This document shows, one piece after another, positions 1 to 64,000 of a stretch of DNA of 64,000 bases. Both the position numbers and the translations under genes were made by a program. Position 1 is the stretch's first letter. The number at the start of each line of letters is the position of its first letter. Under the pieces are notes generated by a model. That model did no database searches. It was not told the DNA's origin and worked only from the letters and a program-made list of their open reading frames with translations. Source of the stretch: an uncultured Bacteroidota bacterium (GTDB lineage Bacteria; Bacteroidota; Bacteroidia; 2-12-FULL-35-15); contig CAINDA010000045.1 of NCBI GenBank assembly GCA_903847205.1, forward strand, positions 62,001 through 126,000, given 5' to 3'.

Positions 1-1
1 A

Positions 2-856
2 GCCAAACTTACGGAAGCCGGGAAAAAATTAGCTGATAATTTAAGACAGATTACCGGACTTCAAAAAGACACATCGATGATCTCGGAAAACTGCCATAGG
101 TTTGTATCAAAGTATGATCAGCTCAATCAAATAAACGAACAACTGTTAGACAAATACAATCATTTATTAGCCGGCAATGCAGCCGACACTAAAAAACTAT
201 CGGGCGAATTACAATTAACGCAGGAACAGCTTCTCAAAAAGCAGGATGAATTAAAACTGCTGGAAACACAGTTAAATGCTCAAAAGAAAAATCTGGAGGA
301 ACTCACTGCAGAGTTAAAAAAACGCGAAGCACGTGTTACCGAATTAGAAGGCGTTCTTAAAAAGAAAGACGATGCTGTTAACGATTTAAAGAAAAAATTA
401 ACCGATGCCCTATTCGGCTTTGAAGGCAAGGGCTTGACCATTACTCAGAAAAACGGTAAGGTATATGTTTCGATGGAGGAAAATCTTTTGTTCGCATCCG
501 GCAGCACAACTGTGGAAGCAAAGGGCATTGAAGCATTAAAAAAAGTAGCAAAGGTGCTTGAACAGAATTCTGATATAAATATTTTAATTGAAGGGCACAC
601 TGATGATGTGCCAATGACGGGTAAAGGAGATATAAAAGACAATTGGGATTTAAGCGTAATGCGGGCTACCTCTATTGTTAAAATAATTACTAAAAACAGC
701 TCTGTAGATTCCAGAAGACTTACAGCAGCCGGACGAGGAGAGTATTTTCCCATTGACCCCGCAAAAACTGCTGAAGCGCGCAAGAAAAACCGCAGAACCG
801 AAATTATTTTAACTCCGAAATTAGACGAACTTTTCAAAGTTCTGGAAACAAACTAA
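2..856 (+). CDS. OmpA-family peptidoglycan-binding protein, 5'-truncated by window
   Basis: The frame is open from base 2, so the gene begins before the window; the first internal ATG (77) is not a credible start. The first half of the visible protein is a Lys/Glu/Gln/Leu-rich coiled coil (about residues 25-130). The last ~120 residues are an OmpA C-terminal domain: a conserved core with EGHTDD, then NWDLS, a Ser-Arg-Leu/AAGRGE stretch and KKNRRTEI. This fold binds the peptide of peptidoglycan and tethers outer-membrane or motor proteins to the wall. The upstream part could hold a lipobox or signal peptide but is not visible. It is convergent with the T9SS gene downstream; a 7-bp hairpin (864-881) lies between them. 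Family call is secure; specific role unknown. Confidence 0.9.
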   Translation, partial: AKLTEAGKKLADNLRQITGLQKDTSMISENCHRFVSKYDQLNQINEQLLDKYNHLLAGNAADTKKLSGELQLTQEQLLKKQDELKLLETQLNAQKKNLEELTAELKKREARVTELEGVLKKKDDAVNDLKKKLTDALFGFEGKGLTITQKNGKVYVSMEENLLFASGSTTVEAKGIEALKKVAKVLEQNSDINILIEGHTDDVPMTGKGDIKDNWDLSVMRATSIVKIITKNSSVDSRRLTAAGRGEYFPIDPAKTAEARKKNRRTEIILTPKLDELFKVLETN

Positions 857-920
857 TACAGCAATCCAAAACTATTTGGATAGATACTATTTCCGGCATC
901 TGATTTTTTAAAACAGAAGA

Positions 921-3900
921 TTATCTGATTAAGGTAACAACACCTTTGTAGCTGTGTTTTTTGTTTTTAAAATCAGTAACGTTAACCGAATACACATACA
1001 CATCGTGCTGAGCAGTATCACTGCCGTGATTTGCCTTACCGTCCCACCCTTTGCTCATATCATTGGAATAAAAAATTAAATTTCCCCAGCGGTCAAATAT
1101 CATCATTTCATATTCTTTAATGAATATTCCTCTTCCTAAAAAAGTATCGTTTATACCGTCGTCATTGGGAGTAAAGGTATTGGGAATATAAAATAAAAAA
1201 TCCGGTTCAATTACAATGGTTTGATACGCTGTGTCAGCACAGTTATACTGAGTGGAAGCGATGAGTGTGATTAGATAAGTTCCGGTATCGGCATAGGTAT
1301 GGGGAAGCGGATTTTTTATGACGGCCGTATCCAAATCACCGAAATTCCAATGCCAATAGTTTGTGCCGACAGATTGATCTGTTACCGAAATTACAGGGTT
1401 CACAATGCTTACGCTGCCCGGCAATGCGGAAAACACTGCCTCCGGGTTTGGGTATACTGTGATATAATTATTCTTTGTCTTTATACTTGAGCATCCGCTG
1501 TCGGAAGTCACTTTTAAAGTAACATTCAATAACGCCGGAGAAAAAACAGATGTATCTATATAGCACTTCCGCGGATTTTGTAAGCTGACTGCAGGGCTTC
1601 CATCACCAAAATTCCATAGCCAGGCCGCATTGGTACCCGGCGCTGAAGAAGGAATGTTATGAAAATTTACGCAGAGAGGTTCGCATCCAATAGTATCGTC
1701 TGCTGAAAAATTAACAACCGGATTTGGATTTACAAAAACAACTTTTGTGATAGAATCGGGGCAGCCGAAATTTGTCACAACTAATAGCTGGACAATGTAA
1801 GAACCAGCTCCCGCATAAAGATGGGAAGTGTTTTTATTCGTATTCAGCGGACTGCCGTCAGCAAAATTCCACCCCCATGAATGTATAGTATCCGTTGGTG
1901 GAATGTGAGAGGAGTCTGAGAAATACACCGTCGATCCATCGCAAACATTCTGTGCAGCGATTGCAGCATGAGGCAGAGGATGCACCACAGTACTTTTCGA
2001 AACCGTGTCCTTGCAGCCGTTATTAGTTGTAACAATAAGCGAAACAGTATGGATGCCGGTATTTGCATAAATGTGCGCCGGGTTTGGATTCGCATTCGGC
2101 GATGAGCCGTCTCCGAAATTCCAGGAACAGCTTGCAATGCTTCCGCTTGAAACAATGGAGGAATCATTGAAATTCATTGCCTGATTTAAACACACATTTG
2201 TAAAAACAAACCGGGCAACGGGAATTGGGAAGGCCGTAATTGGGTGGGTTATCGTATCGGGGCAGCCTAGATTAGATGAATGGGTAATGAGAGTAACCTG
2301 ATAATTTCCCGGTACTGAATAAATATGGGATGGGCTCCACACAGTTGTATTTACAGGACTTCCATCGCCAAAATTCCATGACCAGCCTGCGGTACTGCCC
2401 ATTGCCGGACTGATTGTTGAATTTGTAAAATGTGCTGAATCATACAAACAAATGCTGCTGAATGCAAAAGCAGAAACGGGTGCGTCAAATGTTTTCGCAG
2501 AAACGGTGACTGCATCCGTACACCCATCTGACGATGTTGTTACTAAAGTAACAGTATTAATTCCTGCTGCTGAATAATAATGAGGCGGGCTCTGCGCATT
2601 ACTTGTTGGGCTTGCATCGCCAAATTGCCACAGATAATTTGCAATTGATGCAGTGTTGTTAATTGTTGATGTGTTTGTAAAATGAATAGTATCGCCTAAA
2701 CATACATCGCTGTGTGTAAAGCTTGCCACAGGATTATAATAAACATGAACCGGTTTAATAATAGTATCGAGACATCCAAAACTATTGCTTATGATTAAGG
2801 ATGTATTGTAAATTCCTCCGGCAGCATATTGGTGAGAAGGATTTAGTAAATTACTAAAAGGGCTGCTATCGCCGAAATTCCATGTCCTTAAAGAAATTGT
2901 TCCGGAAGCAGTAAAGGAGCTGTCCGTAAACTGTGTGGGATTTCCGGCGCAGACGCTTGTATTGCGGAACCCTGCATTCGGTTTTGGATAAATTGTTACT
3001 GATACACTGCCGCTGGCCGCCACACTGCATGCTGTGGAACTTGCGTCCTGCACACTTATCAGCGTATAGGTAAATGAGGCGGGCGCTCCTGTTGATACGG
3101 GCAGGGTTACACTGTTTCCGCTGGTAGTGGTTATTGTCTGGCTGGCCCCGCCGTTGATGCTGTAAGTAAAGGTATAAGGCGCAGTACTGCCCGATCCTGT
3201 AAAGGTGATCAAAGGGGCTGCATCATATTGACATACTGTTGCTGTGCCGCTGATAATGGCTGCCGGCAGTGGATTTATGGTTATTACGGCGCTGCCTGCT
3301 GCTGTGTTGCTGCAGTTTGATACACTTGCATCCTGCACACTTACTAAAGCATAAGTAAATATTCCGGCTGCATTTGCTGCTGCTGAAATACTCACGCTGT
3401 TCCCGCTGCTGGTAGTGATTGTTTGGCTGGCCCCGCCGTTAAGAGTGTAGGTGAAGGTATATGGAGCTGTACCTGCTGCCCCCGTAAATGCAATACTTGG
3501 CGCCGCTCCATTTTCACATAAGGCTGTTGTGCCGCTTATAGCTGCTGTTGGCAGGGGATTCACTGTTACACTCATTGAACCGCTGTGAGTGCAGGAATTT
3601 TCGCTTACATCTAGCGTGATATTTTTACTGCCTCCTGAAGCCCAGTTAACTGTGTAGGGGCCCTGACCAGATCCTGAAACAATAGCTCCTCCGTTAAAAT
3701 CCCAATTGTAAACTGCGCTTCCCGATCCGCTTCCAATATAAGTAACAGTGGAATTTGCACCATCGCAGACAGGAGAAACAACAGTAAATACAGCAGTAGG
3801 GGCTGAGGGGATTACCATAGATAATAATATAAATCCATCGCCGCCTTTGGTTGAACCATTCCCTCCGTTTGAAGCACCTGATGGAAGATCTAGATCTGCG

Positions 3901-4727
3901 CTATTGCCCGCGGTCTGCCCAGTACCATTCGTTATTGTTGTATTGGTGCCGGAGGAAAAACAGCCGCCACCGCCGCCACCGCATGCACCGCAGTCACAGC
4001 CAGTTGCCACTCCACCGCCAGTGCCGCCGTTATATCCGCCGCCACCGCCGCCACCGCCGCCACCGTCCCCGCTTTTATTTGCCCCCTGATCTCCATTGCC
4101 ATTTGCGCTGGCTCCCGAAACACCAAACGAAGAACAAGAACCTGGTGAAGGATTCCCATCCTGGCCGCCACCACCGCCGATTGCACCACTGCTAAACTGC
4201 CCGCCTCCACTCCCGCCGCCACCACCGCCAGCTACTAACCAAGGGGTTGCACCACTGTATAATGCAGCGGCCCCGCCGCCACCGCCGCCGCCACCCGAAC
4301 ACCCGGAACAGCCTGCATTACCACCGTTTCCGCCGCCAACTAATCCATTACCCCATCCTGTGCTCCCACCAGGAGCACAGGATGCACATTGTCCGCCGGG
4401 GCCAGCACCGCCCCCCACTATTAGGGTAATAACCTGACCAGGAACAACAGTAAGATCACTTTCTACAAAAGCACCCCCACCACCCACTGCCCCAGGGTAA
4501 TCATCACCTCCGCCACCGCTGCCTCCCCCTCCCCAGGCTTTAACATGAATAGTATATACGCAGGATGGTACGGTAAAAGTTTGAACACCTCCTGTATAAG
4601 GAAATGGAAAGATGGTTTGTGACAAACTGATTGTGCTGGTAAAAAATAATAAAATAAAAACACTTGTTCCTGCAAGATATTGTACTGAAAAAAAAGGCGG
4701 TAAATTAAAGTGTTTCGATTTTTTCAT
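921..4727 (-). CDS. Glycine-rich, multi-PKD surface protein with T9SS type B sorting domain
   Basis: 1268 residues. The N-terminus has a signal peptide (to about residue 36). Residues ~65-300 form an extreme glycine-rich block introduced by a 'FTVP...VKAWGGGG' strand, like the glycine-rich domain of bacterial surface proteins and of ALK/LTK receptors. Two ~90-residue near-identical Ig-like repeats follow (DNA about 3000-3560), then roughly seven PKD domains with the W-x-FGDGSP signature. The last ~90 residues are a CHU_C / gliding-motility-associated domain (IPNTFTPNDDGIND..., FDRWGN, GWDG), the type B signal for export by T9SS and surface attachment. Likely an adhesin or matrix protein; the ligand is unknown. 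No other gene shares its transcript on the minus strand except the decayed ORF just upstream. Confidence 0.9.
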   Translation of the reverse strand: MKKSKHFNLPPFFSVQYLAGTSVFILLFFTSTISLSQTIFPFPYTGGVQTFTVPSCVYTIHVKAWGGGGSGGGGDDYPGAVGGGGAFVESDLTVVPGQVITLIVGGGAGPGGQCASCAPGGSTGWGNGLVGGGNGGNAGCSGCSGGGGGGGGAAALYSGATPWLVAGGGGGGSGGGQFSSGAIGGGGGQDGNPSPGSCSSFGVSGASANGNGDQGANKSGDGGGGGGGGGGYNGGTGGGVATGCDCGACGGGGGGCFSSGTNTTITNGTGQTAGNSADLDLPSGASNGGNGSTKGGDGFILLSMVIPSAPTAVFTVVSPVCDGANSTVTYIGSGSGSAVYNWDFNGGAIVSGSGQGPYTVNWASGGSKNITLDVSENSCTHSGSMSVTVNPLPTAAISGTTALCENGAAPSIAFTGAAGTAPYTFTYTLNGGASQTITTSSGNSVSISAAANAAGIFTYALVSVQDASVSNCSNTAAGSAVITINPLPAAIISGTATVCQYDAAPLITFTGSGSTAPYTFTYSINGGASQTITTTSGNSVTLPVSTGAPASFTYTLISVQDASSTACSVAASGSVSVTIYPKPNAGFRNTSVCAGNPTQFTDSSFTASGTISLRTWNFGDSSPFSNLLNPSHQYAAGGIYNTSLIISNSFGCLDTIIKPVHVYYNPVASFTHSDVCLGDTIHFTNTSTINNTASIANYLWQFGDASPTSNAQSPPHYYSAAGINTVTLVTTSSDGCTDAVTVSAKTFDAPVSAFAFSSICLYDSAHFTNSTISPAMGSTAGWSWNFGDGSPVNTTVWSPSHIYSVPGNYQVTLITHSSNLGCPDTITHPITAFPIPVARFVFTNVCLNQAMNFNDSSIVSSGSIASCSWNFGDGSSPNANPNPAHIYANTGIHTVSLIVTTNNGCKDTVSKSTVVHPLPHAAIAAQNVCDGSTVYFSDSSHIPPTDTIHSWGWNFADGSPLNTNKNTSHLYAGAGSYIVQLLVVTNFGCPDSITKVVFVNPNPVVNFSADDTIGCEPLCVNFHNIPSSAPGTNAAWLWNFGDGSPAVSLQNPRKCYIDTSVFSPALLNVTLKVTSDSGCSSIKTKNNYITVYPNPEAVFSALPGSVSIVNPVISVTDQSVGTNYWHWNFGDLDTAVIKNPLPHTYADTGTYLITLIASTQYNCADTAYQTIVIEPDFLFYIPNTFTPNDDGINDTFLGRGIFIKEYEMMIFDRWGNLIFYSNDMSKGWDGKANHGSDTAQHDVYVYSVNVTDFKNKKHSYKGVVTLIR

Positions 4728-4743
4728 CCTTATTTTTTACTTT

Positions 4744-5142
4744 TTAAAAATTTACTCCTCCAAAATTATGCAATATCATTCGATTATCTCGCGACCACAT
4801 AAAAGGATAATTTGACACAATCTGAATCTCTCTTTGTTCAAGCCAGAAGGAACAGCCCACATAACCGACAGAAGAAGGTACTGTAATAGTAACAATAGAA
4901 TTCGCTGCAATTGTAAATGGAGCCGACCAGCCCTGAAGGGGAACTGTAACTGTGCCGGCAGTATTTACTGATGCTGGAATGTAAAGTATAAAAGTTGATC
5001 AGGATACCTTAATTTGCCCTGCATGACTTACCCAGAAATAGTTGCCGCGATTAGTAAAATGCTGCGATAACATTTTTCCAGGAAGACAAAACAAGAGTAT
5101 TAAACCAAAAAGGACAGTTGAGAATATTCTTTAAATTTTCAT
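4744..5142 (-). pseudogene. Decayed N-terminus of an IgGFc-binding-like T9SS surface protein
   Basis: On the minus strand, an ATG at 5142 is followed after two codons by TAA, then in the same frame by a hydrophobic signal-like stretch, a 'NRGNYFWVSHAG' segment, a TGA, and then 'TFILYIPASVNTAGTV' and 'PLQGWSAPFTIAANS', ending near 4744. This pattern matches the start of the IgGFc-binding-type N-terminal domain common in Bacteroidota T9SS type B proteins. Two in-frame stops and a total length of only ~130 codons indicate a dead remnant; the rest of the protein is missing. It sits just upstream of, and in the same orientation as, the large glycine-rich/PKD gene, so it may be the relic of a neighbour or of that gene's former N-terminus. 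The translation is read directly; the family match is from memory. Confidence 0.6.
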
Positions 5143-5462
5143 CCTTTTGAATTTAACGCTTTTTATCTGCAGCAAATTACAGATTTCTAAATTACAATAT
5201 TCAATTTAATACGCAGATGCAGTGCGGCTTAAAAAGGTTGTATTAAATATACCCTCTTTCGGGGTTTTATTATTCACACAGATAAAGGGAATCAGAGAAA
5301 ATTATACATCAATAAAAAATCCAGCAAGAGTCAAACACAAAATAGCCTTGAGCCTCATCCAGATTGCCTGGATTCAATAACAATATTTCTTAACGAGCCG
5401 AAATTCGCATCAGGGTATAAAACTCTAAATAAATTTGCGGAATAAAAGATTCGGAATAAAAA
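5143..5462. other. Intergenic stretch without recognised gene
   Basis: About 320 bases between the pseudogene and radC. It is AT-rich and has no ORF with coding character on either strand. A short ACCC/GGGT hairpin followed by T residues (near 5252-5270) could be a weak terminator. Nothing else is recognised. Confidence 0.4.
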
Positions 5463-6161
5463 TCAAATCACTCCCTCATCTGCAAAACTGTAAAAACTGT
5501 TTTCCGAAATTATCAAATGATCAAGCAATTGTATTTCCATTATTCTGCCTGCTTCTTTTATGTTTTTAGTGATTTTTAAGTCCGCGTCGCTTGGTTTTAA
5601 ATTGCCTGAAGGGTGATTATGGCAGATAATAATAGAGCTTGCATAATTTTCGCAGGCTGCCTTAAAAATTATTTTTGTATCAACCACAGTGCCTGAAACA
5701 CCTCCGCGGCTGATTAATTCTTTTTTGATAAATGAATTAGCTCTGTTCAGCATCAAAAGCCAAAACTCTTCATGCGGTAAATCAGCCATGAAAGGTTTCA
5801 TTATTTCAAATGCATCTTTACTTGTAACTATTTTTTCGCGCTTTACTATTTCCGTTTCTTTTCTTCTTCTTCCAAGCTCAAGTGCTGCAATAATACTGAT
5901 TGCCTTTGCCTCTCCGATGCCTTTAAATCTACAGAGTTCGGAAACCGTAAGTTTTCCTAATTCATTTAAATTATTGCCAGTACTTGCTAATATCCGCTTG
6001 GAAAGCTCAACTGCAGTTTCATCCCTGCTTCCCGAACCGATTAAAATTGCAATCAATTCTGCTTCGGTAAGTACATGCCTTCCTTTATCCAATAATTTTT
6101 CACGGGGACGGTCTTCCTCCGCCCATGATTTTATTCCGGATAATTGTTTGTAGTTTTCCAT
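5463..6161 (-). CDS. radC: RadC-family JAB-domain protein
   Basis: 232 residues from the ATG at 6161. This start is preferred over the upstream ATG at 6194 because family members begin at 'YKQLSGIKSWAEEDRPRE'. The N-terminal half carries a helix-hairpin-helix-like region (FKGIGEAKA, about 79-87). The C-terminal half is a JAB/MPN metalloprotease-like domain with HNHPSG at 181-186 and the following SDAD ending in Asp194, the JAMM zinc-ligand set. RadC was named for a DNA-repair phenotype later withdrawn; its activity is unsettled and many copies sit on mobile elements. This one lies between core genes and is probably chromosomal. It is read in the same direction as, and after, rpsT, but a strong terminator separates them. 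Confidence 0.92.
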   Translation of the reverse strand: MENYKQLSGIKSWAEEDRPREKLLDKGRHVLTEAELIAILIGSGSRDETAVELSKRILASTGNNLNELGKLTVSELCRFKGIGEAKAISIIAALELGRRRKETEIVKREKIVTSKDAFEIMKPFMADLPHEEFWLLMLNRANSFIKKELISRGGVSGTVVDTKIIFKAACENYASSIIICHNHPSGNLKPSDADLKITKNIKEAGRIMEIQLLDHLIISENSFYSFADEGVI

Positions 6162-6195
6162 TAACGAGATTCTTAAATGTAAAAATAAAAGCACA

Positions 6196-6223
6196 AAAAA
6201 GGCTCCGCACCAGCAGAGCCTTT
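6196..6223 (-). terminator. Intrinsic terminator after rpsT
   Basis: An 8-bp perfect stem AAAGGCTC/GAGCCTTT (6198-6205 with 6216-6223) has a 10-nt loop and, on the minus strand, is followed by a run of T. It lies just downstream of rpsT. Confidence 0.8.
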
Positions 6224-6260
6224 ATTTATTCGAAATACAGGAATTAAATCCTGATACTTA

Positions 6261-6521
6261 TTATTTACTTTTTAAAGCGTTAACTTTCTTGGTCAGCTTT
6301 GATTTTAAGTTAGCTGCTTTATTCTTATGAATCACGCTCTTTTTAGCTAATTTGTCAACCATTGCAATAACCTTAGGAAGTTTTTCAGAAGCAGAAGCTT
6401 TAACTTCATCGTTTCTTAATTCTTTCACCGCGTTACGCATTGTTTTTGCCTGATAACGGTTAGTTAATCTTTTAGCATCGTTAGAACGGATTCTTTTGAT
6501 ACTTGATTTGTGATTTGCCAT
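6261..6521 (-). CDS. rpsT: 30S ribosomal protein S20
   Basis: 86 residues, very Lys/Arg/Ala rich, starting '[12 protein letters not shown]', the canonical S20 N-terminus. S20 binds 16S rRNA (helices 9, 11 and 44) early in small-subunit assembly. Length matches the family (85-90). It lies between tRNA-Glu and its own terminator on the minus strand. No frameshift or oddity is seen. Confidence 0.97.
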
Positions 6522-6595
6522 CTTTTGTTTTTTTACCTGTTCTGTTATTGGTTATTTTTAACTAATAACAATTTTTCAATTAAATAATTACTTAG

Positions 6596-6667
6596 TAGCC
6601 CGTAGGGGAATCGAACCCCTCTTACCAGGATGAAAACCTGGCGTCCTAACCCCTAGACGAACGGGCC
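6596..6667 (-). tRNA. tRNA-Glu (UUC anticodon)
   Basis: 72-nt cloverleaf on the minus strand. The acceptor stem GGCCCGT/ACGGGCT pairs fully with a G-U at the end. The anticodon stem CCAGG/CCTGG holds a seven-base loop with anticodon TTC. The T arm has the GTTCGATTC core. CCA is not encoded. It lies just upstream of rpsT and may be co-transcribed. Confidence 0.95.
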
Positions 6668-6738
6668 CAATATTTTTGGGAGTGCAAATGTAGGAGAAAA
6701 AACTATTTCCGCCAAATTTTTTAGTAAATTCTTTAAAA

Positions 6739-7431
6739 TCAATCTACCTCATCGCTGTCAACCTGGAAACGAAATCCTAATCTTTTCCCTGTTTTTATCT
6801 GCATATTCTCACTCGTCACCTGCATATCAGAAACTGAAATTTCCTTTATAGAATCGAACGGAGGGGTATATAAATCGAAATTCAGGCAGTACAAAATTGT
6901 TGATTCCAAAACAGCTTTGATTGCTTTTTCGTCAATTACAGCATGAACAAAATCATTATACAAAAATCCTAACTGGCGCTTGCCTTCTGCAAAATAATGA
7001 TTTTCTTTATTAATAAATACCCTTCCTATCATATAACCCAGATCATTCACCCTATTGTATCTGAATGAATCATTTAAAAAATTATAGATATTAATCATCC
7101 CGCAAAAAGAGCGTGCGGCATCTTCTTTTATGTAGGAGCTTCGCCACAGCTGATGAGATTTATCAAACTCAAAAATATTAGTATGCATTGAGAATATCAG
7201 CAAATCTCCCGCAATGCGCAATTCAAATTCAAACTCGCCCTTTTCCCTGTAATCAACGATTATACGCTGATCCATTTGATTCGCTTCTTTTTTTAAATCC
7301 GCTGCAATTGTAAAGGCTATGGATTTCATTTTATTGAAAGCTAAAAATGTTTTGGCGTAAACATCCTGCTTGATGCTCGATTTTTCCTTGAACGATTTTA
7401 AAATTAATTCGTGGGGAGTTTGTTTTTCCAT
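6739..7431 (-). CDS. Conserved hypothetical protein
   Basis: 230 residues with no signal peptide, no membrane segment and no motif I can name. It is mixed alpha/beta, with an acidic tail (DSDEVD). The N-terminal ~60 residues are helical and charged; the middle has short beta-like stretches (FEFELRIAGDLLIFSM). It lies between tRNA-Glu and proS, on the same strand as both, with 82 bases separating it from proS. Probably cytoplasmic and lineage-conserved; I do not recognise its function. Confidence 0.75.
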   Translation of the reverse strand: MEKQTPHELILKSFKEKSSIKQDVYAKTFLAFNKMKSIAFTIAADLKKEANQMDQRIIVDYREKGEFEFELRIAGDLLIFSMHTNIFEFDKSHQLWRSSYIKEDAARSFCGMINIYNFLNDSFRYNRVNDLGYMIGRVFINKENHYFAEGKRQLGFLYNDFVHAVIDEKAIKAVLESTILYCLNFDLYTPPFDSIKEISVSDMQVTSENMQIKTGKRLGFRFQVDSDEVD

Positions 7432-7513
7432 GTTAATTTTTTTTTCTGATTTTTTTCACCGCTTCAAAGAAAATATTCTTCAGACCTTAACAATATCAAG
7501 TTTTTTTATTGAT

Positions 7514-8989
7514 TTAATAAGCCTTTGCAAACACCACCCTTTGTGTTGAAGCCTTGCCGGAGTATATACACACCCCAGCCTCCTGCTTGTTATTTAAAGG
7601 GACGCAGCGTATGGTGGCTTTTGTTTCTTCTTTAATTTTTTGCTCTGTTTCAGGAGTCCCGTCCCAATGCGCCATTACAAAACCCGGGGTTTCTTCCAGG
7701 ATTCGCTTGAACTCATCGTAGGTATCTGCTTTATATGTTTTTGCTTCACGCATTGCCATTGCTTTATGAAACAAATTATCCTGTATCTGCTCCAGCAGAT
7801 GTTCAATTTTGTTTTCAATATCAGCCTGCTGCAGCGTTTCTTTTTCCATAGTATCTCTGCGGGCCACCTCAACAGTGCCATTCTCCAAATCCCGCCCGCC
7901 GATTGCTATCCGCACCGGAACGCCTTTTAATTCATACTCTGCAAATTTCCAGCCCGGGCGCTGTGTATCCCTGTCATCATATTTTACGCTAATTCCTTTG
8001 GCTTCCATCGCCTTTTTCATTTTCAACACCACTTCGCTTATTTGTTTCAGCTGCTCTTCGCCTTTATAAATAGGCACAATTACAACCTGAAACGGCGCTA
8101 ACTTGGGAGGAAGCACTAAACCTTTATCATCAGAATGAGACATCACCAAAGCACCCATTAACCGCGTGGATACACCCCATGACGAAGCCCACACGAAATC
8201 CTGTTTGCCTTCTTTGTTAGCAAACTTTACATCAAATGCTTTTGCAAAATTCTGTCCCAAAAAGTGCGACGTTCCCGCCTGCAGGGCTTTTCCATCCTGC
8301 ATCAAAGCTTCAATACAATATGTTTCTACTGCACCCGCAAAACGTTCGTTAGCTGTCTTAATGCCTTTAATTACCGGTATAGCCATCCATTTTTCAGCAA
8401 AATGTGCATATACTTCAAGCATTTGTTCTGTTTCTGAAACAGCCTCTTCAGAAGTTGCGTGAGCGGTGTGGCCTTCCTGCCATAAAAATTCGGTTGTTCT
8501 CAAAAACAAGCGGGTGCGCATTTCCCAGCGTACAACGTTTGCCCATTGATTAATCAATATCGGCAGATCTCTGTATGACTGCACCCAGCCCCGGTAAGTA
8601 TTCCAAATTATTGTTTCTGAGGTGGGGCGGATAATTAGTTCTTCATCAAGTTTTGCCGTTTCATCAACAATAATTCCGCTGCCGTCTTCCGCATTTTTCA
8701 AGCGGTAGTGCGTAACCACGGCACATTCCTTAGCAAACCCCTGAACGTGGCTGGCTTCTTTACTGAAAAATGATTTTGGGATGAACAAAGGAAAATACGC
8801 ATTTACATGACCAGTGTCTTTAAACATTTTGTCTAATGCCTGTTGCATTTTTTCCCAAATAGCATAGCCGTAGGGTTTAATCACCATACAGCCCTTTACA
8901 GCTGAATGCTCAGCCAAATCAGCTTTTACAACCAACTCGTTGTACCATTCGGAGTAGTTTTCTTCACGGGTTGATAATTCCTTGCTCAT
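7514..8989 (-). CDS. proS: Proline--tRNA ligase (eukaryote/archaeal type)
   Basis: 491 residues, the length of the short, editing-domain-less ProRS class. It charges tRNA-Pro with proline in the cytoplasm. The N-terminal part shows class II synthetase motifs: the PLFIPKSFF stretch, RPTSE (motif 2 region), [16 protein letters not shown], and later SWGVSTR(LM)[10 protein letters not shown] of motif 3. An anticodon-binding domain follows ([24 protein letters not shown]). The C-terminal zinc-like domain ends in a Tyr (FAKAY), typical of this subgroup. A TAnnTTTG box lies upstream (9044-9051). Confidence 0.96.
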
Positions 8990-9043
8990 CTTAGATTATT
9001 TGTGGTATAGTATTTGTAATTTTACATTCGACTTTAATATTCG

Positions 9044-9051
9044 CAAAAATA
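9044..9051 (-). promoter_or_regulatory. Probable -7 box for proS
   Basis: TATTTTTG on the minus strand fits the Bacteroidota -7 consensus TAnnTTTG, 55 bases upstream of the proS ATG. No clear TTTG -33 element at the expected distance, so the call is moderate. Confidence 0.45.
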
Positions 9052-9118
9052 GAAAATTAAATCTTTTGCTGATGACTTTGTCAAATTAAAAGCATCCCCA
9101 AACATAAAACAGAATCAA

Positions 9119-10381
9119 ATGAAAACTTACTTACTCATTTTAACTGCTGCAATTGCCGGACTTACTTCATGTACTGCTCCGCAAGGCGCAGCATCGAGGG
9201 CCTATAACGATGACATTTATTATTCTTCCAGAGATGCAAATGCGGAAAAGCAAAAACGGGATCAAATTGCCGAACAGGAAAAACAGCGCCAAAATGCTGA
9301 ACAGGAAAGGCAGAGAACTGCAGATGCAAACAATTATTCGCAGCAGAATCAAAACAATACCGGCCAGCCTGCTGACAATTCGGCTGCTCCAGATGATTAT
9401 TACACCAACACTCAAAAAACTACTGACGCCAACGGTAACACTACCGTCACTAACAATTATTACGACCAGCCTTTTAAGTATGATGATTATTATGACGATG
9501 AATATGCCGTGCGTTTAAGTCGTTTTCATAATAGTGTCGGCAATTACGGATATTACGATAATTATTACACCAATTCTTATTTTTATACCGGCAACCCTTA
9601 TTCTTACGGTTCAAGCATTTATTTAGGCTATAACTTTTGGGGTCCGAGTTATGCAGCATACGCATACAACCCAAGTTTATACTGGTATTCTAATATGGGC
9701 TGGGGATATGATCCTTGGTACCATCCGTATGGTTACAATTCATACTTTGGATATGGGTATGGCGGTTACGGGTACGGATATGGATATGGTTATGGATACG
9801 GGAATGGATACGGCTGCCATAACGGGTATAACAACAATTATTTTAACAGTTATGATAATAACAGTTACTACGGCCCAAGAAGGACAACAAGTTCAAGCGG
9901 GAGAACTTCATCTCAGCCTACCTCTATGGCCCACCGTTATATGAATGCAGTTGAAACAGAAACCAAAAGACCTTTTGATGAAACAAAAGGCAGGACTAAC
10001 AATCCGTACATGCTTAATACAAGTGTCCGCGATAATAATTCAAGACCAAACAATCAGATACGCAACGAACAACCAAGAAATTTGCAGCCAAGAAATGAAC
10101 AGCCGAGGAATGAGCAGCCCAGAAATGTACAGCCCAGAAATGAGCAGCCACGTAGCGTTCAGCCGAGAAACGAGCAGTCAAGACCCCGTAACGAACAGTC
10201 CCGGTTTGAGCAACCAAGAAACCAGCAAAGAGCAATGCCGTCAAGAAGTAATTCTTCGCAATCTGCTCCTCACATGAACAGCGGAAGCAACGGAGGAGGC
10301 GGAAGCCGATCAACTAGCAGCGGAAGCGGAGGAGGAAGAAGCAGCGGCTCATCATCCCATAGTTCTGGAGGAAAAAGATAA
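9119..10381 (+). CDS. Low-complexity Tyr/Gly/Asn-rich lipoprotein
   Basis: 420 residues. A lipobox (LTSC, Cys18) follows a typical signal peptide, so the protein is probably anchored in the periplasm or outer membrane. Residues ~45-75 are a charged Gln/Glu coil; ~120-250 are extremely Tyr/Gly/Asn-rich (YGYGYG runs); ~315-375 are imperfect repeats of a five-residue Glu-Gln-Pro-Arg-Asn unit; the tail is Ser/Gly rich. No catalytic motif is seen. It is separated by only 20 bases from the OmpP1/FadL gene downstream and is probably in its operon. The low-complexity gene at 60.6 kb has a similar composition. Function unknown; perhaps a structural envelope protein. Confidence 0.8.
   Translation: MKTYLLILTAAIAGLTSCTAPQGAASRAYNDDIYYSSRDANAEKQKRDQIAEQEKQRQNAEQERQRTADANNYSQQNQNNTGQPADNSAAPDDYYTNTQKTTDANGNTTVTNNYYDQPFKYDDYYDDEYAVRLSRFHNSVGNYGYYDNYYTNSYFYTGNPYSYGSSIYLGYNFWGPSYAAYAYNPSLYWYSNMGWGYDPWYHPYGYNSYFGYGYGGYGYGYGYGYGYGNGYGCHNGYNNNYFNSYDNNSYYGPRRTTSSSGRTSSQPTSMAHRYMNAVETETKRPFDETKGRTNNPYMLNTSVRDNNSRPNNQIRNEQPRNLQPRNEQPRNEQPRNVQPRNEQPRSVQPRNEQSRPRNEQSRFEQPRNQQRAMPSRSNSSQSAPHMNSGSNGGGGSRSTSSGSGGGRSSGSSSHSSGGKR
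10060..10227 (+). repeat. 15-bp-period coding repeat (Glu-Gln-Pro-Arg-Asn units)
   Basis: About ten imperfect tandem copies of a 15-base unit inside the low-complexity lipoprotein gene, encoding variations of NEQPR/NVQPR. Copies differ mostly at synonymous or conservative positions. Confidence 0.75.
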
Positions 10382-10401
10382 CAACTAAAAAAACTGAAAC
10401 C

Positions 10402-11850
10402 ATGAAAAAACAATTCTTAATTTTAAGTGTGGGATTTCTTTGTGCTTATTCAGCCAAAGCCCAAAACGACGTTGATGCAATGCGTTACTCCCAGCTGACT
10501 TTTGGAGGCACTGCAAGATTTGCTTCTATGGCAGGATCTATGGGGGCTCTTGGCGGCGACATTTCAACATTAAGCTTTAATCCCGCAGGGATAGCTATTT
10601 TCAAAAAGAACGAATTTACAATTACTCCGACTATTTTTTCGTCGAGTACTTCATCAACCTATAACGGATCCAACACTGCCGACAGGAGCATAAATTTCAA
10701 TATCAACAATATTGGATTAGTTACCAGTATGAAACTCGGCGAAAAAAACCATACAGGATGGGAATCTGTGAATTTCGGACTCGGCTATAACCGTACTAAC
10801 AGTTTTCAAAACAGGGTCAGTGTTGAAGGGTATAATAATTCCAGTTCGATCCTAGATACTTATGTAGCAAACGCAAACGGCCACCAATCGGCTGATTTCG
10901 ATCCGTTTTCTACAGATTTAGCCTACCAAACTTATCTTATTAATCCAACAGACACTACAAATCATCTATACAACCATGTTCTTCCTAATTACGGCGAACT
11001 GCAGCGGAAGACAACCACTACTACGGGAAGGATGGGCGAAACGGATTTAAGTTTCGGGGGTAATTACCAAAACAAAGTGTTTATCGGCGCCACCATTGGT
11101 TTTGTAGGGGCCAGATACAGCGAGGAAAGCGTTTATGAAGAAATTGACCAAAAAGATTCTATTAAGGGTTTTAAATCACTTACGTATTCACAAAACATAA
11201 CAAGCACAGGCAGCGGGGTTAATTTTAAAATAGGTATTATTGTAAAACCTATTGACTGGCTTCGTATAGGAGTTGCTTTACACACCCCGACTTCAATTAC
11301 AATGAAAGACACATACAACAATACTATGTCGGCAGATTTAGACAGTGTAAAACACGACCAGGCTTCCCCGCAAGGATCCTTTGATTATACTATTATTACA
11401 CCCTACAGAGCCATAGGAAGCGTGGGATTTGTTATTAGTAAAAACGCCTTGTTAAATGTGGATTACGAATATCTTGATTACACTTATGCACAGCTTCATT
11501 CATCACCGAATGTTTTTGCTGATGTAAATAAAACAATTCTTACCAAATACACTGCAGCTGGTAACCTAAGAATCGGCGGAGAAATCCGTTTTGATCCTCT
11601 TAGTTTCAGAGCAGGTTATGCATTGTATGGAAGTCCTTTTAAAAGCGGTGAAAATATGAACGCACACAGATCAAGCTATACTGCCGGCATTGGTTTCAGA
11701 GAAAACAATTACTTTATTGATTTTGCTTATGTCTTAACAAAATATACTGAATACAGTTATTTATATGACCCAACCGCAGCACCCCTTAATTCAGTGAAAA
11801 ACAATTTTACTACTTCCGGCTTTATGTTGACACTAGGTGTTAAATTTTAA
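10402..11850 (+). CDS. OmpP1/FadL-family outer membrane transporter
   Basis: 482 residues with a signal peptide ending after 'AKAQ'. The mature N-terminus 'DAMRYSQLTFGGTARFASMAGSMGALGGDISTLSFNPAG' region, of which the GGTARF...GALGGD...NPAG pattern is the hallmark, belongs to the OMPP1/FadL/TodX family (14-stranded barrels that import hydrophobic compounds). In Bacteroidota such proteins are often misnamed 'hemin receptor'. The remainder alternates in beta strands and ends in an aromatic-rich strand finishing with Phe (LGVKF), a classic barrel C-terminus. A hairpin terminator lies ~90 bases downstream. Substrate unknown. Confidence 0.88.
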   Translation: MKKQFLILSVGFLCAYSAKAQNDVDAMRYSQLTFGGTARFASMAGSMGALGGDISTLSFNPAGIAIFKKNEFTITPTIFSSSTSSTYNGSNTADRSINFNINNIGLVTSMKLGEKNHTGWESVNFGLGYNRTNSFQNRVSVEGYNNSSSILDTYVANANGHQSADFDPFSTDLAYQTYLINPTDTTNHLYNHVLPNYGELQRKTTTTTGRMGETDLSFGGNYQNKVFIGATIGFVGARYSEESVYEEIDQKDSIKGFKSLTYSQNITSTGSGVNFKIGIIVKPIDWLRIGVALHTPTSITMKDTYNNTMSADLDSVKHDQASPQGSFDYTIITPYRAIGSVGFVISKNALLNVDYEYLDYTYAQLHSSPNVFADVNKTILTKYTAAGNLRIGGEIRFDPLSFRAGYALYGSPFKSGENMNAHRSSYTAGIGFRENNYFIDFAYVLTKYTEYSYLYDPTAAPLNSVKNNFTTSGFMLTLGVKF

Positions 11851-11937
11851 ACAGCTGAAAGTTCCAATAATAATATGGAAAAGCCTGACAGACCGCAGCC
11901 TCAAAAGTGATTGGTTTCTTTAGAAAAGGATTTAAAC

Positions 11938-11976
11938 AAAAACTCCACAGCACACAGCTGAGGGGTTTTCGTTTTT
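11938..11976 (+). terminator. Intrinsic terminator after the OmpP1/FadL gene
   Basis: A stem formed by AAAACTCC/GGGGTTTT (one G-T pair) and CAGC/GCTG around a 5-nt loop is followed by CGTTTTT. It lies in the 316-base space between the porin gene and the glutamate dehydrogenase gene. Confidence 0.75.
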
Positions 11977-12106
11977 ATCAGAGAATGATTTTCTCAAAAG
12001 CACAACTGAAAGAGATAAAAAAATACACCCCTATTACCAGCAAAACATTTAAAAGATTTAAACCTTTTATTTAGCGATTAGTTTTTCTCATAGATTATAA
12101 TTTTAG

Positions 12107-12114
12107 TAGCTTTG
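12107..12114 (+). promoter_or_regulatory. -7 promoter box for the glutamate dehydrogenase gene
   Basis: TAGCTTTG matches TAnnTTTG and lies 52 bases upstream of the ATG. With the terminator above, it accounts for the 11851-12166 gap; nothing else is seen there. Confidence 0.55.
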
Positions 12115-12166
12115 TGTCCCTTAACTCGTTCCTATAAAAACTAACAAGGAACTTAATGTAAAGATT

Positions 12167-13447
12167 ATGACAACAAAAACTACAACCACGGAAGCGGGGC
12201 ATCACCAAAACAGCATGTTTGATGCGGTATTAGCCCGGCTTGATTTTGCAGCAAAGATTTATGGTTTATCAGACGACGTTGCAAATGTTTTAAGAAGCCC
12301 GCAAAAGCAAGTGAAGGTTTACCTGCCAGTTTTAATGGATAATGGGAAAATGCAGGTTTTCGAGGGTTTCCGTACTATCCACTCAACTGTTTTAGGCCCC
12401 TCAAAAGGAGGAATACGTTACGGAATGGACGTTTGTGATGACGAAGTAAAGGCCCTTTCAGCATGGATGACCTTTAAGTGTGCAGTTGCCAATCTGCCTT
12501 ACGGCGGCGCCAAAGGCGGTATCAAATGTGATCCGCGTGCATTAAGTGTTTCCGAATTAGAGCGTTTAACAAAAGCATATACAACAGCATTGGCAGATGT
12601 ATTCGGCCCCAACAAAGATATTCCGGCACCTGATATGGGAACAAGCGGGCGTGAAATGGCCTGGATTGTTGACGCATACAACAAAGTTCACAATGGTAAT
12701 TTCCCAGGCGTTGTTACCGGCAAGCCAGTAGGTTTAGGCGGATCGCAGGGACGCGATGCAGCAACAGGGCGCGGTGTAATGGTAGCTACTTTAGCTGCCT
12801 TAAAAAAAATGAATTTAGATTTTAAAAAAGTTACAGCTGCAGTGCAGGGATTCGGCAATGTAGGTTTAAATGCTGCGCGCTTATTGAGCGAACAGGGAAT
12901 AAAAATATGTGCCATCGGTGACCACACTGCAACATTTTGGAATGAAAAGGGAATTGACATACAGGCAGCAATACGCTATACAAAAGAAAACGGAGGTATC
13001 TTAAAAGGATTTACAGGAGGAGTTGAAATAAAAAACACTGATTTATTAACTTCCAATGTTGATGTATTGGTTCCGGCAGCTCTTCAAAATGTGATAACAG
13101 AAGAAGTTGCAGTGAAGATCAAAGCAAAATTAATTATTGAAGGCGCAAACGGCCCTACTGTTGCTGAAGCTGACCATATTTTACAGGAAAAAGGAATTAT
13201 TGTTGTTCCGGATATTTTAGCAAACAGCGGCGGTGTTACTGTTTCTTATTTCGAATGGGTTCAAAATAATTACGGACATTATTGGACAGAAGACGAAGTA
13301 AATGCTAAACATGATATATCGATGAATGAAGCATTTGAACATGTTTGGAACAACGGGCAGAAATACAAAACAACCATGCGTATCGGTGCATACATTACAG
13401 CACTTAAAAAAGTTGAACTTGGCATTAAAGCCAGAGGAAATTTTTAA
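12167..13447 (+). CDS. Glu/Leu/Phe/Val dehydrogenase (glutamate dehydrogenase type)
   Basis: 426 residues, the length of hexameric NAD(P)-dependent glutamate dehydrogenases of the GDH-II/archaeal-like group. It interconverts glutamate and 2-oxoglutarate plus ammonia. The substrate domain shows GPSKGGIRY (~78-86) and PYGGAKGG with the catalytic Lys116; APDMGT (~154-159) follows. The Rossmann domain has GFGNVG at 228-233. The gene stands alone between a promoter box and a strong terminator. Residues alone do not securely separate glutamate from leucine specificity, though the context of a general metabolic gene favours glutamate. Confidence 0.9.
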   Translation: MTTKTTTTEAGHHQNSMFDAVLARLDFAAKIYGLSDDVANVLRSPQKQVKVYLPVLMDNGKMQVFEGFRTIHSTVLGPSKGGIRYGMDVCDDEVKALSAWMTFKCAVANLPYGGAKGGIKCDPRALSVSELERLTKAYTTALADVFGPNKDIPAPDMGTSGREMAWIVDAYNKVHNGNFPGVVTGKPVGLGGSQGRDAATGRGVMVATLAALKKMNLDFKKVTAAVQGFGNVGLNAARLLSEQGIKICAIGDHTATFWNEKGIDIQAAIRYTKENGGILKGFTGGVEIKNTDLLTSNVDVLVPAALQNVITEEVAVKIKAKLIIEGANGPTVAEADHILQEKGIIVVPDILANSGGVTVSYFEWVQNNYGHYWTEDEVNAKHDISMNEAFEHVWNNGQKYKTTMRIGAYITALKKVELGIKARGNF

Positions 13448-13470
13448 TTTATAAAAAACGTTTTAGCAAT

Positions 13471-13503
13471 AAAACACCGCTGAACATTCAGCGGTGTTTT
13501 TTG
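13471..13503 (+). terminator. Strong intrinsic terminator
   Basis: A perfect 14-bp stem (13471-13484 with 13487-13500) with a two-base loop is followed by T residues. Being palindromic with A's on the left, it could work in both directions. Confidence 0.9.
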
Positions 13504-13675
13504 TTTGTATGCGCCCATGATTTTACAACTGGGGCAATAACTATTATGCTGTTTTCAGAACACTTTTGGAGTGTAGATATGGGTAATTATAAATTCCGAT
13601 TAAATATTTTAAAAACTAAAAACAGCCGTATAAAATTTAAGCCAATCAAATTTATTTTTTAGTTTTACATCCGCA

Positions 13676-14026
13676 ATGCAGATAGAAGTTTTAAAATCAA
13701 AAATACATCGTGTAACAGTTACTCAAGCGGATCTTGATTATATCGGCAGCGTTACCATTGACGAAGATTTGATGAATGCTTCCAATCTTATTGAAAATGA
13801 AAAGGTAGATATTTTCAATTACAATAACGGCGAACGTTTTACAACCTACGTTATTAAAGGAGAGAGAGGTTCAGGTGTTATATGCTTAAACGGGCCGGCA
13901 TCATTAAAAGTGAAAGCGGGCCACGAAATAATTATTGTTTCTTATGCTTTAATGGATTTCGAGGCAGCAAAAAAACATAAACCCTGGGTTATATTTCCAG
14001 ATAGTAAAACCAATAAACTCCGCTGA
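13676..14026 (+). CDS. panD: Aspartate 1-decarboxylase
   Basis: 116 residues. PanD makes beta-alanine from aspartate for pantothenate/CoA synthesis. It is a self-processing pyruvoyl enzyme: the cleavage site Gly24-Ser25 is present in 'DYIGSVTID', the N-terminal Lys9 region and the NNGERF/TYVI and GERGSG-CLNG core are intact. Length is normal (115-130). The next gene starts two bases after its stop with TTG, so the pair is probably one operon. Confidence 0.95.
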
Positions 14027-14028
14027 TT

Positions 14029-15036
14029 TTGAAAAAACAAGGTTTAAATGTATTGAAATTTTTGTTTTTTCTAGGCATTGGGATTCTGCTAGTTTGGCTG
14101 GCAGTGCGTAATCTCACCGAAAAAGATAAAGCCAGCATAGCCGATGCGTTCACCCAGGCCGATTATTTTTGGATTTTTGTTTCAATGTTTTTAAGCGGCT
14201 TAAGCCATTTGGTGCGTGCCATGCGCTGGAGAATATTAATACAGCCTCTTGGATTTAATCCTAAATTATCAAACACGTTTTTTGCTGTAATGGTGGGCTA
14301 TTTAGCCAACTTTGCTTTGCCGCGCTTAGGAGAGGTGTCTCGCTGCGGAGTGCTCACAAAGTATGAAAAAATTCCTTTTACAGAAGCCTTTGGAACCGTT
14401 ATCGCAGAGCGTGCAATTGATATGATCTGCCTGATTATTGTTTTTTTTACCGCCCTTATCTTTCAGTTTGACAGGCTTTGGACCTTGACAAACGAGAAAA
14501 TTTTAAATCCACTTTCTGCTAAATTTTCCTCGCTTATGCAGAATAATTTATTTGTTGCAGCTTTTGCACTCATTATTACCGCAATAATGATTTTATTTTT
14601 TATATTTCGTAAAAAAGGCAAGGGACTTTTTTACAAAAAAATTAAAGATGCGGCTCTTGGTTTTTGGGAAGGATTAAAATCTGTAAAAAACATCAAACGG
14701 CCCTACCTGTTTATTTTTCATACTGTACTAATATGGTTTTTATACATTGCTTTATTATACGCGGGTTTCTTCTGCTTTAAAGAAACGTCCACTTTAGGTT
14801 TTGGGGCAGCCACTGCAATTATGATATTCGGCAGTTTAGGAATTATTTTTGTTCCGGGAGGTACGGGGGCTTATCAGGCACTTGTTACAGAAACTTTAAC
14901 AACTGCATTTAAAATTTCGTTCACTTTTGCTTTTGCTTTTTCATGGCTTATCTGGACATCACAGTTTATTCTAATTCTTTTATTGGGAGTTATTTCATTG
15001 ATTTTACTGCCTGTTTTAAATAAAGAAAGCAAATAA
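14029..15036 (+). CDS. YbhN/MprF-N-like integral membrane flippase-domain protein
   Basis: 335 residues with about eight transmembrane helices. Start is TTG, two bases after the panD stop, followed directly by Lys-Lys and the first helix. Conserved segments such as 'SGLSHLVRAMRWRIL', 'NFALPRLGEVSRCGVL' and 'GGTGAYQALV' mark the lysylphosphatidylglycerol synthase transmembrane-region (UPF0104/YbhN) family. No soluble aminoacyl-transfer domain is attached, so it is not a full MprF. Members are thought to flip or transport lipids; substrate unknown here. Coupling to panD is spatial only. Confidence 0.85.
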   Translation: MKKQGLNVLKFLFFLGIGILLVWLAVRNLTEKDKASIADAFTQADYFWIFVSMFLSGLSHLVRAMRWRILIQPLGFNPKLSNTFFAVMVGYLANFALPRLGEVSRCGVLTKYEKIPFTEAFGTVIAERAIDMICLIIVFFTALIFQFDRLWTLTNEKILNPLSAKFSSLMQNNLFVAAFALIITAIMILFFIFRKKGKGLFYKKIKDAALGFWEGLKSVKNIKRPYLFIFHTVLIWFLYIALLYAGFFCFKETSTLGFGAATAIMIFGSLGIIFVPGGTGAYQALVTETLTTAFKISFTFAFAFSWLIWTSQFILILLLGVISLILLPVLNKESK

Positions 15037-15085
15037 TATTCCACATCTATTTTTACTTCTTTCTGCCGTCAACATAGTCAATTTC

Positions 15086-15142
15086 GCCACGGATTCACAG
15101 ATTAACAAAATTGTTTTCCCAGTTAAACTGTGAATCTGCGGC
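15086..15142. repeat. Intergenic inverted repeat (CGGATTCACAG type)
   Basis: GCCACGGATTCACAG (15086-15100) is mirrored by CTGTGAATCTGCGGC (15128-15142), 13 of 15 positions pairing around a 27-base loop. No T-run follows immediately. It resembles dispersed intergenic palindromes common in Bacteroidota genomes; it could also form an mRNA stem between the YbhN-like gene and mutS. Confidence 0.55.
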
Positions 15143-15226
15143 AAACCTTTTTTCTAAATTAATTTTAAAAAAACTGTTAAAAACTTTGCATCCCCTGTGT
15201 AAATAGGTTTTGTATTTTTACCGCAG

Positions 15227-17944
15227 ATGGCAAAGAACAAGGCAGCAATAAAAAGCATTACAGCGGAAACTGAAACTCCTCTGATGAAACAGTTTAACGG
15301 CATCAAGGCAAAATACCCAGATGCATTGTTATTATTCCGTGTAGGTGATTTTTATGAAACCTTTGGAAGCGATGCGGTAAAAACAGCAAATATACTTGGC
15401 ATTGTGCTTACTAAACGTGCCAACGGCTATGCAGCCTTTATTGAATTAGCCGGATTCCCTTATCATTCGCTGGATACCTATCTTCCAAAACTGGTACGTG
15501 CGGGACAGCGCGTTGCTATCTGCGATCAGCTGGAAGACCCTAAACTAACTAAAAGTATTGTAAAACGGGGCGTTACAGAGTTAGTTACTCCGGGCGTATC
15601 GTATAACGATAAAGTACTTGATCATAAAGCAAATAATTTTTTAGCCAGTGTTTACCTGCCTTCTAACGCTTCCGGAACAGGAGTCGGCATTTGCGGGGTT
15701 TCTTTTTTAGATGTTTCTACCGGCGAATTTTTAGCAGCTCAGGGAAACCTTGAATACATTGATAAACTGCTGCAGAATTTCCGCCCCAGCGAAATTTTAT
15801 TTCAGAAAAGCAGAAAAAAATTATTTACCGATACTTTCGGCGATAAATTTTATACTTACGGATTAGAAGACTGGGCCTTTAGTTCAGAGTTTGGACACGA
15901 ATTATTAGTAAAACATTTCGGCACAAAATCATTGAAAGGTTTCGGGATTGAAAGCCTTGAACAGGGCATTATTGCTGCCGGTGCTGCGCTTCATTACCTT
16001 GCGGATACAGCGCACGATAAAGTAAAACACATCACAGCAATTTCCCGCATTGAAGAAGAAAAGTATGTATGGCTTGACCGTTTTACAATTCGTAATTTAG
16101 AATTGTTCGGGTCGTATAACGATAATGCAAAAACACTTATCAATGTAATTGACCAGACAGTTTCACCAATGGGCTCGCGCATGATGAAACGCTGGCTGTC
16201 ACTGCCGTTAAAGGACAAAGCACCGATTGAAGAACGGCTGGATGCGGTAGATTATTTTTTATCACATCGCGAAGATACTGACCCGATTTTGCATCAGATA
16301 GGCTTGATAGGCGATTTAGAGCGTATCATTTCAAAAGTTTCGACAGCACGTATTTCACCAAAAGAAACTGCCCAGCTGAAGCGCTCGTTATCGGCCATTG
16401 AACCGATAAAAGCAATTTGCGCGGCTTCAAAAAATAAAGCACTTCAGAAAATTGCAGAGCAGCTGAATCCCTGCAAAACAGTGATTGACCGCATTGAAAA
16501 AGAAATTACGCAAGACCCTCCCTATCTTTTAGCGAAAGGAAATGTGATTGCTCAAGGCGTGAATGCAGAGCTTGATGATTTACGAAACATTTCCCATTCA
16601 GGAAAAGATTATCTGCTGCAGATACAGCAGCGCGAATGTCAAATCACTGGGATCTCATCACTGAAAGTCGCGTTTAACAATGTGTTCGGCTATTATCTGG
16701 AAGTAACCAATACCCATAAAGATAAAGTACCGGAAACATGGATGCGCAAGCAGACGCTGAGCAATGCTGAGCGCTATATAACTCCTGAACTGAAAGAGTA
16801 TGAAGAAAAAATATTGGGTGCTGAAGAAAAAATTCAGTCTTTAGAAGTAAGGCTGTTTACTGATTTGATAGCCGGACTAATGGATTATATTTCTGTAATA
16901 CAGCTGAATGCTTCTCTGATAGCGCGATTGGACTGCCTGCTTTCTTTCGCTGCAACTGCACAGAAAAATAATTATGTGCGTCCTCACATTTTTGAAAATG
17001 ATATTTTGGATATCAAAGACGGCCGTCATCCGGTGATTGAAAAACAGCTGCCTATCGGTGAGGAATATATTGCCAATGATGTTTATCTGGATAATGAGAA
17101 GCAGCAGATTATTATTATCACAGGCCCCAATATGTCAGGTAAATCAGCTCTGTTAAGGCAGACTGCACTAATTGTGCTGATGGCTCAGATAGGAAGTTTT
17201 GTCCCGGCAAAGCATGCGAATTTAGGATTGGTGGATAAAATATTTACACGAGTAGGGGCTTCAGATAATATCTCTTCAGGTGAATCTACTTTTATGGTGG
17301 AGATGAATGAAACAGCAAGCATTCTGAATAATTTATCGAACAGGAGTTTAATTCTGCTTGATGAAATAGGGCGCGGCACAAGCACCTACGACGGCATTTC
17401 CATTGCCTGGGCCATTACCGAATACATACATGAAAATCCTTCTGCGAAAGCAAAAACATTATTTGCCACACATTATCACGAATTAAATGAAATGACAAAT
17501 ACGATGCAGCGCATCAAAAATTTTAATGTCTCGGTAAAGGAAGTTGGGAATAAAGTATTATTTACACGCAAATTAGTGAGCGGAGGCAGCGAGCACAGCT
17601 TCGGTATTCATGTTGCGAAGATGGCCGGAATGCCTAAAAAAGTGCTTGACAGAGCAAATCAGATATTAGCTAAGTTAGAAGGAGAGAGGGAAGGAAAAGA
17701 ATCGGGAGTCGGGAGTTTAGATACAAAGCTGAAGCAAGAATCAAGAACCAAGAATCAGGAAGGATTTGTTAAAGCGATAAATAATAAACAAAATGCAGAA
17801 AATTTGCAGCTTAGCTTTTTTCAGTTGAATGATCCTGTACTGGAGAATATAAAAGACGAGCTTCAGAAAACAGATATTAATACCTTAACTCCAATTGAAG
17901 CATTGATGAAGCTTAATGAAATAAAAAAAATGATTGGAGGATAA
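15227..17944 (+). CDS. mutS: DNA mismatch repair protein MutS
   Basis: 905 residues, MutS1 type. It recognises mismatches and recruits MutL. The N-terminal mismatch-recognition domain shows GDFYETFG (Phe-x-Glu motif). The ATPase domain has Walker A GPNMSGKS at 633-640, Walker B with [14 protein letters not shown], and the [10 protein letters not shown] signature; the C-terminal dimerisation helix-turn-helix follows. Between the ATPase core and the C-terminal helices lies a divergent linker (DNA 17698-17765) that contains short repeated words like those found between genes here. The gene stands alone; downstream is a convergent TerB-like gene. Confidence 0.97.
17698..17765 (+). repeat. Word-like short tandem repeats inside the mutS linker
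   Basis: Two copies of a 'TCGGGAG' word and three copies of an 'AAGAATCA/AAGAACCA' word are tandemly arranged and in frame within the variable linker after the ATPase domain. The frame stays open. Similar words occur as intergenic repeats in Bacteroidota genomes. Confidence 0.55.
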
Positions 17945-17982
17945 ACTTAGTTGGAAAGTTTAAAGTTGGAAAGTTTTTTAGT

Positions 17983-18342
17983 TTACTCTTCATGGTCGGA
18001 ATCCCAGGCAAAAAACAATTCTTTTAAAAATTTATTTTCTTCAATAGTAATTTTTTTATCTGCCTTCACCATTTTTACTGCAGTTTTTAAAAAATCAGTC
18101 CTCTCCTTTTCTGTTGAATCTTCGTAAAAATCGTTCATGCAATTATTAAAATGCAGGAGATAATCTTCTTTAGGCATTGCGCTGAGCTCTTCCATCTCCC
18201 TGTCTAAATCAACCCTGAAGGGAAAAGCCGATTTTAAATAATTGACAATTACCTTTCCTTCAGCTTTATCGAACTCGCCATCCACCGCTGAAAGTATCAC
18301 TAACATGTGATATCCTGCCATTACTTTATTTTTTTTCGTCAT
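17983..18342 (-). CDS. TerB-like tellurite-resistance-domain protein
   Basis: About 119 residues from the ATG at 18342 (MTKKNKVMAG); an ATG at 18372 would add ten residues. The protein is all-helical and acidic, with the TerB/DjlA-N pattern 'ILSAVDGEFDKAEGKVIVNYL' in the first half and 'VKADKKITIEENKFLKELF' in the second; acidic residues at the starts of helices are the presumed metal or partner site. TerB-fold proteins are found in stress and envelope contexts; no ter operon is present. It is convergent with mutS. Confidence 0.7.
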   Translation of the reverse strand: MTKKNKVMAGYHMLVILSAVDGEFDKAEGKVIVNYLKSAFPFRVDLDREMEELSAMPKEDYLLHFNNCMNDFYEDSTEKERTDFLKTAVKMVKADKKITIEENKFLKELFFAWDSDHEE

Positions 18343-18456
18343 AATTAAGTATATTACTGCATAAATATACATACAATGAACATAGGTGATATAAAAGATG
18401 TTTTTTTTATCCGAAAATGATTTTCAAAAAAAATGTTGCAGAATTAAAAAAATACT

Positions 18457-18464
18457 TACTTTTG
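18457..18464 (+). promoter_or_regulatory. -7 promoter box for the tRNA-Gly/tRNA-Leu transcript
   Basis: TACTTTTG matches TAnnTTTG and ends 14 bases before the first base of tRNA-Gly. Confidence 0.6.
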
Positions 18465-18478
18465 CGAACCTCAATAAT

Positions 18479-18554
18479 GCGAAAGTAGCTCAGTTGGTAG
18501 AGCGCGACCTTGCCAAGGTCGAGGTCGCGGGTTCGAATCCCGTCTTTCGCTCCA
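18479..18554 (+). tRNA. tRNA-Gly (GCC anticodon)
   Basis: 76-nt cloverleaf. Acceptor stem GCGAAAG/CTTTCGC pairs perfectly; the anticodon stem CGACC/GGTCG holds loop TTGCCAA with anticodon GCC. The T arm has GGTTCGAATCC. CCA is encoded (18552-18554). Confidence 0.96.
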
Positions 18555-18559
18555 AATGC

Positions 18560-18591
18560 AATCCCTCTAATTTTTGAGAGGGATTTTTTTT
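18560..18591 (+). terminator. Intrinsic terminator after tRNA-Gly
   Basis: A 9-bp stem AATCCCTCT/AGAGGGATT (18560-18568 with 18577-18585) with an 8-base loop is followed by a run of T. It separates tRNA-Gly from tRNA-Leu. Confidence 0.8.
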
Positions 18592-18603
18592 GAATGCCGG
18601 AAT

Positions 18604-18688
18604 GCCCAGGTGGTGGAATTGGTAGACACGCAGGACTTAAAATCCTGTAATCATTGCGATTGTATCGGTTCAAGTCCGATCCCGGGTA
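18604..18688 (+). tRNA. tRNA-Leu (UAA anticodon), 3' end overlapped by an integrated element
   Basis: 85-nt tRNA with a long variable arm. Anticodon stem CAGGA/TCCTG with loop CTTAAAA gives anticodon TAA. T arm ATCGG/CCGAT surrounds TTCAAGT. The acceptor stem GCCCAGG/CCCGGGT has the usual G1-U72 but an A5-C68 mismatch. CCA is not encoded. Its last 38 bases overlap, on the opposite strand, the final codons and stop of the serine recombinase gene, marking it as the integration site. The mismatch may result from replacement of the 3' end by the element's copy. Confidence 0.9.
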
Positions 18689-20264
18689 CTGAGCCGGACT
18701 TTTCTAACAAATTTAGAGAGTCCGGCTTTTTTATTTCCCCTAAGCCCTTAGATAAATCAGCGATGTAGCCGATGACTTTATTTACAACCGGGGTTCGATA
18801 ATGCTCAATTTTTGTATCATAGACCAAACCGGAAGGAAACAAGGAATTTTGAAAAACTTGCTTTTGGTAATAATCGCCAGATTCCCAAACAGGAGCGAGA
18901 TTTGCGGATAATTTACAAGTAAAATGAATCAATTCTTTAGGGTTCGATAATTTTTGGTCGAGTGTTTCAAGTTGTTTCAAAAGACCCTCTTTATTCTTTT
19001 TCATTTCTAATGAAAACTCCTCATAAATATCAATAGTAACCTTCCCGATTGCGTGGCGTTTTCTTAAATTATAGAATTCTTCCTCCACATCATTTAATTT
19101 CAGTGAAAGGGCTTTTTTCTCGCTTGTATTGCTTTCTGACAGATTTTCCCACGTATAGCGCAATTGTATCGCCAAAGGCTCAATATGGGAAGGATCTATT
19201 GTATAATAGCGCAACAGTTCTTTGAACTTGTCGTGCATAATAGTCATACTGCGATTTATCCTTATGCCGGGCTTGTTTACCTTGTAATAATAAAGCCCTT
19301 TCTTTTTTACCAGATAGCCAGTAAAAGGAGCCCCGCTTTCAGCCTCTTTCACAAAAACCTTTAATGGAAGATTGTCATTTGCTTTGTTGCTTTTATATCC
19401 ATCCGTTTTCTTCAGCTCATTCACTCTTAAAAATAAGTCTTCATCAATCAATGCCGGATGCTTTCCTTTTATTACTTCCCCGTTCAACAAATTATGCGAC
19501 ATAAATCCGCAATAAAATGGATTCCTAAAAATATCCGTGAGCGTTTGTTTAGCCATTTTTAAGCCCAAGTTCTTTAGTTTATCTATAATTTGCTCATAGG
19601 CAACTCCTTTGGCTCGCCAAACGAATGCTTGTTTTATACGCTCCCCTTTTTCATTGATAAAAATTGTTTGCGTTTCTGCTCCTTTTACAAAAGCATAGCC
19701 TGTGGGTGCTGGCCCGATCCATTCTCCTCTCAGTAATTTCTCCCGCATCCCATCCACTGTTTTTTGTCTTCGTAAATCATTATCGTATTTACTAAATATG
19801 AACTGAATATTTTGCTGCAATGCTCCTGCATGAGAGTTTGTATCAATAGGCTGAGTAACTGCCATAATATTTACTCCGGTTTTCTTTAATTCCCCGGCTA
19901 TATAAATAGCACTATCGCCGGTTCTGCTGAAACGGTCTAAGCTATAAACTAAAATGAATGATATTTTTTCTCTGCTCGCTTTTACGGATTTTAGCATCCG
20001 GCTAAACTCTTTTCTTTCATCACTTTTTGCACTTTCATACGTCCCGCCAAAATAGCCTTTGATGCTAAGTTTGTGTTTAATGGCGTATTCCACGCAATAT
20101 TTTTTCTGCCATTCCAAACTCTGATTGGTATCCATTTGTTCTTTGGAACTTACCCTTGTATAGATGACACAGTTTTGAATACTATCATCTATTTCATCTC
20201 TGCTCTTTCCTTTTGCGAATTGCTTAAGCAGCGTTTCGTTTTTTATGATCTGCTTTTCCTTCAT
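18651..20264 (-). CDS. Large serine recombinase (site-specific integrase of the tRNA-Leu element)
   Basis: 537 residues. The resolvase domain (about 30-190) has the catalytic-Ser motif YTRVSSKEQ, LVYSLDRFSRTG and the Arg-rich helix. The recombinase domain (~195-300) includes GPAPTGYAF and FRNPFYCGFMSHNLL. The zinc-ribbon position (~325-360: PFTGYLVKKKGLYYYK) lacks the Cys pairs usual in the family. A coiled coil follows (~390-450). The last codons ('SVPGIGLEPIQSQ') lie inside tRNA-Leu on the other strand. Such enzymes integrate and excise elements. The upstream small gene overlaps its start by 41 bases, implying co-expression. Confidence 0.9.
   Translation of the reverse strand: MKEKQIIKNETLLKQFAKGKSRDEIDDSIQNCVIYTRVSSKEQMDTNQSLEWQKKYCVEYAIKHKLSIKGYFGGTYESAKSDERKEFSRMLKSVKASREKISFILVYSLDRFSRTGDSAIYIAGELKKTGVNIMAVTQPIDTNSHAGALQQNIQFIFSKYDNDLRRQKTVDGMREKLLRGEWIGPAPTGYAFVKGAETQTIFINEKGERIKQAFVWRAKGVAYEQIIDKLKNLGLKMAKQTLTDIFRNPFYCGFMSHNLLNGEVIKGKHPALIDEDLFLRVNELKKTDGYKSNKANDNLPLKVFVKEAESGAPFTGYLVKKKGLYYYKVNKPGIRINRSMTIMHDKFKELLRYYTIDPSHIEPLAIQLRYTWENLSESNTSEKKALSLKLNDVEEEFYNLRKRHAIGKVTIDIYEEFSLEMKKNKEGLLKQLETLDQKLSNPKELIHFTCKLSANLAPVWESGDYYQKQVFQNSLFPSGLVYDTKIEHYRTPVVNKVIGYIADLSKGLGEIKKPDSLNLLEKSGSVPGIGLEPIQSQ
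18692..18733 (+). terminator. Terminator after tRNA-Leu, embedded in recombinase coding sequence
   Basis: Perfect 9-bp stem AGCCGGACT/AGTCCGGCT (18692-18700 with 18719-18727) followed by TTTTTATTT on the plus strand. The same bases encode the recombinase C-terminal tail on the minus strand. Confidence 0.8.
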
Positions 20265-20535
20265 TTTTTCCTCCCTTTTTATTTGCTATGGTTTTATCTT
20301 TCAATTTTTCGTTCGTTGTTTCATCCGTTTTTTCGTTACCGCTATTTTTTTTATTGAAAGAATAGTTTCCTTCTTTTTGTTTCTGCTTCATGTATAATTC
20401 ATAAAACAAAATGGATAATTTTTCCAATGATCGAATTGTTTCTTCTGATTGTTCATCTGAATAATTTTCAAAGCCTTTGCAATTTCTCAGTTCTGCAATG
20501 GTTAATCGCTTATGTTCTTTTTCTTTCTTCTCCAT
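20224..20535 (-). CDS. Small charged protein of the serine-recombinase element
   Basis: 103 residues, strongly charged (Lys/Glu/Asn rich), starting 'MEKKEKEHKRLTIAELRN'. The first ~60 residues are helical, with a 'CKGFENYSDEQSEETIRSLEKLS' amphipathic region; the C-terminal 40 are low-complexity Lys/Asn. It overlaps the recombinase start by 41 bases. Similar short proteins ('...LR.C.GFENYSDEEA..II.SL..LS..LY') precede serine recombinases in Bacteroidota elements; they may be recombination directionality or accessory factors, but this is inference. Confidence 0.7.
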   Translation of the reverse strand: MEKKEKEHKRLTIAELRNCKGFENYSDEQSEETIRSLEKLSILFYELYMKQKQKEGNYSFNKKNSGNEKTDETTNEKLKDKTIANKKGGKNEGKADHKKRNAA

Positions 20536-20550
20536 AACATCTTCCTCCCA

Positions 20551-21477
20551 TTAATGCATAAGACTTAATTTTGATGCTTTGTCCGGCTCGTTCTCTCTTA
20601 TCCTGAATTCCTTACCTTTTTTATCAATCAGGATAAACTCACGATACTCCTTTTCACGAAGTATTCTTACAATTTCCTCTTGTGCATTTTTACTTTTCTT
20701 TATTTCCAAGGGTTCGTGTTTTTTCGATTTGAATAACACAAGCACTTTTTTATAGTTACCTTCTTTAATGTAGTAAAGCAGCTTCGCTTCTTGATGCGTA
20801 AATAAATGCAGCTCATTAAAATACTCGGTGAGATAATCTTCTAAAATAAATTTAAAAATAAGTTCTGTTATATTGATTCTTACTTGAGAACTAAACTCTT
20901 TTTTATAAAGGAGTCCTTTCGGATACAAATGTTCGTTGTCTTTTATAAATGGAAACCACTCGCCATCATTAAATACTATGAGTGTAACGGAATTGCGTGT
21001 AGCAATTGCTTCTGCAATTAATATGTGTAAGTAGTTAAACTTGAATGGCAGGGAATCGAAATCGGCAGTTTTGTATTCTCCTGATTTAAAAAAATTCAAG
21101 AACTCTTCTTTGTCTTCGACTTCAAATTTTTTTAACGCATCAAGATTGTTTGCAAAATTATCAAACAACTCTTTCAGAGGCAGCGGCTCGAAAATTTCTG
21201 AAGCCATCTTTTGAAGCACAGGAAGGCTTATTCCAAAGGAGCGCAGCTCGTTTACTATTTTTATCCAAATAAAATCAACGAAGCTGAATTTGCGATTGCT
21301 TTCTTTTGTATTACGAGTAAAGTGAATAATTCCTTTCTCGTCCCAATGATTAATCACTCTGTAGTTTACCCCGGTATCTTTTGCGCTTAATCGCTCTTCG
21401 CTGAGCACTTCATATAGTTCAGCCACTTTATCAAGGCTTTTGGTATCTATAAACTCTTCTAATTTTATTGAAATCAT
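20551..21477 (-). CDS. MerR-like DNA-binding regulator of the element
   Basis: 308 residues. Residues ~25-100 fit a MerR winged helix: 'TGVNYRVINHWDEKGII', then 'RKFSFVDFIWIKIVNELRSFGISLPVLQKM'. The remaining ~200 residues are an unrecognised alpha/beta region, perhaps an effector or oligomerisation domain; the C-terminus is basic then acidic. It starts 15 bases upstream of the small charged gene, so it probably leads a three-gene transcript ending in the recombinase. A regulator of integration/excision or a repressor of the element is plausible. Confidence 0.8.
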   Translation of the reverse strand: MISIKLEEFIDTKSLDKVAELYEVLSEERLSAKDTGVNYRVINHWDEKGIIHFTRNTKESNRKFSFVDFIWIKIVNELRSFGISLPVLQKMASEIFEPLPLKELFDNFANNLDALKKFEVEDKEEFLNFFKSGEYKTADFDSLPFKFNYLHILIAEAIATRNSVTLIVFNDGEWFPFIKDNEHLYPKGLLYKKEFSSQVRINITELIFKFILEDYLTEYFNELHLFTHQEAKLLYYIKEGNYKKVLVLFKSKKHEPLEIKKSKNAQEEIVRILREKEYREFILIDKKGKEFRIRENEPDKASKLSLMH

Positions 21478-21693
21478 GCTTTTTTTATTTTAATTGTACG
21501 CAAATGTAAGATAAATAAATTCACATTTCCAAATCAAAAATGTTAAAAAATATTGAATAAAAACAGAAGTTATCTTAAATGAGTCTTAATCAAAGAGTTA
21601 AATATTTATATTGATAATCAATATTTTAAGGCAATATTTTTGATAAAACAATTAAAATTGTTTGAAAATTATTGCGAAAGCGATTGGGATGAT

Positions 21694-21701
21694 TACATTT
21701 G
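21694..21701 (+). promoter_or_regulatory. -7 promoter box for the winged-helix gene
   Basis: TACATTTG fits TAnnTTTG; an ATTG 19 bases upstream (21671-21674) is close to the -33 TTTG. A start near 21707 would place the whole 11-bp repeat array in the transcribed leader of the downstream gene. Confidence 0.5.
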
Positions 21702-21719
21702 TATTGCGAAATAATTAGG

Positions 21720-21774
21720 AACTCTATAAGAAAGATATAAGAACACTATAAGGCTAATTTAAGAACAGTATAAG
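21720..21774 (+). repeat. Array of five 11-bp phased repeats (consensus NNNNNTATAAG)
   Basis: Five exactly adjacent 11-base units (21720, 21731, 21742, 21753, 21764), each ending TATAAG or TTTAAG, with AAC at the start of units 1, 3 and 5. The pitch equals one DNA helical turn, placing the TATAAG words on one face. It lies 66 bases upstream of the ATG of the winged-helix gene and 243 bases upstream of the divergent MerR-like gene. Related arrays occur at 33018-33050 and 41687-41741. Confidence 0.75.
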
Positions 21775-21839
21775 ATTTGGTTTTGGAGTGATTGCGGAAA
21801 TGCAGAAAAAAAACGGCAAACAGATTAAAACATCAAAAA

Positions 21840-22352
21840 ATGAAAAAGATTACCATGAAATATCTTGAAGTTTTTATGTTAGAGCAAAAAACTAAAGACG
21901 AATTAATTCAAATGGTCTTGCAATTACAGGAACGGGATAAGGATTTGGCTGCACGATATACCAATCTGTATAAATCCTCAAGAGAACGGGATGCGGATCA
22001 CAAAGAACGCATGGCGGAATCTGAAAAAAGAGTTGATGATTATGTAGCTCGTTATGCAGAAGCGGATGCGAAGCAAGAAAATTACAAGCGTATTGTTGAT
22101 CTGAAACTCGGAAACACTTATAATATTAACTCCACTTGGATTGATAAGATTGTATTTGTTTTAAAAGCTTCCGGAAGACCATTGCGCTCCTCTGAAATTA
22201 TTGAGGTTCTTGAAAAAAACGATATAACCTTTCGAACGTTAGCGAATAAACCGAAAGGATTATCGGCACATTTAACTAAAGCTTTAAAATATGGACGCAT
22301 TATTGGCGAAAAACAAAAAGGACAGAATGGGTATTTGTTTAAGCTACCTTAA
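21840..22352 (+). CDS. Coiled-coil / C-terminal winged-helix protein
   Basis: 170 residues from the ATG at 21840; a TTG at 21792 would add 16 and an ATG at 21876 would remove 12. The first ~95 residues are a charged coiled coil (KDELIQMVLQLQERDKDLA...). Residues ~105-170 look like a HARE-HTH/winged-helix domain: 'STWIDKIVFVLKASGRPLRSSEIIEVLEK', 'LSAHLTKALKYGRI', 'NGYLFKLP'. Such modules bind DNA or read modified bases. It lies downstream of the 11-bp array and could be its binder. Probably cargo of the recombinase element; function unknown. Confidence 0.75.
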   Translation: MKKITMKYLEVFMLEQKTKDELIQMVLQLQERDKDLAARYTNLYKSSRERDADHKERMAESEKRVDDYVARYAEADAKQENYKRIVDLKLGNTYNINSTWIDKIVFVLKASGRPLRSSEIIEVLEKNDITFRTLANKPKGLSAHLTKALKYGRIIGEKQKGQNGYLFKLP

Positions 22353-22366
22353 TGTCACTGAAACGG

Positions 22367-22525
22367 TTAATCAGCGTCAGCGATTAAATATATAACTCTC
22401 ATTTTAGTGTTGGGATCCAGGTTGGCGAGTGCCTTCTTTGAAATCTCCGCTTTGTTTTTGCTCCTAAATATTCTAAACCGCTCATCGCATCTGTATTCCT
22501 TGCTATCTAAACTATAAAGCTTCAT
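22367..22525 (-). CDS. Small hypothetical protein (52 aa)
   Basis: An ATG-to-TAA frame of 52 codons, 'MKLYSLDSKEYRCDERF...' ending 'YLIADAD'. It is charged with no signal peptide. Codon use is ordinary and it lies between the winged-helix gene (convergent, 14 bases apart) and the FG-GAP gene, without overlapping anything. It may be the distal end of the integrated element. Support is only the open frame and gap position. Confidence 0.4.
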   Translation of the reverse strand: MKLYSLDSKEYRCDERFRIFRSKNKAEISKKALANLDPNTKMRVIYLIADAD

Positions 22526-22598
22526 AAAAAAAATTACTTACTCATAAATATAAAGTGAACAAAAGGATTCTGTTTTAAAGCGGATAATTTTATTGCGT

Positions 22599-24905
22599 TT
22601 AATTTACATGCTGAATGATTATTCGTTTAACCAATGCGCCGGTTCTTCTGCTTCCATCAGCATTTATTGCCGATACTTTACATAAATATACTCCTTGATT
22701 GAACTCTTCTGTGTTTAGTTTTATGATATTATTTATTATTTTTTGTGATGTAATAAATTGCCCCATTATATCATATAATTCAAGTATATAAGCTCTACAG
22801 GAGTTATCATTATTGACCTTTATTGATATACTATTGTTTGCAGGATTGGGAAATAACTCAATGTTGAAATGAATAAAATTATCAATATTATTAACAGACG
22901 TTAGGTTGGGAACGCCTTTATAATAAGAAACTCCGCCTTCGTAGTTGCCCACTATTAAATCCAAATAACCATCATTATCAATATCAGTTCCGTTTGGAGC
23001 GGTTCGTGCGCCTTGGAAAATATTAAGATACATGGAGTCGGCTAATGAAAAAGCGCCGGTAAGATTTCCATCAATATTATTATAAAGGTGCAAGTAGCCG
23101 CTTTCAGCACCAACCAATAATTTAGTTACATTATTTTGTTTAAACAAAAATGGATAACTATACCCCGTAACATACCCGGATTGACTTACTTTTATATTTC
23201 CAAAAAAATGTGTGATTGAATCCATAACAGGAATTGAAGCAGTGGCACTTCCTGTATGATTATAGTATGCAATTTTCCCATTTCTGCTGCCAATGACCAA
23301 ATCATTTTTACCATCACCATCCACATCCACAATTTGCGGCGCTGCAAAATCTCCAACATCAATTACTCGATTGTTAGAATTTTTTAAATCAACCTGTGAT
23401 AAAACAAAATTAGCGGTTGCGCCAGCCGGTGCTGTATTTTCAAAGTATTGTAATGTGCCGTCATATCCGCCGATAATCATATCGGCATCCCCGTCTCCGT
23501 CTAAATCGCCGAATGAAGGAACCATATTCAAAATTCCAAGAGAACTCAAATTTGCATAATCGCGTGTTACCAGCTCAAATATGGGACTGCCTGCCGTCCC
23601 TGTATTTTTAAACTGAGCAATTTGGCTTTTATAATTCAGCGTATCAAAGTATCCATAATTCCCAATAAACAAATCTTTCAGCCCATCATTATTATAATCG
23701 TAAAAAACGGGGTATGCGCCTTCGCCTACATCAATCATATTATCCTGAAGCAGATTCGGCTGCATAAACTGGAATACAGGAAAACTGTTTGTACCATTAT
23801 TTTTATAATACAAAATGCTATGAAAGTTTTCGGAATAAACCGGCGAATTAGGGCTTACCACTAAATCATTTATTCCGTCGTTATTTACATCAGCATAGTA
23901 TGCCGCTGGAAAGCTTCTTAGATTAACTGGAACTGTATTGCCGCTGTTTAAAGGAAAGTTAGGGTCTTTGGCACTGAAACTGCCTGCAATGGGACTTCCC
24001 CCATTTGTAAGCAAAGTAAGATTGCTATAGTTTATATCAGATGCAATAAAATCTTTATCCCCATCACCATCTATATCTAAGCATATCCCTGTTCCGCCTT
24101 GGTGCATGTCCTGCCGTGTTTGTGAATCTGAGACATTGGTTCCAAGTTCAGGGTTCGAAACATTCCCAGAACAGGTATCATGCAGGGAATAAAAATTATT
24201 GTTTTTTGTAGAATAGCCCCAGCAGCGGTTTCTCATGTTAAATATCAAACTGTCGGCATTGCCGTAAAGTTCCATACTTTGATTTTGATAATATTGTAAG
24301 AAAGTCGCACTGATGTCATACGTTACCACATCCAAGTCACCGTCATTATCAATATCCGAGAAAGCCGGAATAAATAGAGTATTGGTATATAAATTTTCCA
24401 GCGGCCCGGCAGGAGGGTAATCAACACAGGACTGCCGTTCCGTAATTAAAGCAAATTGCAACCCGTCAGTGGTATTTGATGTATTCTTATAAACTTTAAA
24501 ACCGCCCCCTAAATCAGAATAGCTGAAAATATCTTCTTTGCCATCTCCGTTATAATCTTTTAATAAAGCCCAATCGTGAAGGGGTGGAAATTTGTTTTCG
24601 TACAAGGGTACATATTTATAATCAACAGAATCGGGTGTTCCCATGTTAATGAATGTGCGGATTTTATTGCCTGTGCGGTCAAAAACAAAAAGGTCTTTTT
24701 TACCATCTTGATTCAAATCAATGTTTGATATTTGAATGAAATTTAAACCTCCAGCCCAGGGATTTGTTATGTAACTGCTTCCAAATTTTACCGGGATACT
24801 ATCGTTCAGTGTAAAATAGGGCTGTGCATTAGACACTGAGTTGTGACTAAATGTAATAACAAGAAAAAAGAAAAAACGGAAAAAACATTTTACTCCTATT
24901 TTCAT
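22599..24905 (-). CDS. FG-GAP/VCBS-repeat secreted protein with T9SS type A sorting domain
   Basis: 768 residues. A signal peptide is followed by at least eight FG-GAP/VCBS-like repeats with calcium-binding signatures of the form DxNxDGxxD (for example DLNQDGKKD, DIDGDGDKD, DVDGDGKND, DLDGDGDAD). These make a seven- to eight-bladed integrin-like propeller. The last ~75 residues are the type A T9SS signal (ELFPNPANNSISI..., LYDIMGQ, GVYLCKV), so the protein is exported and released or attached to the surface. Single gene with its own upstream space. Ligand unknown. Confidence 0.9.
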   Translation of the reverse strand: MKIGVKCFFRFFFFLVITFSHNSVSNAQPYFTLNDSIPVKFGSSYITNPWAGGLNFIQISNIDLNQDGKKDLFVFDRTGNKIRTFINMGTPDSVDYKYVPLYENKFPPLHDWALLKDYNGDGKEDIFSYSDLGGGFKVYKNTSNTTDGLQFALITERQSCVDYPPAGPLENLYTNTLFIPAFSDIDNDGDLDVVTYDISATFLQYYQNQSMELYGNADSLIFNMRNRCWGYSTKNNNFYSLHDTCSGNVSNPELGTNVSDSQTRQDMHQGGTGICLDIDGDGDKDFIASDINYSNLTLLTNGGSPIAGSFSAKDPNFPLNSGNTVPVNLRSFPAAYYADVNNDGINDLVVSPNSPVYSENFHSILYYKNNGTNSFPVFQFMQPNLLQDNMIDVGEGAYPVFYDYNNDGLKDLFIGNYGYFDTLNYKSQIAQFKNTGTAGSPIFELVTRDYANLSSLGILNMVPSFGDLDGDGDADMIIGGYDGTLQYFENTAPAGATANFVLSQVDLKNSNNRVIDVGDFAAPQIVDVDGDGKNDLVIGSRNGKIAYYNHTGSATASIPVMDSITHFFGNIKVSQSGYVTGYSYPFLFKQNNVTKLLVGAESGYLHLYNNIDGNLTGAFSLADSMYLNIFQGARTAPNGTDIDNDGYLDLIVGNYEGGVSYYKGVPNLTSVNNIDNFIHFNIELFPNPANNSISIKVNNDNSCRAYILELYDIMGQFITSQKIINNIIKLNTEEFNQGVYLCKVSAINADGSRRTGALVKRIIIQHVN

Positions 24906-25081
24906 TTATTCTCGGGCAGTTATAAGTGTTTAGAAATACTATGATTGCTATCAAATATAATACTTTTCAAATGAAGTAATGTGTTGCGGACTTTTTTGCA
25001 CATTAGATAAGATTCATTTGTAACGTGTGAAATTCAGTTTTACATTGGCTGATAAATAGAAACATACTCTTTTTTATTTTG

Positions 25082-25089
25082 TAACTTTG
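25082..25089 (+). promoter_or_regulatory. -7 promoter box for the lipoprotein/outer-membrane operon
   Basis: TAACTTTG fits TAnnTTTG and lies 25 bases upstream of the first ATG of the three-gene run 25115-27169. Confidence 0.6.
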
Positions 25090-25114
25090 CTTAACAACAA
25101 AAAACTTAATACCA

Positions 25115-25534
25115 ATGAAACAAAAATTATTTTCAAGCGCATTGCTGATTGTTTTGTTTTATGGAACTTCCTGCAAAAAGAAAAATCCTGACCCTCCGCC
25201 TTGCATTGCAGGTACTGGAGGTTTTATTCAGGTAGTTTTCTTTGCAAATCATGGAAGTACACCAATGTATAATTATTGGACTCATCCTGATACCGTATTT
25301 ATAAAATTCAATACCCTCACCTTTCCAGGTGCGTCACCAGCGAACTACGATGCATATGTTGTTAGCGACTTTAGTATGAGAAATCATATTCATGTTACTA
25401 ATCTGAAATGCGGAGATTATTATTTCTATAGAACTGCATTCGATTCAATACACAATATGCGCTATTACGGGGGTGTTAGTTTAACAGTGGACGCAGCAAT
25501 ACACGAAATAGATACAACCATCAGTGTCAATTAA
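25115..25534 (+). CDS. Small lipoprotein, paralogue of the one at 32565
   Basis: 139 residues with a lipobox (GTSC, then KKK) after the signal peptide. The mature part has a 'DTVFIKFN...FPGASPANYDAYV' strand pattern, a conserved 'LKCGDYYFYRTAFD' and 'GGVSLTVD'. The lipoprotein at 32565-32957 has the same start (MKQK) and the same order (DTIYVKFN..LPSTNPKDFDKAF, LQIGKYFLYGVGWD, SGGIPIEL), so the two are paralogues of about 30% identity by eye. Function unknown; first of a three-gene run with a methionine-rich barrel. Confidence 0.8.
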   Translation: MKQKLFSSALLIVLFYGTSCKKKNPDPPPCIAGTGGFIQVVFFANHGSTPMYNYWTHPDTVFIKFNTLTFPGASPANYDAYVVSDFSMRNHIHVTNLKCGDYYFYRTAFDSIHNMRYYGGVSLTVDAAIHEIDTTISVN

Positions 25535-25545
25535 GAAATTATGAA

Positions 25546-26028
25546 ATGAAAAAAATAATTTTATTCATAGGGCTAATCATCATTTGGACAATCATAACTT
25601 TTACTTCCTGTGAAAGAAAAGGATGTGCCGATGTTAATGCAACCAATTACTGCGAGAAGTGTAATAAAGACGATGGAAGTTGTACTTACAAATCACAATT
25701 AGTTTTTTGGTGGAAAAAGCCCTTTGCTGACAGCTGTGCTGCTCACGGAATTGTTAAAGCGGGAATCACTGTTGATTGTATTGTTTTAGGAAACATAACA
25801 TTAACAGGGCAATCATGGACTGCTAATCCCGGATGCGGTGCAAGTTCCACAATGACGGTAAATAAAGATTTAGGATTAAGCAAAACAGTATGTGTTCCAG
25901 TACATTATGATGTTGTTTTCAGCGGAGGAACGAGTTCTCCTTTAGGAGACATAAGCCATGATGCAGCAGGAGACTTCACAAAAACAATAAATGGCGGACA
26001 GTGTAACGATTTCGAACTAATCTGGTAA
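25546..26028 (+). CDS. Cys-rich small lipoprotein
   Basis: 160 residues. Signal peptide with lipobox 'FTSC'. Next comes a short Cys motif of the kind 'GCADVNATNYCEKCNKDDGSCTY', which resembles the 'C-D-x-A-x-NY...DGSCTY' repeats in Bacteroidota secreted proteins. The rest (~110 residues) is beta-rich with three further Cys and is unrecognised. It is 11 bases after the previous stop and 22 before the next start, so co-transcribed. Possible metal or disulfide role is inference only. Confidence 0.75.
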   Translation: MKKIILFIGLIIIWTIITFTSCERKGCADVNATNYCEKCNKDDGSCTYKSQLVFWWKKPFADSCAAHGIVKAGITVDCIVLGNITLTGQSWTANPGCGASSTMTVNKDLGLSKTVCVPVHYDVVFSGGTSSPLGDISHDAAGDFTKTINGGQCNDFELIW

Positions 26029-26050
26029 AAACTTTATTTAAAAGTATAAA

Positions 26051-27169
26051 ATGAAATCTTCAATAATCATTAAATGTTTTCGGGTAATAATAATTTACTC
26101 TGTTTTTTTTACAACAAATGGAAACGCGGCCGTAAAGGATTCTGTACAAACAAATCCTAAATATGAAGAATGCACACACCCCGGCAAATATGAACCCATT
26201 GGTGTTTTTGCTTCTTGCTGCACAGGTAAAACGGATTGGACTTTTTCATATTCGTATATGAATATGTATTGCAAGGGCAATCAGATGGGAACAGATAAGG
26301 CCAGCGATCAAATGGTATTTCAGCAATATGGATACATGATGGCGCCTAACACTATGAATATGCAGATGCACATGCTCATGGTAATGTATGGCATCAGCAG
26401 CCGATTTTCTGCAATGGCAATGGCAGGCTATAATATAAATACCATGACCATGAACGGAATACCGGATAATATGATGCACGCGATGACTGGTATGCCTTCG
26501 GGCACCATGTATATGCCGGCGGCAACCAAAACATCCGGCATAGGCGATACAAAAGTTTACCTGCTTTATAAATTGTTTCAGGAATGCCATTACAATGTTA
26601 TAGTAGGAGGAGGAATAAACATACCAACCGGCAGTACAACATTAAATGGATCAAACATGCTGGGAGATAATCAACGTCTGGCTTACCCAATGCAGCTGGG
26701 CACTGGTACATGGAATATACTGCCAAGCATTACTTATTTTGGACAGAGAAATATAACGGATAAAAATATACTGTCGTATGGTATAGAAACAAAAGCAGAT
26801 ATAAAACCTGCAAATAACAGCTTGGGATATTCTTATGGAAATCAGTACAACCTATCTGCATGGGTTTCCTATAAATTATATAATTGGATAAGTTGCTCTG
26901 CAAGAATAGAAGGGATAAGTCAGGATAAAATTTCAGGTTTTGACCCAGCAGTTTATCCCCTTATGTATAACGACCCAAGCGCTAATCCTGAAAACTTCGG
27001 CGGTAAATGGCTGAATACTTATTTAGGGCTTAATTTTTATATAAATAAAACCGCCTTCAAAGATCTTCGTTTCCTTGTGGAGTATGGTATGCCTGTTTAT
27101 CAAAACCTTAACGGGACACAAATGACCATAAACAGCACTTTGCAGGCAGGATGTAAATATTCCTTTTAG
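26051..27169 (+). CDS. Methionine-rich outer membrane beta-barrel protein
   Basis: 372 residues with a signal peptide. Mature N-terminus has three Cys (ECTHPGKYEP, ASCCTGKTDW). Residues 70-155 contain 22 Met; in several predicted strands Met occupies every second residue (102, 104, 106, 108, 110, 112; 122/124; 132/134; 153/155), putting all Met on one face. The rest alternates as barrel strands (GGINIPTG, PSITYFGQ, LSAWVSYKLYNW) and ends in 'KYSF'. It resembles the phenol-degradation/'transporter' barrel family. A Met-lined wall suggests Cu(I) or Ag(I) passage. Third gene of its run. Confidence 0.8.
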   Translation: MKSSIIIKCFRVIIIYSVFFTTNGNAAVKDSVQTNPKYEECTHPGKYEPIGVFASCCTGKTDWTFSYSYMNMYCKGNQMGTDKASDQMVFQQYGYMMAPNTMNMQMHMLMVMYGISSRFSAMAMAGYNINTMTMNGIPDNMMHAMTGMPSGTMYMPAATKTSGIGDTKVYLLYKLFQECHYNVIVGGGINIPTGSTTLNGSNMLGDNQRLAYPMQLGTGTWNILPSITYFGQRNITDKNILSYGIETKADIKPANNSLGYSYGNQYNLSAWVSYKLYNWISCSARIEGISQDKISGFDPAVYPLMYNDPSANPENFGGKWLNTYLGLNFYINKTAFKDLRFLVEYGMPVYQNLNGTQMTINSTLQAGCKYSF

Positions 27170-27304
27170 TTTTTGCAGTTGATTTTATAATCTACGAATG
27201 AAATTTTAATCGCTTTAGTGCACAAAAGTTTTTAGTAAACTGATTTGCATCATATTAATTTCGTTTGCCAAATACAACCTTTGTAATCATTAATTCATAA
27301 TGGT

Positions 27305-27673
27305 TTGAAAAGAATAATCTCAATATTACTCCTCTTTGGAATCCTTCTGCAAACATTCAATCAGTTCATTATTATTGCCAATTACGAAATTAATAAAGAA
27401 TATATAACAAAAAAATTCTGCGAAAATAAAGACAAGCCCAAAATGCATTGTAATGGGAAATGTCACATGATGAAACAAATAAAAGAACAAGAGAAAAAAG
27501 AAAACGCCCCGGTAAATAATCTTAAAGAAAAATTAGAGATACAATTATTTGCCGACTGCAAAACAACAATTGAATTTCTTAATCCTTTTACAATAATTAA
27601 ACATAACTCTTTTTATTCTGCAAGTAAATCCAAATCATATTTACTTTCCGTTTTTCATCCGCCTGCCTGTTAG
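27305..27673 (+). CDS. Small membrane-anchored HCNGKCH-motif protein
   Basis: 122 residues from a TTG (the only ATG nearby is followed by a stop). One hydrophobic N-terminal segment, then 'NYEINKEYITKKFCENKDKP' and the Cys/His motif HCNGKCHMMK, then a Lys/Glu-rich stretch and 'VFHPPAC' at the end. It has a paralogue at 29709-30080 with the same order of elements. Such proteins sit beside metal-related TonB receptor and copper genes in Bacteroidota; the CxxxCH-type cluster suggests periplasmic metal binding. It is not a c-type heme motif (CNGKCH has three residues between Cys). Confidence 0.75.
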   Translation: MKRIISILLLFGILLQTFNQFIIIANYEINKEYITKKFCENKDKPKMHCNGKCHMMKQIKEQEKKENAPVNNLKEKLEIQLFADCKTTIEFLNPFTIIKHNSFYSASKSKSYLLSVFHPPAC

Positions 27674-27848
27674 TTTTTTCTTCAAGTAATTTACCATTGT
27701 CAGTTTCAACAGCTAAAATTGCTATTTGAGCAGCTATATCCGTATGCCTCTATATTGGTGTTACTGCGTCAAAATTATTTAAAGTCTTTCGGCTCTGGTA
27801 TTAATACAAAACAAAATAGTTTTCAAATGGAAAATCTTATAAAATGAG

Positions 27849-27911
27849 ATTATTCCATTGCTGGCTGCCTCTTGCATATTTTTATGTATTAAAGGGCTTG
27901 CATGGAATAAT
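27849..27911. repeat. 10-bp inverted repeat upstream of the Fe-S protein gene
   Basis: ATTATTCCAT (27849-27858) and ATGGAATAAT (27902-27911) are a perfect inverted pair with a 43-base loop, 57 bases before the ATG of the ferredoxin-type gene. Apart from this, 27674-27967 shows nothing I recognise. Confidence 0.45.
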
Positions 27912-27967
27912 AGGGTGAAACTTTATTATCAAAAAAAATATCACAAAGAACATTAATACTTAAAGAT

Positions 27968-28960
27968 ATGTTAAATACAGAAAATAATAATGAAAACGCC
28001 AGTCTCAATAATGAGGCTGGGAAGGAAGAAACCGCCAAGCCTAAATCTAAAGAAGAAGGCAGGCGCAAATTTCTAAAATTTGGAGCTCTGGCTGCACTTG
28101 GACTCACTGCGGCCGGCTGCGGGTGGAAAGACGCCGCGGATGAGAAACAATCCGGAGAAAAAGTGAAATTTATTAATCCCAATGATGGAAAAGTTTACGA
28201 AGCCGATGCCTCTCTGATTGAAGAATATAAGGTACCGCCTGTAACTGCCACCGAAGCACGAATAGGTATCCCTAACCGAAAATTTGTAATGGTGATTGAT
28301 CTGAGCAGGTGTGAAGGATGCAGGAAATGCACTATGGCTAATCAGAAAGCTCACTTTATCCCATCTGACCGGGAATGGATGAAAGTTTTCAAAATGCAGG
28401 AATCAAAGGAGACTGCACCGTATTTTATGCCTCGGCCATGCTTTCATTGCGACAAACCGCTTTGTACAAAAGTTTGTCCGGTAAATGCGACTTTCAAGAG
28501 GCAGGACGGGATTGTACTTATTGACAATGAAAGGTGCATCGGCTGCAGAAGCTGTATGGCTGCTTGTCCATATTCTGCGCGCTCTTTTAACTGGAGTGAT
28601 CCAAGCGCAGAAGAAATGGCCGCAGTCGGCAATATTCCATATACTCCGGAAAGAGGTTTTCCGAGAAAAAAGGGAACTGTTGAGAAATGTGATTTCTGCC
28701 CAGATATGGCAAGACAGGGAAAATTGCCGCATTGTGTGAGCGGCTGCCCAATGGGAACTCTTTATTTTGGAGATCAGAATGAAGATGCGGTAACCAATGG
28801 ATTAGGACAAACTGTAAAGTTCAGCCAATTCATTGAGGATAATGCAGGTTACCGCTATATGGAAGAATTAGGAACAGAACCCCGTGTGTATTATCTGCCA
28901 CCTAAAAACAGAAGAGGTCACCTGCCAGATATGAATAGTGACGTAAAAGAAAAATGTTAA
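27968..28960 (+). CDS. Four-cluster ferredoxin-type electron-transfer protein (DMSO reductase beta-like)
   Basis: 330 residues. The start has a twin-arginine-like 'GRRKFLKFGALAALG' with a following Cys (TAAGC, lipobox-like), so it is exported and perhaps lipid-anchored. Cys motifs: C-x2-C-x2-C-x3-Asn (fourth Cys missing; 'CEGCRKCTMAN'), C-x2-C-x4-C-x3-C, C-x2-C-x2-C-x3-C, and C-x2-C-x11-C-x3-C. This is the NrfC/TtrB/PsrB-type beta subunit. No molybdopterin subunit or NrfD-like anchor is adjacent, making it an orphan. Its context of metal-binding proteins is unusual for this family. Confidence 0.85.
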   Translation: MLNTENNNENASLNNEAGKEETAKPKSKEEGRRKFLKFGALAALGLTAAGCGWKDAADEKQSGEKVKFINPNDGKVYEADASLIEEYKVPPVTATEARIGIPNRKFVMVIDLSRCEGCRKCTMANQKAHFIPSDREWMKVFKMQESKETAPYFMPRPCFHCDKPLCTKVCPVNATFKRQDGIVLIDNERCIGCRSCMAACPYSARSFNWSDPSAEEMAAVGNIPYTPERGFPRKKGTVEKCDFCPDMARQGKLPHCVSGCPMGTLYFGDQNEDAVTNGLGQTVKFSQFIEDNAGYRYMEELGTEPRVYYLPPKNRRGHLPDMNSDVKEKC

Positions 28961-28979
28961 AAAAATAACATAGAATAAA

Positions 28980-29159
28980 ATGAAAAATTTGAAAATTACA
29001 GAGAAGGAAATCCAACCTATTGCAGGAAATGTATTGTTCCTCAATGTTTACTTTAAATACCTTGAAAGGATTATCAAAAAAGAAAAAGATGAACTCAGAA
29101 AACAGGGCATTTCATTCTATGATTTATTAAAACAAACCAATCAAATTACTAAAATATGA
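28980..29159 (+). CDS. Small hypothetical protein (59 aa)
   Basis: An ATG-to-TGA frame of 59 codons starting 19 bases after the Fe-S protein stop: 'MKNLKITEKEIQPIAGN', then an amphipathic helix with YLERIIKKEKDEL. Lys/Ile rich, no signal peptide. Position and composition suggest a real, probably co-transcribed gene. Function unknown. Confidence 0.55.
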   Translation: MKNLKITEKEIQPIAGNVLFLNVYFKYLERIIKKEKDELRKQGISFYDLLKQTNQITKI

Positions 29160-29247
29160 ACGGGTGGAAACTCTTCTGCTTTTTTAGCTCGCAAAGAACA
29201 TTTTTCACGGAAGGGTTTCTATCCCCCGTTCACCAAAAATTAAAATT

Positions 29248-29553
29248 ATGAAACAATTAAAAAAAATAATCCTGTTCAACCTTTTGTTAAACATAGTCTA
29301 TTTAATGTTTCCTTCATGTAATCATCCGAATTTTAAAAATCCATCAAGGGAAATCATTTCTTCGGCAGATACCACGGCATCAAAAACAAAGCACAATTTT
29401 AACTTGGTGTCGAATACCGATTTGGTTTGCGGTATATCAATAAAAGAATATTGTTCCGATACTTCAGTTTATCAGAAAAAAACTTATGGCTTCTGCTGTA
29501 GCGGCTGCAAATATGAATTTGATCATCATCCCAAAAAGTATGTAAAACAATAA
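29248..29553 (+). CDS. YHS-domain lipoprotein
   Basis: 101 residues. Signal peptide with lipobox 'FPSC', a linker, then a C-terminal YHS/TRASH-like domain: 'LVCGISIKEYCSD', 'KTYGFCCSGCKYEFDHHPKKYV'. YHS domains bind heavy metals through the first Cys and the CxxC-like pair and occur in copper ATPases and copper-resistance proteins. Here the domain is periplasmic on a lipid anchor. Placed between the Fe-S gene and the second HCNGKCH gene; supports a metal-handling role for the region. Confidence 0.85.
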   Translation: MKQLKKIILFNLLLNIVYLMFPSCNHPNFKNPSREIISSADTTASKTKHNFNLVSNTDLVCGISIKEYCSDTSVYQKKTYGFCCSGCKYEFDHHPKKYVKQ

Positions 29554-29708
29554 AAACAATCTTGGGAATCATTATCAATTTCAAAAGCTATTTATAGAAT
29601 TATTATTGGAAGTCCCATTAAGTGAGAGGATTTTTATTTCAAGAGATTTTTAATTTACTGCTGAAATAGTTAATATCTTTGCGTAGCAAAAGATTAATTA
29701 CAAAAAAA

Positions 29709-30080
29709 TTGAAATCCCTCATTGCCATATTATTAGCTTCAGTGTTTATATTTCAATCGGCAGTAAAGCTATTGATTATGACAGATTATGAACTTAATAA
29801 GGATTATATTTCTAAAAACCTCTGTGAGAACAAAGCAAAACCTATGCTGCATTGCAACGGTAAATGCCACTTAAAAAAAGAATTAGCAAAGCAGGACAAA
29901 AAAGAAAACTCTCCTCCTTATCAAAACATTAAAGACAAATTTGAAATTCAGTATTTTTCTAAGGCTTTGTTATTTGAGTTTAATGAACCTGCTCTAATTG
30001 ATAAATCAAATTTCATGTATTCTTTTTTTATTCCGCTGGTTTCTTCTACTTCTATTTTTCATCCCCCGCCTCAGGCATAA
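29709..30080 (+). CDS. Small membrane-anchored HCNGKCH-motif protein, second copy
   Basis: 123 residues from the TTG at 29709, chosen because it aligns with the TTG start of the paralogue at 27305; a TTG at 29679 would add ten residues. One hydrophobic N-terminal segment, 'DYELNKDYISKNLCENKAKP', HCNGKCHLKK, a Lys-rich stretch and 'IFHPPPQA' at the end. Same architecture as the first copy, differing in the His-Met/His-Leu after the motif. Duplicated metal-binding protein by inference. Confidence 0.75.
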   Translation: MKSLIAILLASVFIFQSAVKLLIMTDYELNKDYISKNLCENKAKPMLHCNGKCHLKKELAKQDKKENSPPYQNIKDKFEIQYFSKALLFEFNEPALIDKSNFMYSFFIPLVSSTSIFHPPPQA

Positions 30081-30277
30081 GATATGATGCATAAGCATCG
30101 CCACTGCTTCCGTTACTAATAAATAGATTTATCAAATCCGCTTCAATATTTCCTGAAGGAATATTTCTTCATGATTTATTTTTTCTTTATTAACGTTTCA
30201 TGGCATTCTTCAGCCCATACATTGTATGCTGGCTTATTAATTTCTTTTTAAAATATAAAACCTTAAAAAAATACAAA

Positions 30278-31060
30278 ATGAAAACTATTAAAATAATTAT
30301 TGCCTGCTTTATCACTGCTGCCTTTTTCACATTAAACTCCTGCAAAAAGGATACACCTGCCGTCGTTACCCCTCCACTTGCGAACGGCACATTGCTGTTT
30401 CATCTCCATACCGATGTTGATACTGCTGAAGTTCCTGACTACGTTACCGTTAATGTAATGAGCAGCCACCGTAAAATTTTAGTGACAAAAGCACAGCTTT
30501 ATATATCAGGAATACAGCTTGTAAAAATGGATGGTTCCACTTATGATGTACCGGGTGTTATCATCTTAAAAAAACAACAAGAGGAAGTTTGTACAGTCGG
30601 CAGTGTTCCTGCCGGGAATTATAAATCGGTAAAATTTAATGTCGGTTTAAGCACGGCTGTGAATAGTGCAGTTCCGGCAGCAGCAGACAGTACACTTAAT
30701 CAGCCTGCTATGTGGTTTGGTGGAACAGCACAGCCTTCGGGATTTGTTTTTGTAAACTTTCAAGGAACTATTGATACTACAACTGCCGCCAATGGCAGTA
30801 TTTCTCAGATGCAGCCTTTCTCTTATAAGATAGGTACAAATACAAATCTGAAAAATGTTGCAATGCCGGTTCAAAATTATACGGTATCGCCTAATCAGGT
30901 TCAATATGTTCACATGATTATTGATTATAATAAATTATTCAACGGTATTCAGCTGAATGTTAACAGCAACTTAATTATGAATACAACCACAGCTAATGCA
31001 GGAACGCTTGGTACAATGATTGCCAATAATATTCCGCTGATGTTCAGTTATGAAATGTAA
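30278..31060 (+). CDS. MbnP-family copper-binding-type lipoprotein
   Basis: 260 residues from the ATG at 30278; the upstream ATG at 30200 gives a non-signal leader and is rejected. Lipobox 'LNSC' with Cys22. The mature part has 'GTLLFHLHTDVD', 'LVTKAQLYISGIQLV', 'GSVPAGNYKSVKFNVGL' and 'QPAMWFGGTAQPSGFVFVNFQG', which match the MbnP-like domain; in MbnP the Trp in the MW stretch region lies in the copper site and is oxidised to kynurenine by its partner MbnH. No MbnH peroxidase is nearby; instead the next gene, overlapping by 11 bases, encodes a small cytochrome-like lipoprotein. Confidence 0.85.
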   Translation: MKTIKIIIACFITAAFFTLNSCKKDTPAVVTPPLANGTLLFHLHTDVDTAEVPDYVTVNVMSSHRKILVTKAQLYISGIQLVKMDGSTYDVPGVIILKKQQEEVCTVGSVPAGNYKSVKFNVGLSTAVNSAVPAAADSTLNQPAMWFGGTAQPSGFVFVNFQGTIDTTTAANGSISQMQPFSYKIGTNTNLKNVAMPVQNYTVSPNQVQYVHMIIDYNKLFNGIQLNVNSNLIMNTTTANAGTLGTMIANNIPLMFSYEM

Positions 31061-31457
31061 AATAAGTGCGTATAAAAAAACAGTGATGCCAATAATTATC
31101 GGCATCACTGTTTTTTCTTGTACTTACACAAAAGGCGACCTTCAAGTGGATTGCATTATGCCCAATACTGTTTCATTCCATCAGGATATACTCCCGATTT
31201 TTAATTCTCAATGCAATATTTCCGGCTGTCATACAAGCGGTGTTCATGCTGGCAATTTAAATTTAGAAGCAGCTGTAGCATACAGTCAATTGATGCAGCC
31301 CGGAAAAGGTTATATTGATACACTAAACCCCGAATACAGTGTTTTATATAATAAACTCATCACAACAACTAATCCTATGCCTCTATCAGGGAAATTGGAT
31401 AACTGCAAAATTAATCTTGTATTAAAATGGATTCAGCAAAAAGCAAAAAATAATTGA
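31050..31457 (+). CDS. Small cytochrome-c-like lipoprotein with C-x4-CH motif
   Basis: 135 residues; start overlaps the MbnP-family gene by 11 bases, so translation is probably coupled. Lipobox-like VFSC (Cys24). 'FHQDILPIFNSQCNISGCHTSG' contains Cys55-x4-Cys60-His61, and 'NPMPLSGKL' offers Met110 as an axial ligand. This is the layout of planctomycete-type cytochrome c domains that use C-x4-CH. Heme attachment with the longer spacing is uncertain. Probably an electron partner of the MbnP-like protein. Confidence 0.8.
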   Translation: MKCKISAYKKTVMPIIIGITVFSCTYTKGDLQVDCIMPNTVSFHQDILPIFNSQCNISGCHTSGVHAGNLNLEAAVAYSQLMQPGKGYIDTLNPEYSVLYNKLITTTNPMPLSGKLDNCKINLVLKWIQQKAKNN

Positions 31458-31530
31458 AAAACGATTTTGCAAAAACAAAAAACAAAACTTTTTTTATTCT
31501 ATAAATTTATAAAACGTAAAATTTAATATC

Positions 31531-32496
31531 ATGAAACAAAAACTATTTTTTTGTGTGACAACACTACTTATGGCTTTTACAGGAACAGCACAAGTTAGAA
31601 AAGACAGTATCAGTGCTGTTCCAGTTTCACTCAGTCCTGCTATCCGCAATATGGATACGCGTGAACTCTTTTCGAGGAAAGGGAAATTTTTCTTTTTCTG
31701 GGGTTATAACCGTGCAGCATATAGCAACAGCGATATTCATTTTAAAGGTGACGGGTATAACTTTACAATCACAAACATTACAGCAAAACAAGAGCCTGTA
31801 GGTCATGATTTCCTGACTTACATTAAACCCAATACCTTTACTATACCGCAGTTCAATACCCGGATTGGTTATTATATTAATGATAAAACTTTTATTTCGT
31901 TTGGCACAGATCACATGAAGTATTCAATTGATAAGCAAATAACACGCCTCACAGGTACGATTACAAAAGATAATAATAACGGTAAAAACATAGGCACTTA
32001 TAATAATACTGAAGTTGTGGTTGGAGAAAATAGCGAAAATCAAACTCACGAACCTTCTGTTACTGATTCACTAAAGCGAGGTTTTGTATCAGAATTTGAG
32101 CATTGTGACGGATTAAATGACGTGAGTGTAGAATTGGGAAGAATAGAACAGTTGTGGATTTCTAATAACCGCAAACATGCGCTGGCAGTTACAGGCACAG
32201 TAAATTCCGGCATGTTGGTTCCTGATACGGATGCAGATGTATTAGGATATGATCCCAGACATGATATGACAACAGGAAAAAAAGCCTATCATATAGCAGG
32301 ATATAGCTTTTCGGCAAGTATGGGATTAGAATTTGATTTCTATAAAAACTTTTTTCTCCTCGCTCGTTTGAAAGCTGGATACATCAATTTGCCTGATGCC
32401 TATACAACAGTTGAAGGAGGCAGGGCAAGCCAGCATTTTAATTTTATTGAACCGATGTTAGTGGTGGGTTATTCCCGTTCATTTGGTAAAAAATAA
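31531..32496 (+). CDS. Outer membrane beta-barrel protein
   Basis: 321 residues with a signal peptide (...FTGTAQ). The mature protein alternates in beta strands (FFFFWGYNRAAYS, FNTRIGYYINDKTFISFGTDHMKY, FLLARLKAGYINL) and ends 'VVGYSRSFGKK'. It contains an extended hydrophilic section (~150-200, Asn/Glu/Thr rich) that could be a surface loop. It lies 73 bases after the cytochrome-like gene and may belong to the same transcript as MbnP. Substrate unknown. Confidence 0.75.
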   Translation: MKQKLFFCVTTLLMAFTGTAQVRKDSISAVPVSLSPAIRNMDTRELFSRKGKFFFFWGYNRAAYSNSDIHFKGDGYNFTITNITAKQEPVGHDFLTYIKPNTFTIPQFNTRIGYYINDKTFISFGTDHMKYSIDKQITRLTGTITKDNNNGKNIGTYNNTEVVVGENSENQTHEPSVTDSLKRGFVSEFEHCDGLNDVSVELGRIEQLWISNNRKHALAVTGTVNSGMLVPDTDADVLGYDPRHDMTTGKKAYHIAGYSFSASMGLEFDFYKNFFLLARLKAGYINLPDAYTTVEGGRASQHFNFIEPMLVVGYSRSFGKK

Positions 32497-32564
32497 TGAG
32501 TTGAAAATTTATAACTATACAAACTTTAAGATTTATTAACGCATTAAAAACATATCTATAATCC

Positions 32565-32957
32565 ATGAAACAAAAAATCATTTCAAGTTTAGTAATGATA
32601 ATATTACTAAGCTCCTGTAAAAAAGCAGGATTGGGTGGAGACAATATAATAATTGCTTACCCGCAGCATCACGGTAAGTCTATTTTCAGTCAAAGCACTC
32701 CAAATTATAGGGATACCATTTACGTTAAGTTCAATGCTACAGAATTGCCGAGTACTAATCCTAAGGACTTCGATAAAGCATTTATTGGAGAGGTTGGAAA
32801 AAATTATGTTCAGATTAATGGTTTGCAAATAGGAAAGTATTTTTTATATGGGGTTGGATGGGATACCACCGGGCCTTATCGCGTTTCTGGCGGTATTCCC
32901 ATTGAATTGAAACAATTAACAGCTAAAACCATAATTAATGTGCCGGTAACAGAATAG
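32565..32957 (+). CDS. Small lipoprotein, paralogue of the one at 25115
   Basis: 130 residues with lipobox 'LSSC' (then KK). Shares with the 25115 gene the MKQK start, DTIYVKFN, an 'LP-S-NPKDFDKAF' stretch, 'LQIGKYFLYGVGWD' and a 'SGGIPIEL' near the end. The two copies follow different neighbours (methionine-rich barrel versus MbnP-cytochrome-barrel set) and bracket the metal-related gene run. Function unknown. Confidence 0.8.
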   Translation: MKQKIISSLVMIILLSSCKKAGLGGDNIIIAYPQHHGKSIFSQSTPNYRDTIYVKFNATELPSTNPKDFDKAFIGEVGKNYVQINGLQIGKYFLYGVGWDTTGPYRVSGGIPIELKQLTAKTIINVPVTE

Positions 32958-33003
32958 AAGGAAATGTTTGATTAATCTGTAATCATTCTAATGTTTTTTA
33001 ATT

Positions 33004-33058
33004 TTTTTACATAGCTTTTCAATTACTTCTTATATGGTTCTTAATTACTATGTAAAAA
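33004..33058. repeat. 11-bp phased repeat array enclosed by an 11-bp perfect inverted repeat
   Basis: TTTTTACATAG (33004-33014) and CTATGTAAAAA (33048-33058) form a perfect inverted repeat. The 33 bases between them are exactly three 11-base steps. On the minus strand, units at 33040-33050, 33029-33039 and 33018-33028 carry the TTAAG/ATATAAG words also found at 21720-21774 and 41687-41741. No minus-strand gene follows; the neighbours are plus-strand genes on both sides. A TAATTTTG box (33075-33082) could start the next gene. Confidence 0.6.
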
Positions 33059-33233
33059 GAATTGACATCAATTAATTTTGCAGACTCGCATTCTTTAATC
33101 ATTAATAATGGTACGTTTCACTTATTTAAGTATTTATTTTAATTTATTGGAATAGTACTTATCGTATAGGTATTTTATTTATTCTCATGATATTTTTTTT
33201 ACATTTGGTAAAAAAAATTTAAATATTTATAAG

Positions 33234-33473
33234 ATGGGTAATTTTATTCCAATTTTTGATGGAGCTGTAAGCGCTTCAAAAAAAAATTTTTATGATGAAC
33301 GATTTAAAATTGCATACAATAATAACAAAACCTATTTTGACCAATTCCCCGATACAATTGAGGTGCATTTTAATAGTGATTATATCCCTTTTATAAAGCT
33401 GCTTGGTAACTTTAAACACGATGAGGTTTCTTCGCATATTGAGAAAATTAAAGGTATTCTGAATAAAATGTAA
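33234..33473 (+). CDS. Small hypothetical protein (79 aa)
   Basis: 79 residues with no signal peptide: 'MGNFIPIFDGAVSASKKNF...', ending 'HIEKIKGILNKM'. Mixed alpha/beta, basic, aromatic-rich. It stands alone between the phased-repeat region and the sulfite-oxidase-fold gene. A possible promoter box lies 150 bases upstream. No family recognised; supported by frame and gap. Confidence 0.55.
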   Translation: MGNFIPIFDGAVSASKKNFYDERFKIAYNNNKTYFDQFPDTIEVHFNSDYIPFIKLLGNFKHDEVSSHIEKIKGILNKM

Positions 33474-33578
33474 TTCGTTTAGAATTATGTTCCTCTTCTA
33501 AAAGCTCAATCATTCTTTTATCACCACACTTTTTTTTATAAAATCCTCTACGATGTTTAGTACACATAATTTAACCCC

Positions 33579-34172
33579 ATGAAAAACATCGCAAAAATCA
33601 CTACCACATTTTTTGTTGCATTTACTTTCGGCATGTGCAATAATGTAAAGAAACAAGATAGTAGTGGTACATCTTCCGTGAAAAACAAAGAGGCGTGTAT
33701 GATCCCCATTTCGATCAGTGATAGTGCAAAATATTTGAGCAAGCAATTGGAAATAAAAGGTGAAGTTGAGTTTCCATTGATACTAACTGTTGATTCTTTA
33801 AAACAAATGAAGATAACTGCCATCGACAGTTTTAAAGTAGTTTGTCAAAGCGGTGGAACAATGAAACAAAATATAAGTTGTAAGGGGGTGCTTTTAAAAG
33901 ATATATTGGAAAAGGCAAAAATAAAACAAATCAATCATAAAGACCGCAACTTTTACATTGTTGCAAGAGCGGCAGACGATTACAAAGCAACATTCTCTTG
34001 GGCTGAATTATTTAACAATCCCACAGGAGAGCATACTTATGTGATTTTTGAAGAAAATGGTTTACCTATAAAACAAAAAGGCGACATGATTTTAATTTGC
34101 ACGAATGATATTAAGACAGGCCCTCGTCATGTATTTTGGTTAAAAAGTATTGAGGTAAATAGAGTTAATTAA
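33579..34172 (+). CDS. Exported small protein with sulfite-oxidase (molybdopterin-domain) fold
   Basis: 197 residues; the N-terminus is a signal peptide with a Cys (GMC) possibly lipidated. The mature part fits the oxidoreductase molybdopterin-binding domain: 'LILTVDSLKQMKITAIDSFKVVCQSGG', 'CKGVLLKDILEKAKI', 'YIVARAADDYKATFSWAELFN', 'GDMILICTNDIKTGPRHVFWLKSIEV'. The Cys in VVCQSGG is near the place of the pterin-coordinating Cys, but the domain is short, so cofactor binding is doubtful. Convergent with the aminopeptidase gene downstream. Confidence 0.75.
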   Translation: MKNIAKITTTFFVAFTFGMCNNVKKQDSSGTSSVKNKEACMIPISISDSAKYLSKQLEIKGEVEFPLILTVDSLKQMKITAIDSFKVVCQSGGTMKQNISCKGVLLKDILEKAKIKQINHKDRNFYIVARAADDYKATFSWAELFNNPTGEHTYVIFEENGLPIKQKGDMILICTNDIKTGPRHVFWLKSIEVNRVN

Positions 34173-34204
34173 AATAAATTATAGTGCTATCCGAACATTC
34201 CAAA

Positions 34205-36124
34205 TTACTCTTTCACAAATTTTTTGAAATTGATGCCTGATTTAAGATTAATTTTCAAAAAATAAGTTCCTTTTGTAAGACTGCTAATATCAAGAGTTAT
34301 CTGCTCTTTAATTCCAAGGTATTTTTCTGATTGATAAATCAATTGTCCAAAAACATCCCTTATTTCAACTTGTTCAGCAGTATTCGCATTATTTAAAAAA
34401 AGTAAACTGAGGGTATTATTTGATGGGTTGGGATAAACAGCTACCTGATTATCCATAGAGGGTACTTCAATAATGCCTGAAATAGTATTGTTGGCAGATA
34501 TAAGCCGCAAATCAGGGTCAATCTGAATATTAATAACAGGAAAATTAATTGCTGCCGTAAAATTTTGTCCTGATGAATGATTATCAAAAATAATTGTTGT
34601 ATCATTTATTTCTCCAATAAAACGGATAGGCACAGGCATTTCAAAAAAAGGAACAGAAGAGTGAGAAGTTGTTTGGTCAATAGTTAAACTTACTGTATTG
34701 CCAATCTGCCCCCATGTAATATGATAAGAAGGATACCCTTGTCCGTAAAACCATTGATTAAAAAAGTTAGTCAGGTTTTGTCCGCTTACATTTTCCAAAT
34801 GATTTTTAAGGTCTGTAGTACGCGAATATTTACCAGCCAAATCAGGGTCATTGAGATAATTTTTTAATCCCTGAAAAAATAACGAATCACCTAATTTCCA
34901 ACGCAGCATGTGCAAAAGATATGAACCTTTATTATATGACAGACGACCGTCAAAAATTCGGCTTACTGATGTTGTGTCATCAACAAACACTGAACCATCC
35001 GGTGCAGAAGTTATGTTTGCTATTTTTAATTGTTTCCAGCTCCGCCAAGTAGATGAAAAATACCGCTCTTCTGTTAAGCCTTCAAAATAAGTTGCAAATC
35101 CTTCATTCAGCCATATATCCTGCCAGCTGCCCAATGTTACATGGTCTCCAAACCATTGATGCGCACATTCGTGTGCAATAAGCGCATGACCGAAATTTGT
35201 AACAAAACTCATCGTTTGATGTTCCATGCCTCCTCCCCAGCCAAACTGAGCATGTCCGTACTTTTCATTTGCAAAAGGATAAGTAATTGTTAAGCTGTCA
35301 TATAATTTAATTATATCAATAATATCAGGAGTCTGTGTTACTGCTAAAGCTGAGTCTTCGGGATAAACATAATTCAATACTTCAAGGGAATGGTTTGTTA
35401 AAGGGACAAAATTTGAATAACGGGCATAATTGGTAACGCCAATTGCAACAAGATATGCAGCAATAGGATTACGGCTTTTCCAATGAACTGTTTTTTTTGA
35501 TCCCGAAAGTGTTTCACCTATTAATAATCCATTACTCGCAGCGCGATACGCCTGCGGAATTGTTATTATCACATCCATTGAATCTACTTTGTCATTCAAT
35601 GATTGTTTGCAAGGCCACCACGTTTTAGCACCATAAGGTTCTGATAAAGTCCAGATAATTGGTACTCCATTATGAACTGATTGAGTAAACGAACCAAAAC
35701 CTACCGAAGTTGGCACTCCCTGATAATAAACAGATATAGAATCTAATGTATTTATTGGTAAAACAGAGGGGAGGGTAATCTGTAAAACGTCTCCGCTCAA
35801 TTGGCTGAACAGGAGATTGGAATTATGAAATTGAACAGAATCAACTGTCAGCGAATCGCTCAAATCAAATTCAATTTGCTGAAACCCATTTGCAATTACT
35901 TTAAAATAAGATGTTATTTTTCCCTTTATATATTTTACTGCCGGATCAACTTCCCATTCGCAGCGGTGGTAGTTCAAATCATAATTGTTAGTAACAGCAG
36001 ATTGCAGTGATTTAAAAATACCAGCGTGAGCTTTTTGCTCAATTTCAGCAATATCATTGATGTTCTGAGCTTTTGAACTCAGATATATAATTAATAAAAA
36101 AATAAAAGGTAAATATTTTTTCAT
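34205..36124 (-). CDS. Secreted M1-family zinc aminopeptidase with T9SS type A domain
   Basis: 639 residues with a signal peptide. The M1 catalytic set is present: a GGGMEHQ exopeptidase motif (297-303, GAMEN variant), zinc ligands His318-Glu319-x-x-His322 and Glu341 (NEGFA). The last ~75 residues are a T9SS type A signal (VYPNPSNNTLSL, IRDVFGQ, GTYFLKI). It probably trims peptides at or outside the cell. Shorter than full-length M1 enzymes because domain IV is missing, as in other secreted bacterial forms. It is last on the minus-strand run that begins with the metal receptor genes, separated from them by ~300 bases. Confidence 0.92.
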   Translation of the reverse strand: MKKYLPFIFLLIIYLSSKAQNINDIAEIEQKAHAGIFKSLQSAVTNNYDLNYHRCEWEVDPAVKYIKGKITSYFKVIANGFQQIEFDLSDSLTVDSVQFHNSNLLFSQLSGDVLQITLPSVLPINTLDSISVYYQGVPTSVGFGSFTQSVHNGVPIIWTLSEPYGAKTWWPCKQSLNDKVDSMDVIITIPQAYRAASNGLLIGETLSGSKKTVHWKSRNPIAAYLVAIGVTNYARYSNFVPLTNHSLEVLNYVYPEDSALAVTQTPDIIDIIKLYDSLTITYPFANEKYGHAQFGWGGGMEHQTMSFVTNFGHALIAHECAHQWFGDHVTLGSWQDIWLNEGFATYFEGLTEERYFSSTWRSWKQLKIANITSAPDGSVFVDDTTSVSRIFDGRLSYNKGSYLLHMLRWKLGDSLFFQGLKNYLNDPDLAGKYSRTTDLKNHLENVSGQNLTNFFNQWFYGQGYPSYHITWGQIGNTVSLTIDQTTSHSSVPFFEMPVPIRFIGEINDTTIIFDNHSSGQNFTAAINFPVINIQIDPDLRLISANNTISGIIEVPSMDNQVAVYPNPSNNTLSLLFLNNANTAEQVEIRDVFGQLIYQSEKYLGIKEQITLDISSLTKGTYFLKINLKSGINFKKFVKE

Positions 36125-36323
36125 CAGCCGGTTTTAATTGAAAAAAATATATTCATTGCCCCGCTTACTTTTATGGTAAATTAAAAATACTCAAATTATT
36201 TCAAAAATAAAATTCATTTGGATAGATAAAGCCCTTAATCAGAGTGTTTCCATTCAAAAAAACTGTTAATGTTTTATCATTATAAAATGAGACAACAATT
36301 AGTTTCCAATTTTTCAGAAAATT

Positions 36324-36400
36324 AAAAAAATGGCGGAGGGCAAACCTATGTTGAAAAAACCCTGATTGCTCAGAATAAAAGACATAAGAAGCCCTCCATA
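36324..36400 (-). ncRNA. Long-loop hairpin with T-tract (structured 3' end or small RNA)
   Basis: On the minus strand GGAGGGC (36391-36397) pairs with GCCCTCC (36335-36341), extended by TGG/CCA with a bulge, around a ~49-base loop, and is followed by T7. It lies 20-100 bases downstream of the barrel gene. It could be the operon's terminator, a small RNA, or a processed 3' end. The 69-codon frame covering it is probably not a gene. The rest of 36125-36421 is AT-rich with nothing recognised. Confidence 0.35.
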
Positions 36401-36421
36401 TATTATCCATTTTTTAATCTG

Positions 36422-37156
36422 TTAATTGAATTGGTAAGCGATTCCAAAATTCAAACAAACTCCCGAAATAGGCTGCTTATACTCTGTAATCAGTCTTCCT
36501 GTATTTATTACACGGTTCTCATTTGTTATTTTAAAATCAGGATTGCTGTAAAAATAATCCGCATTTAATTTAACGCTGAGATGTTTAATTATTGAATAGC
36601 GAACTCCTGCTCCTGCCTGAAATCCAAATGTATTGGCAGTAGATGATTTTTGAGAAAAAGTAACACTCGTTTGATCTTCTATGTAGGTTGTAAATTCAGG
36701 GGTTGAGGCATTCACCAATCCCCCCACAACTCTCAAATCAATCGTGAACTTTTTCATAGGAAATGAAAAATACGGCCCAATTAAAAAATTAAGGGTTGAA
36801 TACTTCCCTTTATCAGTAACGGTTGTACTGTCCACATCAAAAGCTTCTTTGTATCCATCAGCTAAAGCCTGTTTTCCCTTTGCATAAAATGATGTATTTG
36901 AAAACACACCTCCTATACCAAAGTTTTTATGGAAGAAATAAGCACCTTCTATACCCATATTCATCCCTGAAGGATTTGCAAACCCTGAATTATTGTTATT
37001 ATAATCAGATTTTGTAAAGTTTCCGCCGGCATGGGCATAACCTCCTGTAATGCCTATAAAACTTTGTGCTTTAGGTGCGTCTTCGGTTTTATCCTGTGCA
37101 AAAGACAGCGTACATATAGATGTAGCCGCTATCGTAAATATTATTATCTTTTTCAT
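36422..37156 (-). CDS. Outer membrane beta-barrel protein of the metal-receptor operon
   Basis: 244 residues: signal peptide (…SFAQ), an eight-stranded OmpA/OmpW-like barrel pattern (SFIGITGGYAHAGG, MNMGIEGAYFFHKNFGIGG, FLIGPYFSFPMKKFTIDLRVVGG, QAGAGVRYSIIKHLSVKLNADYFYS) and a C-terminal 'FGIAYQFN'. It is 14 bases after the lipoprotein gene and so part of the same transcript. A generic 'outer membrane beta-barrel' protein; may assist the receptor. Confidence 0.8.
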   Translation of the reverse strand: MKKIIIFTIAATSICTLSFAQDKTEDAPKAQSFIGITGGYAHAGGNFTKSDYNNNNSGFANPSGMNMGIEGAYFFHKNFGIGGVFSNTSFYAKGKQALADGYKEAFDVDSTTVTDKGKYSTLNFLIGPYFSFPMKKFTIDLRVVGGLVNASTPEFTTYIEDQTSVTFSQKSSTANTFGFQAGAGVRYSIIKHLSVKLNADYFYSNPDFKITNENRVINTGRLITEYKQPISGVCLNFGIAYQFN

Positions 37157-37170
37157 ATTGTTAATTTTTT

Positions 37171-37749
37171 TTAATTAGTAATATTTAATCTGAAAAACAC
37201 ATCCGAATCCGTTGAACCTGGTGCAAACGTTCCGTTTTTGCTATTGGGCTGGTGTCTTAATACACCTTCCAGCCTGCCGCTGCATACTGTTGCATCGGTT
37301 ACAAATGTATCCGCCAAGCCAATAAAAATGGGCGGAATATTGGTATCGTGATCGGTTGCAGTGATGGTTAAGTGATTGATAATACCGCCTGTTTGAAAGA
37401 ACCAATACGTGTGAAAATTCCCGCGTGCTTGTATTTCCGGTGTTATGTCCAGTGCAGGAGTTTTTGTATCATCATAAAAATGAACAGTTGCATTATAAGT
37501 TGAACTCTTTTTTATGTTTATGACTGCCAAGCTTGTATCAGGGGGATTTACACCTCCTGATAAATCTTTCCATGCTGCCCAGATTGTATCATTTGCATTG
37601 GCTGTATTTTGCAAACGGACTTTAACAGTTGTCATAAATTCATTACCGGGCACCGGAGGTGCTACCGCTTGTTCTTCTTTTTTACAGGCACTGAACATTA
37701 GCGTGCCTATGAAGGCTGTAAATAATAGCCCTTTTGTTATTTCTTTCAT
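37171..37749 (-). CDS. Lipoprotein partner of ZnuD-like TonB receptors
   Basis: 192 residues with lipobox 'FSAC' (Cys after FSA). The mature part has the pattern 'STYNATVHFYDDTKTPALDITPEI', an H-Y-F-F stretch, 'LTITATDHDTN', 'IFIGLADTF' and 'LEGVLRHQPNSKNGTFAPGSTDSDVFFRLNI'. This corresponds to the ~190-residue lipoproteins (often named 'type 1 periplasmic binding fold' in databases) that lie beside zinc-type TonB receptors in Bacteroidota. It probably captures or passes the metal on the outer surface; the function is inferred from context. Confidence 0.8.
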   Translation of the reverse strand: MKEITKGLLFTAFIGTLMFSACKKEEQAVAPPVPGNEFMTTVKVRLQNTANANDTIWAAWKDLSGGVNPPDTSLAVINIKKSSTYNATVHFYDDTKTPALDITPEIQARGNFHTYWFFQTGGIINHLTITATDHDTNIPPIFIGLADTFVTDATVCSGRLEGVLRHQPNSKNGTFAPGSTDSDVFFRLNITN

Positions 37750-38131
37750 TTTGTTTATTTTTAAATTTAGTTATATATTTTTTTTTCTGAATCATACGAA
37801 ACAATAATGGCGGTGCTCTTGCTTTTAAATGAATATGTCTTTGATAACTAATTTTGCATAGGCAAAAAAAGGATATTAATAAAATAACAGAAAGATAGAG
37901 TTGCTGAAAAAAGCATGTCAGGATAAATGATTTGTGTGTTATAAATTCACACAATACACAAGTAATAATTTTACTATGGATGTGATGATTAATTAACCTA
38001 TGATGATTCTCTTCAATAAAATTGCAAATGTTCGCAGCTTTATGATGATGAGTAAATACAATATACTGTCCCGCTGAAAAGACTGTCAGCAGAAGATAAC
38101 AATAGATGATATGGATTTTACTCTTTTGCAT
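37682..38131 (-). CDS. His/Cys-rich small protein of the metal operon (RAPP type), extended C-terminus
   Basis: 149 codons. N-terminal signal-like helix, then 'FTHHHKAANICNFIEENHHR' with a HH-Cys cluster, 'VLCEF', a second hydrophobic segment, and 'HLKARAPPL', after which similar proteins usually end (the relative at 41276-41590 ends SRAPPVI). Here the frame continues ~40 residues past RAPP and overlaps the next gene by 68 bases, so a stop was probably lost or the tail is new. Its start overlaps the TonB receptor's stop by 14 bases. Likely a periplasmic metal-binding or sensing protein. Confidence 0.65.
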   Translation of the reverse strand: MQKSKIHIIYCYLLLTVFSAGQYIVFTHHHKAANICNFIEENHHRLINHHIHSKIITCVLCEFITHKSFILTCFFQQLYLSVILLISFFCLCKISYQRHIHLKARAPPLLFRMIQKKKYITKFKNKQNERNNKRAIIYSLHRHANVQCL

Positions 38132-40475
38132 TTTTTTTATCAGTGTCGAAAACGGCGAAAGGGATTTTTAATCTCAATGTAAAATTCCGTCCAAGGTCAT
38201 TGGTATAATACCTGAACCTGTTCAGATAATCGCGGTAGGCTGTATTCATAATATTAGTTACTCCAAAACTCAAACTTATTAATTGCTGTTTTACCGGAAT
38301 AGAAAATCCTACATCTCCATTGAGGAGTGTATATCCTTTTGGCGGCGGGAGATAGTCACTGTTGGGCGGAACATGATTTTGTGTGCTTACCGTTAATACC
38401 GAAAAATTCAAATACGTTTGTTTTAATTTCCATATTTTATCTTTTGAAAAAGAGATTCCATTATCATAACGATTGGAAGGAACGTAAATTAAATACTGAT
38501 GCTGGTTTATGTCATAAGCATAAACAATTGTTGTTTTTGAAATAATGCCGATTGTTTTGGTAAGCTGGTAATTTATATTCGCATCAATTCCTGTATAATA
38601 AACATTTGTCTGCGTGTATTTGAATGCAGGAAAAACACCAGCAATAGTGGTAGCAGGAGTAGGCAGTGGCTTTAGATAAATAAAATTATCAATCACATTA
38701 AAATACCCGCCAATCTCAAAACGGAATTTTTCATTTGAGTAATTAAGATAAGCCTGTGAATTATAAGAACGTTCCGCTTTTAGCGTAGTATCGCCTATTT
38801 CAAAAGATGCAGCACTTTGATGTACGCCTAATGCAAATAATTCTATCGGTGCAGGAGGTCTCCAGCCGATACCCGCAGAAGCGTTTAAAGATAAATTATA
38901 ATTGAACTGATAAATTGCTCCTAATGTACCGCTGTTATTTTGCCAGCTGTAATCACTCGATTTTGATTTTAATGTTGTGAAATCAAGCGAATAGGTTTGC
39001 ATCCATTGATAATCATACCTTGCACCGGCTTCGATGGTTAATTTTCTTTTATTCCATTTTTCTAAAATAAATAATCCGCCTCCATAGTTTCTGTAATTAG
39101 GAATTAATGCCCTGAAATCAAGTCCTCTGAATACATTTCCTGCTGTAATAAAATTAGCGCCTATACTTCCTGTAATATGTTTTATTGGCTTATGCTCCCA
39201 AACCAGTTCTGAAGTATGCGTAAGAAGCTGAAAATAGGCATCGGGGATATTTTGGTCAACGATACTTTGGTTGTATGATAAATCTTCTCCGAATTCTGAA
39301 CGCTTATTTTCCTGTCTTGCAAAAGTGAATTCTAATTTTCCGGCCTTTGGGAAATTATAAAACGCTTTTGTTTTAATTAATTGGTGGTTTACGGTTTGGT
39401 ATCCTCTTTCAATAGTATATGAAAAATCCGATTTTACTATTGGTTCAGGGCTGTTGAATGCAAGATAAAGGTCATTCAAATTGCCAATGTGGGAGCCTGT
39501 GTAAATGCCAAGTGTTGTATTAAAGCTGCTGTAAAAAACATCTACTCCAAAATTCTTTTTACTATAAGACAATGCGGCTGAATAGTTATTTTCTTTCGTC
39601 CCCGTATTTTTCAGAAAATAAGTCGGCGTGCTGAAATTTCCACCTTCCTTAATTGTTCCTTGCACCCGCCATGATAAACCCGAAAGCTTTTTATCTAATG
39701 CTCCTTCTAAATAACCTGATGCGGTTCCTGCCCTTCCATTACTGGCTCCAACTAAATTTATTTCACCCTTCAGGCATTTAGCTGACGGCATTTCTTTGGG
39801 TTCTACCAATACTACACCGGCTATTGCATTTGTTCCGTACCTGATACTTGCTGCACCTTTAATGACGCTGAATTTAGTGGCAATAAAAGGATCTATTTCG
39901 GGTGCATGGTCGGAACCCCAAGTCTGGCTTTCAAGCCTTACTCCGTTATTCATGATTAATATTCTATTGCCGTACATCCCATGAATCATGGGCTTTGAAA
40001 TGGAGGGGCCTGTTTGAATACTGTTTACACCAGTTATAGATTTTAAAGATTCTCCCAAACTTAATCCTCTTGTTTTATCCATTTCAACACCGCTAATTTC
40101 CTCTTTTTGCAAGGTTTGTATTTCCTGTTTTTTTATAGCATGTGTTTCAATAATTGTTTCTTTCAGAAGTGTTGTATTTTCAGGCAAATCAAAATTGTAA
40201 TAACCGTTTTTATTAATTTCTAAAATGGTATCAACTGTCAAGTGTCCTATCTGACTGATTTCAACTGTGTATTTCCCCGGACATATTTTATTAATATAAA
40301 AAACACCTTTTTCATTTGCCGTTGCTCCTGTTTTTAACTCCTTCAAATAGATTGTAGAAAATGCCAAAATTTCATTCGTTTTTGAACAAGTTACTTTTCC
40401 AGAAAATGTAATATCACACTGTGAATAAGCGTGAATTGCATTTAAAAAAAATAATATAATGATGAGCCGTTTCAT
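38118..40475 (-). CDS. TonB-dependent receptor, ZnuD-like metal type
   Basis: 785 residues. After the signal peptide comes a carboxypeptidase-regulatory-like domain (~20-95: 'SGKVTCSKTNEILAFSTIYL'), then a plug with 'SITGVNSIQTGPSISKPMIHGMYGNRILIMNNGVR' and 'SQTWGSDHAPEIDPF', a close parallel of the ZnuD plug (HG-x-x-GNR...QQWGxxHAPE), then a 22-strand barrel ending in an aromatic strand. ZnuD-type receptors import zinc or heme. Its neighbours (His-rich coil, His/Cys small proteins, partner lipoprotein) agree with zinc or another divalent metal. Family secure, substrate inferred. Confidence 0.92.
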   Translation of the reverse strand: MKRLIIILFFLNAIHAYSQCDITFSGKVTCSKTNEILAFSTIYLKELKTGATANEKGVFYINKICPGKYTVEISQIGHLTVDTILEINKNGYYNFDLPENTTLLKETIIETHAIKKQEIQTLQKEEISGVEMDKTRGLSLGESLKSITGVNSIQTGPSISKPMIHGMYGNRILIMNNGVRLESQTWGSDHAPEIDPFIATKFSVIKGAASIRYGTNAIAGVVLVEPKEMPSAKCLKGEINLVGASNGRAGTASGYLEGALDKKLSGLSWRVQGTIKEGGNFSTPTYFLKNTGTKENNYSAALSYSKKNFGVDVFYSSFNTTLGIYTGSHIGNLNDLYLAFNSPEPIVKSDFSYTIERGYQTVNHQLIKTKAFYNFPKAGKLEFTFARQENKRSEFGEDLSYNQSIVDQNIPDAYFQLLTHTSELVWEHKPIKHITGSIGANFITAGNVFRGLDFRALIPNYRNYGGGLFILEKWNKRKLTIEAGARYDYQWMQTYSLDFTTLKSKSSDYSWQNNSGTLGAIYQFNYNLSLNASAGIGWRPPAPIELFALGVHQSAASFEIGDTTLKAERSYNSQAYLNYSNEKFRFEIGGYFNVIDNFIYLKPLPTPATTIAGVFPAFKYTQTNVYYTGIDANINYQLTKTIGIISKTTIVYAYDINQHQYLIYVPSNRYDNGISFSKDKIWKLKQTYLNFSVLTVSTQNHVPPNSDYLPPPKGYTLLNGDVGFSIPVKQQLISLSFGVTNIMNTAYRDYLNRFRYYTNDLGRNFTLRLKIPFAVFDTDKKNAKE

Positions 40476-40504
40476 TTTTTTTAGATATTTTTAAATCATT
40501 CTAA

Positions 40505-41053
40505 TTATTTGCCATGAGCCTTTAACATTGCCTCGTGATCGGCTTTCATTTTCTCATGGTCGGCTTTCATTTGTTCGTGGCTTGTTTTAATTTCTTCAAA
40601 ATCCCTTAAAACAGCTTCATTCTGCTCCTTAATACCTAAATCTTCCATTTCCTTATTTTGATACCGCTTTTCTATTACAATTTGTTCTTCTAATAATTTT
40701 TTATGCCTCTCCATAATTGCTGCATGTTTTTGAATCATTTCTATATGCTGCCCTTCCAATTTTTTATGCTGCATATCATTTGCAGTATCTGCAACCTGCT
40801 GGTGTTGTTTAATCCATTGCTGATGCTCTGCCTCCAATTCTGAATGTTCCGATTCTAATGATGAATCCATTTGCATTAACATAATCTTACTTTCCTTTAA
40901 TTTTTCTGGAAGTGATTTACGATTGCTGATTCCATAATAAGTCCAGAGCATAATTGCCAATACCAGAAATATAAATAGTATTAAAAACTTTGCGTCATTA
41001 CCCTTTTCGGGCGACTTTTTATTTTTTTTGCTTTTTATGTACGGTTGTTTCAC
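40505..41053 (-). CDS. Membrane-anchored coiled coil with histidines at heptad spacing
   Basis: 182 residues: a basic cytoplasmic start, one transmembrane helix (~22-42), then a long coiled coil. His occurs at 70, 77, 84; 96, 103, 110, 117; and 159, 166, 173, 180, always seven apart within a group, with 117 to 159 exactly six heptads. One break (84-96) shifts register. The last part repeats 'KADHE-MKADHE'. A seven-residue His stripe on one face is unusual and would bind Zn/Cu or respond to pH. It lies 29 bases upstream of the TonB receptor gene. Possibly a periplasmic metal sponge or sensor. Confidence 0.8.
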   Translation of the reverse strand: MKQPYIKSKKNKKSPEKGNDAKFLILFIFLVLAIMLWTYYGISNRKSLPEKLKESKIMLMQMDSSLESEHSELEAEHQQWIKQHQQVADTANDMQHKKLEGQHIEMIQKHAAIMERHKKLLEEQIVIEKRYQNKEMEDLGIKEQNEAVLRDFEEIKTSHEQMKADHEKMKADHEAMLKAHGK

Positions 41054-41275
41054 AAAATTGTCTTTTGTTTTTTAGGCTGACTCCATTTCATTATTTACAT
41101 AATTGCAATAGGAGTATCAAGTAACAACGAATGCGTTATACATTCATTAAATGATAGCCAATCTATCAGCCTGAAAATTTTCAGGAAATTTGATTAATTG
41201 ATGGAAAGAATAAATACACACTCCTATTGAAAATTTTTCAATAGTTGCTTTTGTAAATAAATTTCAGAAAGGTAA

Positions 41276-41590
41276 TTAGATAACAGGAGGGGCTCTTGAG
41301 CCGGAGTTGTCAATTCTATTTAATTCGTAGATAGAATTAATAGAAGGCGTGTAAGAAAAAGAGAAACAAAATAAAGTGTATGATGCACCGATATTAGTTG
41401 AACCATCAGATGAATAAAGTGTAAAATCACAAATTCCGCAATTGTGTTCTAAATTATGAAAATGTTTGTTTTCAGAAATACAATGCGGATCACCTGCATG
41501 TTCAAGTGCATGAATCTCTTTCTCTACAATTGGGAAAAGGAAGAGCATTAAGAAGAAAACCGAAAAATATTTCTTTATAGTTTGCGACAT
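41276..41590 (-). CDS. His/Cys-rich small protein of the metal operon (RAPP type)
   Basis: 104 residues from the ATG at 41590, chosen because a TACTTTTG box lies nine bases upstream; the ATG at 41626 would lie before the promoter. N-terminal hydrophobic helix; then 'KEIHALEHAGDPHCISENKHFHNLEHNCGICDF' with seven His and three Cys (shown in two parts: HALEHAGDPHC and HFHNLEHNCGIC); C-terminus SRAPPVI. Similar in layout to the product at 37682-38131. Probable periplasmic metal-binding protein. A 223-base gap separates it from the coiled-coil gene. Confidence 0.75.
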   Translation of the reverse strand: MSQTIKKYFSVFFLMLFLFPIVEKEIHALEHAGDPHCISENKHFHNLEHNCGICDFTLYSSDGSTNIGASYTLFCFSFSYTPSINSIYELNRIDNSGSRAPPVI

Positions 41591-41598
41591 TATGAACA

Positions 41599-41606
41599 CA
41601 AAAGTA
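41599..41606 (-). promoter_or_regulatory. -7 promoter box for the RAPP-type gene
   Basis: TACTTTTG on the minus strand (TAnnTTTG), nine bases before the chosen ATG, which implies a very short leader. Confidence 0.5.
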
Positions 41607-41686
41607 GTAATTATTATTTTGGACATACTATTTTATTTCAGAGGTTTGAATGATTATAATCATTTTCAATTATTTTACATAAGTTT

Positions 41687-41741
41687 TTCAATTACTTCTC
41701 ACATTGCTCTTAATTGGTTCTCATATAGTTCTTAATTCCTC
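41687..41741 (-). repeat. Array of five 11-bp phased repeats
   Basis: On the minus strand five adjacent 11-base units (41731, 41720, 41709, 41698, 41687 as low coordinates) end alternately in TTAAG and TATGAG/TGTGAG, the final one in TTGAA. The unit at 41687-41697 is identical to that at 33018-33028. The array is about 80 bases upstream of the RAPP-gene promoter and 236 bases upstream of the divergent Fic gene. Confidence 0.7.
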
Positions 41742-41802
41742 CACAATTGTTTTTCTATTTACAATCAAGATAACAATTAAAAAGCCAACGAAATATTAGT
41801 AG

Positions 41803-41948
41803 AAAATATTTGCAAAAAATAAGCTAATAATAGAAATTGTTTGACATCTCGAAATGTTTTTATAAATATTTTGTAAAATATTTGCATTTTAATTTTGCCG
41901 TATAATCGAAAATATTTAACAATCACTGAATTATAGTGGAAAATATTT
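41803..41948. promoter_or_regulatory. Four AAAATATTT palindromes upstream of the Fic fusion gene
   Basis: The nonamer AAAATATTT occurs at 41803-41811, 41875-41883, 41909-41917 and 41940-41948, usually with G on the left and GC/AAC/TC on the right. The last ends 28 bases before the ATG. They are candidate operators for autoregulation by the AbiEi-like N-terminal domain. Confidence 0.5.
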
Positions 41949-41976
41949 TCTATTTTTGCCAATAAATGAACTTTTA

Positions 41977-43461
41977 ATGGAAAATATTCTACCTATACAC
42001 TTGCAGGAGGTCATCTTTTCATCTTCAAATTCTAAAATTTCAAAACAGATTTCAAAACTGGAAAAAGAAGGCAAGCTAGTAAAAATAGCCCCCCGTATAT
42101 ATACATCAAATCTCAAAGAGTCACCTGAATCTATTATACTGCGAAATTTATTTCAGATACTGGCTCACCTATACCCTGATGCACTATTAAGCCATCGTTC
42201 TGCTTTTGAATATAAACCGACGACAGCGGGAAATATTTTCCTTACATACACCTATACCAAAAAAGTGGAACTTCCGGGAGTAACAATATCCTTTTTAAAA
42301 GGTGATGGTGCAATAGAAGGTGACAACGTAATAGCAGGAAATCTTTATGTTTCACAACAGGAAAGAGCCCTTCTTGAAAATCTGCAATCCTCAAAAAGAC
42401 CGGGTGCAAATTCAAAAACTCTTAGCATCCCTGAAATAGAAGATAAACTAGAGCAAATAATAAGAGTGCATGGGGAAGAAGGATTAAATAGCCTCAGAGA
42501 TAAAGCCCGAAAAATTTCAGAGCAGTTAAATATGCAATCTGAATTTACAAAACTGAATAAAATTATCAGTTCCTTATTATCAACAAATACCTCTAAAGCA
42601 CTTAAATCACCATTAGCATTGGCAAGGGTTTTTGGAGTTCCTTACGACCCGGCAAGGCTGACACTTTTTGAAACCCTTTTTCGTGAATTGAAACAAAAAG
42701 AGTTTCCAAATTATCCGGAGAAAAATATTACAAGAAAATCATTTCGGAATTTTGCTTTTTTTGAAAGTTATTTCTCCAATTATATTGAAGGAACCATTTT
42801 TGAATTGGATGATGCAAAAAAAATAATTGCAACACAAACACCTATACCTGCTCGTGATGAAGATTCACATGATGTATTAGGCACATATCAGTTGGTTTCA
42901 AATCATGCTGAAATGAGCATAACTCCTTCCTCACCGGAAGAACTGATTCAAATACTGTTATTCCGGCATAAAATTTTACTTGGCGCAAGACAAAATAAAA
43001 ATCCCGGACAATTCAAGGACAAAAATAACCGTGCAGGACAATCTCATTTTGTAGATTTAAACTTAGTGCGCGGCACATTAATGAAAGGATTTGAATTTTG
43101 TCCCGCCCTAACCCATCCCTTTGCAAAAGCAATTTTCATGATGTTTGTAGTAAGTGAAGTCCATCCTTTTTTAGATGGTAATGGAAGGATTGCAAGGGTA
43201 ATGATGAATGCGGAACTGGTAAAAGAAAACCAAAGTAAAATAATAATCCCAACCGTGTTCCGTGACGATTATATGGGAGCGCTGAAAAAATTAACAAAAC
43301 AATCTGATGCCGGAACTTTTATAAGAATGATGGAACGGGCACGCGAATTCAGCGCAGCTATTTACAGTGAAGACATGGATAAAATGGAAAAACAGTTAGA
43401 AGATTGTGATGCCTTCAAAGAACATAATGAAGGGAAACTTAAAATTATTCCTTACGGCTAA
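41977..43461 (+). CDS. AbiEi-like winged helix fused to Fic domain
   Basis: 494 residues from the ATG at 41977 (a TTG at 41956 would add seven). Residues ~1-190 resemble an AbiEi-type antitoxin/regulator: winged helix 'ISKQISKLEKEGKLVKIAPRIYTS', then 'HRSAFEYK...GNIFLTYTYTK' and 'GNLYVSQQERALLENL'. Residues ~240-460 are a Fic domain with an N-terminal inhibitory motif (SNYIEG, 267-272, matching S/T-x3-E-G/N) and the catalytic HPFLDGNGR (396-404). Fic enzymes AMPylate proteins. The self-inhibiting class II layout plus a DNA-binding head suggests an autoregulated single-gene defence or toxin module. Strong terminator follows. Confidence 0.88.
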   Translation: MENILPIHLQEVIFSSSNSKISKQISKLEKEGKLVKIAPRIYTSNLKESPESIILRNLFQILAHLYPDALLSHRSAFEYKPTTAGNIFLTYTYTKKVELPGVTISFLKGDGAIEGDNVIAGNLYVSQQERALLENLQSSKRPGANSKTLSIPEIEDKLEQIIRVHGEEGLNSLRDKARKISEQLNMQSEFTKLNKIISSLLSTNTSKALKSPLALARVFGVPYDPARLTLFETLFRELKQKEFPNYPEKNITRKSFRNFAFFESYFSNYIEGTIFELDDAKKIIATQTPIPARDEDSHDVLGTYQLVSNHAEMSITPSSPEELIQILLFRHKILLGARQNKNPGQFKDKNNRAGQSHFVDLNLVRGTLMKGFEFCPALTHPFAKAIFMMFVVSEVHPFLDGNGRIARVMMNAELVKENQSKIIIPTVFRDDYMGALKKLTKQSDAGTFIRMMERAREFSAAIYSEDMDKMEKQLEDCDAFKEHNEGKLKIIPYG

Positions 43462-43573
43462 AGCTATATCCATGTAATCTAAATTCTCAGATTACCTTGA
43501 TGCGAGTTCATCAAAAATTTAATCCCTTGAAAATCACATAAAAAGTTCGATATTTGCAACCCGTAGGGTACTT

Positions 43574-43608
43574 AGAGCGACAAGCCTTTCAGCTATGTCG
43601 CTCTTTTT
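43574..43608 (+). terminator. Intrinsic terminator after the Fic fusion
   Basis: A 9-bp stem AGAGCGACA/TGTCGCTCT with a 13-base loop is followed by T7. It lies about 110 bases downstream of the Fic gene. Confidence 0.85.
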
Positions 43609-43648
43609 TTTATAAAGAAAAATTTGACGAGGTGCTCACTTTTGGTGT

Positions 43649-43667
43649 GCACTTTTACTTCCTGAAA
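43649..43667 (+). repeat. 19-bp direct repeat, left copy
   Basis: GCACTTTTACTTCCTGAAA occurs here and again at 44477-44495, bracketing the MBL-fold gene. The copies are 828 bases apart and exact. Confidence 0.7.
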
Positions 43668-43685
43668 TTTCAAATTAATAATTTT

Positions 43686-44444
43686 ATGAAACGATTTTCC
43701 ACTTTATGTTTTGTATGCGTTGCCGTTTTTTCTGCGTTCGCACAGCGTCCCGCTGCCGATGAGTTGAAAACATCTAAAGGTTCGCTAATGATTCAGCCGG
43801 TATTTCATGCCTCACTAGTATTGACTTGGGACAATAAAACTATTTATATTGATACTTATGGAGGGGCTAAAGCATACAAAGGCTTGGCGGCTCCCGATCT
43901 TATTCTTATTACGGATATACACCCCGACCACCTTGACACAATGACACTAAATGGAATTGAAACTTCTAAGGCTAAATTTATTGTGCCGCAAGCTGCAGCG
44001 GACATGTTACCTGCAAAGCTGAAAGACAAAGCGCTTGTTTTAAATAATGGCAAAAATATTAGTGAACAAGGAATTTCTATATCTGCCATTCCGATGTACA
44101 ATTTGCCAAAATCAAAGGATTCCAAGCACACCAAAGGTCGTGGTAATGGTTATGTCTTAAACCTTGGTGGAAAAATAGTTTATATTTCAGGTGATACGGA
44201 AGATATTCCTGAAATGCGAAGCTTAAAAAATATTGATGTTGCTTTTGTTTGTATGAACCGGCCTTATACGATGGATATAAATCAAGCCTCAAGTGCTGTA
44301 ATTGAATTCAAGCCTGCTATCGTCTATCCTTATCATTATCGCGGAAAGGATGGACTTAGTGATACAGAAGCATTCAAAAAATTAGTAAATGTTGGTAACA
44401 AAGCTATCGATGTAAGACTGAGAAATTGGTATACTGAATATTAA
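43686..44444 (+). CDS. Exported MBL-fold metallo-hydrolase (UlaG-like)
   Basis: 252 residues from the ATG at 43686, which directly precedes a signal peptide (…SAFAQ); an upstream in-frame ATG-less extension is rejected. The metal motif is DIHPDH in place of HxHxDH, as in a known subset. Other landmarks: 'IQPVFHASLVL', GRGNGYVLNLGG, YISGDTEDIPEM and 'IVYPYHYRGKDG'. The fold is that of UlaG/RNase Z-like hydrolases; periplasmic substrate unknown. Flanked by a 19-bp direct repeat and next to an insertion sequence, so possibly acquired. Confidence 0.85.
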   Translation: MKRFSTLCFVCVAVFSAFAQRPAADELKTSKGSLMIQPVFHASLVLTWDNKTIYIDTYGGAKAYKGLAAPDLILITDIHPDHLDTMTLNGIETSKAKFIVPQAAADMLPAKLKDKALVLNNGKNISEQGISISAIPMYNLPKSKDSKHTKGRGNGYVLNLGGKIVYISGDTEDIPEMRSLKNIDVAFVCMNRPYTMDINQASSAVIEFKPAIVYPYHYRGKDGLSDTEAFKKLVNVGNKAIDVRLRNWYTEY

Positions 44445-44476
44445 GCTGAATAGTGAAGTAACATGAGACTATATCA

Positions 44477-44495
44477 GCACTTTTACTTCCTGAAA
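44477..44495 (+). repeat. 19-bp direct repeat, right copy
   Basis: Exact copy of 43649-43667, 33 bases after the MBL-fold stop. It could be a recombination scar or cassette boundary. Confidence 0.7.
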
Positions 44496-44580
44496 GCTTA
44501 AAATATATTAAACTCACCAAGGTTACAGTTACCCGCGAGGAATGCGGCAGATAAGTAATGCCTTGTCAATGCAGCATCAT

Positions 44581-44692
44581 TTATGTATCCCCTAAATAGT
44601 TGACATTAGGACCAAGCAAATTAACGATTCTTTTTATATAATTTTTTCGCAAATCTTTAAATTCCAACTTATTATTGTATGTCGCTTTTACA
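44581..44692 (-). pseudogene. Open-frame fragment abutting the IS left end
   Basis: Reading the minus strand out of the IS, a frame runs 36 codons ('VKATYNNKLEFKDL', 'NYIKRIVNLLGPNVNYLGD') to a TAA at 44581. It could be the tail of a gene cut by the IS or by a linked deletion. It does not look like the missing end of the S74 protein on the other side. Weak support. Confidence 0.25.
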
Positions 44693-46103
44693 TTTATCCC
44701 AAATTACGCAATAGAAAAAAATATTTAATTTGGTTTAAAATTTCTAATGCTTAGCGTTAGACAAAATTGCACAATGGAATTAGATATACGCTATACCAAT
44801 AAAGAGATTACGCCATGGGGTGGAATGATTTTTTTGAAGCAAATGTTGAAAAAAATTGGGTTTAGAGAACTCATTCAACAAAATCCTGACTTGCCGCAAC
44901 CGGGTTCAAATCGAGGTTATATAACTTCAACCATTATAGAGGGATTCATCACCAGCATATGGTGCGGGGCTAATCGTTTTCTTCACACAGAAGTTACGCG
45001 TCACGATTTAACATTAGGTAAAATATTTGATTGGAAAAATACACCTGGACAAGATACCTACAAACGGTTTTTCTCTAAATTCAACCAAGCGATTAATCAA
45101 AAAGTAAGTGATTGTTTTTACTCTTGGATATTTGATAATTTCAAGTTTGACAATTTTACTTTAGACATTGATTCCTCTGTAATGACACGTTATGGGCAGC
45201 AAGAAGGAGCAAAAAATGGATATAATCCAAACAAAAAAGGCCGAGCATCCCATCATCCGCTTATTGCTTTTATTGCGGATGTAAAGCTGGTTGCCAATAT
45301 GTGGCTGCGAAGTGGCGACACGTCTTCGGCTAATAATTTTCTGAGTTTTTTAGAAGACACCTTATCAAAATTGAAGCACAAAACTGTTAGTTTAATCCGG
45401 TTAGATAGCGGCTTTTTTCAATCTGACATTTTAGATTATTTAGAGGAAAAATTAATGAATTATATTGTTGCCGTTAAGTTCACACATCCTATACAAAGGC
45501 TTATTCATGCCAGTAATAACTGGATAGTGTTAGATACAGGAATTGAAATTTGTGAGCAAATGTATCAAAGTGATTCATGGAATAAATCGCGAAGGATAGT
45601 TATTGTCAGGCAAAGGATAAAAGACAGACCACAGGCTGCCGGAAAACAATTAGGATTGTTTTTGGAAGAAGAAATTCATAAAAACTATCGATATTCTGCA
45701 TATGTAACAAATATGAAACTTGCTCCGGCAGAGATTTGGCGGCTTTATAGAGGAAGAGGTGATGCTGAGAATAGAATCAAAGAATTGAAATACGATTTTG
45801 GCTTTGACAGCTTCAATCTCAGAGACTTTTATGCCACTGAAGCGGCATTGACTTTTGCAATGATAGCTTATAATTTGATGGCACTTTTTAGAACTTTTAT
45901 TCTACAAGAAAAAACTCAAAGAACATTATCAACTTTACGATACAGAACTTTTGCTATTGGTGCTTACTTTGAAAAAATAAATGGTAAAATAGTTCTAAAA
46001 ATAGCACTAAATAAGAAAAGGCGTGCTTGGTTTTCTGGAATATGGAATCATTCAAAATTGTTTGAATTTCCTTTTCATTTTTCTAATGCGTAATCTGGGA
46101 TAA
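44693..46103 (+). mobile_element. IS1380-family insertion sequence
   Basis: About 1.41 kb. Terminal inverted repeats: TTTATCCCAAATTACGCAAT at the left (44693) and the matching TTTATCCCAGATTACGCATT read inward from 46103, 24 of about 27 positions agreeing. One transposase gene is inside. No clear target duplication is visible. The right end lies in the 3' part of the S74 chaperone gene, which it truncates. Confidence 0.85.
44774..46093 (+). CDS. IS1380-family transposase
   Basis: 439 residues from the ATG at 44774 (MELDIRYTNKEITPWGG, the usual family start); a further-upstream ATG at 44747 lies near the repeat. DDE residues lie in 'TLDIDSSVMTRYG', 'IRLDSGFF' and 'YRGRGDAENRIKELKYDF'. The frame is intact from end to end, so the element may still be active. 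It overlaps the right inverted repeat by a few codons. Confidence 0.93.
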   Translation: MELDIRYTNKEITPWGGMIFLKQMLKKIGFRELIQQNPDLPQPGSNRGYITSTIIEGFITSIWCGANRFLHTEVTRHDLTLGKIFDWKNTPGQDTYKRFFSKFNQAINQKVSDCFYSWIFDNFKFDNFTLDIDSSVMTRYGQQEGAKNGYNPNKKGRASHHPLIAFIADVKLVANMWLRSGDTSSANNFLSFLEDTLSKLKHKTVSLIRLDSGFFQSDILDYLEEKLMNYIVAVKFTHPIQRLIHASNNWIVLDTGIEICEQMYQSDSWNKSRRIVIVRQRIKDRPQAAGKQLGLFLEEEIHKNYRYSAYVTNMKLAPAEIWRLYRGRGDAENRIKELKYDFGFDSFNLRDFYATEAALTFAMIAYNLMALFRTFILQEKTQRTLSTLRYRTFAIGAYFEKINGKIVLKIALNKKRRAWFSGIWNHSKLFEFPFHFSNA

Positions 46104-47403
46104 AATCATCCAATGCTTGCGTATTCAAATTGTAGGTGACCGGGCGAAGTTTTTTAATAAATTCTAACCCCTTTACATTTTCTGTTACATTAGTTTTAAA
46201 GCGGCCATCACTGGTTGAAGCGAAACCATTAGTACTAAATACTTTATTAACAGTCGAGTTTCCACACATGAAATTATATGTTGTAGATGCTACAGCTCCA
46301 TTGCCAATTGCTGTCATATTGCTCAAATTGCTGGCATTAACATCCGCCATATATCCAACAAAAGTATTGCTGCCGCCAGAGACATTACCTTGCCCAGCTT
46401 GATATCCAGAAGCTGTATTTTGAGAACCTCCGTAGTTATTTAAAAGTGCATCAACACCATTGGCAGTATTATATTCTCCGCTGGTGTTTTCAAAAAGCGC
46501 AAGTGATCCATAGCCGGTATTATAGCCGCCTGTATTATATAAAAGCACTTCATAGCCACATCCTGTATTGTAACTTGCTGAAGTATTTGTATTAAGTGTT
46601 GCATACCCGATGGCAATATTTGCTGATCCTGAATTATTATAAAGGGTGCTTGTTCCAATACCTATTGTAGTAGGAGCTGTATTGCCATAAAGTGCATTGG
46701 CTCCAATTGCGATGTTATTGCCTGTAGAGTTGGCATAGCCTGCTGAAGCTCCAATAAAAACATTATTGCTTGAATTATTTAAATAGCCAGCATTATAACC
46801 AGCATAAACATTATAGTTTGCTGTGGTAGAACCAAAGCCCGCTTTATGACCCAAAAAAAGATTATTAGAACCTGTTGTATTTGAATACCCAGAGCCATGG
46901 CCAAGTGCTGTATTTCTAAAACCATTGTCGGTGACGGTGGGCTGATTATAAAAAAGGGCTAAGTCTCCTACTGCAACATTATAGCTAAACCATTGCTGGC
47001 TTGCATTACTAAAAGATTGTGTATATAATGCTTTGTATCCTAAAGCAACATTATTAGATGCAGTTGTATTATTATAGCCGCTTTCACCGCCTAAAAAAGT
47101 ATTTGGTGACCCAATTAAATTATTATAACCCGATTGCTCACCTATACAGGTATTTAAGGATCCTGTACTATTAAAGTGTCCAGCTTCATATCCAAAAAAA
47201 GAATTGTTATTTCCTCCTGAAATGTCACCAGCTCCTACGCTGGCTCCTACAAAAGTATTATAATAACCTAATGTTCCCGTACCTTCAGTATTACAACCAT
47301 TACCGCTTAAGGCGGTGGTAGTTTGTCCGTACGACTGATAAATACTTAAAGTTCCTGCAACAATAAATACAGCAGTTTTTCTTAAAATGTTTTTTTTTCT
47401 CAT
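46075..47403 (-). pseudogene. Repetitive adhesin-like protein with S74 chaperone domain, truncated by IS1380
   Basis: 442 codons. Signal peptide, then many repeats of about 15-25 residues of the 'NTA-G-x-x-A-x-x-N-TTG-x-x-N' kind, like YadA-type head or phage tail fibre repeats. The end has 'SDGRFKTNVTENVKGLEFIKKLRPVTYNL', the start of a peptidase S74 (endosialidase intramolecular chaperone) domain. After 'ALDDF' the sequence enters the IS inverted repeat and stops within nine codons, so most of S74 is missing. The trimer-folding chaperone cannot work, so the gene is probably dead. Confidence 0.8.
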
Positions 47404-47445
47404 AGTTAAATAGGTTTAATTTATCCCAATGATTAGTTGATTTTT

Positions 47446-47484
47446 ATTCGCATTGCAGGCCAATGGGAAACCCATCAAGCGAAT
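47446..47484 (-). terminator. Nested hairpin between two minus-strand genes
   Basis: ATTCGC/GCGAAT (47446-47451 with 47479-47484) encloses ATGGG-AAA-CCCAT (47463-47475). It may terminate the gene at 47601 or fold in the leader of the S74 gene. No strong T-run. Confidence 0.35.
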
Positions 47485-47600
47485 ATTAAGAAATCATGTT
47501 TATATATTAGTTCAACAGTATAATTATATTTACACTTATTTTTTATAAATTATTTTGGGTTTTTGTTGGCTTCTTTAAACCATATTGTTTTATAGCCGAA

Positions 47601-49088
47601 TTAATTGTCCATGATTATTAATTTATTTGTTGTAATGACTTTATTGTTTTGTGTCAAACGAATGAAATAAACCCCATTTAGCAAGTTGTCCCTATATAAA
47701 ATGATTGTCGATCCAAAAATATTTTTTATTTGTTTTACTTGCTGACCCAATGAGTTGTAAACATCTAAAATTGCGTCATTGAAAACTTTGTCAGTATGTA
47801 TAATTGTTTGACTGGCACAGGGGTTAGGGGAAATCGATATTTTTTCATTCAAATTTTCTTCTGTAACATCTACTTCTTGGCATTTAAATATAGTATTTGC
47901 ATAATCATAAGAATCAATAAAATTTGGAAGACCGTAGCCACAAATTTCTCCGTTCAGGTAAATAGCGGAGTCCTGGAAATTACAATTTGCTCCAGTATTA
48001 TTTGGATTATTAATCGCAGAAAGATATTGAGTATTCGACCGTGCAAGATATATTTTCCCATCAGTCCCTAATTGCAAACCATAATAATAGTAATAGTTAT
48101 TAGTCGCAATGTTAGTTATTGATGCTGAAACAGAGTCGGCATTTCCACCACCAGCGTTTAAATCAAATTGATAAACATCATTAATATTTATTATAGATGT
48201 AATATATAATTTTGAATTATCAGGTGAGAAGCAGACGCCATAGTAGTATTGCTGTTGCAAAGCTGTATTTGTTTGTAGATTCACCCAATTACTTAAAAGG
48301 CCGGTGTTTTTATCAAAATTAAAATATTCCGCAATGGCATAAGGCGCACTGTTTCCAGTAACAATGGCAATTTTATTTCCATTTGGCGAAGCTTTTAATT
48401 CCCCAATTGCTTCATCAGGTGTTTGGTTAGTAGCAATATTAGGATGTCTAGAGCCAATATGAGAAATGACTGTATCCACTATTCCGGCAGCGGATAAATG
48501 ATACGAATAGAAAGCGTCAGAATAATATTTATGTACAATTATCCAATAATCCATACCATTTGCATGACGTACGGCAGTTAATTTTTCAGAAACCGTATCA
48601 ATTAGTTTTATATTTTTTTGATTTGGAATCACGTCTCCCATTCCGTTGTTAAGACAGATATCAACAACCGAATACCTAAAACCATTTTGTAAATTATTCT
48701 GAAAACAATCCGTAGTAAAAACATAAAAGTATCTGCTGCTATTTGGTTGTGGAACAATTAAGGCGGATTGAGTAGATGAAAAATCCCCAAGTAAATTATC
48801 TCCATTTGGCATTACTTGCTGATTCTTATTCCAAATTTTCATTCCGTTTGTATAAAATAAAAGAGAACCTGAACTATCAGATATTACTGCTGTTCCTTCA
48901 ACCTTTGTTCCATCAGGAGAATAGGTTTCTCCATTTGTTAATGCAACTGGCGAGACATTATTAAAATCTAATCCGGCATGATCACCGAAATACCAAATGT
49001 TTCCTTGTTTCTGCCCCATGCAAAATATTGGCAAAAAAATAAAAAACATAAAGCATTTATTTAATAAGTTGAAATTTTTTGTTTTCAT
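47601..49088 (-). CDS. Secreted beta-propeller protein with T9SS type A domain
   Basis: 495 residues; signal peptide (…FCMGQ). Sequence units such as 'GNIWYFGDHAGLDFN', 'QSALIVPQPNSSRYFYVFTTD', 'IGELKASPNGNKIAIV', 'YGVCFSPDNSKLYITS' and 'YGLQLGTDGKIYLARS' are typical of the propeller region in Bacteroidota surface proteins (WD40/PD40-like). The last ~75 residues are the type A sorting domain (SISPNPCASQTII, VYNSLGQ, NGVYFIRL). Function unknown; adjacent to the damaged adhesin gene. Confidence 0.85.
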   Translation of the reverse strand: MKTKNFNLLNKCFMFFIFLPIFCMGQKQGNIWYFGDHAGLDFNNVSPVALTNGETYSPDGTKVEGTAVISDSSGSLLFYTNGMKIWNKNQQVMPNGDNLLGDFSSTQSALIVPQPNSSRYFYVFTTDCFQNNLQNGFRYSVVDICLNNGMGDVIPNQKNIKLIDTVSEKLTAVRHANGMDYWIIVHKYYSDAFYSYHLSAAGIVDTVISHIGSRHPNIATNQTPDEAIGELKASPNGNKIAIVTGNSAPYAIAEYFNFDKNTGLLSNWVNLQTNTALQQQYYYGVCFSPDNSKLYITSIININDVYQFDLNAGGGNADSVSASITNIATNNYYYYYGLQLGTDGKIYLARSNTQYLSAINNPNNTGANCNFQDSAIYLNGEICGYGLPNFIDSYDYANTIFKCQEVDVTEENLNEKISISPNPCASQTIIHTDKVFNDAILDVYNSLGQQVKQIKNIFGSTIILYRDNLLNGVYFIRLTQNNKVITTNKLIIMDN

Positions 49089-49525
49089 ACTATTTTGTTT
49101 TATGGTTAATTATAATTTATGAAGCAAACTTCGCTATTAAAAAGGAGCTGTATTTCATAACATTTAAGTAACACAAAAAATAAATTTTCGGTGCTTGAAA
49201 ATTTACGTTTGCAAGAGTAAGGAATAATATTCAATTATGGTTAAAATATTTATTAACAAATTATGTTTTAAATATTACTATATATATATATATATCATGT
49301 TATACCGTTAATTGTTAGGGCTGTTGTAAATTCAAATATTTCAAAAATGAGGTAACGCTATTTTCAAATAGAAAATGAAATGTTTCGGTGGTTTGCAAAA
49401 AAAGGAGTGTTTTGAAATTTTGAAATCCTTCAATAAATCTGCGGCTTTTATTGCGCTTCTTCAATTTTCAATTTTAAATCAATTGCATTTAAAATACATA
49501 TCTTTACAGGCAAATTTCTAAAAAC
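49089..49525. other. AT-rich intergenic stretch with TA microsatellite
   Basis: 437 bases between divergent genes. A (TA)8 run lies at 49279-49295. A TATCTTTA sequence just upstream of the ABC transporter ATG may be a weak -7 box. No gene or RNA is recognised. Confidence 0.5.
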
Positions 49526-51319
49526 ATGGCACGTAAAGTCAAGGATACCGACGATCTTCCAAAAGTAAAACTCAATAAAACTTCCTTAAAAAAAGCCTTT
49601 CGTATATTTAATTATGTAGGCCCGCATAAATGGAAATTATATTTAGGTCTTTTTTTTCTGCTCCTCACCGGAGGAACAGCCTTAGTATTCCCCCTAATGC
49701 TTGGCGGATTGGTGAAGACAGTGGAGCTTCGTGATTTCAGCAAAATAAATGAAATAGGGCTTTATTTAATTCTGGTGCTTACTGCACAGTCTTTTTTTTC
49801 CTATTTCCGAATTTACCTTTTCGTAAATTATACCGAGCATACATTGGCTGCACTCCGCCTGGCGGTTTATTCACACATGATAAAACTGCCGATGTCGTTT
49901 TTTGCTCAAAAAAGGGTAGGGGACTTAAACAGCCGTATGTCGGCTGATATAACCCAGATTCAGGATACACTTACTACCACCATTGCCGAATTTTTAAGAC
50001 AGTTTATTCTTATCGTTGGCGGTATTTCATTATTACTTGTGATTTCGCCTAAACTTACTTTTCTTATGCTGTTAATTGTTCCGGTAGTAGCAGTGGCAGC
50101 AGTAATTTTCGGGCGTTTTATCAGAAAAACATCAAGGGAAGTGCAGGAAAAAATTGCTGAATCAAACACCATCATTGAAGAAACGCTGCAGGGGATCACA
50201 AATGTTAAAGCTTTTGCAAACGAATTTTTTGAGAACCTGCGGTATAAACGCAGCACGCTGGAAATAGTTCAAAAAGCAATACAGGGCGGTGTGTACCGAG
50301 GTGCCTTTGCCTCATTTATCATCTTTTGTTTGTTCGGGTCTATTGTTGCGGTTATATGGTACGGTGTTAATCTGGCATCACGCAATCAATTATTAATCGG
50401 TGATTTAATTTCTTTCATTCTTTATTCAGCCTTTGTTGGCGCTTCATTCGGCGGTATTGCAGAGTTATATGCGCAGCTTCAAAAGGCTGTAGGCGCAGTA
50501 GAGCGGGTTTTTGAAATTATGGATGAAGAGCCCGAACTGCTTGATATTACTGATAAAGTTGAACTTTCAAAACGTGTTGAAGGCAATGTTGTTTTTGAAA
50601 ATGTTGCTTTTACTTATCCTTCCCGTAAAGAAATTCAGGTATTAAAAAAAGTTTCTTTTACGGCTGCAAAAGGCGAAACTATTGCTATTATAGGGCCGAG
50701 CGGTTCAGGCAAATCTACTTTAGCGGCGCTGCTGCTGCGTTTTTATGATCCTGAAAGCGGCCATATTTTAATTGACGGGAAAGATTCGAAAAGTTATCCT
50801 TTAACTGAATTGCGCAACAATATGGCAATTGTGCCTCAGGATGTATTATTATTCGGCGGCAGCATTAAAGAAAACATTGCATACGGAAAACCTTCAGCAA
50901 CTATTGCAGAAATTGTTGAAGCGGCGCGCAAAGCCAACGCCTTAGACTTTATTGACAGCTTCCCTGAAAAGTTTGAAACCCTTGTAGGTGAGCGCGGCAT
51001 CAAGCTTTCAGGCGGACAGCGGCAGCGCATTGCTATTGCACGCGCAGTGCTGAAAGATCCAAGCATCCTGATATTAGATGAAGCAACCAGTTCGCTTGAT
51101 TCGGAATCGGAACGTGTAGTGCAGGAAGCTTTGGATAAATTGATGGTAGGCCGTACTTCATTTGTTATCGCCCACCGTTTATCTACCATCCGCAAAGCCG
51201 ATAAAATTATTGTAATCGATAAAGGGAATGTTCGGGAAACCGGAACACATGAAGAACTGATACAGCTCGAAAACGGCCTTTACCGCAGTTTAAGCAGGCT
51301 GCAGATGGAATTGGTTTAA
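49526..51319 (+). CDS. ABC transporter, fused membrane and ATPase domains (MsbA-like)
   Basis: 597 residues, exporter half-transporter. N-terminal six-helix type 1 ABC membrane domain (about 35-320), then the ATPase with Walker A GPSGSGKS, Q-loop in VPQDVLLFG, signature LSGGQRQRIAIARA, Walker B ILILDEATSSLD and switch His in IAHRLSTIRKAD. Members export lipids (MsbA), drugs or peptides. The 97-base gap to rsh contains short-word repeats. Substrate not inferable; MsbA-like lipid A export is possible. Confidence 0.93.
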   Translation: MARKVKDTDDLPKVKLNKTSLKKAFRIFNYVGPHKWKLYLGLFFLLLTGGTALVFPLMLGGLVKTVELRDFSKINEIGLYLILVLTAQSFFSYFRIYLFVNYTEHTLAALRLAVYSHMIKLPMSFFAQKRVGDLNSRMSADITQIQDTLTTTIAEFLRQFILIVGGISLLLVISPKLTFLMLLIVPVVAVAAVIFGRFIRKTSREVQEKIAESNTIIEETLQGITNVKAFANEFFENLRYKRSTLEIVQKAIQGGVYRGAFASFIIFCLFGSIVAVIWYGVNLASRNQLLIGDLISFILYSAFVGASFGGIAELYAQLQKAVGAVERVFEIMDEEPELLDITDKVELSKRVEGNVVFENVAFTYPSRKEIQVLKKVSFTAAKGETIAIIGPSGSGKSTLAALLLRFYDPESGHILIDGKDSKSYPLTELRNNMAIVPQDVLLFGGSIKENIAYGKPSATIAEIVEAARKANALDFIDSFPEKFETLVGERGIKLSGGQRQRIAIARAVLKDPSILILDEATSSLDSESERVVQEALDKLMVGRTSFVIAHRLSTIRKADKIIVIDKGNVRETGTHEELIQLENGLYRSLSRLQMELV

Positions 51320-51324
51320 GCAAT

Positions 51325-51415
51325 CTTGTAAAAAGCAACAGGCAACAGGCAATGGGAATAGGCAAAAATGGCAATTAGCTTATTTTCAAATTAACAAATT
51401 TTCAAATTAATATTT
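51325..51415 (+). repeat. Short-word intergenic repeats (GCAACAG and TTTTCAAATTAA types)
   Basis: Words GGCAACAGGCAA-type (2-4 degenerate copies) and TTTTCAAATTAA (two copies) fill the gap between the ABC transporter and rsh. Similar word repeats occur at 17947-17980 and 54925-55000 (AAAGTTTAAAGTTGGAAAG types). Confidence 0.5.
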
Positions 51416-51416
51416 T

Positions 51417-53633
51417 ATGCAAGAACTAGCAGTAATTGATTTAGAGGCTGAAAAAAAAGAAATACTAAAACGCTACCGCGGATTGCTGCGTGCCTGCCGC
51501 AGAACAATGGAAAAGGGCGACAAACTGCTTATCCGCAAGGCTTTTGACATTGCTTTAGAAGCGCACAAAAATATGCGAAGAAAATCGGGCGAACCCTATA
51601 TTTACCACCCTATTGCTGTTGCCCATACCTGTGCTGAAGAAATCGGTTTGGGTACCACATCTGTTGTCTGCGCATTGCTTCATGATGTTGTGGAAGATAC
51701 CGAACTTACGCTTGAAGATATCCGCGTATTATTCGGCGAAAAAGAAGCTAAAATAATTGACGGCCTTACAAAAATATCCGGCGTATTTGATCAGGGCTCA
51801 TCTCAGCAGGCAGAAAATTTCAGAAAGATGCTGCTTACCCTTTCGGATGATGTTCGGGTTATACTTATAAAACTTGCCGACCGCCTGCACAATATGCGCA
51901 CGCTGGACAGTATGAAACATGATAAGCAGCTGAAGATTGCATCTGAAACCCTTTATTTATATGCTCCTTTAGCTCACCGCCTTGGATTAAATGCCATTAA
52001 AAGTGAATTGGAAGATTTAGGTCTGAAATATACCGAACCTGAAAGTTACAGGGAGATTCAACAGCATTTAAAAGAAGCCGAACCAGAACGTAAAAAATTT
52101 ATTTCAAAATTTATTGTCCCTATAAAAGAAATACTGGAAGAGCAGGGAATTAAATTTTCAATTATCGGCCGGCCGAAATCAATTTATTCGATCAATAACA
52201 AGATAAAAACAAAAGGTGTTACGTTTGAAAATATATTCGATTTGTTCGCCATCCGCATCATAATTGATTCTCCTCCCGAAAATGAAAAGTCTGACTGCTG
52301 GCGTGTTTATTCAATTGTAACAGATTTCTATCATCCAAGTCCTGAACGTCTGCGCGATTGGATTTCTACCCCTAAAGCAAACGGCTACGAAAGTTTACAT
52401 GCTACTGTAATGGGTCCCGAAGGGAAATGGGTGGAGGTGCAGATCCGCACTGTGCGTATGGATGAATTGGCTGAAAAAGGATACGCTGCTCATTGGAAAT
52501 ACAAAGACAGCGGAACCGAAAGCCAGCTCGACGACTGGATTAGAAAGATTCGTGAGATACTGGAAAGTCCGGAAGAAAATGCAATGGAGTTTTTAGATGA
52601 TTTTAAACTCAATTTATTTGCAGAAGAGATTTTTGTTTTTACACCGAAAGGCGAAATAAAAACCCTGCCGATAAATTCAACAGCACTCGACTTCGCTTTT
52701 GATATCCACTCTAAAATTGGTGAAAAGTGCATAGGTGCAAAAGTGAATCACAAGCTTGTTCCGCTGAGTTATAAATTAAAAAGCGGCGATCAGGTAGAGG
52801 TGCTTACTTCCAACAAACAAACGCCTAAAGAAGACTGGCTGGGCTATGTAGTTACAGCACGTGCCAAATCAAAAATTAAAAATGCATTAAAAGAAGAAAG
52901 ACGTAAAGTAGCTGAAGATGGCCGAGAGCTGCTTGAACGTAAATTCAATCATTTGAAAATTGATTTCAGCGCTTCAAACATTAATGATCTTGCAAACTAT
53001 TTTAAACTGCCCAACAGCCAGGAATTGTTTTACCGGGTTGCAATGCACAATATTGATTTAAAACATTTAAAAGATTTCCGGCAGGAACATGGTAAAATTG
53101 TACATAAATCGGGCAGTTTAAAAAAGGAAGATAATTCACAGTCGCTGGAGCAGATGGTTGTTACCGCGCGCGGTAAAGCCGACATGCTTGTAATAGGCGA
53201 GAATCTTGAGAAAATAGATTATAAACTTTCTCCCTGCTGCAACCCAATTCCAGGTGATGATGTATTTGGTTTTGTTACAATCAACGAAGGAATAAAAATA
53301 CACCGCATTAACTGCCCCAATGCAATACAGTTGTTATCAAATTATGCATACCGCGTTGTTAAGGCTAAATGGACAAGCCCGGAATTAATTTCATTCCTTG
53401 CCGGAATAAAAATTACCGGTATTGATGAGGTGGGCTTGGTAAATAACATCACCAAAATTATTTCAAACGAGTTGAATGTAAATATGCGTTCTATCAGCTT
53501 TGATACTAACGATGGTACTTTTGAAGGAACGGTTATGGTATTTGTTCACGACACTCATCACCTAACAGAACTGATGAAAAAACTGAAAACCGTTAACGGA
53601 GTATTCAGCGTTACGCGGATGGACAGCCAGTAA
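51417..53633 (+). CDS. Bifunctional (p)ppGpp synthetase/hydrolase
   Basis: 738 residues, RelA/SpoT homologue of the long type. The hydrolase HD domain has HPIAVAHT and LLHDVVEDT (H89-D90), so hydrolysis is possible. The synthetase domain has 'STPKANGYESLHATV' and 'VQIRTVRMDELAEKGYAAHWKYK'. TGS ('IFVFTPKGEIKTLP'), helical and zinc-finger-like regions (CCNPIPGDDVFGFVT) and a C-terminal ACT domain follow. It sets the stringent response. Followed by fur, STAS and purA, an order often kept in the phylum. Confidence 0.96.
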   Translation: MQELAVIDLEAEKKEILKRYRGLLRACRRTMEKGDKLLIRKAFDIALEAHKNMRRKSGEPYIYHPIAVAHTCAEEIGLGTTSVVCALLHDVVEDTELTLEDIRVLFGEKEAKIIDGLTKISGVFDQGSSQQAENFRKMLLTLSDDVRVILIKLADRLHNMRTLDSMKHDKQLKIASETLYLYAPLAHRLGLNAIKSELEDLGLKYTEPESYREIQQHLKEAEPERKKFISKFIVPIKEILEEQGIKFSIIGRPKSIYSINNKIKTKGVTFENIFDLFAIRIIIDSPPENEKSDCWRVYSIVTDFYHPSPERLRDWISTPKANGYESLHATVMGPEGKWVEVQIRTVRMDELAEKGYAAHWKYKDSGTESQLDDWIRKIREILESPEENAMEFLDDFKLNLFAEEIFVFTPKGEIKTLPINSTALDFAFDIHSKIGEKCIGAKVNHKLVPLSYKLKSGDQVEVLTSNKQTPKEDWLGYVVTARAKSKIKNALKEERRKVAEDGRELLERKFNHLKIDFSASNINDLANYFKLPNSQELFYRVAMHNIDLKHLKDFRQEHGKIVHKSGSLKKEDNSQSLEQMVVTARGKADMLVIGENLEKIDYKLSPCCNPIPGDDVFGFVTINEGIKIHRINCPNAIQLLSNYAYRVVKAKWTSPELISFLAGIKITGIDEVGLVNNITKIISNELNVNMRSISFDTNDGTFEGTVMVFVHDTHHLTELMKKLKTVNGVFSVTRMDSQ

Positions 53634-53814
53634 TTAATTATAGATTTGTAGAGATAGAAAATTATAGAGTTCTTGTCAATCCTGCAATCCCGAATCCTGA
53701 TTTTTTATCAAATGAGGGAACTTATTATTTATTAATTCAAAAAGAATACATTACCGTTTGATTTAGAAACATTTATTTTTAATCCATTTACTCCCTCTTT
53801 GCCAGGTACAATAA

Positions 53815-53845
53815 GAAAGGGCTGTTCCCAAACAGCCCCTTTTCC
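53815..53845 (+). terminator. Intrinsic terminator downstream of rsh
   Basis: GGGCTGTT/AACAGCCC (53819-53826 with 53831-53838) has a four-base loop and is followed by CTTTT. It lies 182 bases after the rsh stop and ~80 before fur. Confidence 0.75.
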
Positions 53846-53924
53846 TCCTCTCATTCATTGTGAATATCTTTAAAAGCGGATACCGATAATTTTTGTATTT
53901 TTATACCTTAAATTTTTGAAGCAG

Positions 53925-54470
53925 ATGCCGATTGCTAATACCAAAGAAACTGTAAAACAAATTTTTGCAGATTACCTTTCTATACATGGCCACCGTAAAA
54001 CTCCTGAACGGTTTGCTATTTTAGGCGAAATATATGCTCAAAACGGACATTTTGATATTGAGTCGCTTTTTGTACAGATGAAAAACAAAAAATATCGTGT
54101 ATGCCGTGCTACACTGTATAATACCATTGAGTTATTACTTAATTGCAGTTTAGTTACAAAACATCAGTTTGGAAGAAACTTAGCACTTTTTGAAAAATCA
54201 CATGAGTTCAAACAGCACGATCATTTGATATGTCTGGATTGCGAAAAGGTATTTGAATTCTGTGACCCGAGACTGCAGCAGATTCAAAAAACAGCAGGAG
54301 ATATTTTAGGATTTAAAATTGATCACCATTCACTTAATTTATTCGGGAAATGCAGTAAGCTGGCTAAAAATGAAGTTTGCGAGCATAAAAAAGCAAAGGA
54401 TAAATTAAACACTCCTTTGCCTGCTTCCAGTAAAGAGAAGCCTCAGTTAAAAGCAGTTAAAATAAAATAG
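53925..54470 (+). CDS. fur: Fur-family metal-dependent repressor
   Basis: 181 residues from the ATG at 53925; a TTG at 53916 would add three. Fur fold: winged helix '[26 protein letters not shown]', '[19 protein letters not shown]', then the dimer domain with [18 protein letters not shown] (metal-binding His and the CxxC pair) and a second Cys pair in the tail ([14 protein letters not shown]). The C-terminal ~25 residues are a Lys-rich extension. It represses iron-uptake genes (or a related metal). Which metal this copy senses is not determined by sequence. Confidence 0.9.
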
Positions 54471-54572
54471 AATAATAGAAAAGCATCGCACAAAAAAATC
54501 GTTACAAGTAAAAAATAAAAAGTTTATCAGACCCTAAAAACATTTTTTTATTACACCCTTAAAAATTAAAAA

Positions 54573-54920
54573 ATGATATTCGAATACAAATCAAGCCGGC
54601 AGAACAACATCAATGTATTTGAGCTTAACGGGGAGCTTATCGACAGGAACCAGGCAAAAAATCTTCTTGAAGAAATAGATGCTGTAATTTCCAAAGGGGA
54701 AAATAAAATTCTTCTTAATCTGGCGGAATTAAAATACGTTAACAGCAGCGGGTTGAATGTGCTGATTAATATTTTAACCAAAACCCGTAAGGCTGCCGGC
54801 GATGTTGCCATCTGCTGCGTAAATCATAAAATTACCGAACTGCTTGTAATTACCAAACTCGACAGTATTTTTAATGTCAGTTCAAGTGAGAATGCAGCCA
54901 TGGAAGTCCTAAATAAATAA
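54573..54920 (+). CDS. STAS-domain anti-anti-sigma factor-like protein
   Basis: 115 residues, SpoIIAA/RsbV-like STAS fold: 'NNINVFELNGELIDRNQAKNLLEEID', then 'KILLNLAELKYVNSSGLNVLINILTKT' with the Ser of SSG in the phosphorylation position, and a regular tail. Such proteins are switched by an anti-sigma kinase. No kinase gene is adjacent. Stands between fur and purA; function unclear. Confidence 0.85.
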   Translation: MIFEYKSSRQNNINVFELNGELIDRNQAKNLLEEIDAVISKGENKILLNLAELKYVNSSGLNVLINILTKTRKAAGDVAICCVNHKITELLVITKLDSIFNVSSSENAAMEVLNK

Positions 54921-54924
54921 TAAA

Positions 54925-55000
54925 GACAGTTAAAGTTTAAGGTTGGAATTAAAAAGTTTACGGTAAACAAATTTAAAAATTTGCTTAAACATTAAACAAA
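54925..55000 (+). repeat. Short-word intergenic repeat (AAAGTTTAAGGTTGG type)
   Basis: Degenerate tandem words such as TTAAAGTTTAAGGTTGGAA and AAATTTAAAAATTTG between STAS and purA; similar to those after mutS (17952-17978). Confidence 0.4.
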
Positions 55001-55082
55001 AAAGGAGATTTGTTACAATATGGAATTGTAATGCAGATGCTGAATTCTAAACTAAACTTTCTAAATCAAACTAATTTATAAT

Positions 55083-56378
55083 ATGAAAGTAGATGTATTA
55101 TTGGGTCTTCAATGGGGAGACGAAGGGAAAGGAAAAATAGTTGACGTATTAACTCCAAGATATGACATTATAGGGCGTTTTCAGGGGGGGCCGAATGCAG
55201 GTCATACTTTAGAATTCAATGGTATTAAGCATGTGCTTCATACAATACCCTCCGGCATTTTTCACGACAATAAAATAAATATTGTAGGCAACGGTGTAGT
55301 GATTGATCCTGTCATTTTTAAAAAAGAAATTGATGCATTGGTGAAACTAGGTGTTAACATCCAGCCGAAATTAATTATTTCAAAACGCGCTCACTTAATT
55401 TTACCAACCCATCGTTTGCTTGATGCTGCTTCAGAAGCAAGCAAAGGCAAAGAAAAAATCGGCTCTACCCTTAAAGGAATAGGACCGACATATATGGATA
55501 AAACCGGCCGTAATGGTCTGCGTGTAGGCGATATCGATAGTCCCGGCTTTAAAGCAAAATACGATGCTTTAGTTGAAAAACATAAACAGCTTTTAAATTT
55601 TTATAATTACCAGTATAATGTTGAAGAGCTTGAACCAGCCTGGTTTGAAGGCATTGAAGTATTGAAGAGCTTGGAGCGTGTTGAAAGCGAACATTATATT
55701 AATGAAGCATTAAAAAGCAGTAAAGCTATATTAGCCGAAGGCGCGCAGGGTTCATTGCTGGATATTGACTTCGGTTCATATCCTTACGTAACATCATCAA
55801 ATACAATATGTGCAGGCGCCTGCACTGGTTTAGGAATTGCTCCGAATAAAATCGGAAATGTTATCGGTATTTTTAAAGCATACTGTACACGTGTTGGCAG
55901 CGGGCCTTTCCCAACAGAATTAAATGATGAAACAGGAGAACAGATTCGCCAGGCTGGCAATGAGTTCGGTTCAACCACAGGCAGGCCGAGACGCACCGGC
56001 TGGCTGGATATACCTGCCCTTAAATATGCCGTTATGATCAACGGTGTTACTGAGTTAATGATGATGAAAGCTGATATTTTAAGCAGTTTCAAAACTATAA
56101 AAGTATGCACCCATTACAATTACCAGGGAAAAAAAATTGATTATCTTCCTTATGATTATTCTCCTGAATTATTGTCGCCTATTTACACTGATTTAAAAGG
56201 CTGGAATAAAGATTTAACTGCTCTTCATAATCCTGAAGAAATGCCTGAAGAATTGAATCAGTACATCGCATTTATTGAGCGCGAAACTGGTGTGCCTATT
56301 TCAATTGTTTCTGTCGGCCCCGACCGCACGCAGACTCTGATCCGTAAAACAAACAGCCCTGCCCCGGCTCTTCATTAA
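55083..56378 (+). CDS. purA: Adenylosuccinate synthase
   Basis: 431 residues, full length. Catalyses the GTP-dependent step from IMP to adenylosuccinate in AMP synthesis. Starts with the IMP/GTP P-loop 'VLLGLQWGDEGKGKIVD'; 'GPNAGHT', 'STLKGIGPTYMDK', 'EGAQGSLLDIDFGSYPYVTSS', 'GRPRRTGWLD' and 'SVGPDRTQT' follow. Substrate- and nucleotide-binding positions are all kept. No oddity. It sits between STAS and an OstA-like gene. Confidence 0.97.
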   Translation: MKVDVLLGLQWGDEGKGKIVDVLTPRYDIIGRFQGGPNAGHTLEFNGIKHVLHTIPSGIFHDNKINIVGNGVVIDPVIFKKEIDALVKLGVNIQPKLIISKRAHLILPTHRLLDAASEASKGKEKIGSTLKGIGPTYMDKTGRNGLRVGDIDSPGFKAKYDALVEKHKQLLNFYNYQYNVEELEPAWFEGIEVLKSLERVESEHYINEALKSSKAILAEGAQGSLLDIDFGSYPYVTSSNTICAGACTGLGIAPNKIGNVIGIFKAYCTRVGSGPFPTELNDETGEQIRQAGNEFGSTTGRPRRTGWLDIPALKYAVMINGVTELMMMKADILSSFKTIKVCTHYNYQGKKIDYLPYDYSPELLSPIYTDLKGWNKDLTALHNPEEMPEELNQYIAFIERETGVPISIVSVGPDRTQTLIRKTNSPAPALH

Positions 56379-56410
56379 TACCTCATCTCTAATCCCATCT
56401 CATCAAGAGT

Positions 56411-58096
56411 ATGAGGAAAAGTAAAAAAATAATGAAGAGAAATAAAAGGATACTGAATAGAAATCAAGCCCCCCTTCTTAGAAGAGTTTTTGCAAAAGGC
56501 TTTTTTTTGTTTCTCTTTTTTTTGCCGGTCTTCTGCTATTCTCAGAAAAAAGTGGAGATAGTTAATGCAGGTTCATTAAAATTCGATAACAAAATAGGCA
56601 ACGGTGCCAAGCGTTTGATTGGCGATGTGCAGTTTAAACATGAAAGTGCGTTAATGTTCTGCGACAGCGCCTACTTTTATGCAGATAATTCATTAGATGC
56701 CTTCGGCCATGTGCGGATTCTGCAAAATGACGGCAGCCGTTTAAACGGCGATTTCTTAAAATACAACGGCAATACCAAATTGGCTGTACTCACAAAAAAT
56801 GTAATGGTAAGCAAAGGCGATATGCAGCTTACAACCGACGTATTGAATTACGACATCGCTTCAAGCACCGGTTATTACACTACTCCCGGCCGTATTGTAA
56901 ATAAAGAAAATATTCTTACGAGCGACAGAGGAACTTTTTTTTCAAAAAATAATGAGTTTAATTTTAAAAAAAATGTAGTGCTTACAAACCCTCAGTTTGT
57001 GATCAACTGCGATACAATGCGCTACAATACGCTGTCGAAAATTACATATTTTCTAGGACCAACAACTATCAAAGGCCAGGATAATCTTATTTATTGTGAA
57101 GACGGATGGTATGATACAAAAGGGGATCTGTCGCGCTTCAATAAAAATGCTTATATCATCAGCAAAGAGCAGAAAATGATAGGCGACAGTCTCTACTACG
57201 ACCGTAAACAGGGCATCGGAACTGCAGTTAAAAACGTAAGGATTATCGATACAACACAAAACTTAGTTATAAAAGGCGATTACGCTGTCCATTATGAACA
57301 AAGGGATATATCATTGGTTACCGGACATGCAGTATTGGTTCAGAAATATGATAACGACTCCTTGTTTCTGCATGCTGATACATTAAAAGCTGTAGGCAAT
57401 AATTCAAAAAATAAATTTGCGGATTCAAAAGTAAAAACGGAGGAAACCAAAACTAAGAACAAAAATCAAAAAACAAAAAATGCCGAAGCACCTGCAGCAC
57501 CCGAAAAGCCACAGTCAGACGGGGTAAACAAAGGGGAGAAAAAACTGTTTGCTTATCACAAAGTGAAATTTTTTAAAAAGGACTTGCAGGGAAAATGTGA
57601 TTCTTTGATTTACAAGCTTTCTGATTCTACAATGAAACTGTATGGAAAACCTGTAATCTGGTCGGACGAAAATCAGCTTACCGCTGACAGTATAAAATTA
57701 TTAACGGGCGGAAAGGCATTAAAATCAATGGAATTGCTAGGGCGTGCTTTTATTGTTTCCGAAGAAAAAAATGAGCGTTATAATCAAATCAGGGGAAAAT
57801 ACATGAAAGGTTTTTTCAAAAAAACTGATTTATACCGTATTAAAGTTGAAGGTAACGGACAGACAATTTATTATGCAAAAGAAAAAGGAGAGCTGAAAGC
57901 GGTAAACAGAGCCGATTGCAGCAACTTAAATATTTATTTGAAGGATAAAAAAATTGATCACATTACTTTTCTTACAAAACCGGATGCAACACTTTACCCG
58001 CTGGAGCAGATAGATGAAAAGGAGCTCAGGCTAAAGGATTTTACCTGGAGAATGAAAGAACGGCCGCTTAAAATTTCTGATATTTTTGTTTGGTGA
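56411..58096 (+). CDS. OstA-like LPS-transport protein
   Basis: 561 residues. Basic start and a signal segment (...FLFLFFLPVFCYSQ). The mature part is a beta-jellyroll repeat of the OstA/LptA/LptD-N type: 'GSLKFDNKIGNGAKRLIGDVQFKHESALMFCDSAYFYADNS' region, with GDV-F-H...M-CDSA pattern and 'GHVRI-QNDGSRLNGD-LKY-G'. A Lys/Asn/Glu-rich linker (~340-385) splits two OstA halves. No TonB- or LptD-like barrel follows. It probably works in lipopolysaccharide transport across the periplasm. Confidence 0.85.
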   Translation: MRKSKKIMKRNKRILNRNQAPLLRRVFAKGFFLFLFFLPVFCYSQKKVEIVNAGSLKFDNKIGNGAKRLIGDVQFKHESALMFCDSAYFYADNSLDAFGHVRILQNDGSRLNGDFLKYNGNTKLAVLTKNVMVSKGDMQLTTDVLNYDIASSTGYYTTPGRIVNKENILTSDRGTFFSKNNEFNFKKNVVLTNPQFVINCDTMRYNTLSKITYFLGPTTIKGQDNLIYCEDGWYDTKGDLSRFNKNAYIISKEQKMIGDSLYYDRKQGIGTAVKNVRIIDTTQNLVIKGDYAVHYEQRDISLVTGHAVLVQKYDNDSLFLHADTLKAVGNNSKNKFADSKVKTEETKTKNKNQKTKNAEAPAAPEKPQSDGVNKGEKKLFAYHKVKFFKKDLQGKCDSLIYKLSDSTMKLYGKPVIWSDENQLTADSIKLLTGGKALKSMELLGRAFIVSEEKNERYNQIRGKYMKGFFKKTDLYRIKVEGNGQTIYYAKEKGELKAVNRADCSNLNIYLKDKKIDHITFLTKPDATLYPLEQIDEKELRLKDFTWRMKERPLKISDIFVW

Positions 58097-58146
58097 TTCT
58101 TTATGCAAAATTAAATTGTTTGCATGTGAAGGTGGGGCAGCCACAA

Positions 58147-58240
58147 TGTCATCCTGATTGGCTTTTCGCCAAGAAGGATCTTGCCAATGATAGAAATAGC
58201 ATTAATAAAAACAAGATCCCTCAAAAAGCTCGGGATGACA
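58147..58240. repeat. Complex palindromic intergenic repeat (TGTCATCC/GGATGACA type)
   Basis: Nested inverted repeats: TGTCATCC (58147-58154) with GGATGACA (58233-58240), GGATCTTG (58176-58183) with CAAGATCC (58212-58219), plus TTGGC/GCCAA (58158-58172). This is the layout of the dispersed GTCATCCTGA/AAGGATC repeats seen in many Bacteroidota. A 66-codon frame over it is not a gene. The rest of 58097-58396 is AT-rich. Confidence 0.7.
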
Positions 58241-58396
58241 GAAGCAAGGCTTTTTCTAGGGATTTAAAAATTGTGACATTTCAATTGTGAAATTTATTTA
58301 TAAAAATTAAACAAGTATTTTAGTTATTCAGATTTTCCAGGTTTGGTTCTGCATTTGAAAATCCAAATATGAAATCTGAAATTTAAAACTTATTTT

Positions 58397-60493
58397 ATGT
58401 CAGAAACAATGACTGATAAAAAAAGAAAAATAGACTCGTCAATTGCAGAAGAAATATTGATAAAAGCTTTTGAGCTGCTATGCACTGCCAAGGCGATGTC
58501 TGAACTATATGAGGCAAATAAAGAAGTAACCTCTAAATATGTGCATGCCACGTCACGCGGACACGAAGCCATTCAGCTTGCATTGGGCCTTCAGCTGAAA
58601 GCACAGGATTATTTGTCGGCATACTACAGAGACGACAGCATGCTGCTTGCAATCGGCATGCAGCCATATGAATTAATGCTTCAGTTATTAGCAAAGCGCG
58701 ATGATCCGTTTTCAGGCGGAAGAACATATTACAGCCACCCCAGCCTCCGCAGGGATAACATGCCTAAAATACCTATGCAGTCATCAGCAACAGGCATGCA
58801 GGCAATACCCACAACAGGCGCAGCAATGGGAATTCAATATTTAGAAAAGCAGAATTTACTGCCTGATTACGGCGATGATAAACCAATAGCCGTCTGCTCA
58901 TTAGGCGATGCATGTATCACAGAAGGTGAAGTATCAGAGGCTTTTCAGATGGCTGTGCTAAAAAAAATGCCCATACTTTATTTAGTGCAGGATAACGAGT
59001 GGGATATTTCTGCAGCAGCAAAAGAAGTAAGAGCGCAGGATGCAACGGAATATGCTAAAGGTTTCAAAGGCTTGGAAACACGCACCATTGATGGAACAGA
59101 TTTTATAAAATCATACAACACCATAAAAGAAGTAATCGGTATCATCCGTAAAGAACGGCGGCCTTTTTTGATTCATGCAAAAGTTCCTTTATTAAATCAT
59201 CATACTTCAGGCGTCCGAAAGGAATGGTACCGCGATGATTTGGAAGAAGCGCAGCTCCGCGATCCATTTCCAAAATTTAGGAATCAATTAATAATTGCTG
59301 GTTTTGATCTTTCTGAATTAGCAGAAATTGAAATAGCTGCAAAACAAAAAGTCGAAGAAGATTATCAAAAGGCATTAGCCTCTGAAGATCCGCGCCCGGA
59401 AGATTTATTTACTCATGACTTTGCGCCGACACCAATTACAGAAGAAAAAGGAGAACGCGAACCCAAGGGCAAAGAAAAAACAGTGATGGTTGATGCAGCC
59501 TTGTTTGCCATCCGTGAATTAATGACGAAACACCCGGAGTGCCTGCTTTACGGACAGGATGTGGGGCGCAGGCTGGGAGGCGTTTTTCGCGAAGCAGCTA
59601 CATTAGCACAGACTTTCGGGGATCACAGGGTATTTAATACTCCTATCCAGGAAGCATTTATTATCGGCAGTACCGTTGGAATGAGCGCCGCAGGCTGTAA
59701 ACCAATTGTTGAAGTTCAGTTTGCAGATTATATCTGGCCGGGATTAAATCAGCTGTTTACAGAAGTCAGCCGTTCCTGTTATTTATCAAACGGCAAATGG
59801 CCTGTGGGATGCATCATCCGGGTGCCTATCGGCGCCTATGGCAGCGGAGGCCCTTATCACTCTTCAAGTATTGAAAGCGTATTAGCGAATATCCGCGGTA
59901 TAAAAATCTGCTATCCATCAACCGGCGCCGATTTAAAAGGTTTGATGAAAGCCGCTTATTACGATCCAAACCCTGTTGTAATGCTTGAACACAAAGGATT
60001 GTACTGGAGCAAAATAAAAGGAACAGAAGATTCAAAGACAATAGAGCCGGATGAAGATTATATCATTCCTCTTGGGAAAGCGAGAATGGTGCAGGCTGCA
60101 GAAACCGGGAAAGAAAAAAATGCGCCCTCTCTTACTGTCATCACTTACGGCATGGGAGTTTACTGGGCAAAAAATGCAGCTAAAGATTATCCGGATCAAA
60201 TTGAAATAGTTGATTTGCGTACCATCTATCCACTGGATGAAGAAACAGTTTTTGCTTCGGTAAAAAAACACGGAAAATGTATAGTGTTAACCGAAGAGCC
60301 TTATAACAACAGCTTTGCTCAGGCTTTAGCCGGACGGATTTCGAAATACTGTTTTGAATATTTGGATGCTCCTGTTGAAATAATCGGTTCGGAAAATCTG
60401 CCGGCAATACCTTTAAATTCAATACTTGAAGCAACAATGCTACCTAATGCAGCTAAGGTTTCAAAAGCAATACGGGATTTATTAAATTACTAA
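58397..60493 (+). CDS. 2-oxoisovalerate-type dehydrogenase E1, alpha and beta subunits fused
   Basis: 698 residues. The alpha half (1-~330) has the ThDP site GDA at 170-172 through N200 ('EGEVSEAFQMAVLKKMPILYLVQDN' region), and 'HHTSGVRKEWYRDD'. The beta half (~365-698) has 'LYGQDVGRRLGGVFREA', 'FNTPIQEAFIIG', 'VEVQFADYIWPGLNQL', 'YGSGGPYHSSSIES' and 'MLEHKGLYW'. The fusion of E1-alpha and E1-beta is usual for Bacteroidota branched-chain 2-oxoacid dehydrogenase E1. It feeds branched-chain acyl-CoA into fatty acid synthesis. No E2/E3 genes are adjacent. Strong terminator follows. Confidence 0.93.
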   Translation: MSETMTDKKRKIDSSIAEEILIKAFELLCTAKAMSELYEANKEVTSKYVHATSRGHEAIQLALGLQLKAQDYLSAYYRDDSMLLAIGMQPYELMLQLLAKRDDPFSGGRTYYSHPSLRRDNMPKIPMQSSATGMQAIPTTGAAMGIQYLEKQNLLPDYGDDKPIAVCSLGDACITEGEVSEAFQMAVLKKMPILYLVQDNEWDISAAAKEVRAQDATEYAKGFKGLETRTIDGTDFIKSYNTIKEVIGIIRKERRPFLIHAKVPLLNHHTSGVRKEWYRDDLEEAQLRDPFPKFRNQLIIAGFDLSELAEIEIAAKQKVEEDYQKALASEDPRPEDLFTHDFAPTPITEEKGEREPKGKEKTVMVDAALFAIRELMTKHPECLLYGQDVGRRLGGVFREAATLAQTFGDHRVFNTPIQEAFIIGSTVGMSAAGCKPIVEVQFADYIWPGLNQLFTEVSRSCYLSNGKWPVGCIIRVPIGAYGSGGPYHSSSIESVLANIRGIKICYPSTGADLKGLMKAAYYDPNPVVMLEHKGLYWSKIKGTEDSKTIEPDEDYIIPLGKARMVQAAETGKEKNAPSLTVITYGMGVYWAKNAAKDYPDQIEIVDLRTIYPLDEETVFASVKKHGKCIVLTEEPYNNSFAQALAGRISKYCFEYLDAPVEIIGSENLPAIPLNSILEATMLPNAAKVSKAIRDLLNY

Positions 60494-60511
60494 ACTTTAC
60501 ACAGTTAAAAT

Positions 60512-60541
60512 AAAAATGTCCCGCAATACGGGACATTTTTT
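60512..60541 (+). terminator. Intrinsic terminator after the E1 gene
   Basis: AAAATGTCCCG/CGGGACATTTT with a five-base loop (60524-60528), 11-bp stem, T-rich tail. It serves the E1 gene on the plus strand and could act on the opposite strand for the convergent gene. Confidence 0.9.
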
Positions 60542-60573
60542 TAATAAAATCTACAATGGATTTGATTTAGAGA

Positions 60574-62109
60574 TTATCTTCTTCCTCCTCCTCCGCCTCT
60601 GTTACCGCCTCCTCCTCCGCCAGATCTAGACCCTCCGCCTCCGCTTGATCTTGATCCTCCGCCTCCACCGAAGCTTGATCTCGATCCTCCTCCTTGAGAA
60701 GAAAAACCTCCCGAAGAATGTGATGAAAAACCGCCTGATGAAGAGCGGGATGCAAATCCTGATCCTCCGCTCGATCTTTGTGAAGAGCGAGGTGCGCTTG
60801 GTGAACCATGTGAAGCAAAGCCAGACTCGGAACGGGATGAAGAATTTGAGTAATAACTCCTATTCGATCCGCTTGACCTGTTTACACTATTGTTGCCAGC
60901 CCAGTTATTTCTTGCATTTGAAGTTTGGCGCGCATCGCTGTTTGATCTTGCATTCGCGGTATTTGTATTTCTTTCCGATCTGTTTACATTATTGTTTCCA
61001 GCCCAGTTGTTTCTTGCGTTTGCAGTTTGACGTGCATCGCTGTTCGATCTTGCATTTGCTGTATTTGCATTTCTTTCTGATCTGTTTACATTATTGTTTC
61101 CAGCAAAGTTATTTCTTCCGCTTGACGTTTGGCGTGCCTCACTGTTTGACCTGCCGTTCCCTATTGCTGAATTAGATCTTCCAGAAAGCCGGTTTGTGTT
61201 GGTCAGTCTCCCTGCCGATGCTAAATCAGGCCTGCTGTAGGTACTTCTATAACCGCCCTGCTCACGCCTTTGATTTACAAACGCTGAAGATGATCTTCTC
61301 TGGCCATAATAGTTGTGAGCATAAGAATTGCGGAAACCGTATGCTCTGTGGTAATAACCGCAGTAGTGGTTATAGTGCGGGTAATAATAACCATAATAAT
61401 ACGAATGCCAGAATAATGGTGTCCATGCAAACCAAAAAGATGGATAATAACCCCAGTACCACGGCGATACATACGTAACGTAAGTTGGCATATAGAGATA
61501 GCTGATGAGCGGCCATGAGTCGGCATAGTAGCCATCGTCATATACAGCAACAGTTCTGTTTTCGGAAGTGTAGTAATTGTTTATGTATGTGGTTTGGCCG
61601 TCAGGCGAAATATAAGTGTTTGATCTGCGTAGATTATAACCTGGATTGGGAGTTCCGCCAGATGCAGTATTACCGGCCTCTTCGCCTTTAGGTTCAATTA
61701 TATAGTTTTTACCATATAGCTGCTCATCCCCCACAATCTGAATATGGGCTTTGCCATTGTTGTCTTTATCAATTTCAATAACTGCAAGATCCTGAGTCTC
61801 TTTTTCATTTATAACATCCTGCAAAACTATTGCATGAGCGGTTCCGTGCATATTATCAACTACTTTAATATAGTCAATTTTATTGTCGCCGTTTAAATCA
61901 ATATTATTGACTTTTGAATCCTGGGCATTTATTTTGGTTTCAAATTCCTCCAGTGTTTTACATTGTTGGAAAATATCCAAAACACCATAAAGATTTAAAT
62001 TATCCCCGGGAAGTCCAAGCGAGTCGCAAAGAGCTTTTTCCTGAGAGAAGAGCGGAGTGTATAACAAACTGCATCCTGCTGCTGTTATAAAAAATAGTGC
62101 TTTTTTCAT
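60574..62109 (-). CDS. Repeat-rich secreted protein with low-complexity Gly/Ser/Arg tail
   Basis: 511 residues. Signal peptide (…TPLFSQ), an N-terminal globular ~130 residues ('SKVNNIDLNGDNKIDYIKVVDNMHGTAHAIVLQDV' region, with an Asp/Asn-rich calcium-loop-like part), then a Tyr/Trp-rich section (~185-260), three ~34-residue repeats (RSNS-D/E-ARQT...RNN-W/F-AGNN-VNRSER), and a Gly/Ser/Arg-rich end (GGGGSRSGGGGGGNRGG-type runs). Composition is similar to the lipoprotein at 9119. Probably an envelope or extracellular structural protein. Convergent with the E1 gene. Confidence 0.8.
   Translation of the reverse strand: MKKALFFITAAGCSLLYTPLFSQEKALCDSLGLPGDNLNLYGVLDIFQQCKTLEEFETKINAQDSKVNNIDLNGDNKIDYIKVVDNMHGTAHAIVLQDVINEKETQDLAVIEIDKDNNGKAHIQIVGDEQLYGKNYIIEPKGEEAGNTASGGTPNPGYNLRRSNTYISPDGQTTYINNYYTSENRTVAVYDDGYYADSWPLISYLYMPTYVTYVSPWYWGYYPSFWFAWTPLFWHSYYYGYYYPHYNHYCGYYHRAYGFRNSYAHNYYGQRRSSSAFVNQRREQGGYRSTYSRPDLASAGRLTNTNRLSGRSNSAIGNGRSNSEARQTSSGRNNFAGNNNVNRSERNANTANARSNSDARQTANARNNWAGNNNVNRSERNTNTANARSNSDARQTSNARNNWAGNNSVNRSSGSNRSYYSNSSSRSESGFASHGSPSAPRSSQRSSGGSGFASRSSSGGFSSHSSGGFSSQGGGSRSSFGGGGGSRSSGGGGSRSGGGGGGNRGGGGGRR
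60877..61152 (-). repeat. 102-bp coding tandem repeats
   Basis: About 2.7 copies of a 34-codon unit in the secreted-protein gene, protein residues 320-411. The first two units are closest in sequence. Confidence 0.8.
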
Positions 62110-62218
62110 TTTGCTGAATTTTAAGTCTAAAATAAAACATTAATTAGCATAGTTGAATGATCAATATCACAAACCGTTCCAATTTTATTTATAAATTTAC
62201 AAACAACAAAAATTACTT

Positions 62219-62455
62219 ATGCTGACCAACAACGATATCCTCAAAAAAATACGCGTAGCGCTTGAATTGAAAGATGATGATGTAATCAAAATTCTTAAGC
62301 TCGCCGACTTTGAAATTTCTAAAAGCGAGTTAAACGCGCTTTACCGCAAACCCGATCATGCAAACTATAAAGAGTGCGGGGATCAGCTCCTGCGTAATTT
62401 CCTGAACGGATTAATTATTTTTAAACGGGGGCCGATGCCGGAAAAGAAAAAATAA
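62219..62455 (+). CDS. DUF1456-family small protein
   Basis: 78 residues: 'MLTNNDILKKIRVALELKDDDVIKILKLADFEISKSELNALYRKPD', then 'CGDQLLRNFLNGLI'. This is one copy of the DUF1456/YehS repeat (family members often have two). All-helical, probably nucleic-acid- or protein-binding. It precedes the helicase gene by 19 bases and may be co-transcribed with it. Confidence 0.85.
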   Translation: MLTNNDILKKIRVALELKDDDVIKILKLADFEISKSELNALYRKPDHANYKECGDQLLRNFLNGLIIFKRGPMPEKKK

Positions 62456-62474
62456 ATGCTGTCAATTCTAAAGT

Positions 62475-64000
62475 ATGGAAAGTAACCCTGCCGAGCCTGG
62501 CCAGGCTTTATACGCCTCTAAATTTATCAACCATACCAATAAAAATGTATTCCTTACGGGGAAAGCAGGAACCGGAAAAACCACCTTCTTACGGCAGATT
62601 GTAACTAATACATACAAAAAATGCTTGATCGCTGCGCCTACAGGCATCGCAGCTATCAATGCAGGAGGCGTTACCATTCACTCCTTATTTCAGCTTCCAT
62701 TCGGAAGTTTTATTCCTGTTAATCAATCTCATCAGGGTTTTCAGGGAAACATAAAACTTAATGACCCGCTTTCTGTAATTAAAAACCTGCAGATGTATGA
62801 TTCTAAACGAAAACTTTTGCGTGAGCTGGAATTATTGATTATTGATGAAGTGAGCATGCTGCGTGCCGATTTACTGGATGCTGTTGATTTGGTTTTACGC
62901 CATGTAAGAAGAAAAAATAATGTTCCGTTTGGCGGCGTGCAGGTATTATTTATAGGTGATTTATTGCAGCTCCCGCCGGTTGTAAAGAGGGAAGAATGGG
63001 AATTTTTAAAACCGTTTTACAACAGCGTTTATTTTTTTGATGCCCGTGTGCTTCAGGAAAATAAACCAGTGTATATTGAACTTGATAAAATATACCGGCA
63101 GACTGACCAGCGTTTTATCAATTTATTAAATCATCTCAGAAACAATGAAATTACTGCTGATGACAACGCCTTATTGAATACCTATTATAAACCCGATTTT
63201 AAGCCCAATACAGCAGATAACTATATTACCCTCACAACCCATAATTACAAGGCAGACGAATTAAATAAAAAATTTCTGAATCAATTGCCGGGTAAATCTT
63301 TTTTCTTTGAAGCAAAAATTGAAGATGATTTCAGCGAGCATGCTTATCCTATTGAAAAAACGCTTGAACTAAAAATCGGTGCACAGATTATGTTTGTGAA
63401 AAATGATCCTACCGGTGCCCAGCGTTTTTTCAATGGTAAGATCGGTATCGTTTTTTCCTTAACAGATACGGCGATTGAAGTGAAGTTTAACGATTCGGAT
63501 TCACCTGTTAAAGCAGAGCCTTATGCATGGGAAAATTTAAAATATAAACTCAATGAAGAAAGCAATGAAATAGAAGAAACAACTGCCGGTACTTTTACTC
63601 AATACCCAATTAAATTAGCCTGGGCCATAACTGTTCATAAAAGCCAGGGGCTTACTTTTGATAAAGCTGTTATTGATGCAGGCGATGCATTCGCGCCGGG
63701 ACAGATATACACAGCCCTGTCCCGCCTGCGCTCATTGGACGGCCTGGTGTTAACATCAGCATTAAATTTCACTAAAATCAATCAGGATAATAAAATTATT
63801 TCCTATTCAAAAGCAGAAACAGAACAGCAGCAATTGAATGAACTCTTAGCCAGTGAGACACATCTGTTTTTGAAAGAGTATTCAGTAAAATGTTTTGAAT
63901 TTGCCCCGCTTATAAAACTCTTTGAAGATCACACAGACAGCTACGTAAAGGATGAAAAAAAATCTGCGAAGCAAAGGCATCGTGCATGGGCGGAAGAACA
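62475..64000 (+). CDS. Pif1/RecD-like SF1 helicase, 3'-truncated by window
   Basis: The frame is open from the ATG at 62475 to the window end (508 codons visible). Walker A GKAGTGKTTF (near 31-40), 'APTGIAAINAGGVTIHSLF', Walker B-like LLIIDEVSML, the RecD-like 'GGVQVLFIGDLLQLPPV', 'IYRQTD', and the helicase C motif 'LAWAITVHKSQGLTFDKAVID' with 'YTALSRLRSLDGLVL'. This is the Pif1-like group of SF1B 5'-3' helicases. A downstream extension runs to the edge (KDEKKSAKQRHRAWAEEQ), probably leading to a further domain outside the window. Confidence 0.93.
   Translation, partial: MESNPAEPGQALYASKFINHTNKNVFLTGKAGTGKTTFLRQIVTNTYKKCLIAAPTGIAAINAGGVTIHSLFQLPFGSFIPVNQSHQGFQGNIKLNDPLSVIKNLQMYDSKRKLLRELELLIIDEVSMLRADLLDAVDLVLRHVRRKNNVPFGGVQVLFIGDLLQLPPVVKREEWEFLKPFYNSVYFFDARVLQENKPVYIELDKIYRQTDQRFINLLNHLRNNEITADDNALLNTYYKPDFKPNTADNYITLTTHNYKADELNKKFLNQLPGKSFFFEAKIEDDFSEHAYPIEKTLELKIGAQIMFVKNDPTGAQRFFNGKIGIVFSLTDTAIEVKFNDSDSPVKAEPYAWENLKYKLNEESNEIEETTAGTFTQYPIKLAWAITVHKSQGLTFDKAVIDAGDAFAPGQIYTALSRLRSLDGLVLTSALNFTKINQDNKIISYSKAETEQQQLNELLASETHLFLKEYSVKCFEFAPLIKLFEDHTDSYVKDEKKSAKQRHRAWAEE

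Follow-up and report, generated by a model that had tools for sequence, protein, structure and literature searches.

Histidine heptads in a family of exported Bacteroidota proteins: a putative metal-binding three-helix bundle

The window analysed here, a stretch of 64,000 nucleotides from an uncultured Bacteroidota bacterium, carries on its minus strand a putative operon, defined by gene spacing, that extends from 41626 to 36422. Its probable first gene (41276..41626) encodes a small His/Cys protein of 116 aa with related ORFs at loci L017, L052 and L053. It is followed by a membrane-anchored protein of 182 aa with 11 histidines (40505..41053, start codon GTG; hereafter the His-heptad protein), delineated from its ORF and its homologues, and by a TonB-dependent receptor of 785 aa (38118..40475, with Pfam plug and barrel domains), whose ORF indeed starts 29 bases downstream, as proposed in the sequence-only reading. 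The cluster continues with a second small His/Cys protein of 149 aa (37682..38131; a similar ORF follows the receptor in L053) and with a lipoprotein, CL1 (37171..37749), which accompanies the receptor in all five further genomes where receptor and His gene co-occur, and which matches seven of the 36 genomes of the genus. An outer-membrane beta-barrel protein (36422..37156; PF13505, E 4e-11; related ORFs in L017, L052 and L053) is the last gene. Neither small His/Cys protein matched a Pfam family above cut-off, and the first one matched no NCBIfam family.

A perfect palindrome of 16 bases (41649..41664, unstranded) lies 22 bases before the first gene and is a possible operator for this cluster; since the genome has no second copy within one mismatch, it was rejected as a genome-wide operator. 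The His gene is preceded by a gap of 222 bases with two further palindromes (41221-41247 and 41169-41186), possibly operators or terminators. At locus L053, a 29-base palindrome with one mismatch, different in sequence from that of the window, is located upstream of position 5239, before the first gene of the operon of genome G032. The genome of the window has one Fur-family gene, at 53988-54341 (ORF 53916..54470, plus strand), approximately 12 kb away from the window operon; for cobW, it has two hits of low score (36.7 and 35.9 bits). A transposase ORF (44747-46093; PF13701, E 4.6e-51) lies approximately 3 kb from this patchily distributed operon, with a Fic-family gene (41956-43461) in between.

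The earlier description of the receptor as ZnuD-like is supported by its best PDB sequence match, ZnuD (4rdr, E 7.9e-20), the weaker matches including the copper porin OprC (E 1.7e-7). ZnuD is also its best NCBIfam match, with a score (127.9 bits) far below the cut-off of 950. Among the four receptors of this group that were scanned, ZnuD ranked first for those of the window and L055, and TonB-hemin for those of L017 and L127, all four remaining far below cut-offs.

The histidines of the His-heptad protein had been placed at residues 70/77/84, 96/103/110/117 and 159/166/173/180, in strict steps of seven within each run, and the translated ORF bears this out. Eight histidine pairs lie at +7, a number reached in none of 100,000 shuffles of residues 61-182, and only four of 100,000 such shuffles equalled the eight histidines that fall into a single class modulo 7. 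However, the claim that all 11 histidines occupy one heptad position does not hold: the residue number modulo 7 is 0 for His 70/77/84 and 5 for the remaining eight, and two registers result because 84 and 96 are 12 residues apart. Likewise, the 42-residue step from 117 to 159, which had been counted as part of one coil, spans a predicted turn. The HxxM motif occurs four times (five to eight times in full family members), and the longer motif HxxMxxxHxxM is present as H159-M162-H166-M169-H173-M176. The His-heptad feature is real, and more pronounced in the relatives than in the window protein.

These relatives form an unnamed family, mostly lipoproteins, of which the window protein is a reduced member. 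A single-sequence search yielded matches in nine of 148 relatives, strong outside the window's own genome in G086 and G032 only, and a scan of genome contigs gave five loci (L017-L021). Profile searches matched 23 of 395 genomes across the phylum (E 1e-5), three of 197 in the class of G406 (E 1e-8), nine of 395 in the window's class (E 1e-10) and three of 36 in the order (E 1e-8), these 36 all belonging to the window's genus and two of the three (G000 and G032) being accepted. The few genomes matched by profiles in phylum, class and order indicate a patchy gene. From the phylum search, we dropped four of the 23 genomes (G404, G254, G269 and G293) and secondary hits in G000, G419 and G520, judged to be other coiled coils, broken frames or duplicates; L010-L015 were dropped from the single-sequence search, G004 from the order search (internal stop) and G692 from the class search (same match as L017, on a contig of equal length). 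The final set comprises 30 proteins from 29 Bacteroidota genomes, all of them used in the layer tests described below and 25 in the spacing test. Plasmids gave no match to the window protein, and L018 and L020 as queries retrieved one Persicobacter record, left outside the set, whose neighbourhood showed no metal gene on reading. As anticipated, no named family applies: the window protein, L018 and L020 all score below family cut-offs in Pfam and NCBIfam, and a literature search of titles and abstract openings returned no description of a His-heptad family or of a Bacteroidota Zur regulon.

A simple lipobox pattern fits 19 of the 25 family proteins, and in the window protein and one G032 copy the sequence has a membrane helix in its place. 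Seven-step histidine pairs exceed chance in 23 of the 25 (at most one in 5,000 shuffles has as many). The two others, L053b and L071, show no excess over shuffles; they are homologues of the kind that, according to the sequence-only reading, would speak against it, namely with the coil kept and the spacing lost, while the other 23 keep the spacing. L053b, with five histidines and a membrane anchor, belongs to a pair of overlapping tandem copies in G032 (L053, 5785-6829), where it follows a lipoprotein with 14 histidines in the same operon. It is as if one loaded copy sufficed, in what is a single case.

The fullest members have 16-19 histidines in three heptad blocks, the first two with about six in step and the third with four to six. 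The break between the first and second blocks measures 9-12 where the flanking histidines are intact, and that between the second and third, of 14, was seen in all eight of the fullest members examined. For histidines with a partner seven residues away, the residue at +3 is L, I, V, M, F or W in 86% of cases, compared with 41% at +4, so that the histidine occupies the centre of the hydrophobic face, as heptad position a, +3 being d. In each block of the fullest members, position d is mostly Met, Leu or Ile. Several lineages have Tyr, Asp, Asn or other residues in place of heptad histidines.

AlphaFold models of the window protein and of L020 were built with six aligned sequences (mean pLDDT 84.6 and pTM 0.67 for the former, 82.9 and 0.68 for the latter). 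In the window protein, a single N-terminal hydrophobic helix at residues 20-43 (40925..40996, minus strand) agrees with the one membrane anchor proposed earlier. It is followed by three predicted helices, all encoded on the minus strand: helix 1 (residues 48-86; 40796..40912) with His 70/77/84, helix 2 (residues 90-132; 40658..40786) with His 96/103/110/117, and helix 3 (residues 138-181; 40511..40642) with His 159/166/173/180 and three HxxM motifs. The three histidine runs are thus parted by predicted turns at 87-89 and 133-137. In the L020 model, the helices span 29-69, 76-114 and 120-168, after a signal peptide. The two registers and the two predicted turns led us to reject a continuous histidine rod; rather than a rod with one histidine face, the predicted fold and the co-loss of histidines presented below favour a three-helix bundle, whose histidines, judging from the sequence, would face inwards.

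Foldseek with the window protein model gave no match at E 0.001. VIA-align with the L020 model returned many helical matches (Z up to 11.9, a range which the tool calls common for helical bundles), including 9rgz, a designed coiled coil of three antiparallel helices (Z 10.7; 2.0 A over 97 residues). A sequence search of solved structures (alignment A2) gave a kinesin coiled coil as best match (E 0.0036) and the designed copper coiled coil 8vhs at E 0.27, both set aside as relatives and ascribed to general coil similarity.

For the layer tests, 18 histidine positions were placed on L020 and we asked whether histidines were kept or lost jointly across helices, helix 2 being read backwards since the helices are taken to run up-down-up. 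A first register, A, was read off the helix ends in the model and comprises five layers. Its agreement ranks 141 of 14,400 assignments. Among 150 layers, 82 have three histidines and 13 have none, a total of 95 against 76.6 expected that was reached in none of 5,000 within-helix shuffles and, once the set was thinned to 21 sequences with less than 50% identity, in five of 5,000. In this register, the pairing of helices 2 and 3 is unremarkable (31 of 120 permutations are equally good), and moving by one heptad improves the fit. Register B, which was picked once the result for A was known, applies this shift to helix 3 and comprises six layers. None of 20,000 random joint pairings equals it, whether in the full or the thinned set; when the helices are taken two at a time, 6, 2 and 2 of 720 permutations do as well, and the correlation within layers is 0.42, compared with 0.06-0.32 at other offsets. 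All these layer counts are not to be taken as probabilities, because common descent and a shared conservation gradient contribute to them.

With helix 2 unreversed, the highest correlation was 0.53, obtained at offsets of five, where few end-to-end pairs exist. The conservation profiles of helices 1 and 2 correlate at r 0.80 when helix 2 is reversed and at -0.21 when it is not (0.70 and 0.03 in the thinned set). When register B is applied to the window protein, three of the six layers are complete, one holds a pair and two are empty, which accounts for its 11 histidines (3x3+2). This co-loss suggests that one histidine per helix may meet in stacked tris-histidine layers.

The genomic context of the family points to metals in a minority of genomes. 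Receptor, CL1 relative and His gene occur together in six of the 29 genomes (the window, L017, L052, L053, L055 and L127), the same receptor being present in the last five at 34-84% identity over 761-782 residues. In L055, 44 bases separate the end of a COG0523 GTPase gene from the His gene that follows; in L017, the His gene overlaps at its end with a cation-efflux gene; and in L127, the receptor is preceded by a heavy-metal-associated-domain-like ORF (24.0 bits, cut-off 24.8). With L018 and L019, presented below, eight genomes have metal neighbours, and L058 is a ninth, with a cation-efflux gene approximately 4 kb away. In the other 20 genomes, where neighbours were judged by clustering and reading, no metal neighbour was recognised; L129 has an unrelated TonB receptor approximately 4 kb away. 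ZnuA was not found in eight of nine His-gene genomes searched, a count which, for want of a matched control group, carries no inference.

In L018 and L019, the His gene shares a candidate operator with zinc-starvation genes, the sites that precede it being AATGCAATATAATTGCATT and AATGCAACATTGTTGCATT, respectively. The exact pattern ATGCAAN5TTGCAT has three sites in G525 (the genome of L018): one before MerC, pyridine-nucleotide oxidoreductase and Fur-family genes, one before the His gene and one before a ZigA-like GTPase gene (566 bits, cut-off 600). In G526 (the genome of L019), MerC and the His gene have an exact site between them. A variant with two mismatches, AATGCAACAATGTTGCAAA, precedes genes for a GTPase resembling ZigA (567 bits) and for a protein resembling AztD (PDB AztD, E 4.6e-18; NCBIfam 103 bits, cut-off 400). 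The pattern written backwards, used as a control, has no site in G525 and G526 and one each in G032 and G527. The palindrome may be bound by Zur. Further copies with one mismatch, at 2661 and 8564 of L018, precede one ORF of outer-membrane type and one for an ABC ATPase, and mark possible extra regulon members; in G526, the exact short box also occurs directly before an M28-peptidase gene (L110, 1500).

The exact pattern is absent from G032, G086, G414 and G527, and all of its sites in G000 (two) and G406 (three) are away from the His gene. With the longer box at up to one mismatch, only two of the 29 genomes have a site near the His gene, which rules it out as a general feature of the family, and at the same tolerance the window, and hence its operon, has none.

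In our reading, which we hold to be about as apt to prove right as wrong, the His-heptad protein is exported, stays tethered to the membrane and binds metal, with zinc as the likeliest candidate. Of the periplasmic zinc- or copper-binding rod first proposed, the metal binding fits the histidine pattern, and also the zinc-type neighbours behind the shared palindrome in two relatives, whereas the rod shape is to be abandoned. Zinc is favoured because these boxed neighbours are of zinc type and because a single histidine at position a of designed three-stranded coiled coils binds zinc, as Zn(His)3 (available text of PMC13262294). Against it stand the absence of the box at the window operon and its presence near the His gene in only two of 29 genomes, the frequent Met at position d, which suits soft metals, and the scores of the ZigA, AztD and ZnuD relatives, below NCBIfam cut-offs. 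The single Fur-family gene and the weak cobW hits in the genome of the window, the 20 genomes with no recognised metal neighbour, the unremarkable pairing of helices 2 and 3 in register A and the two homologues without the spacing also count against it.

According to this zinc reading, the three helices would pack up-down-up, one histidine from each meeting in every layer, so that tris-histidine sites are stacked on one another; the window protein would have three such layers complete and full members as many as six. With imidazoles inside its core, the apo form would be loose and would tighten upon metal binding. The bundle may hold metal brought in by the ZnuD-like receptor and then pass it on, and in some relatives it could be produced under zinc shortage via a Zur-like regulator. 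TonB receptors under Zur control are usual, as far as the available text of PMC6103462 goes; the receptor adjoining the His gene resembles such uptake systems in its best PDB match and departs from them in its low NCBIfam score.

Copper or silver is the main rival to zinc. Here, the protein would be a Cu(I)/Ag(I) sponge like SilE and PcoE, chelating soft metals through i/i+3 His-Met pairs on one helix, turning from a loose chain into a helix and serving copper or silver tolerance or copper supply. As described in the accessible portions of PMC5008109 and PMC10080550, SilE can bind as many as eight Ag+, six Cu2+, five Zn2+ and two Ni2+ and folds on Ag+. In common with the present family, SilE and PcoE are exported and His/Met-rich, and have HxxMxxxHxxM heptads and a proposed folding on metal, SilE motif 2 (HxxMxxxHxxM) showing the same a/d heptad (PMC5008109, available text). 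The HxxM counts of the window protein and of full members, the OprC match of the receptor and the heavy-metal-associated-domain-like ORF of L127 point the same way. However, many d positions hold Leu or Ile, the boxed neighbours are of zinc type, the receptor is far closer to ZnuD than to OprC, and no SilE model was found for the window protein, L018 or L020 in an NCBIfam scan at E 0.1. Moreover, SilE has ten histidines in short motifs and acts in silver and copper resistance, whereas the present family has up to 18-19 histidines in three long heptad blocks, consists mostly of lipoproteins and lies beside zinc-type or receptor genes. We consider a copper or silver sponge improbable, albeit a serious contender.

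Somewhat less probable still is a mainly structural or pH-responsive role of the heptad histidines, in which buried polar residues of a coiled lipoprotein would set helix number, orientation or pH-dependent unfolding and metal would play no part. The 20 genomes with no recognised metal neighbour and the fact that several lineages have residues such as Tyr, Asp or Asn instead of His would suit it, but packing alone hardly explains up to 19 histidines at one heptad position that are lost by layer, nor does it explain a metal context that recurs in several lineages. A bundle that binds or relays haem and works with a haem-type receptor, suggested by the TonB-hemin matches of two of the four receptors and by haem-binding designed bundles among the structural matches, is very unlikely, given that ZnuD ranks first for the other two receptors, that the helical matches fall within the range called common and that one histidine per helix per heptad would leave little room for a porphyrin.

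Returning to zinc, designed tris-His coils likewise have histidines at heptad a facing a three-helix core; they are parallel, with a single layer of histidines from three chains, as set out in the consulted part of PMC13262294, whereas the family is natural, single-chain and predicted to be antiparallel, with several putative layers. ZrlA of Acinetobacter offers a natural comparison, as a zinc-controlled, Zur-regulated lipoprotein gene beside a putative GTPase gene, but it is a 227-aa M15-type peptidase and heptad histidines are not among the features described in the available text of PMC7812711. Exported His/Met metal sponges are a kind already known, and the present protein is probably a metal-binding sponge with a layout known mainly from engineered proteins; this layout, if confirmed, would be unusual in nature. 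In its fullest and most tentative form, our proposal is a natural single-chain histidine ladder, antiparallel, with up to six tris-His layers, folding while it loads zinc. We deem this form less likely than not; it would be a counterpart of designed Zn(His)3 coils and would give the Bacteroidota a new kind of periplasmic store or relay for zinc as part of their response to zinc starvation.

The analysis offers a candidate zinc-response operator for two Bacteroidota lineages and names a gene cluster (receptor, CL1 lipoprotein and His bundle) whose metal is directly testable. Natural members without whole layers provide a ready set of variants on how many sites the bundle needs. If the proposal is true, nature would handle metals with the layered architecture of engineered metallo-coiled coils, repeated over several layers.
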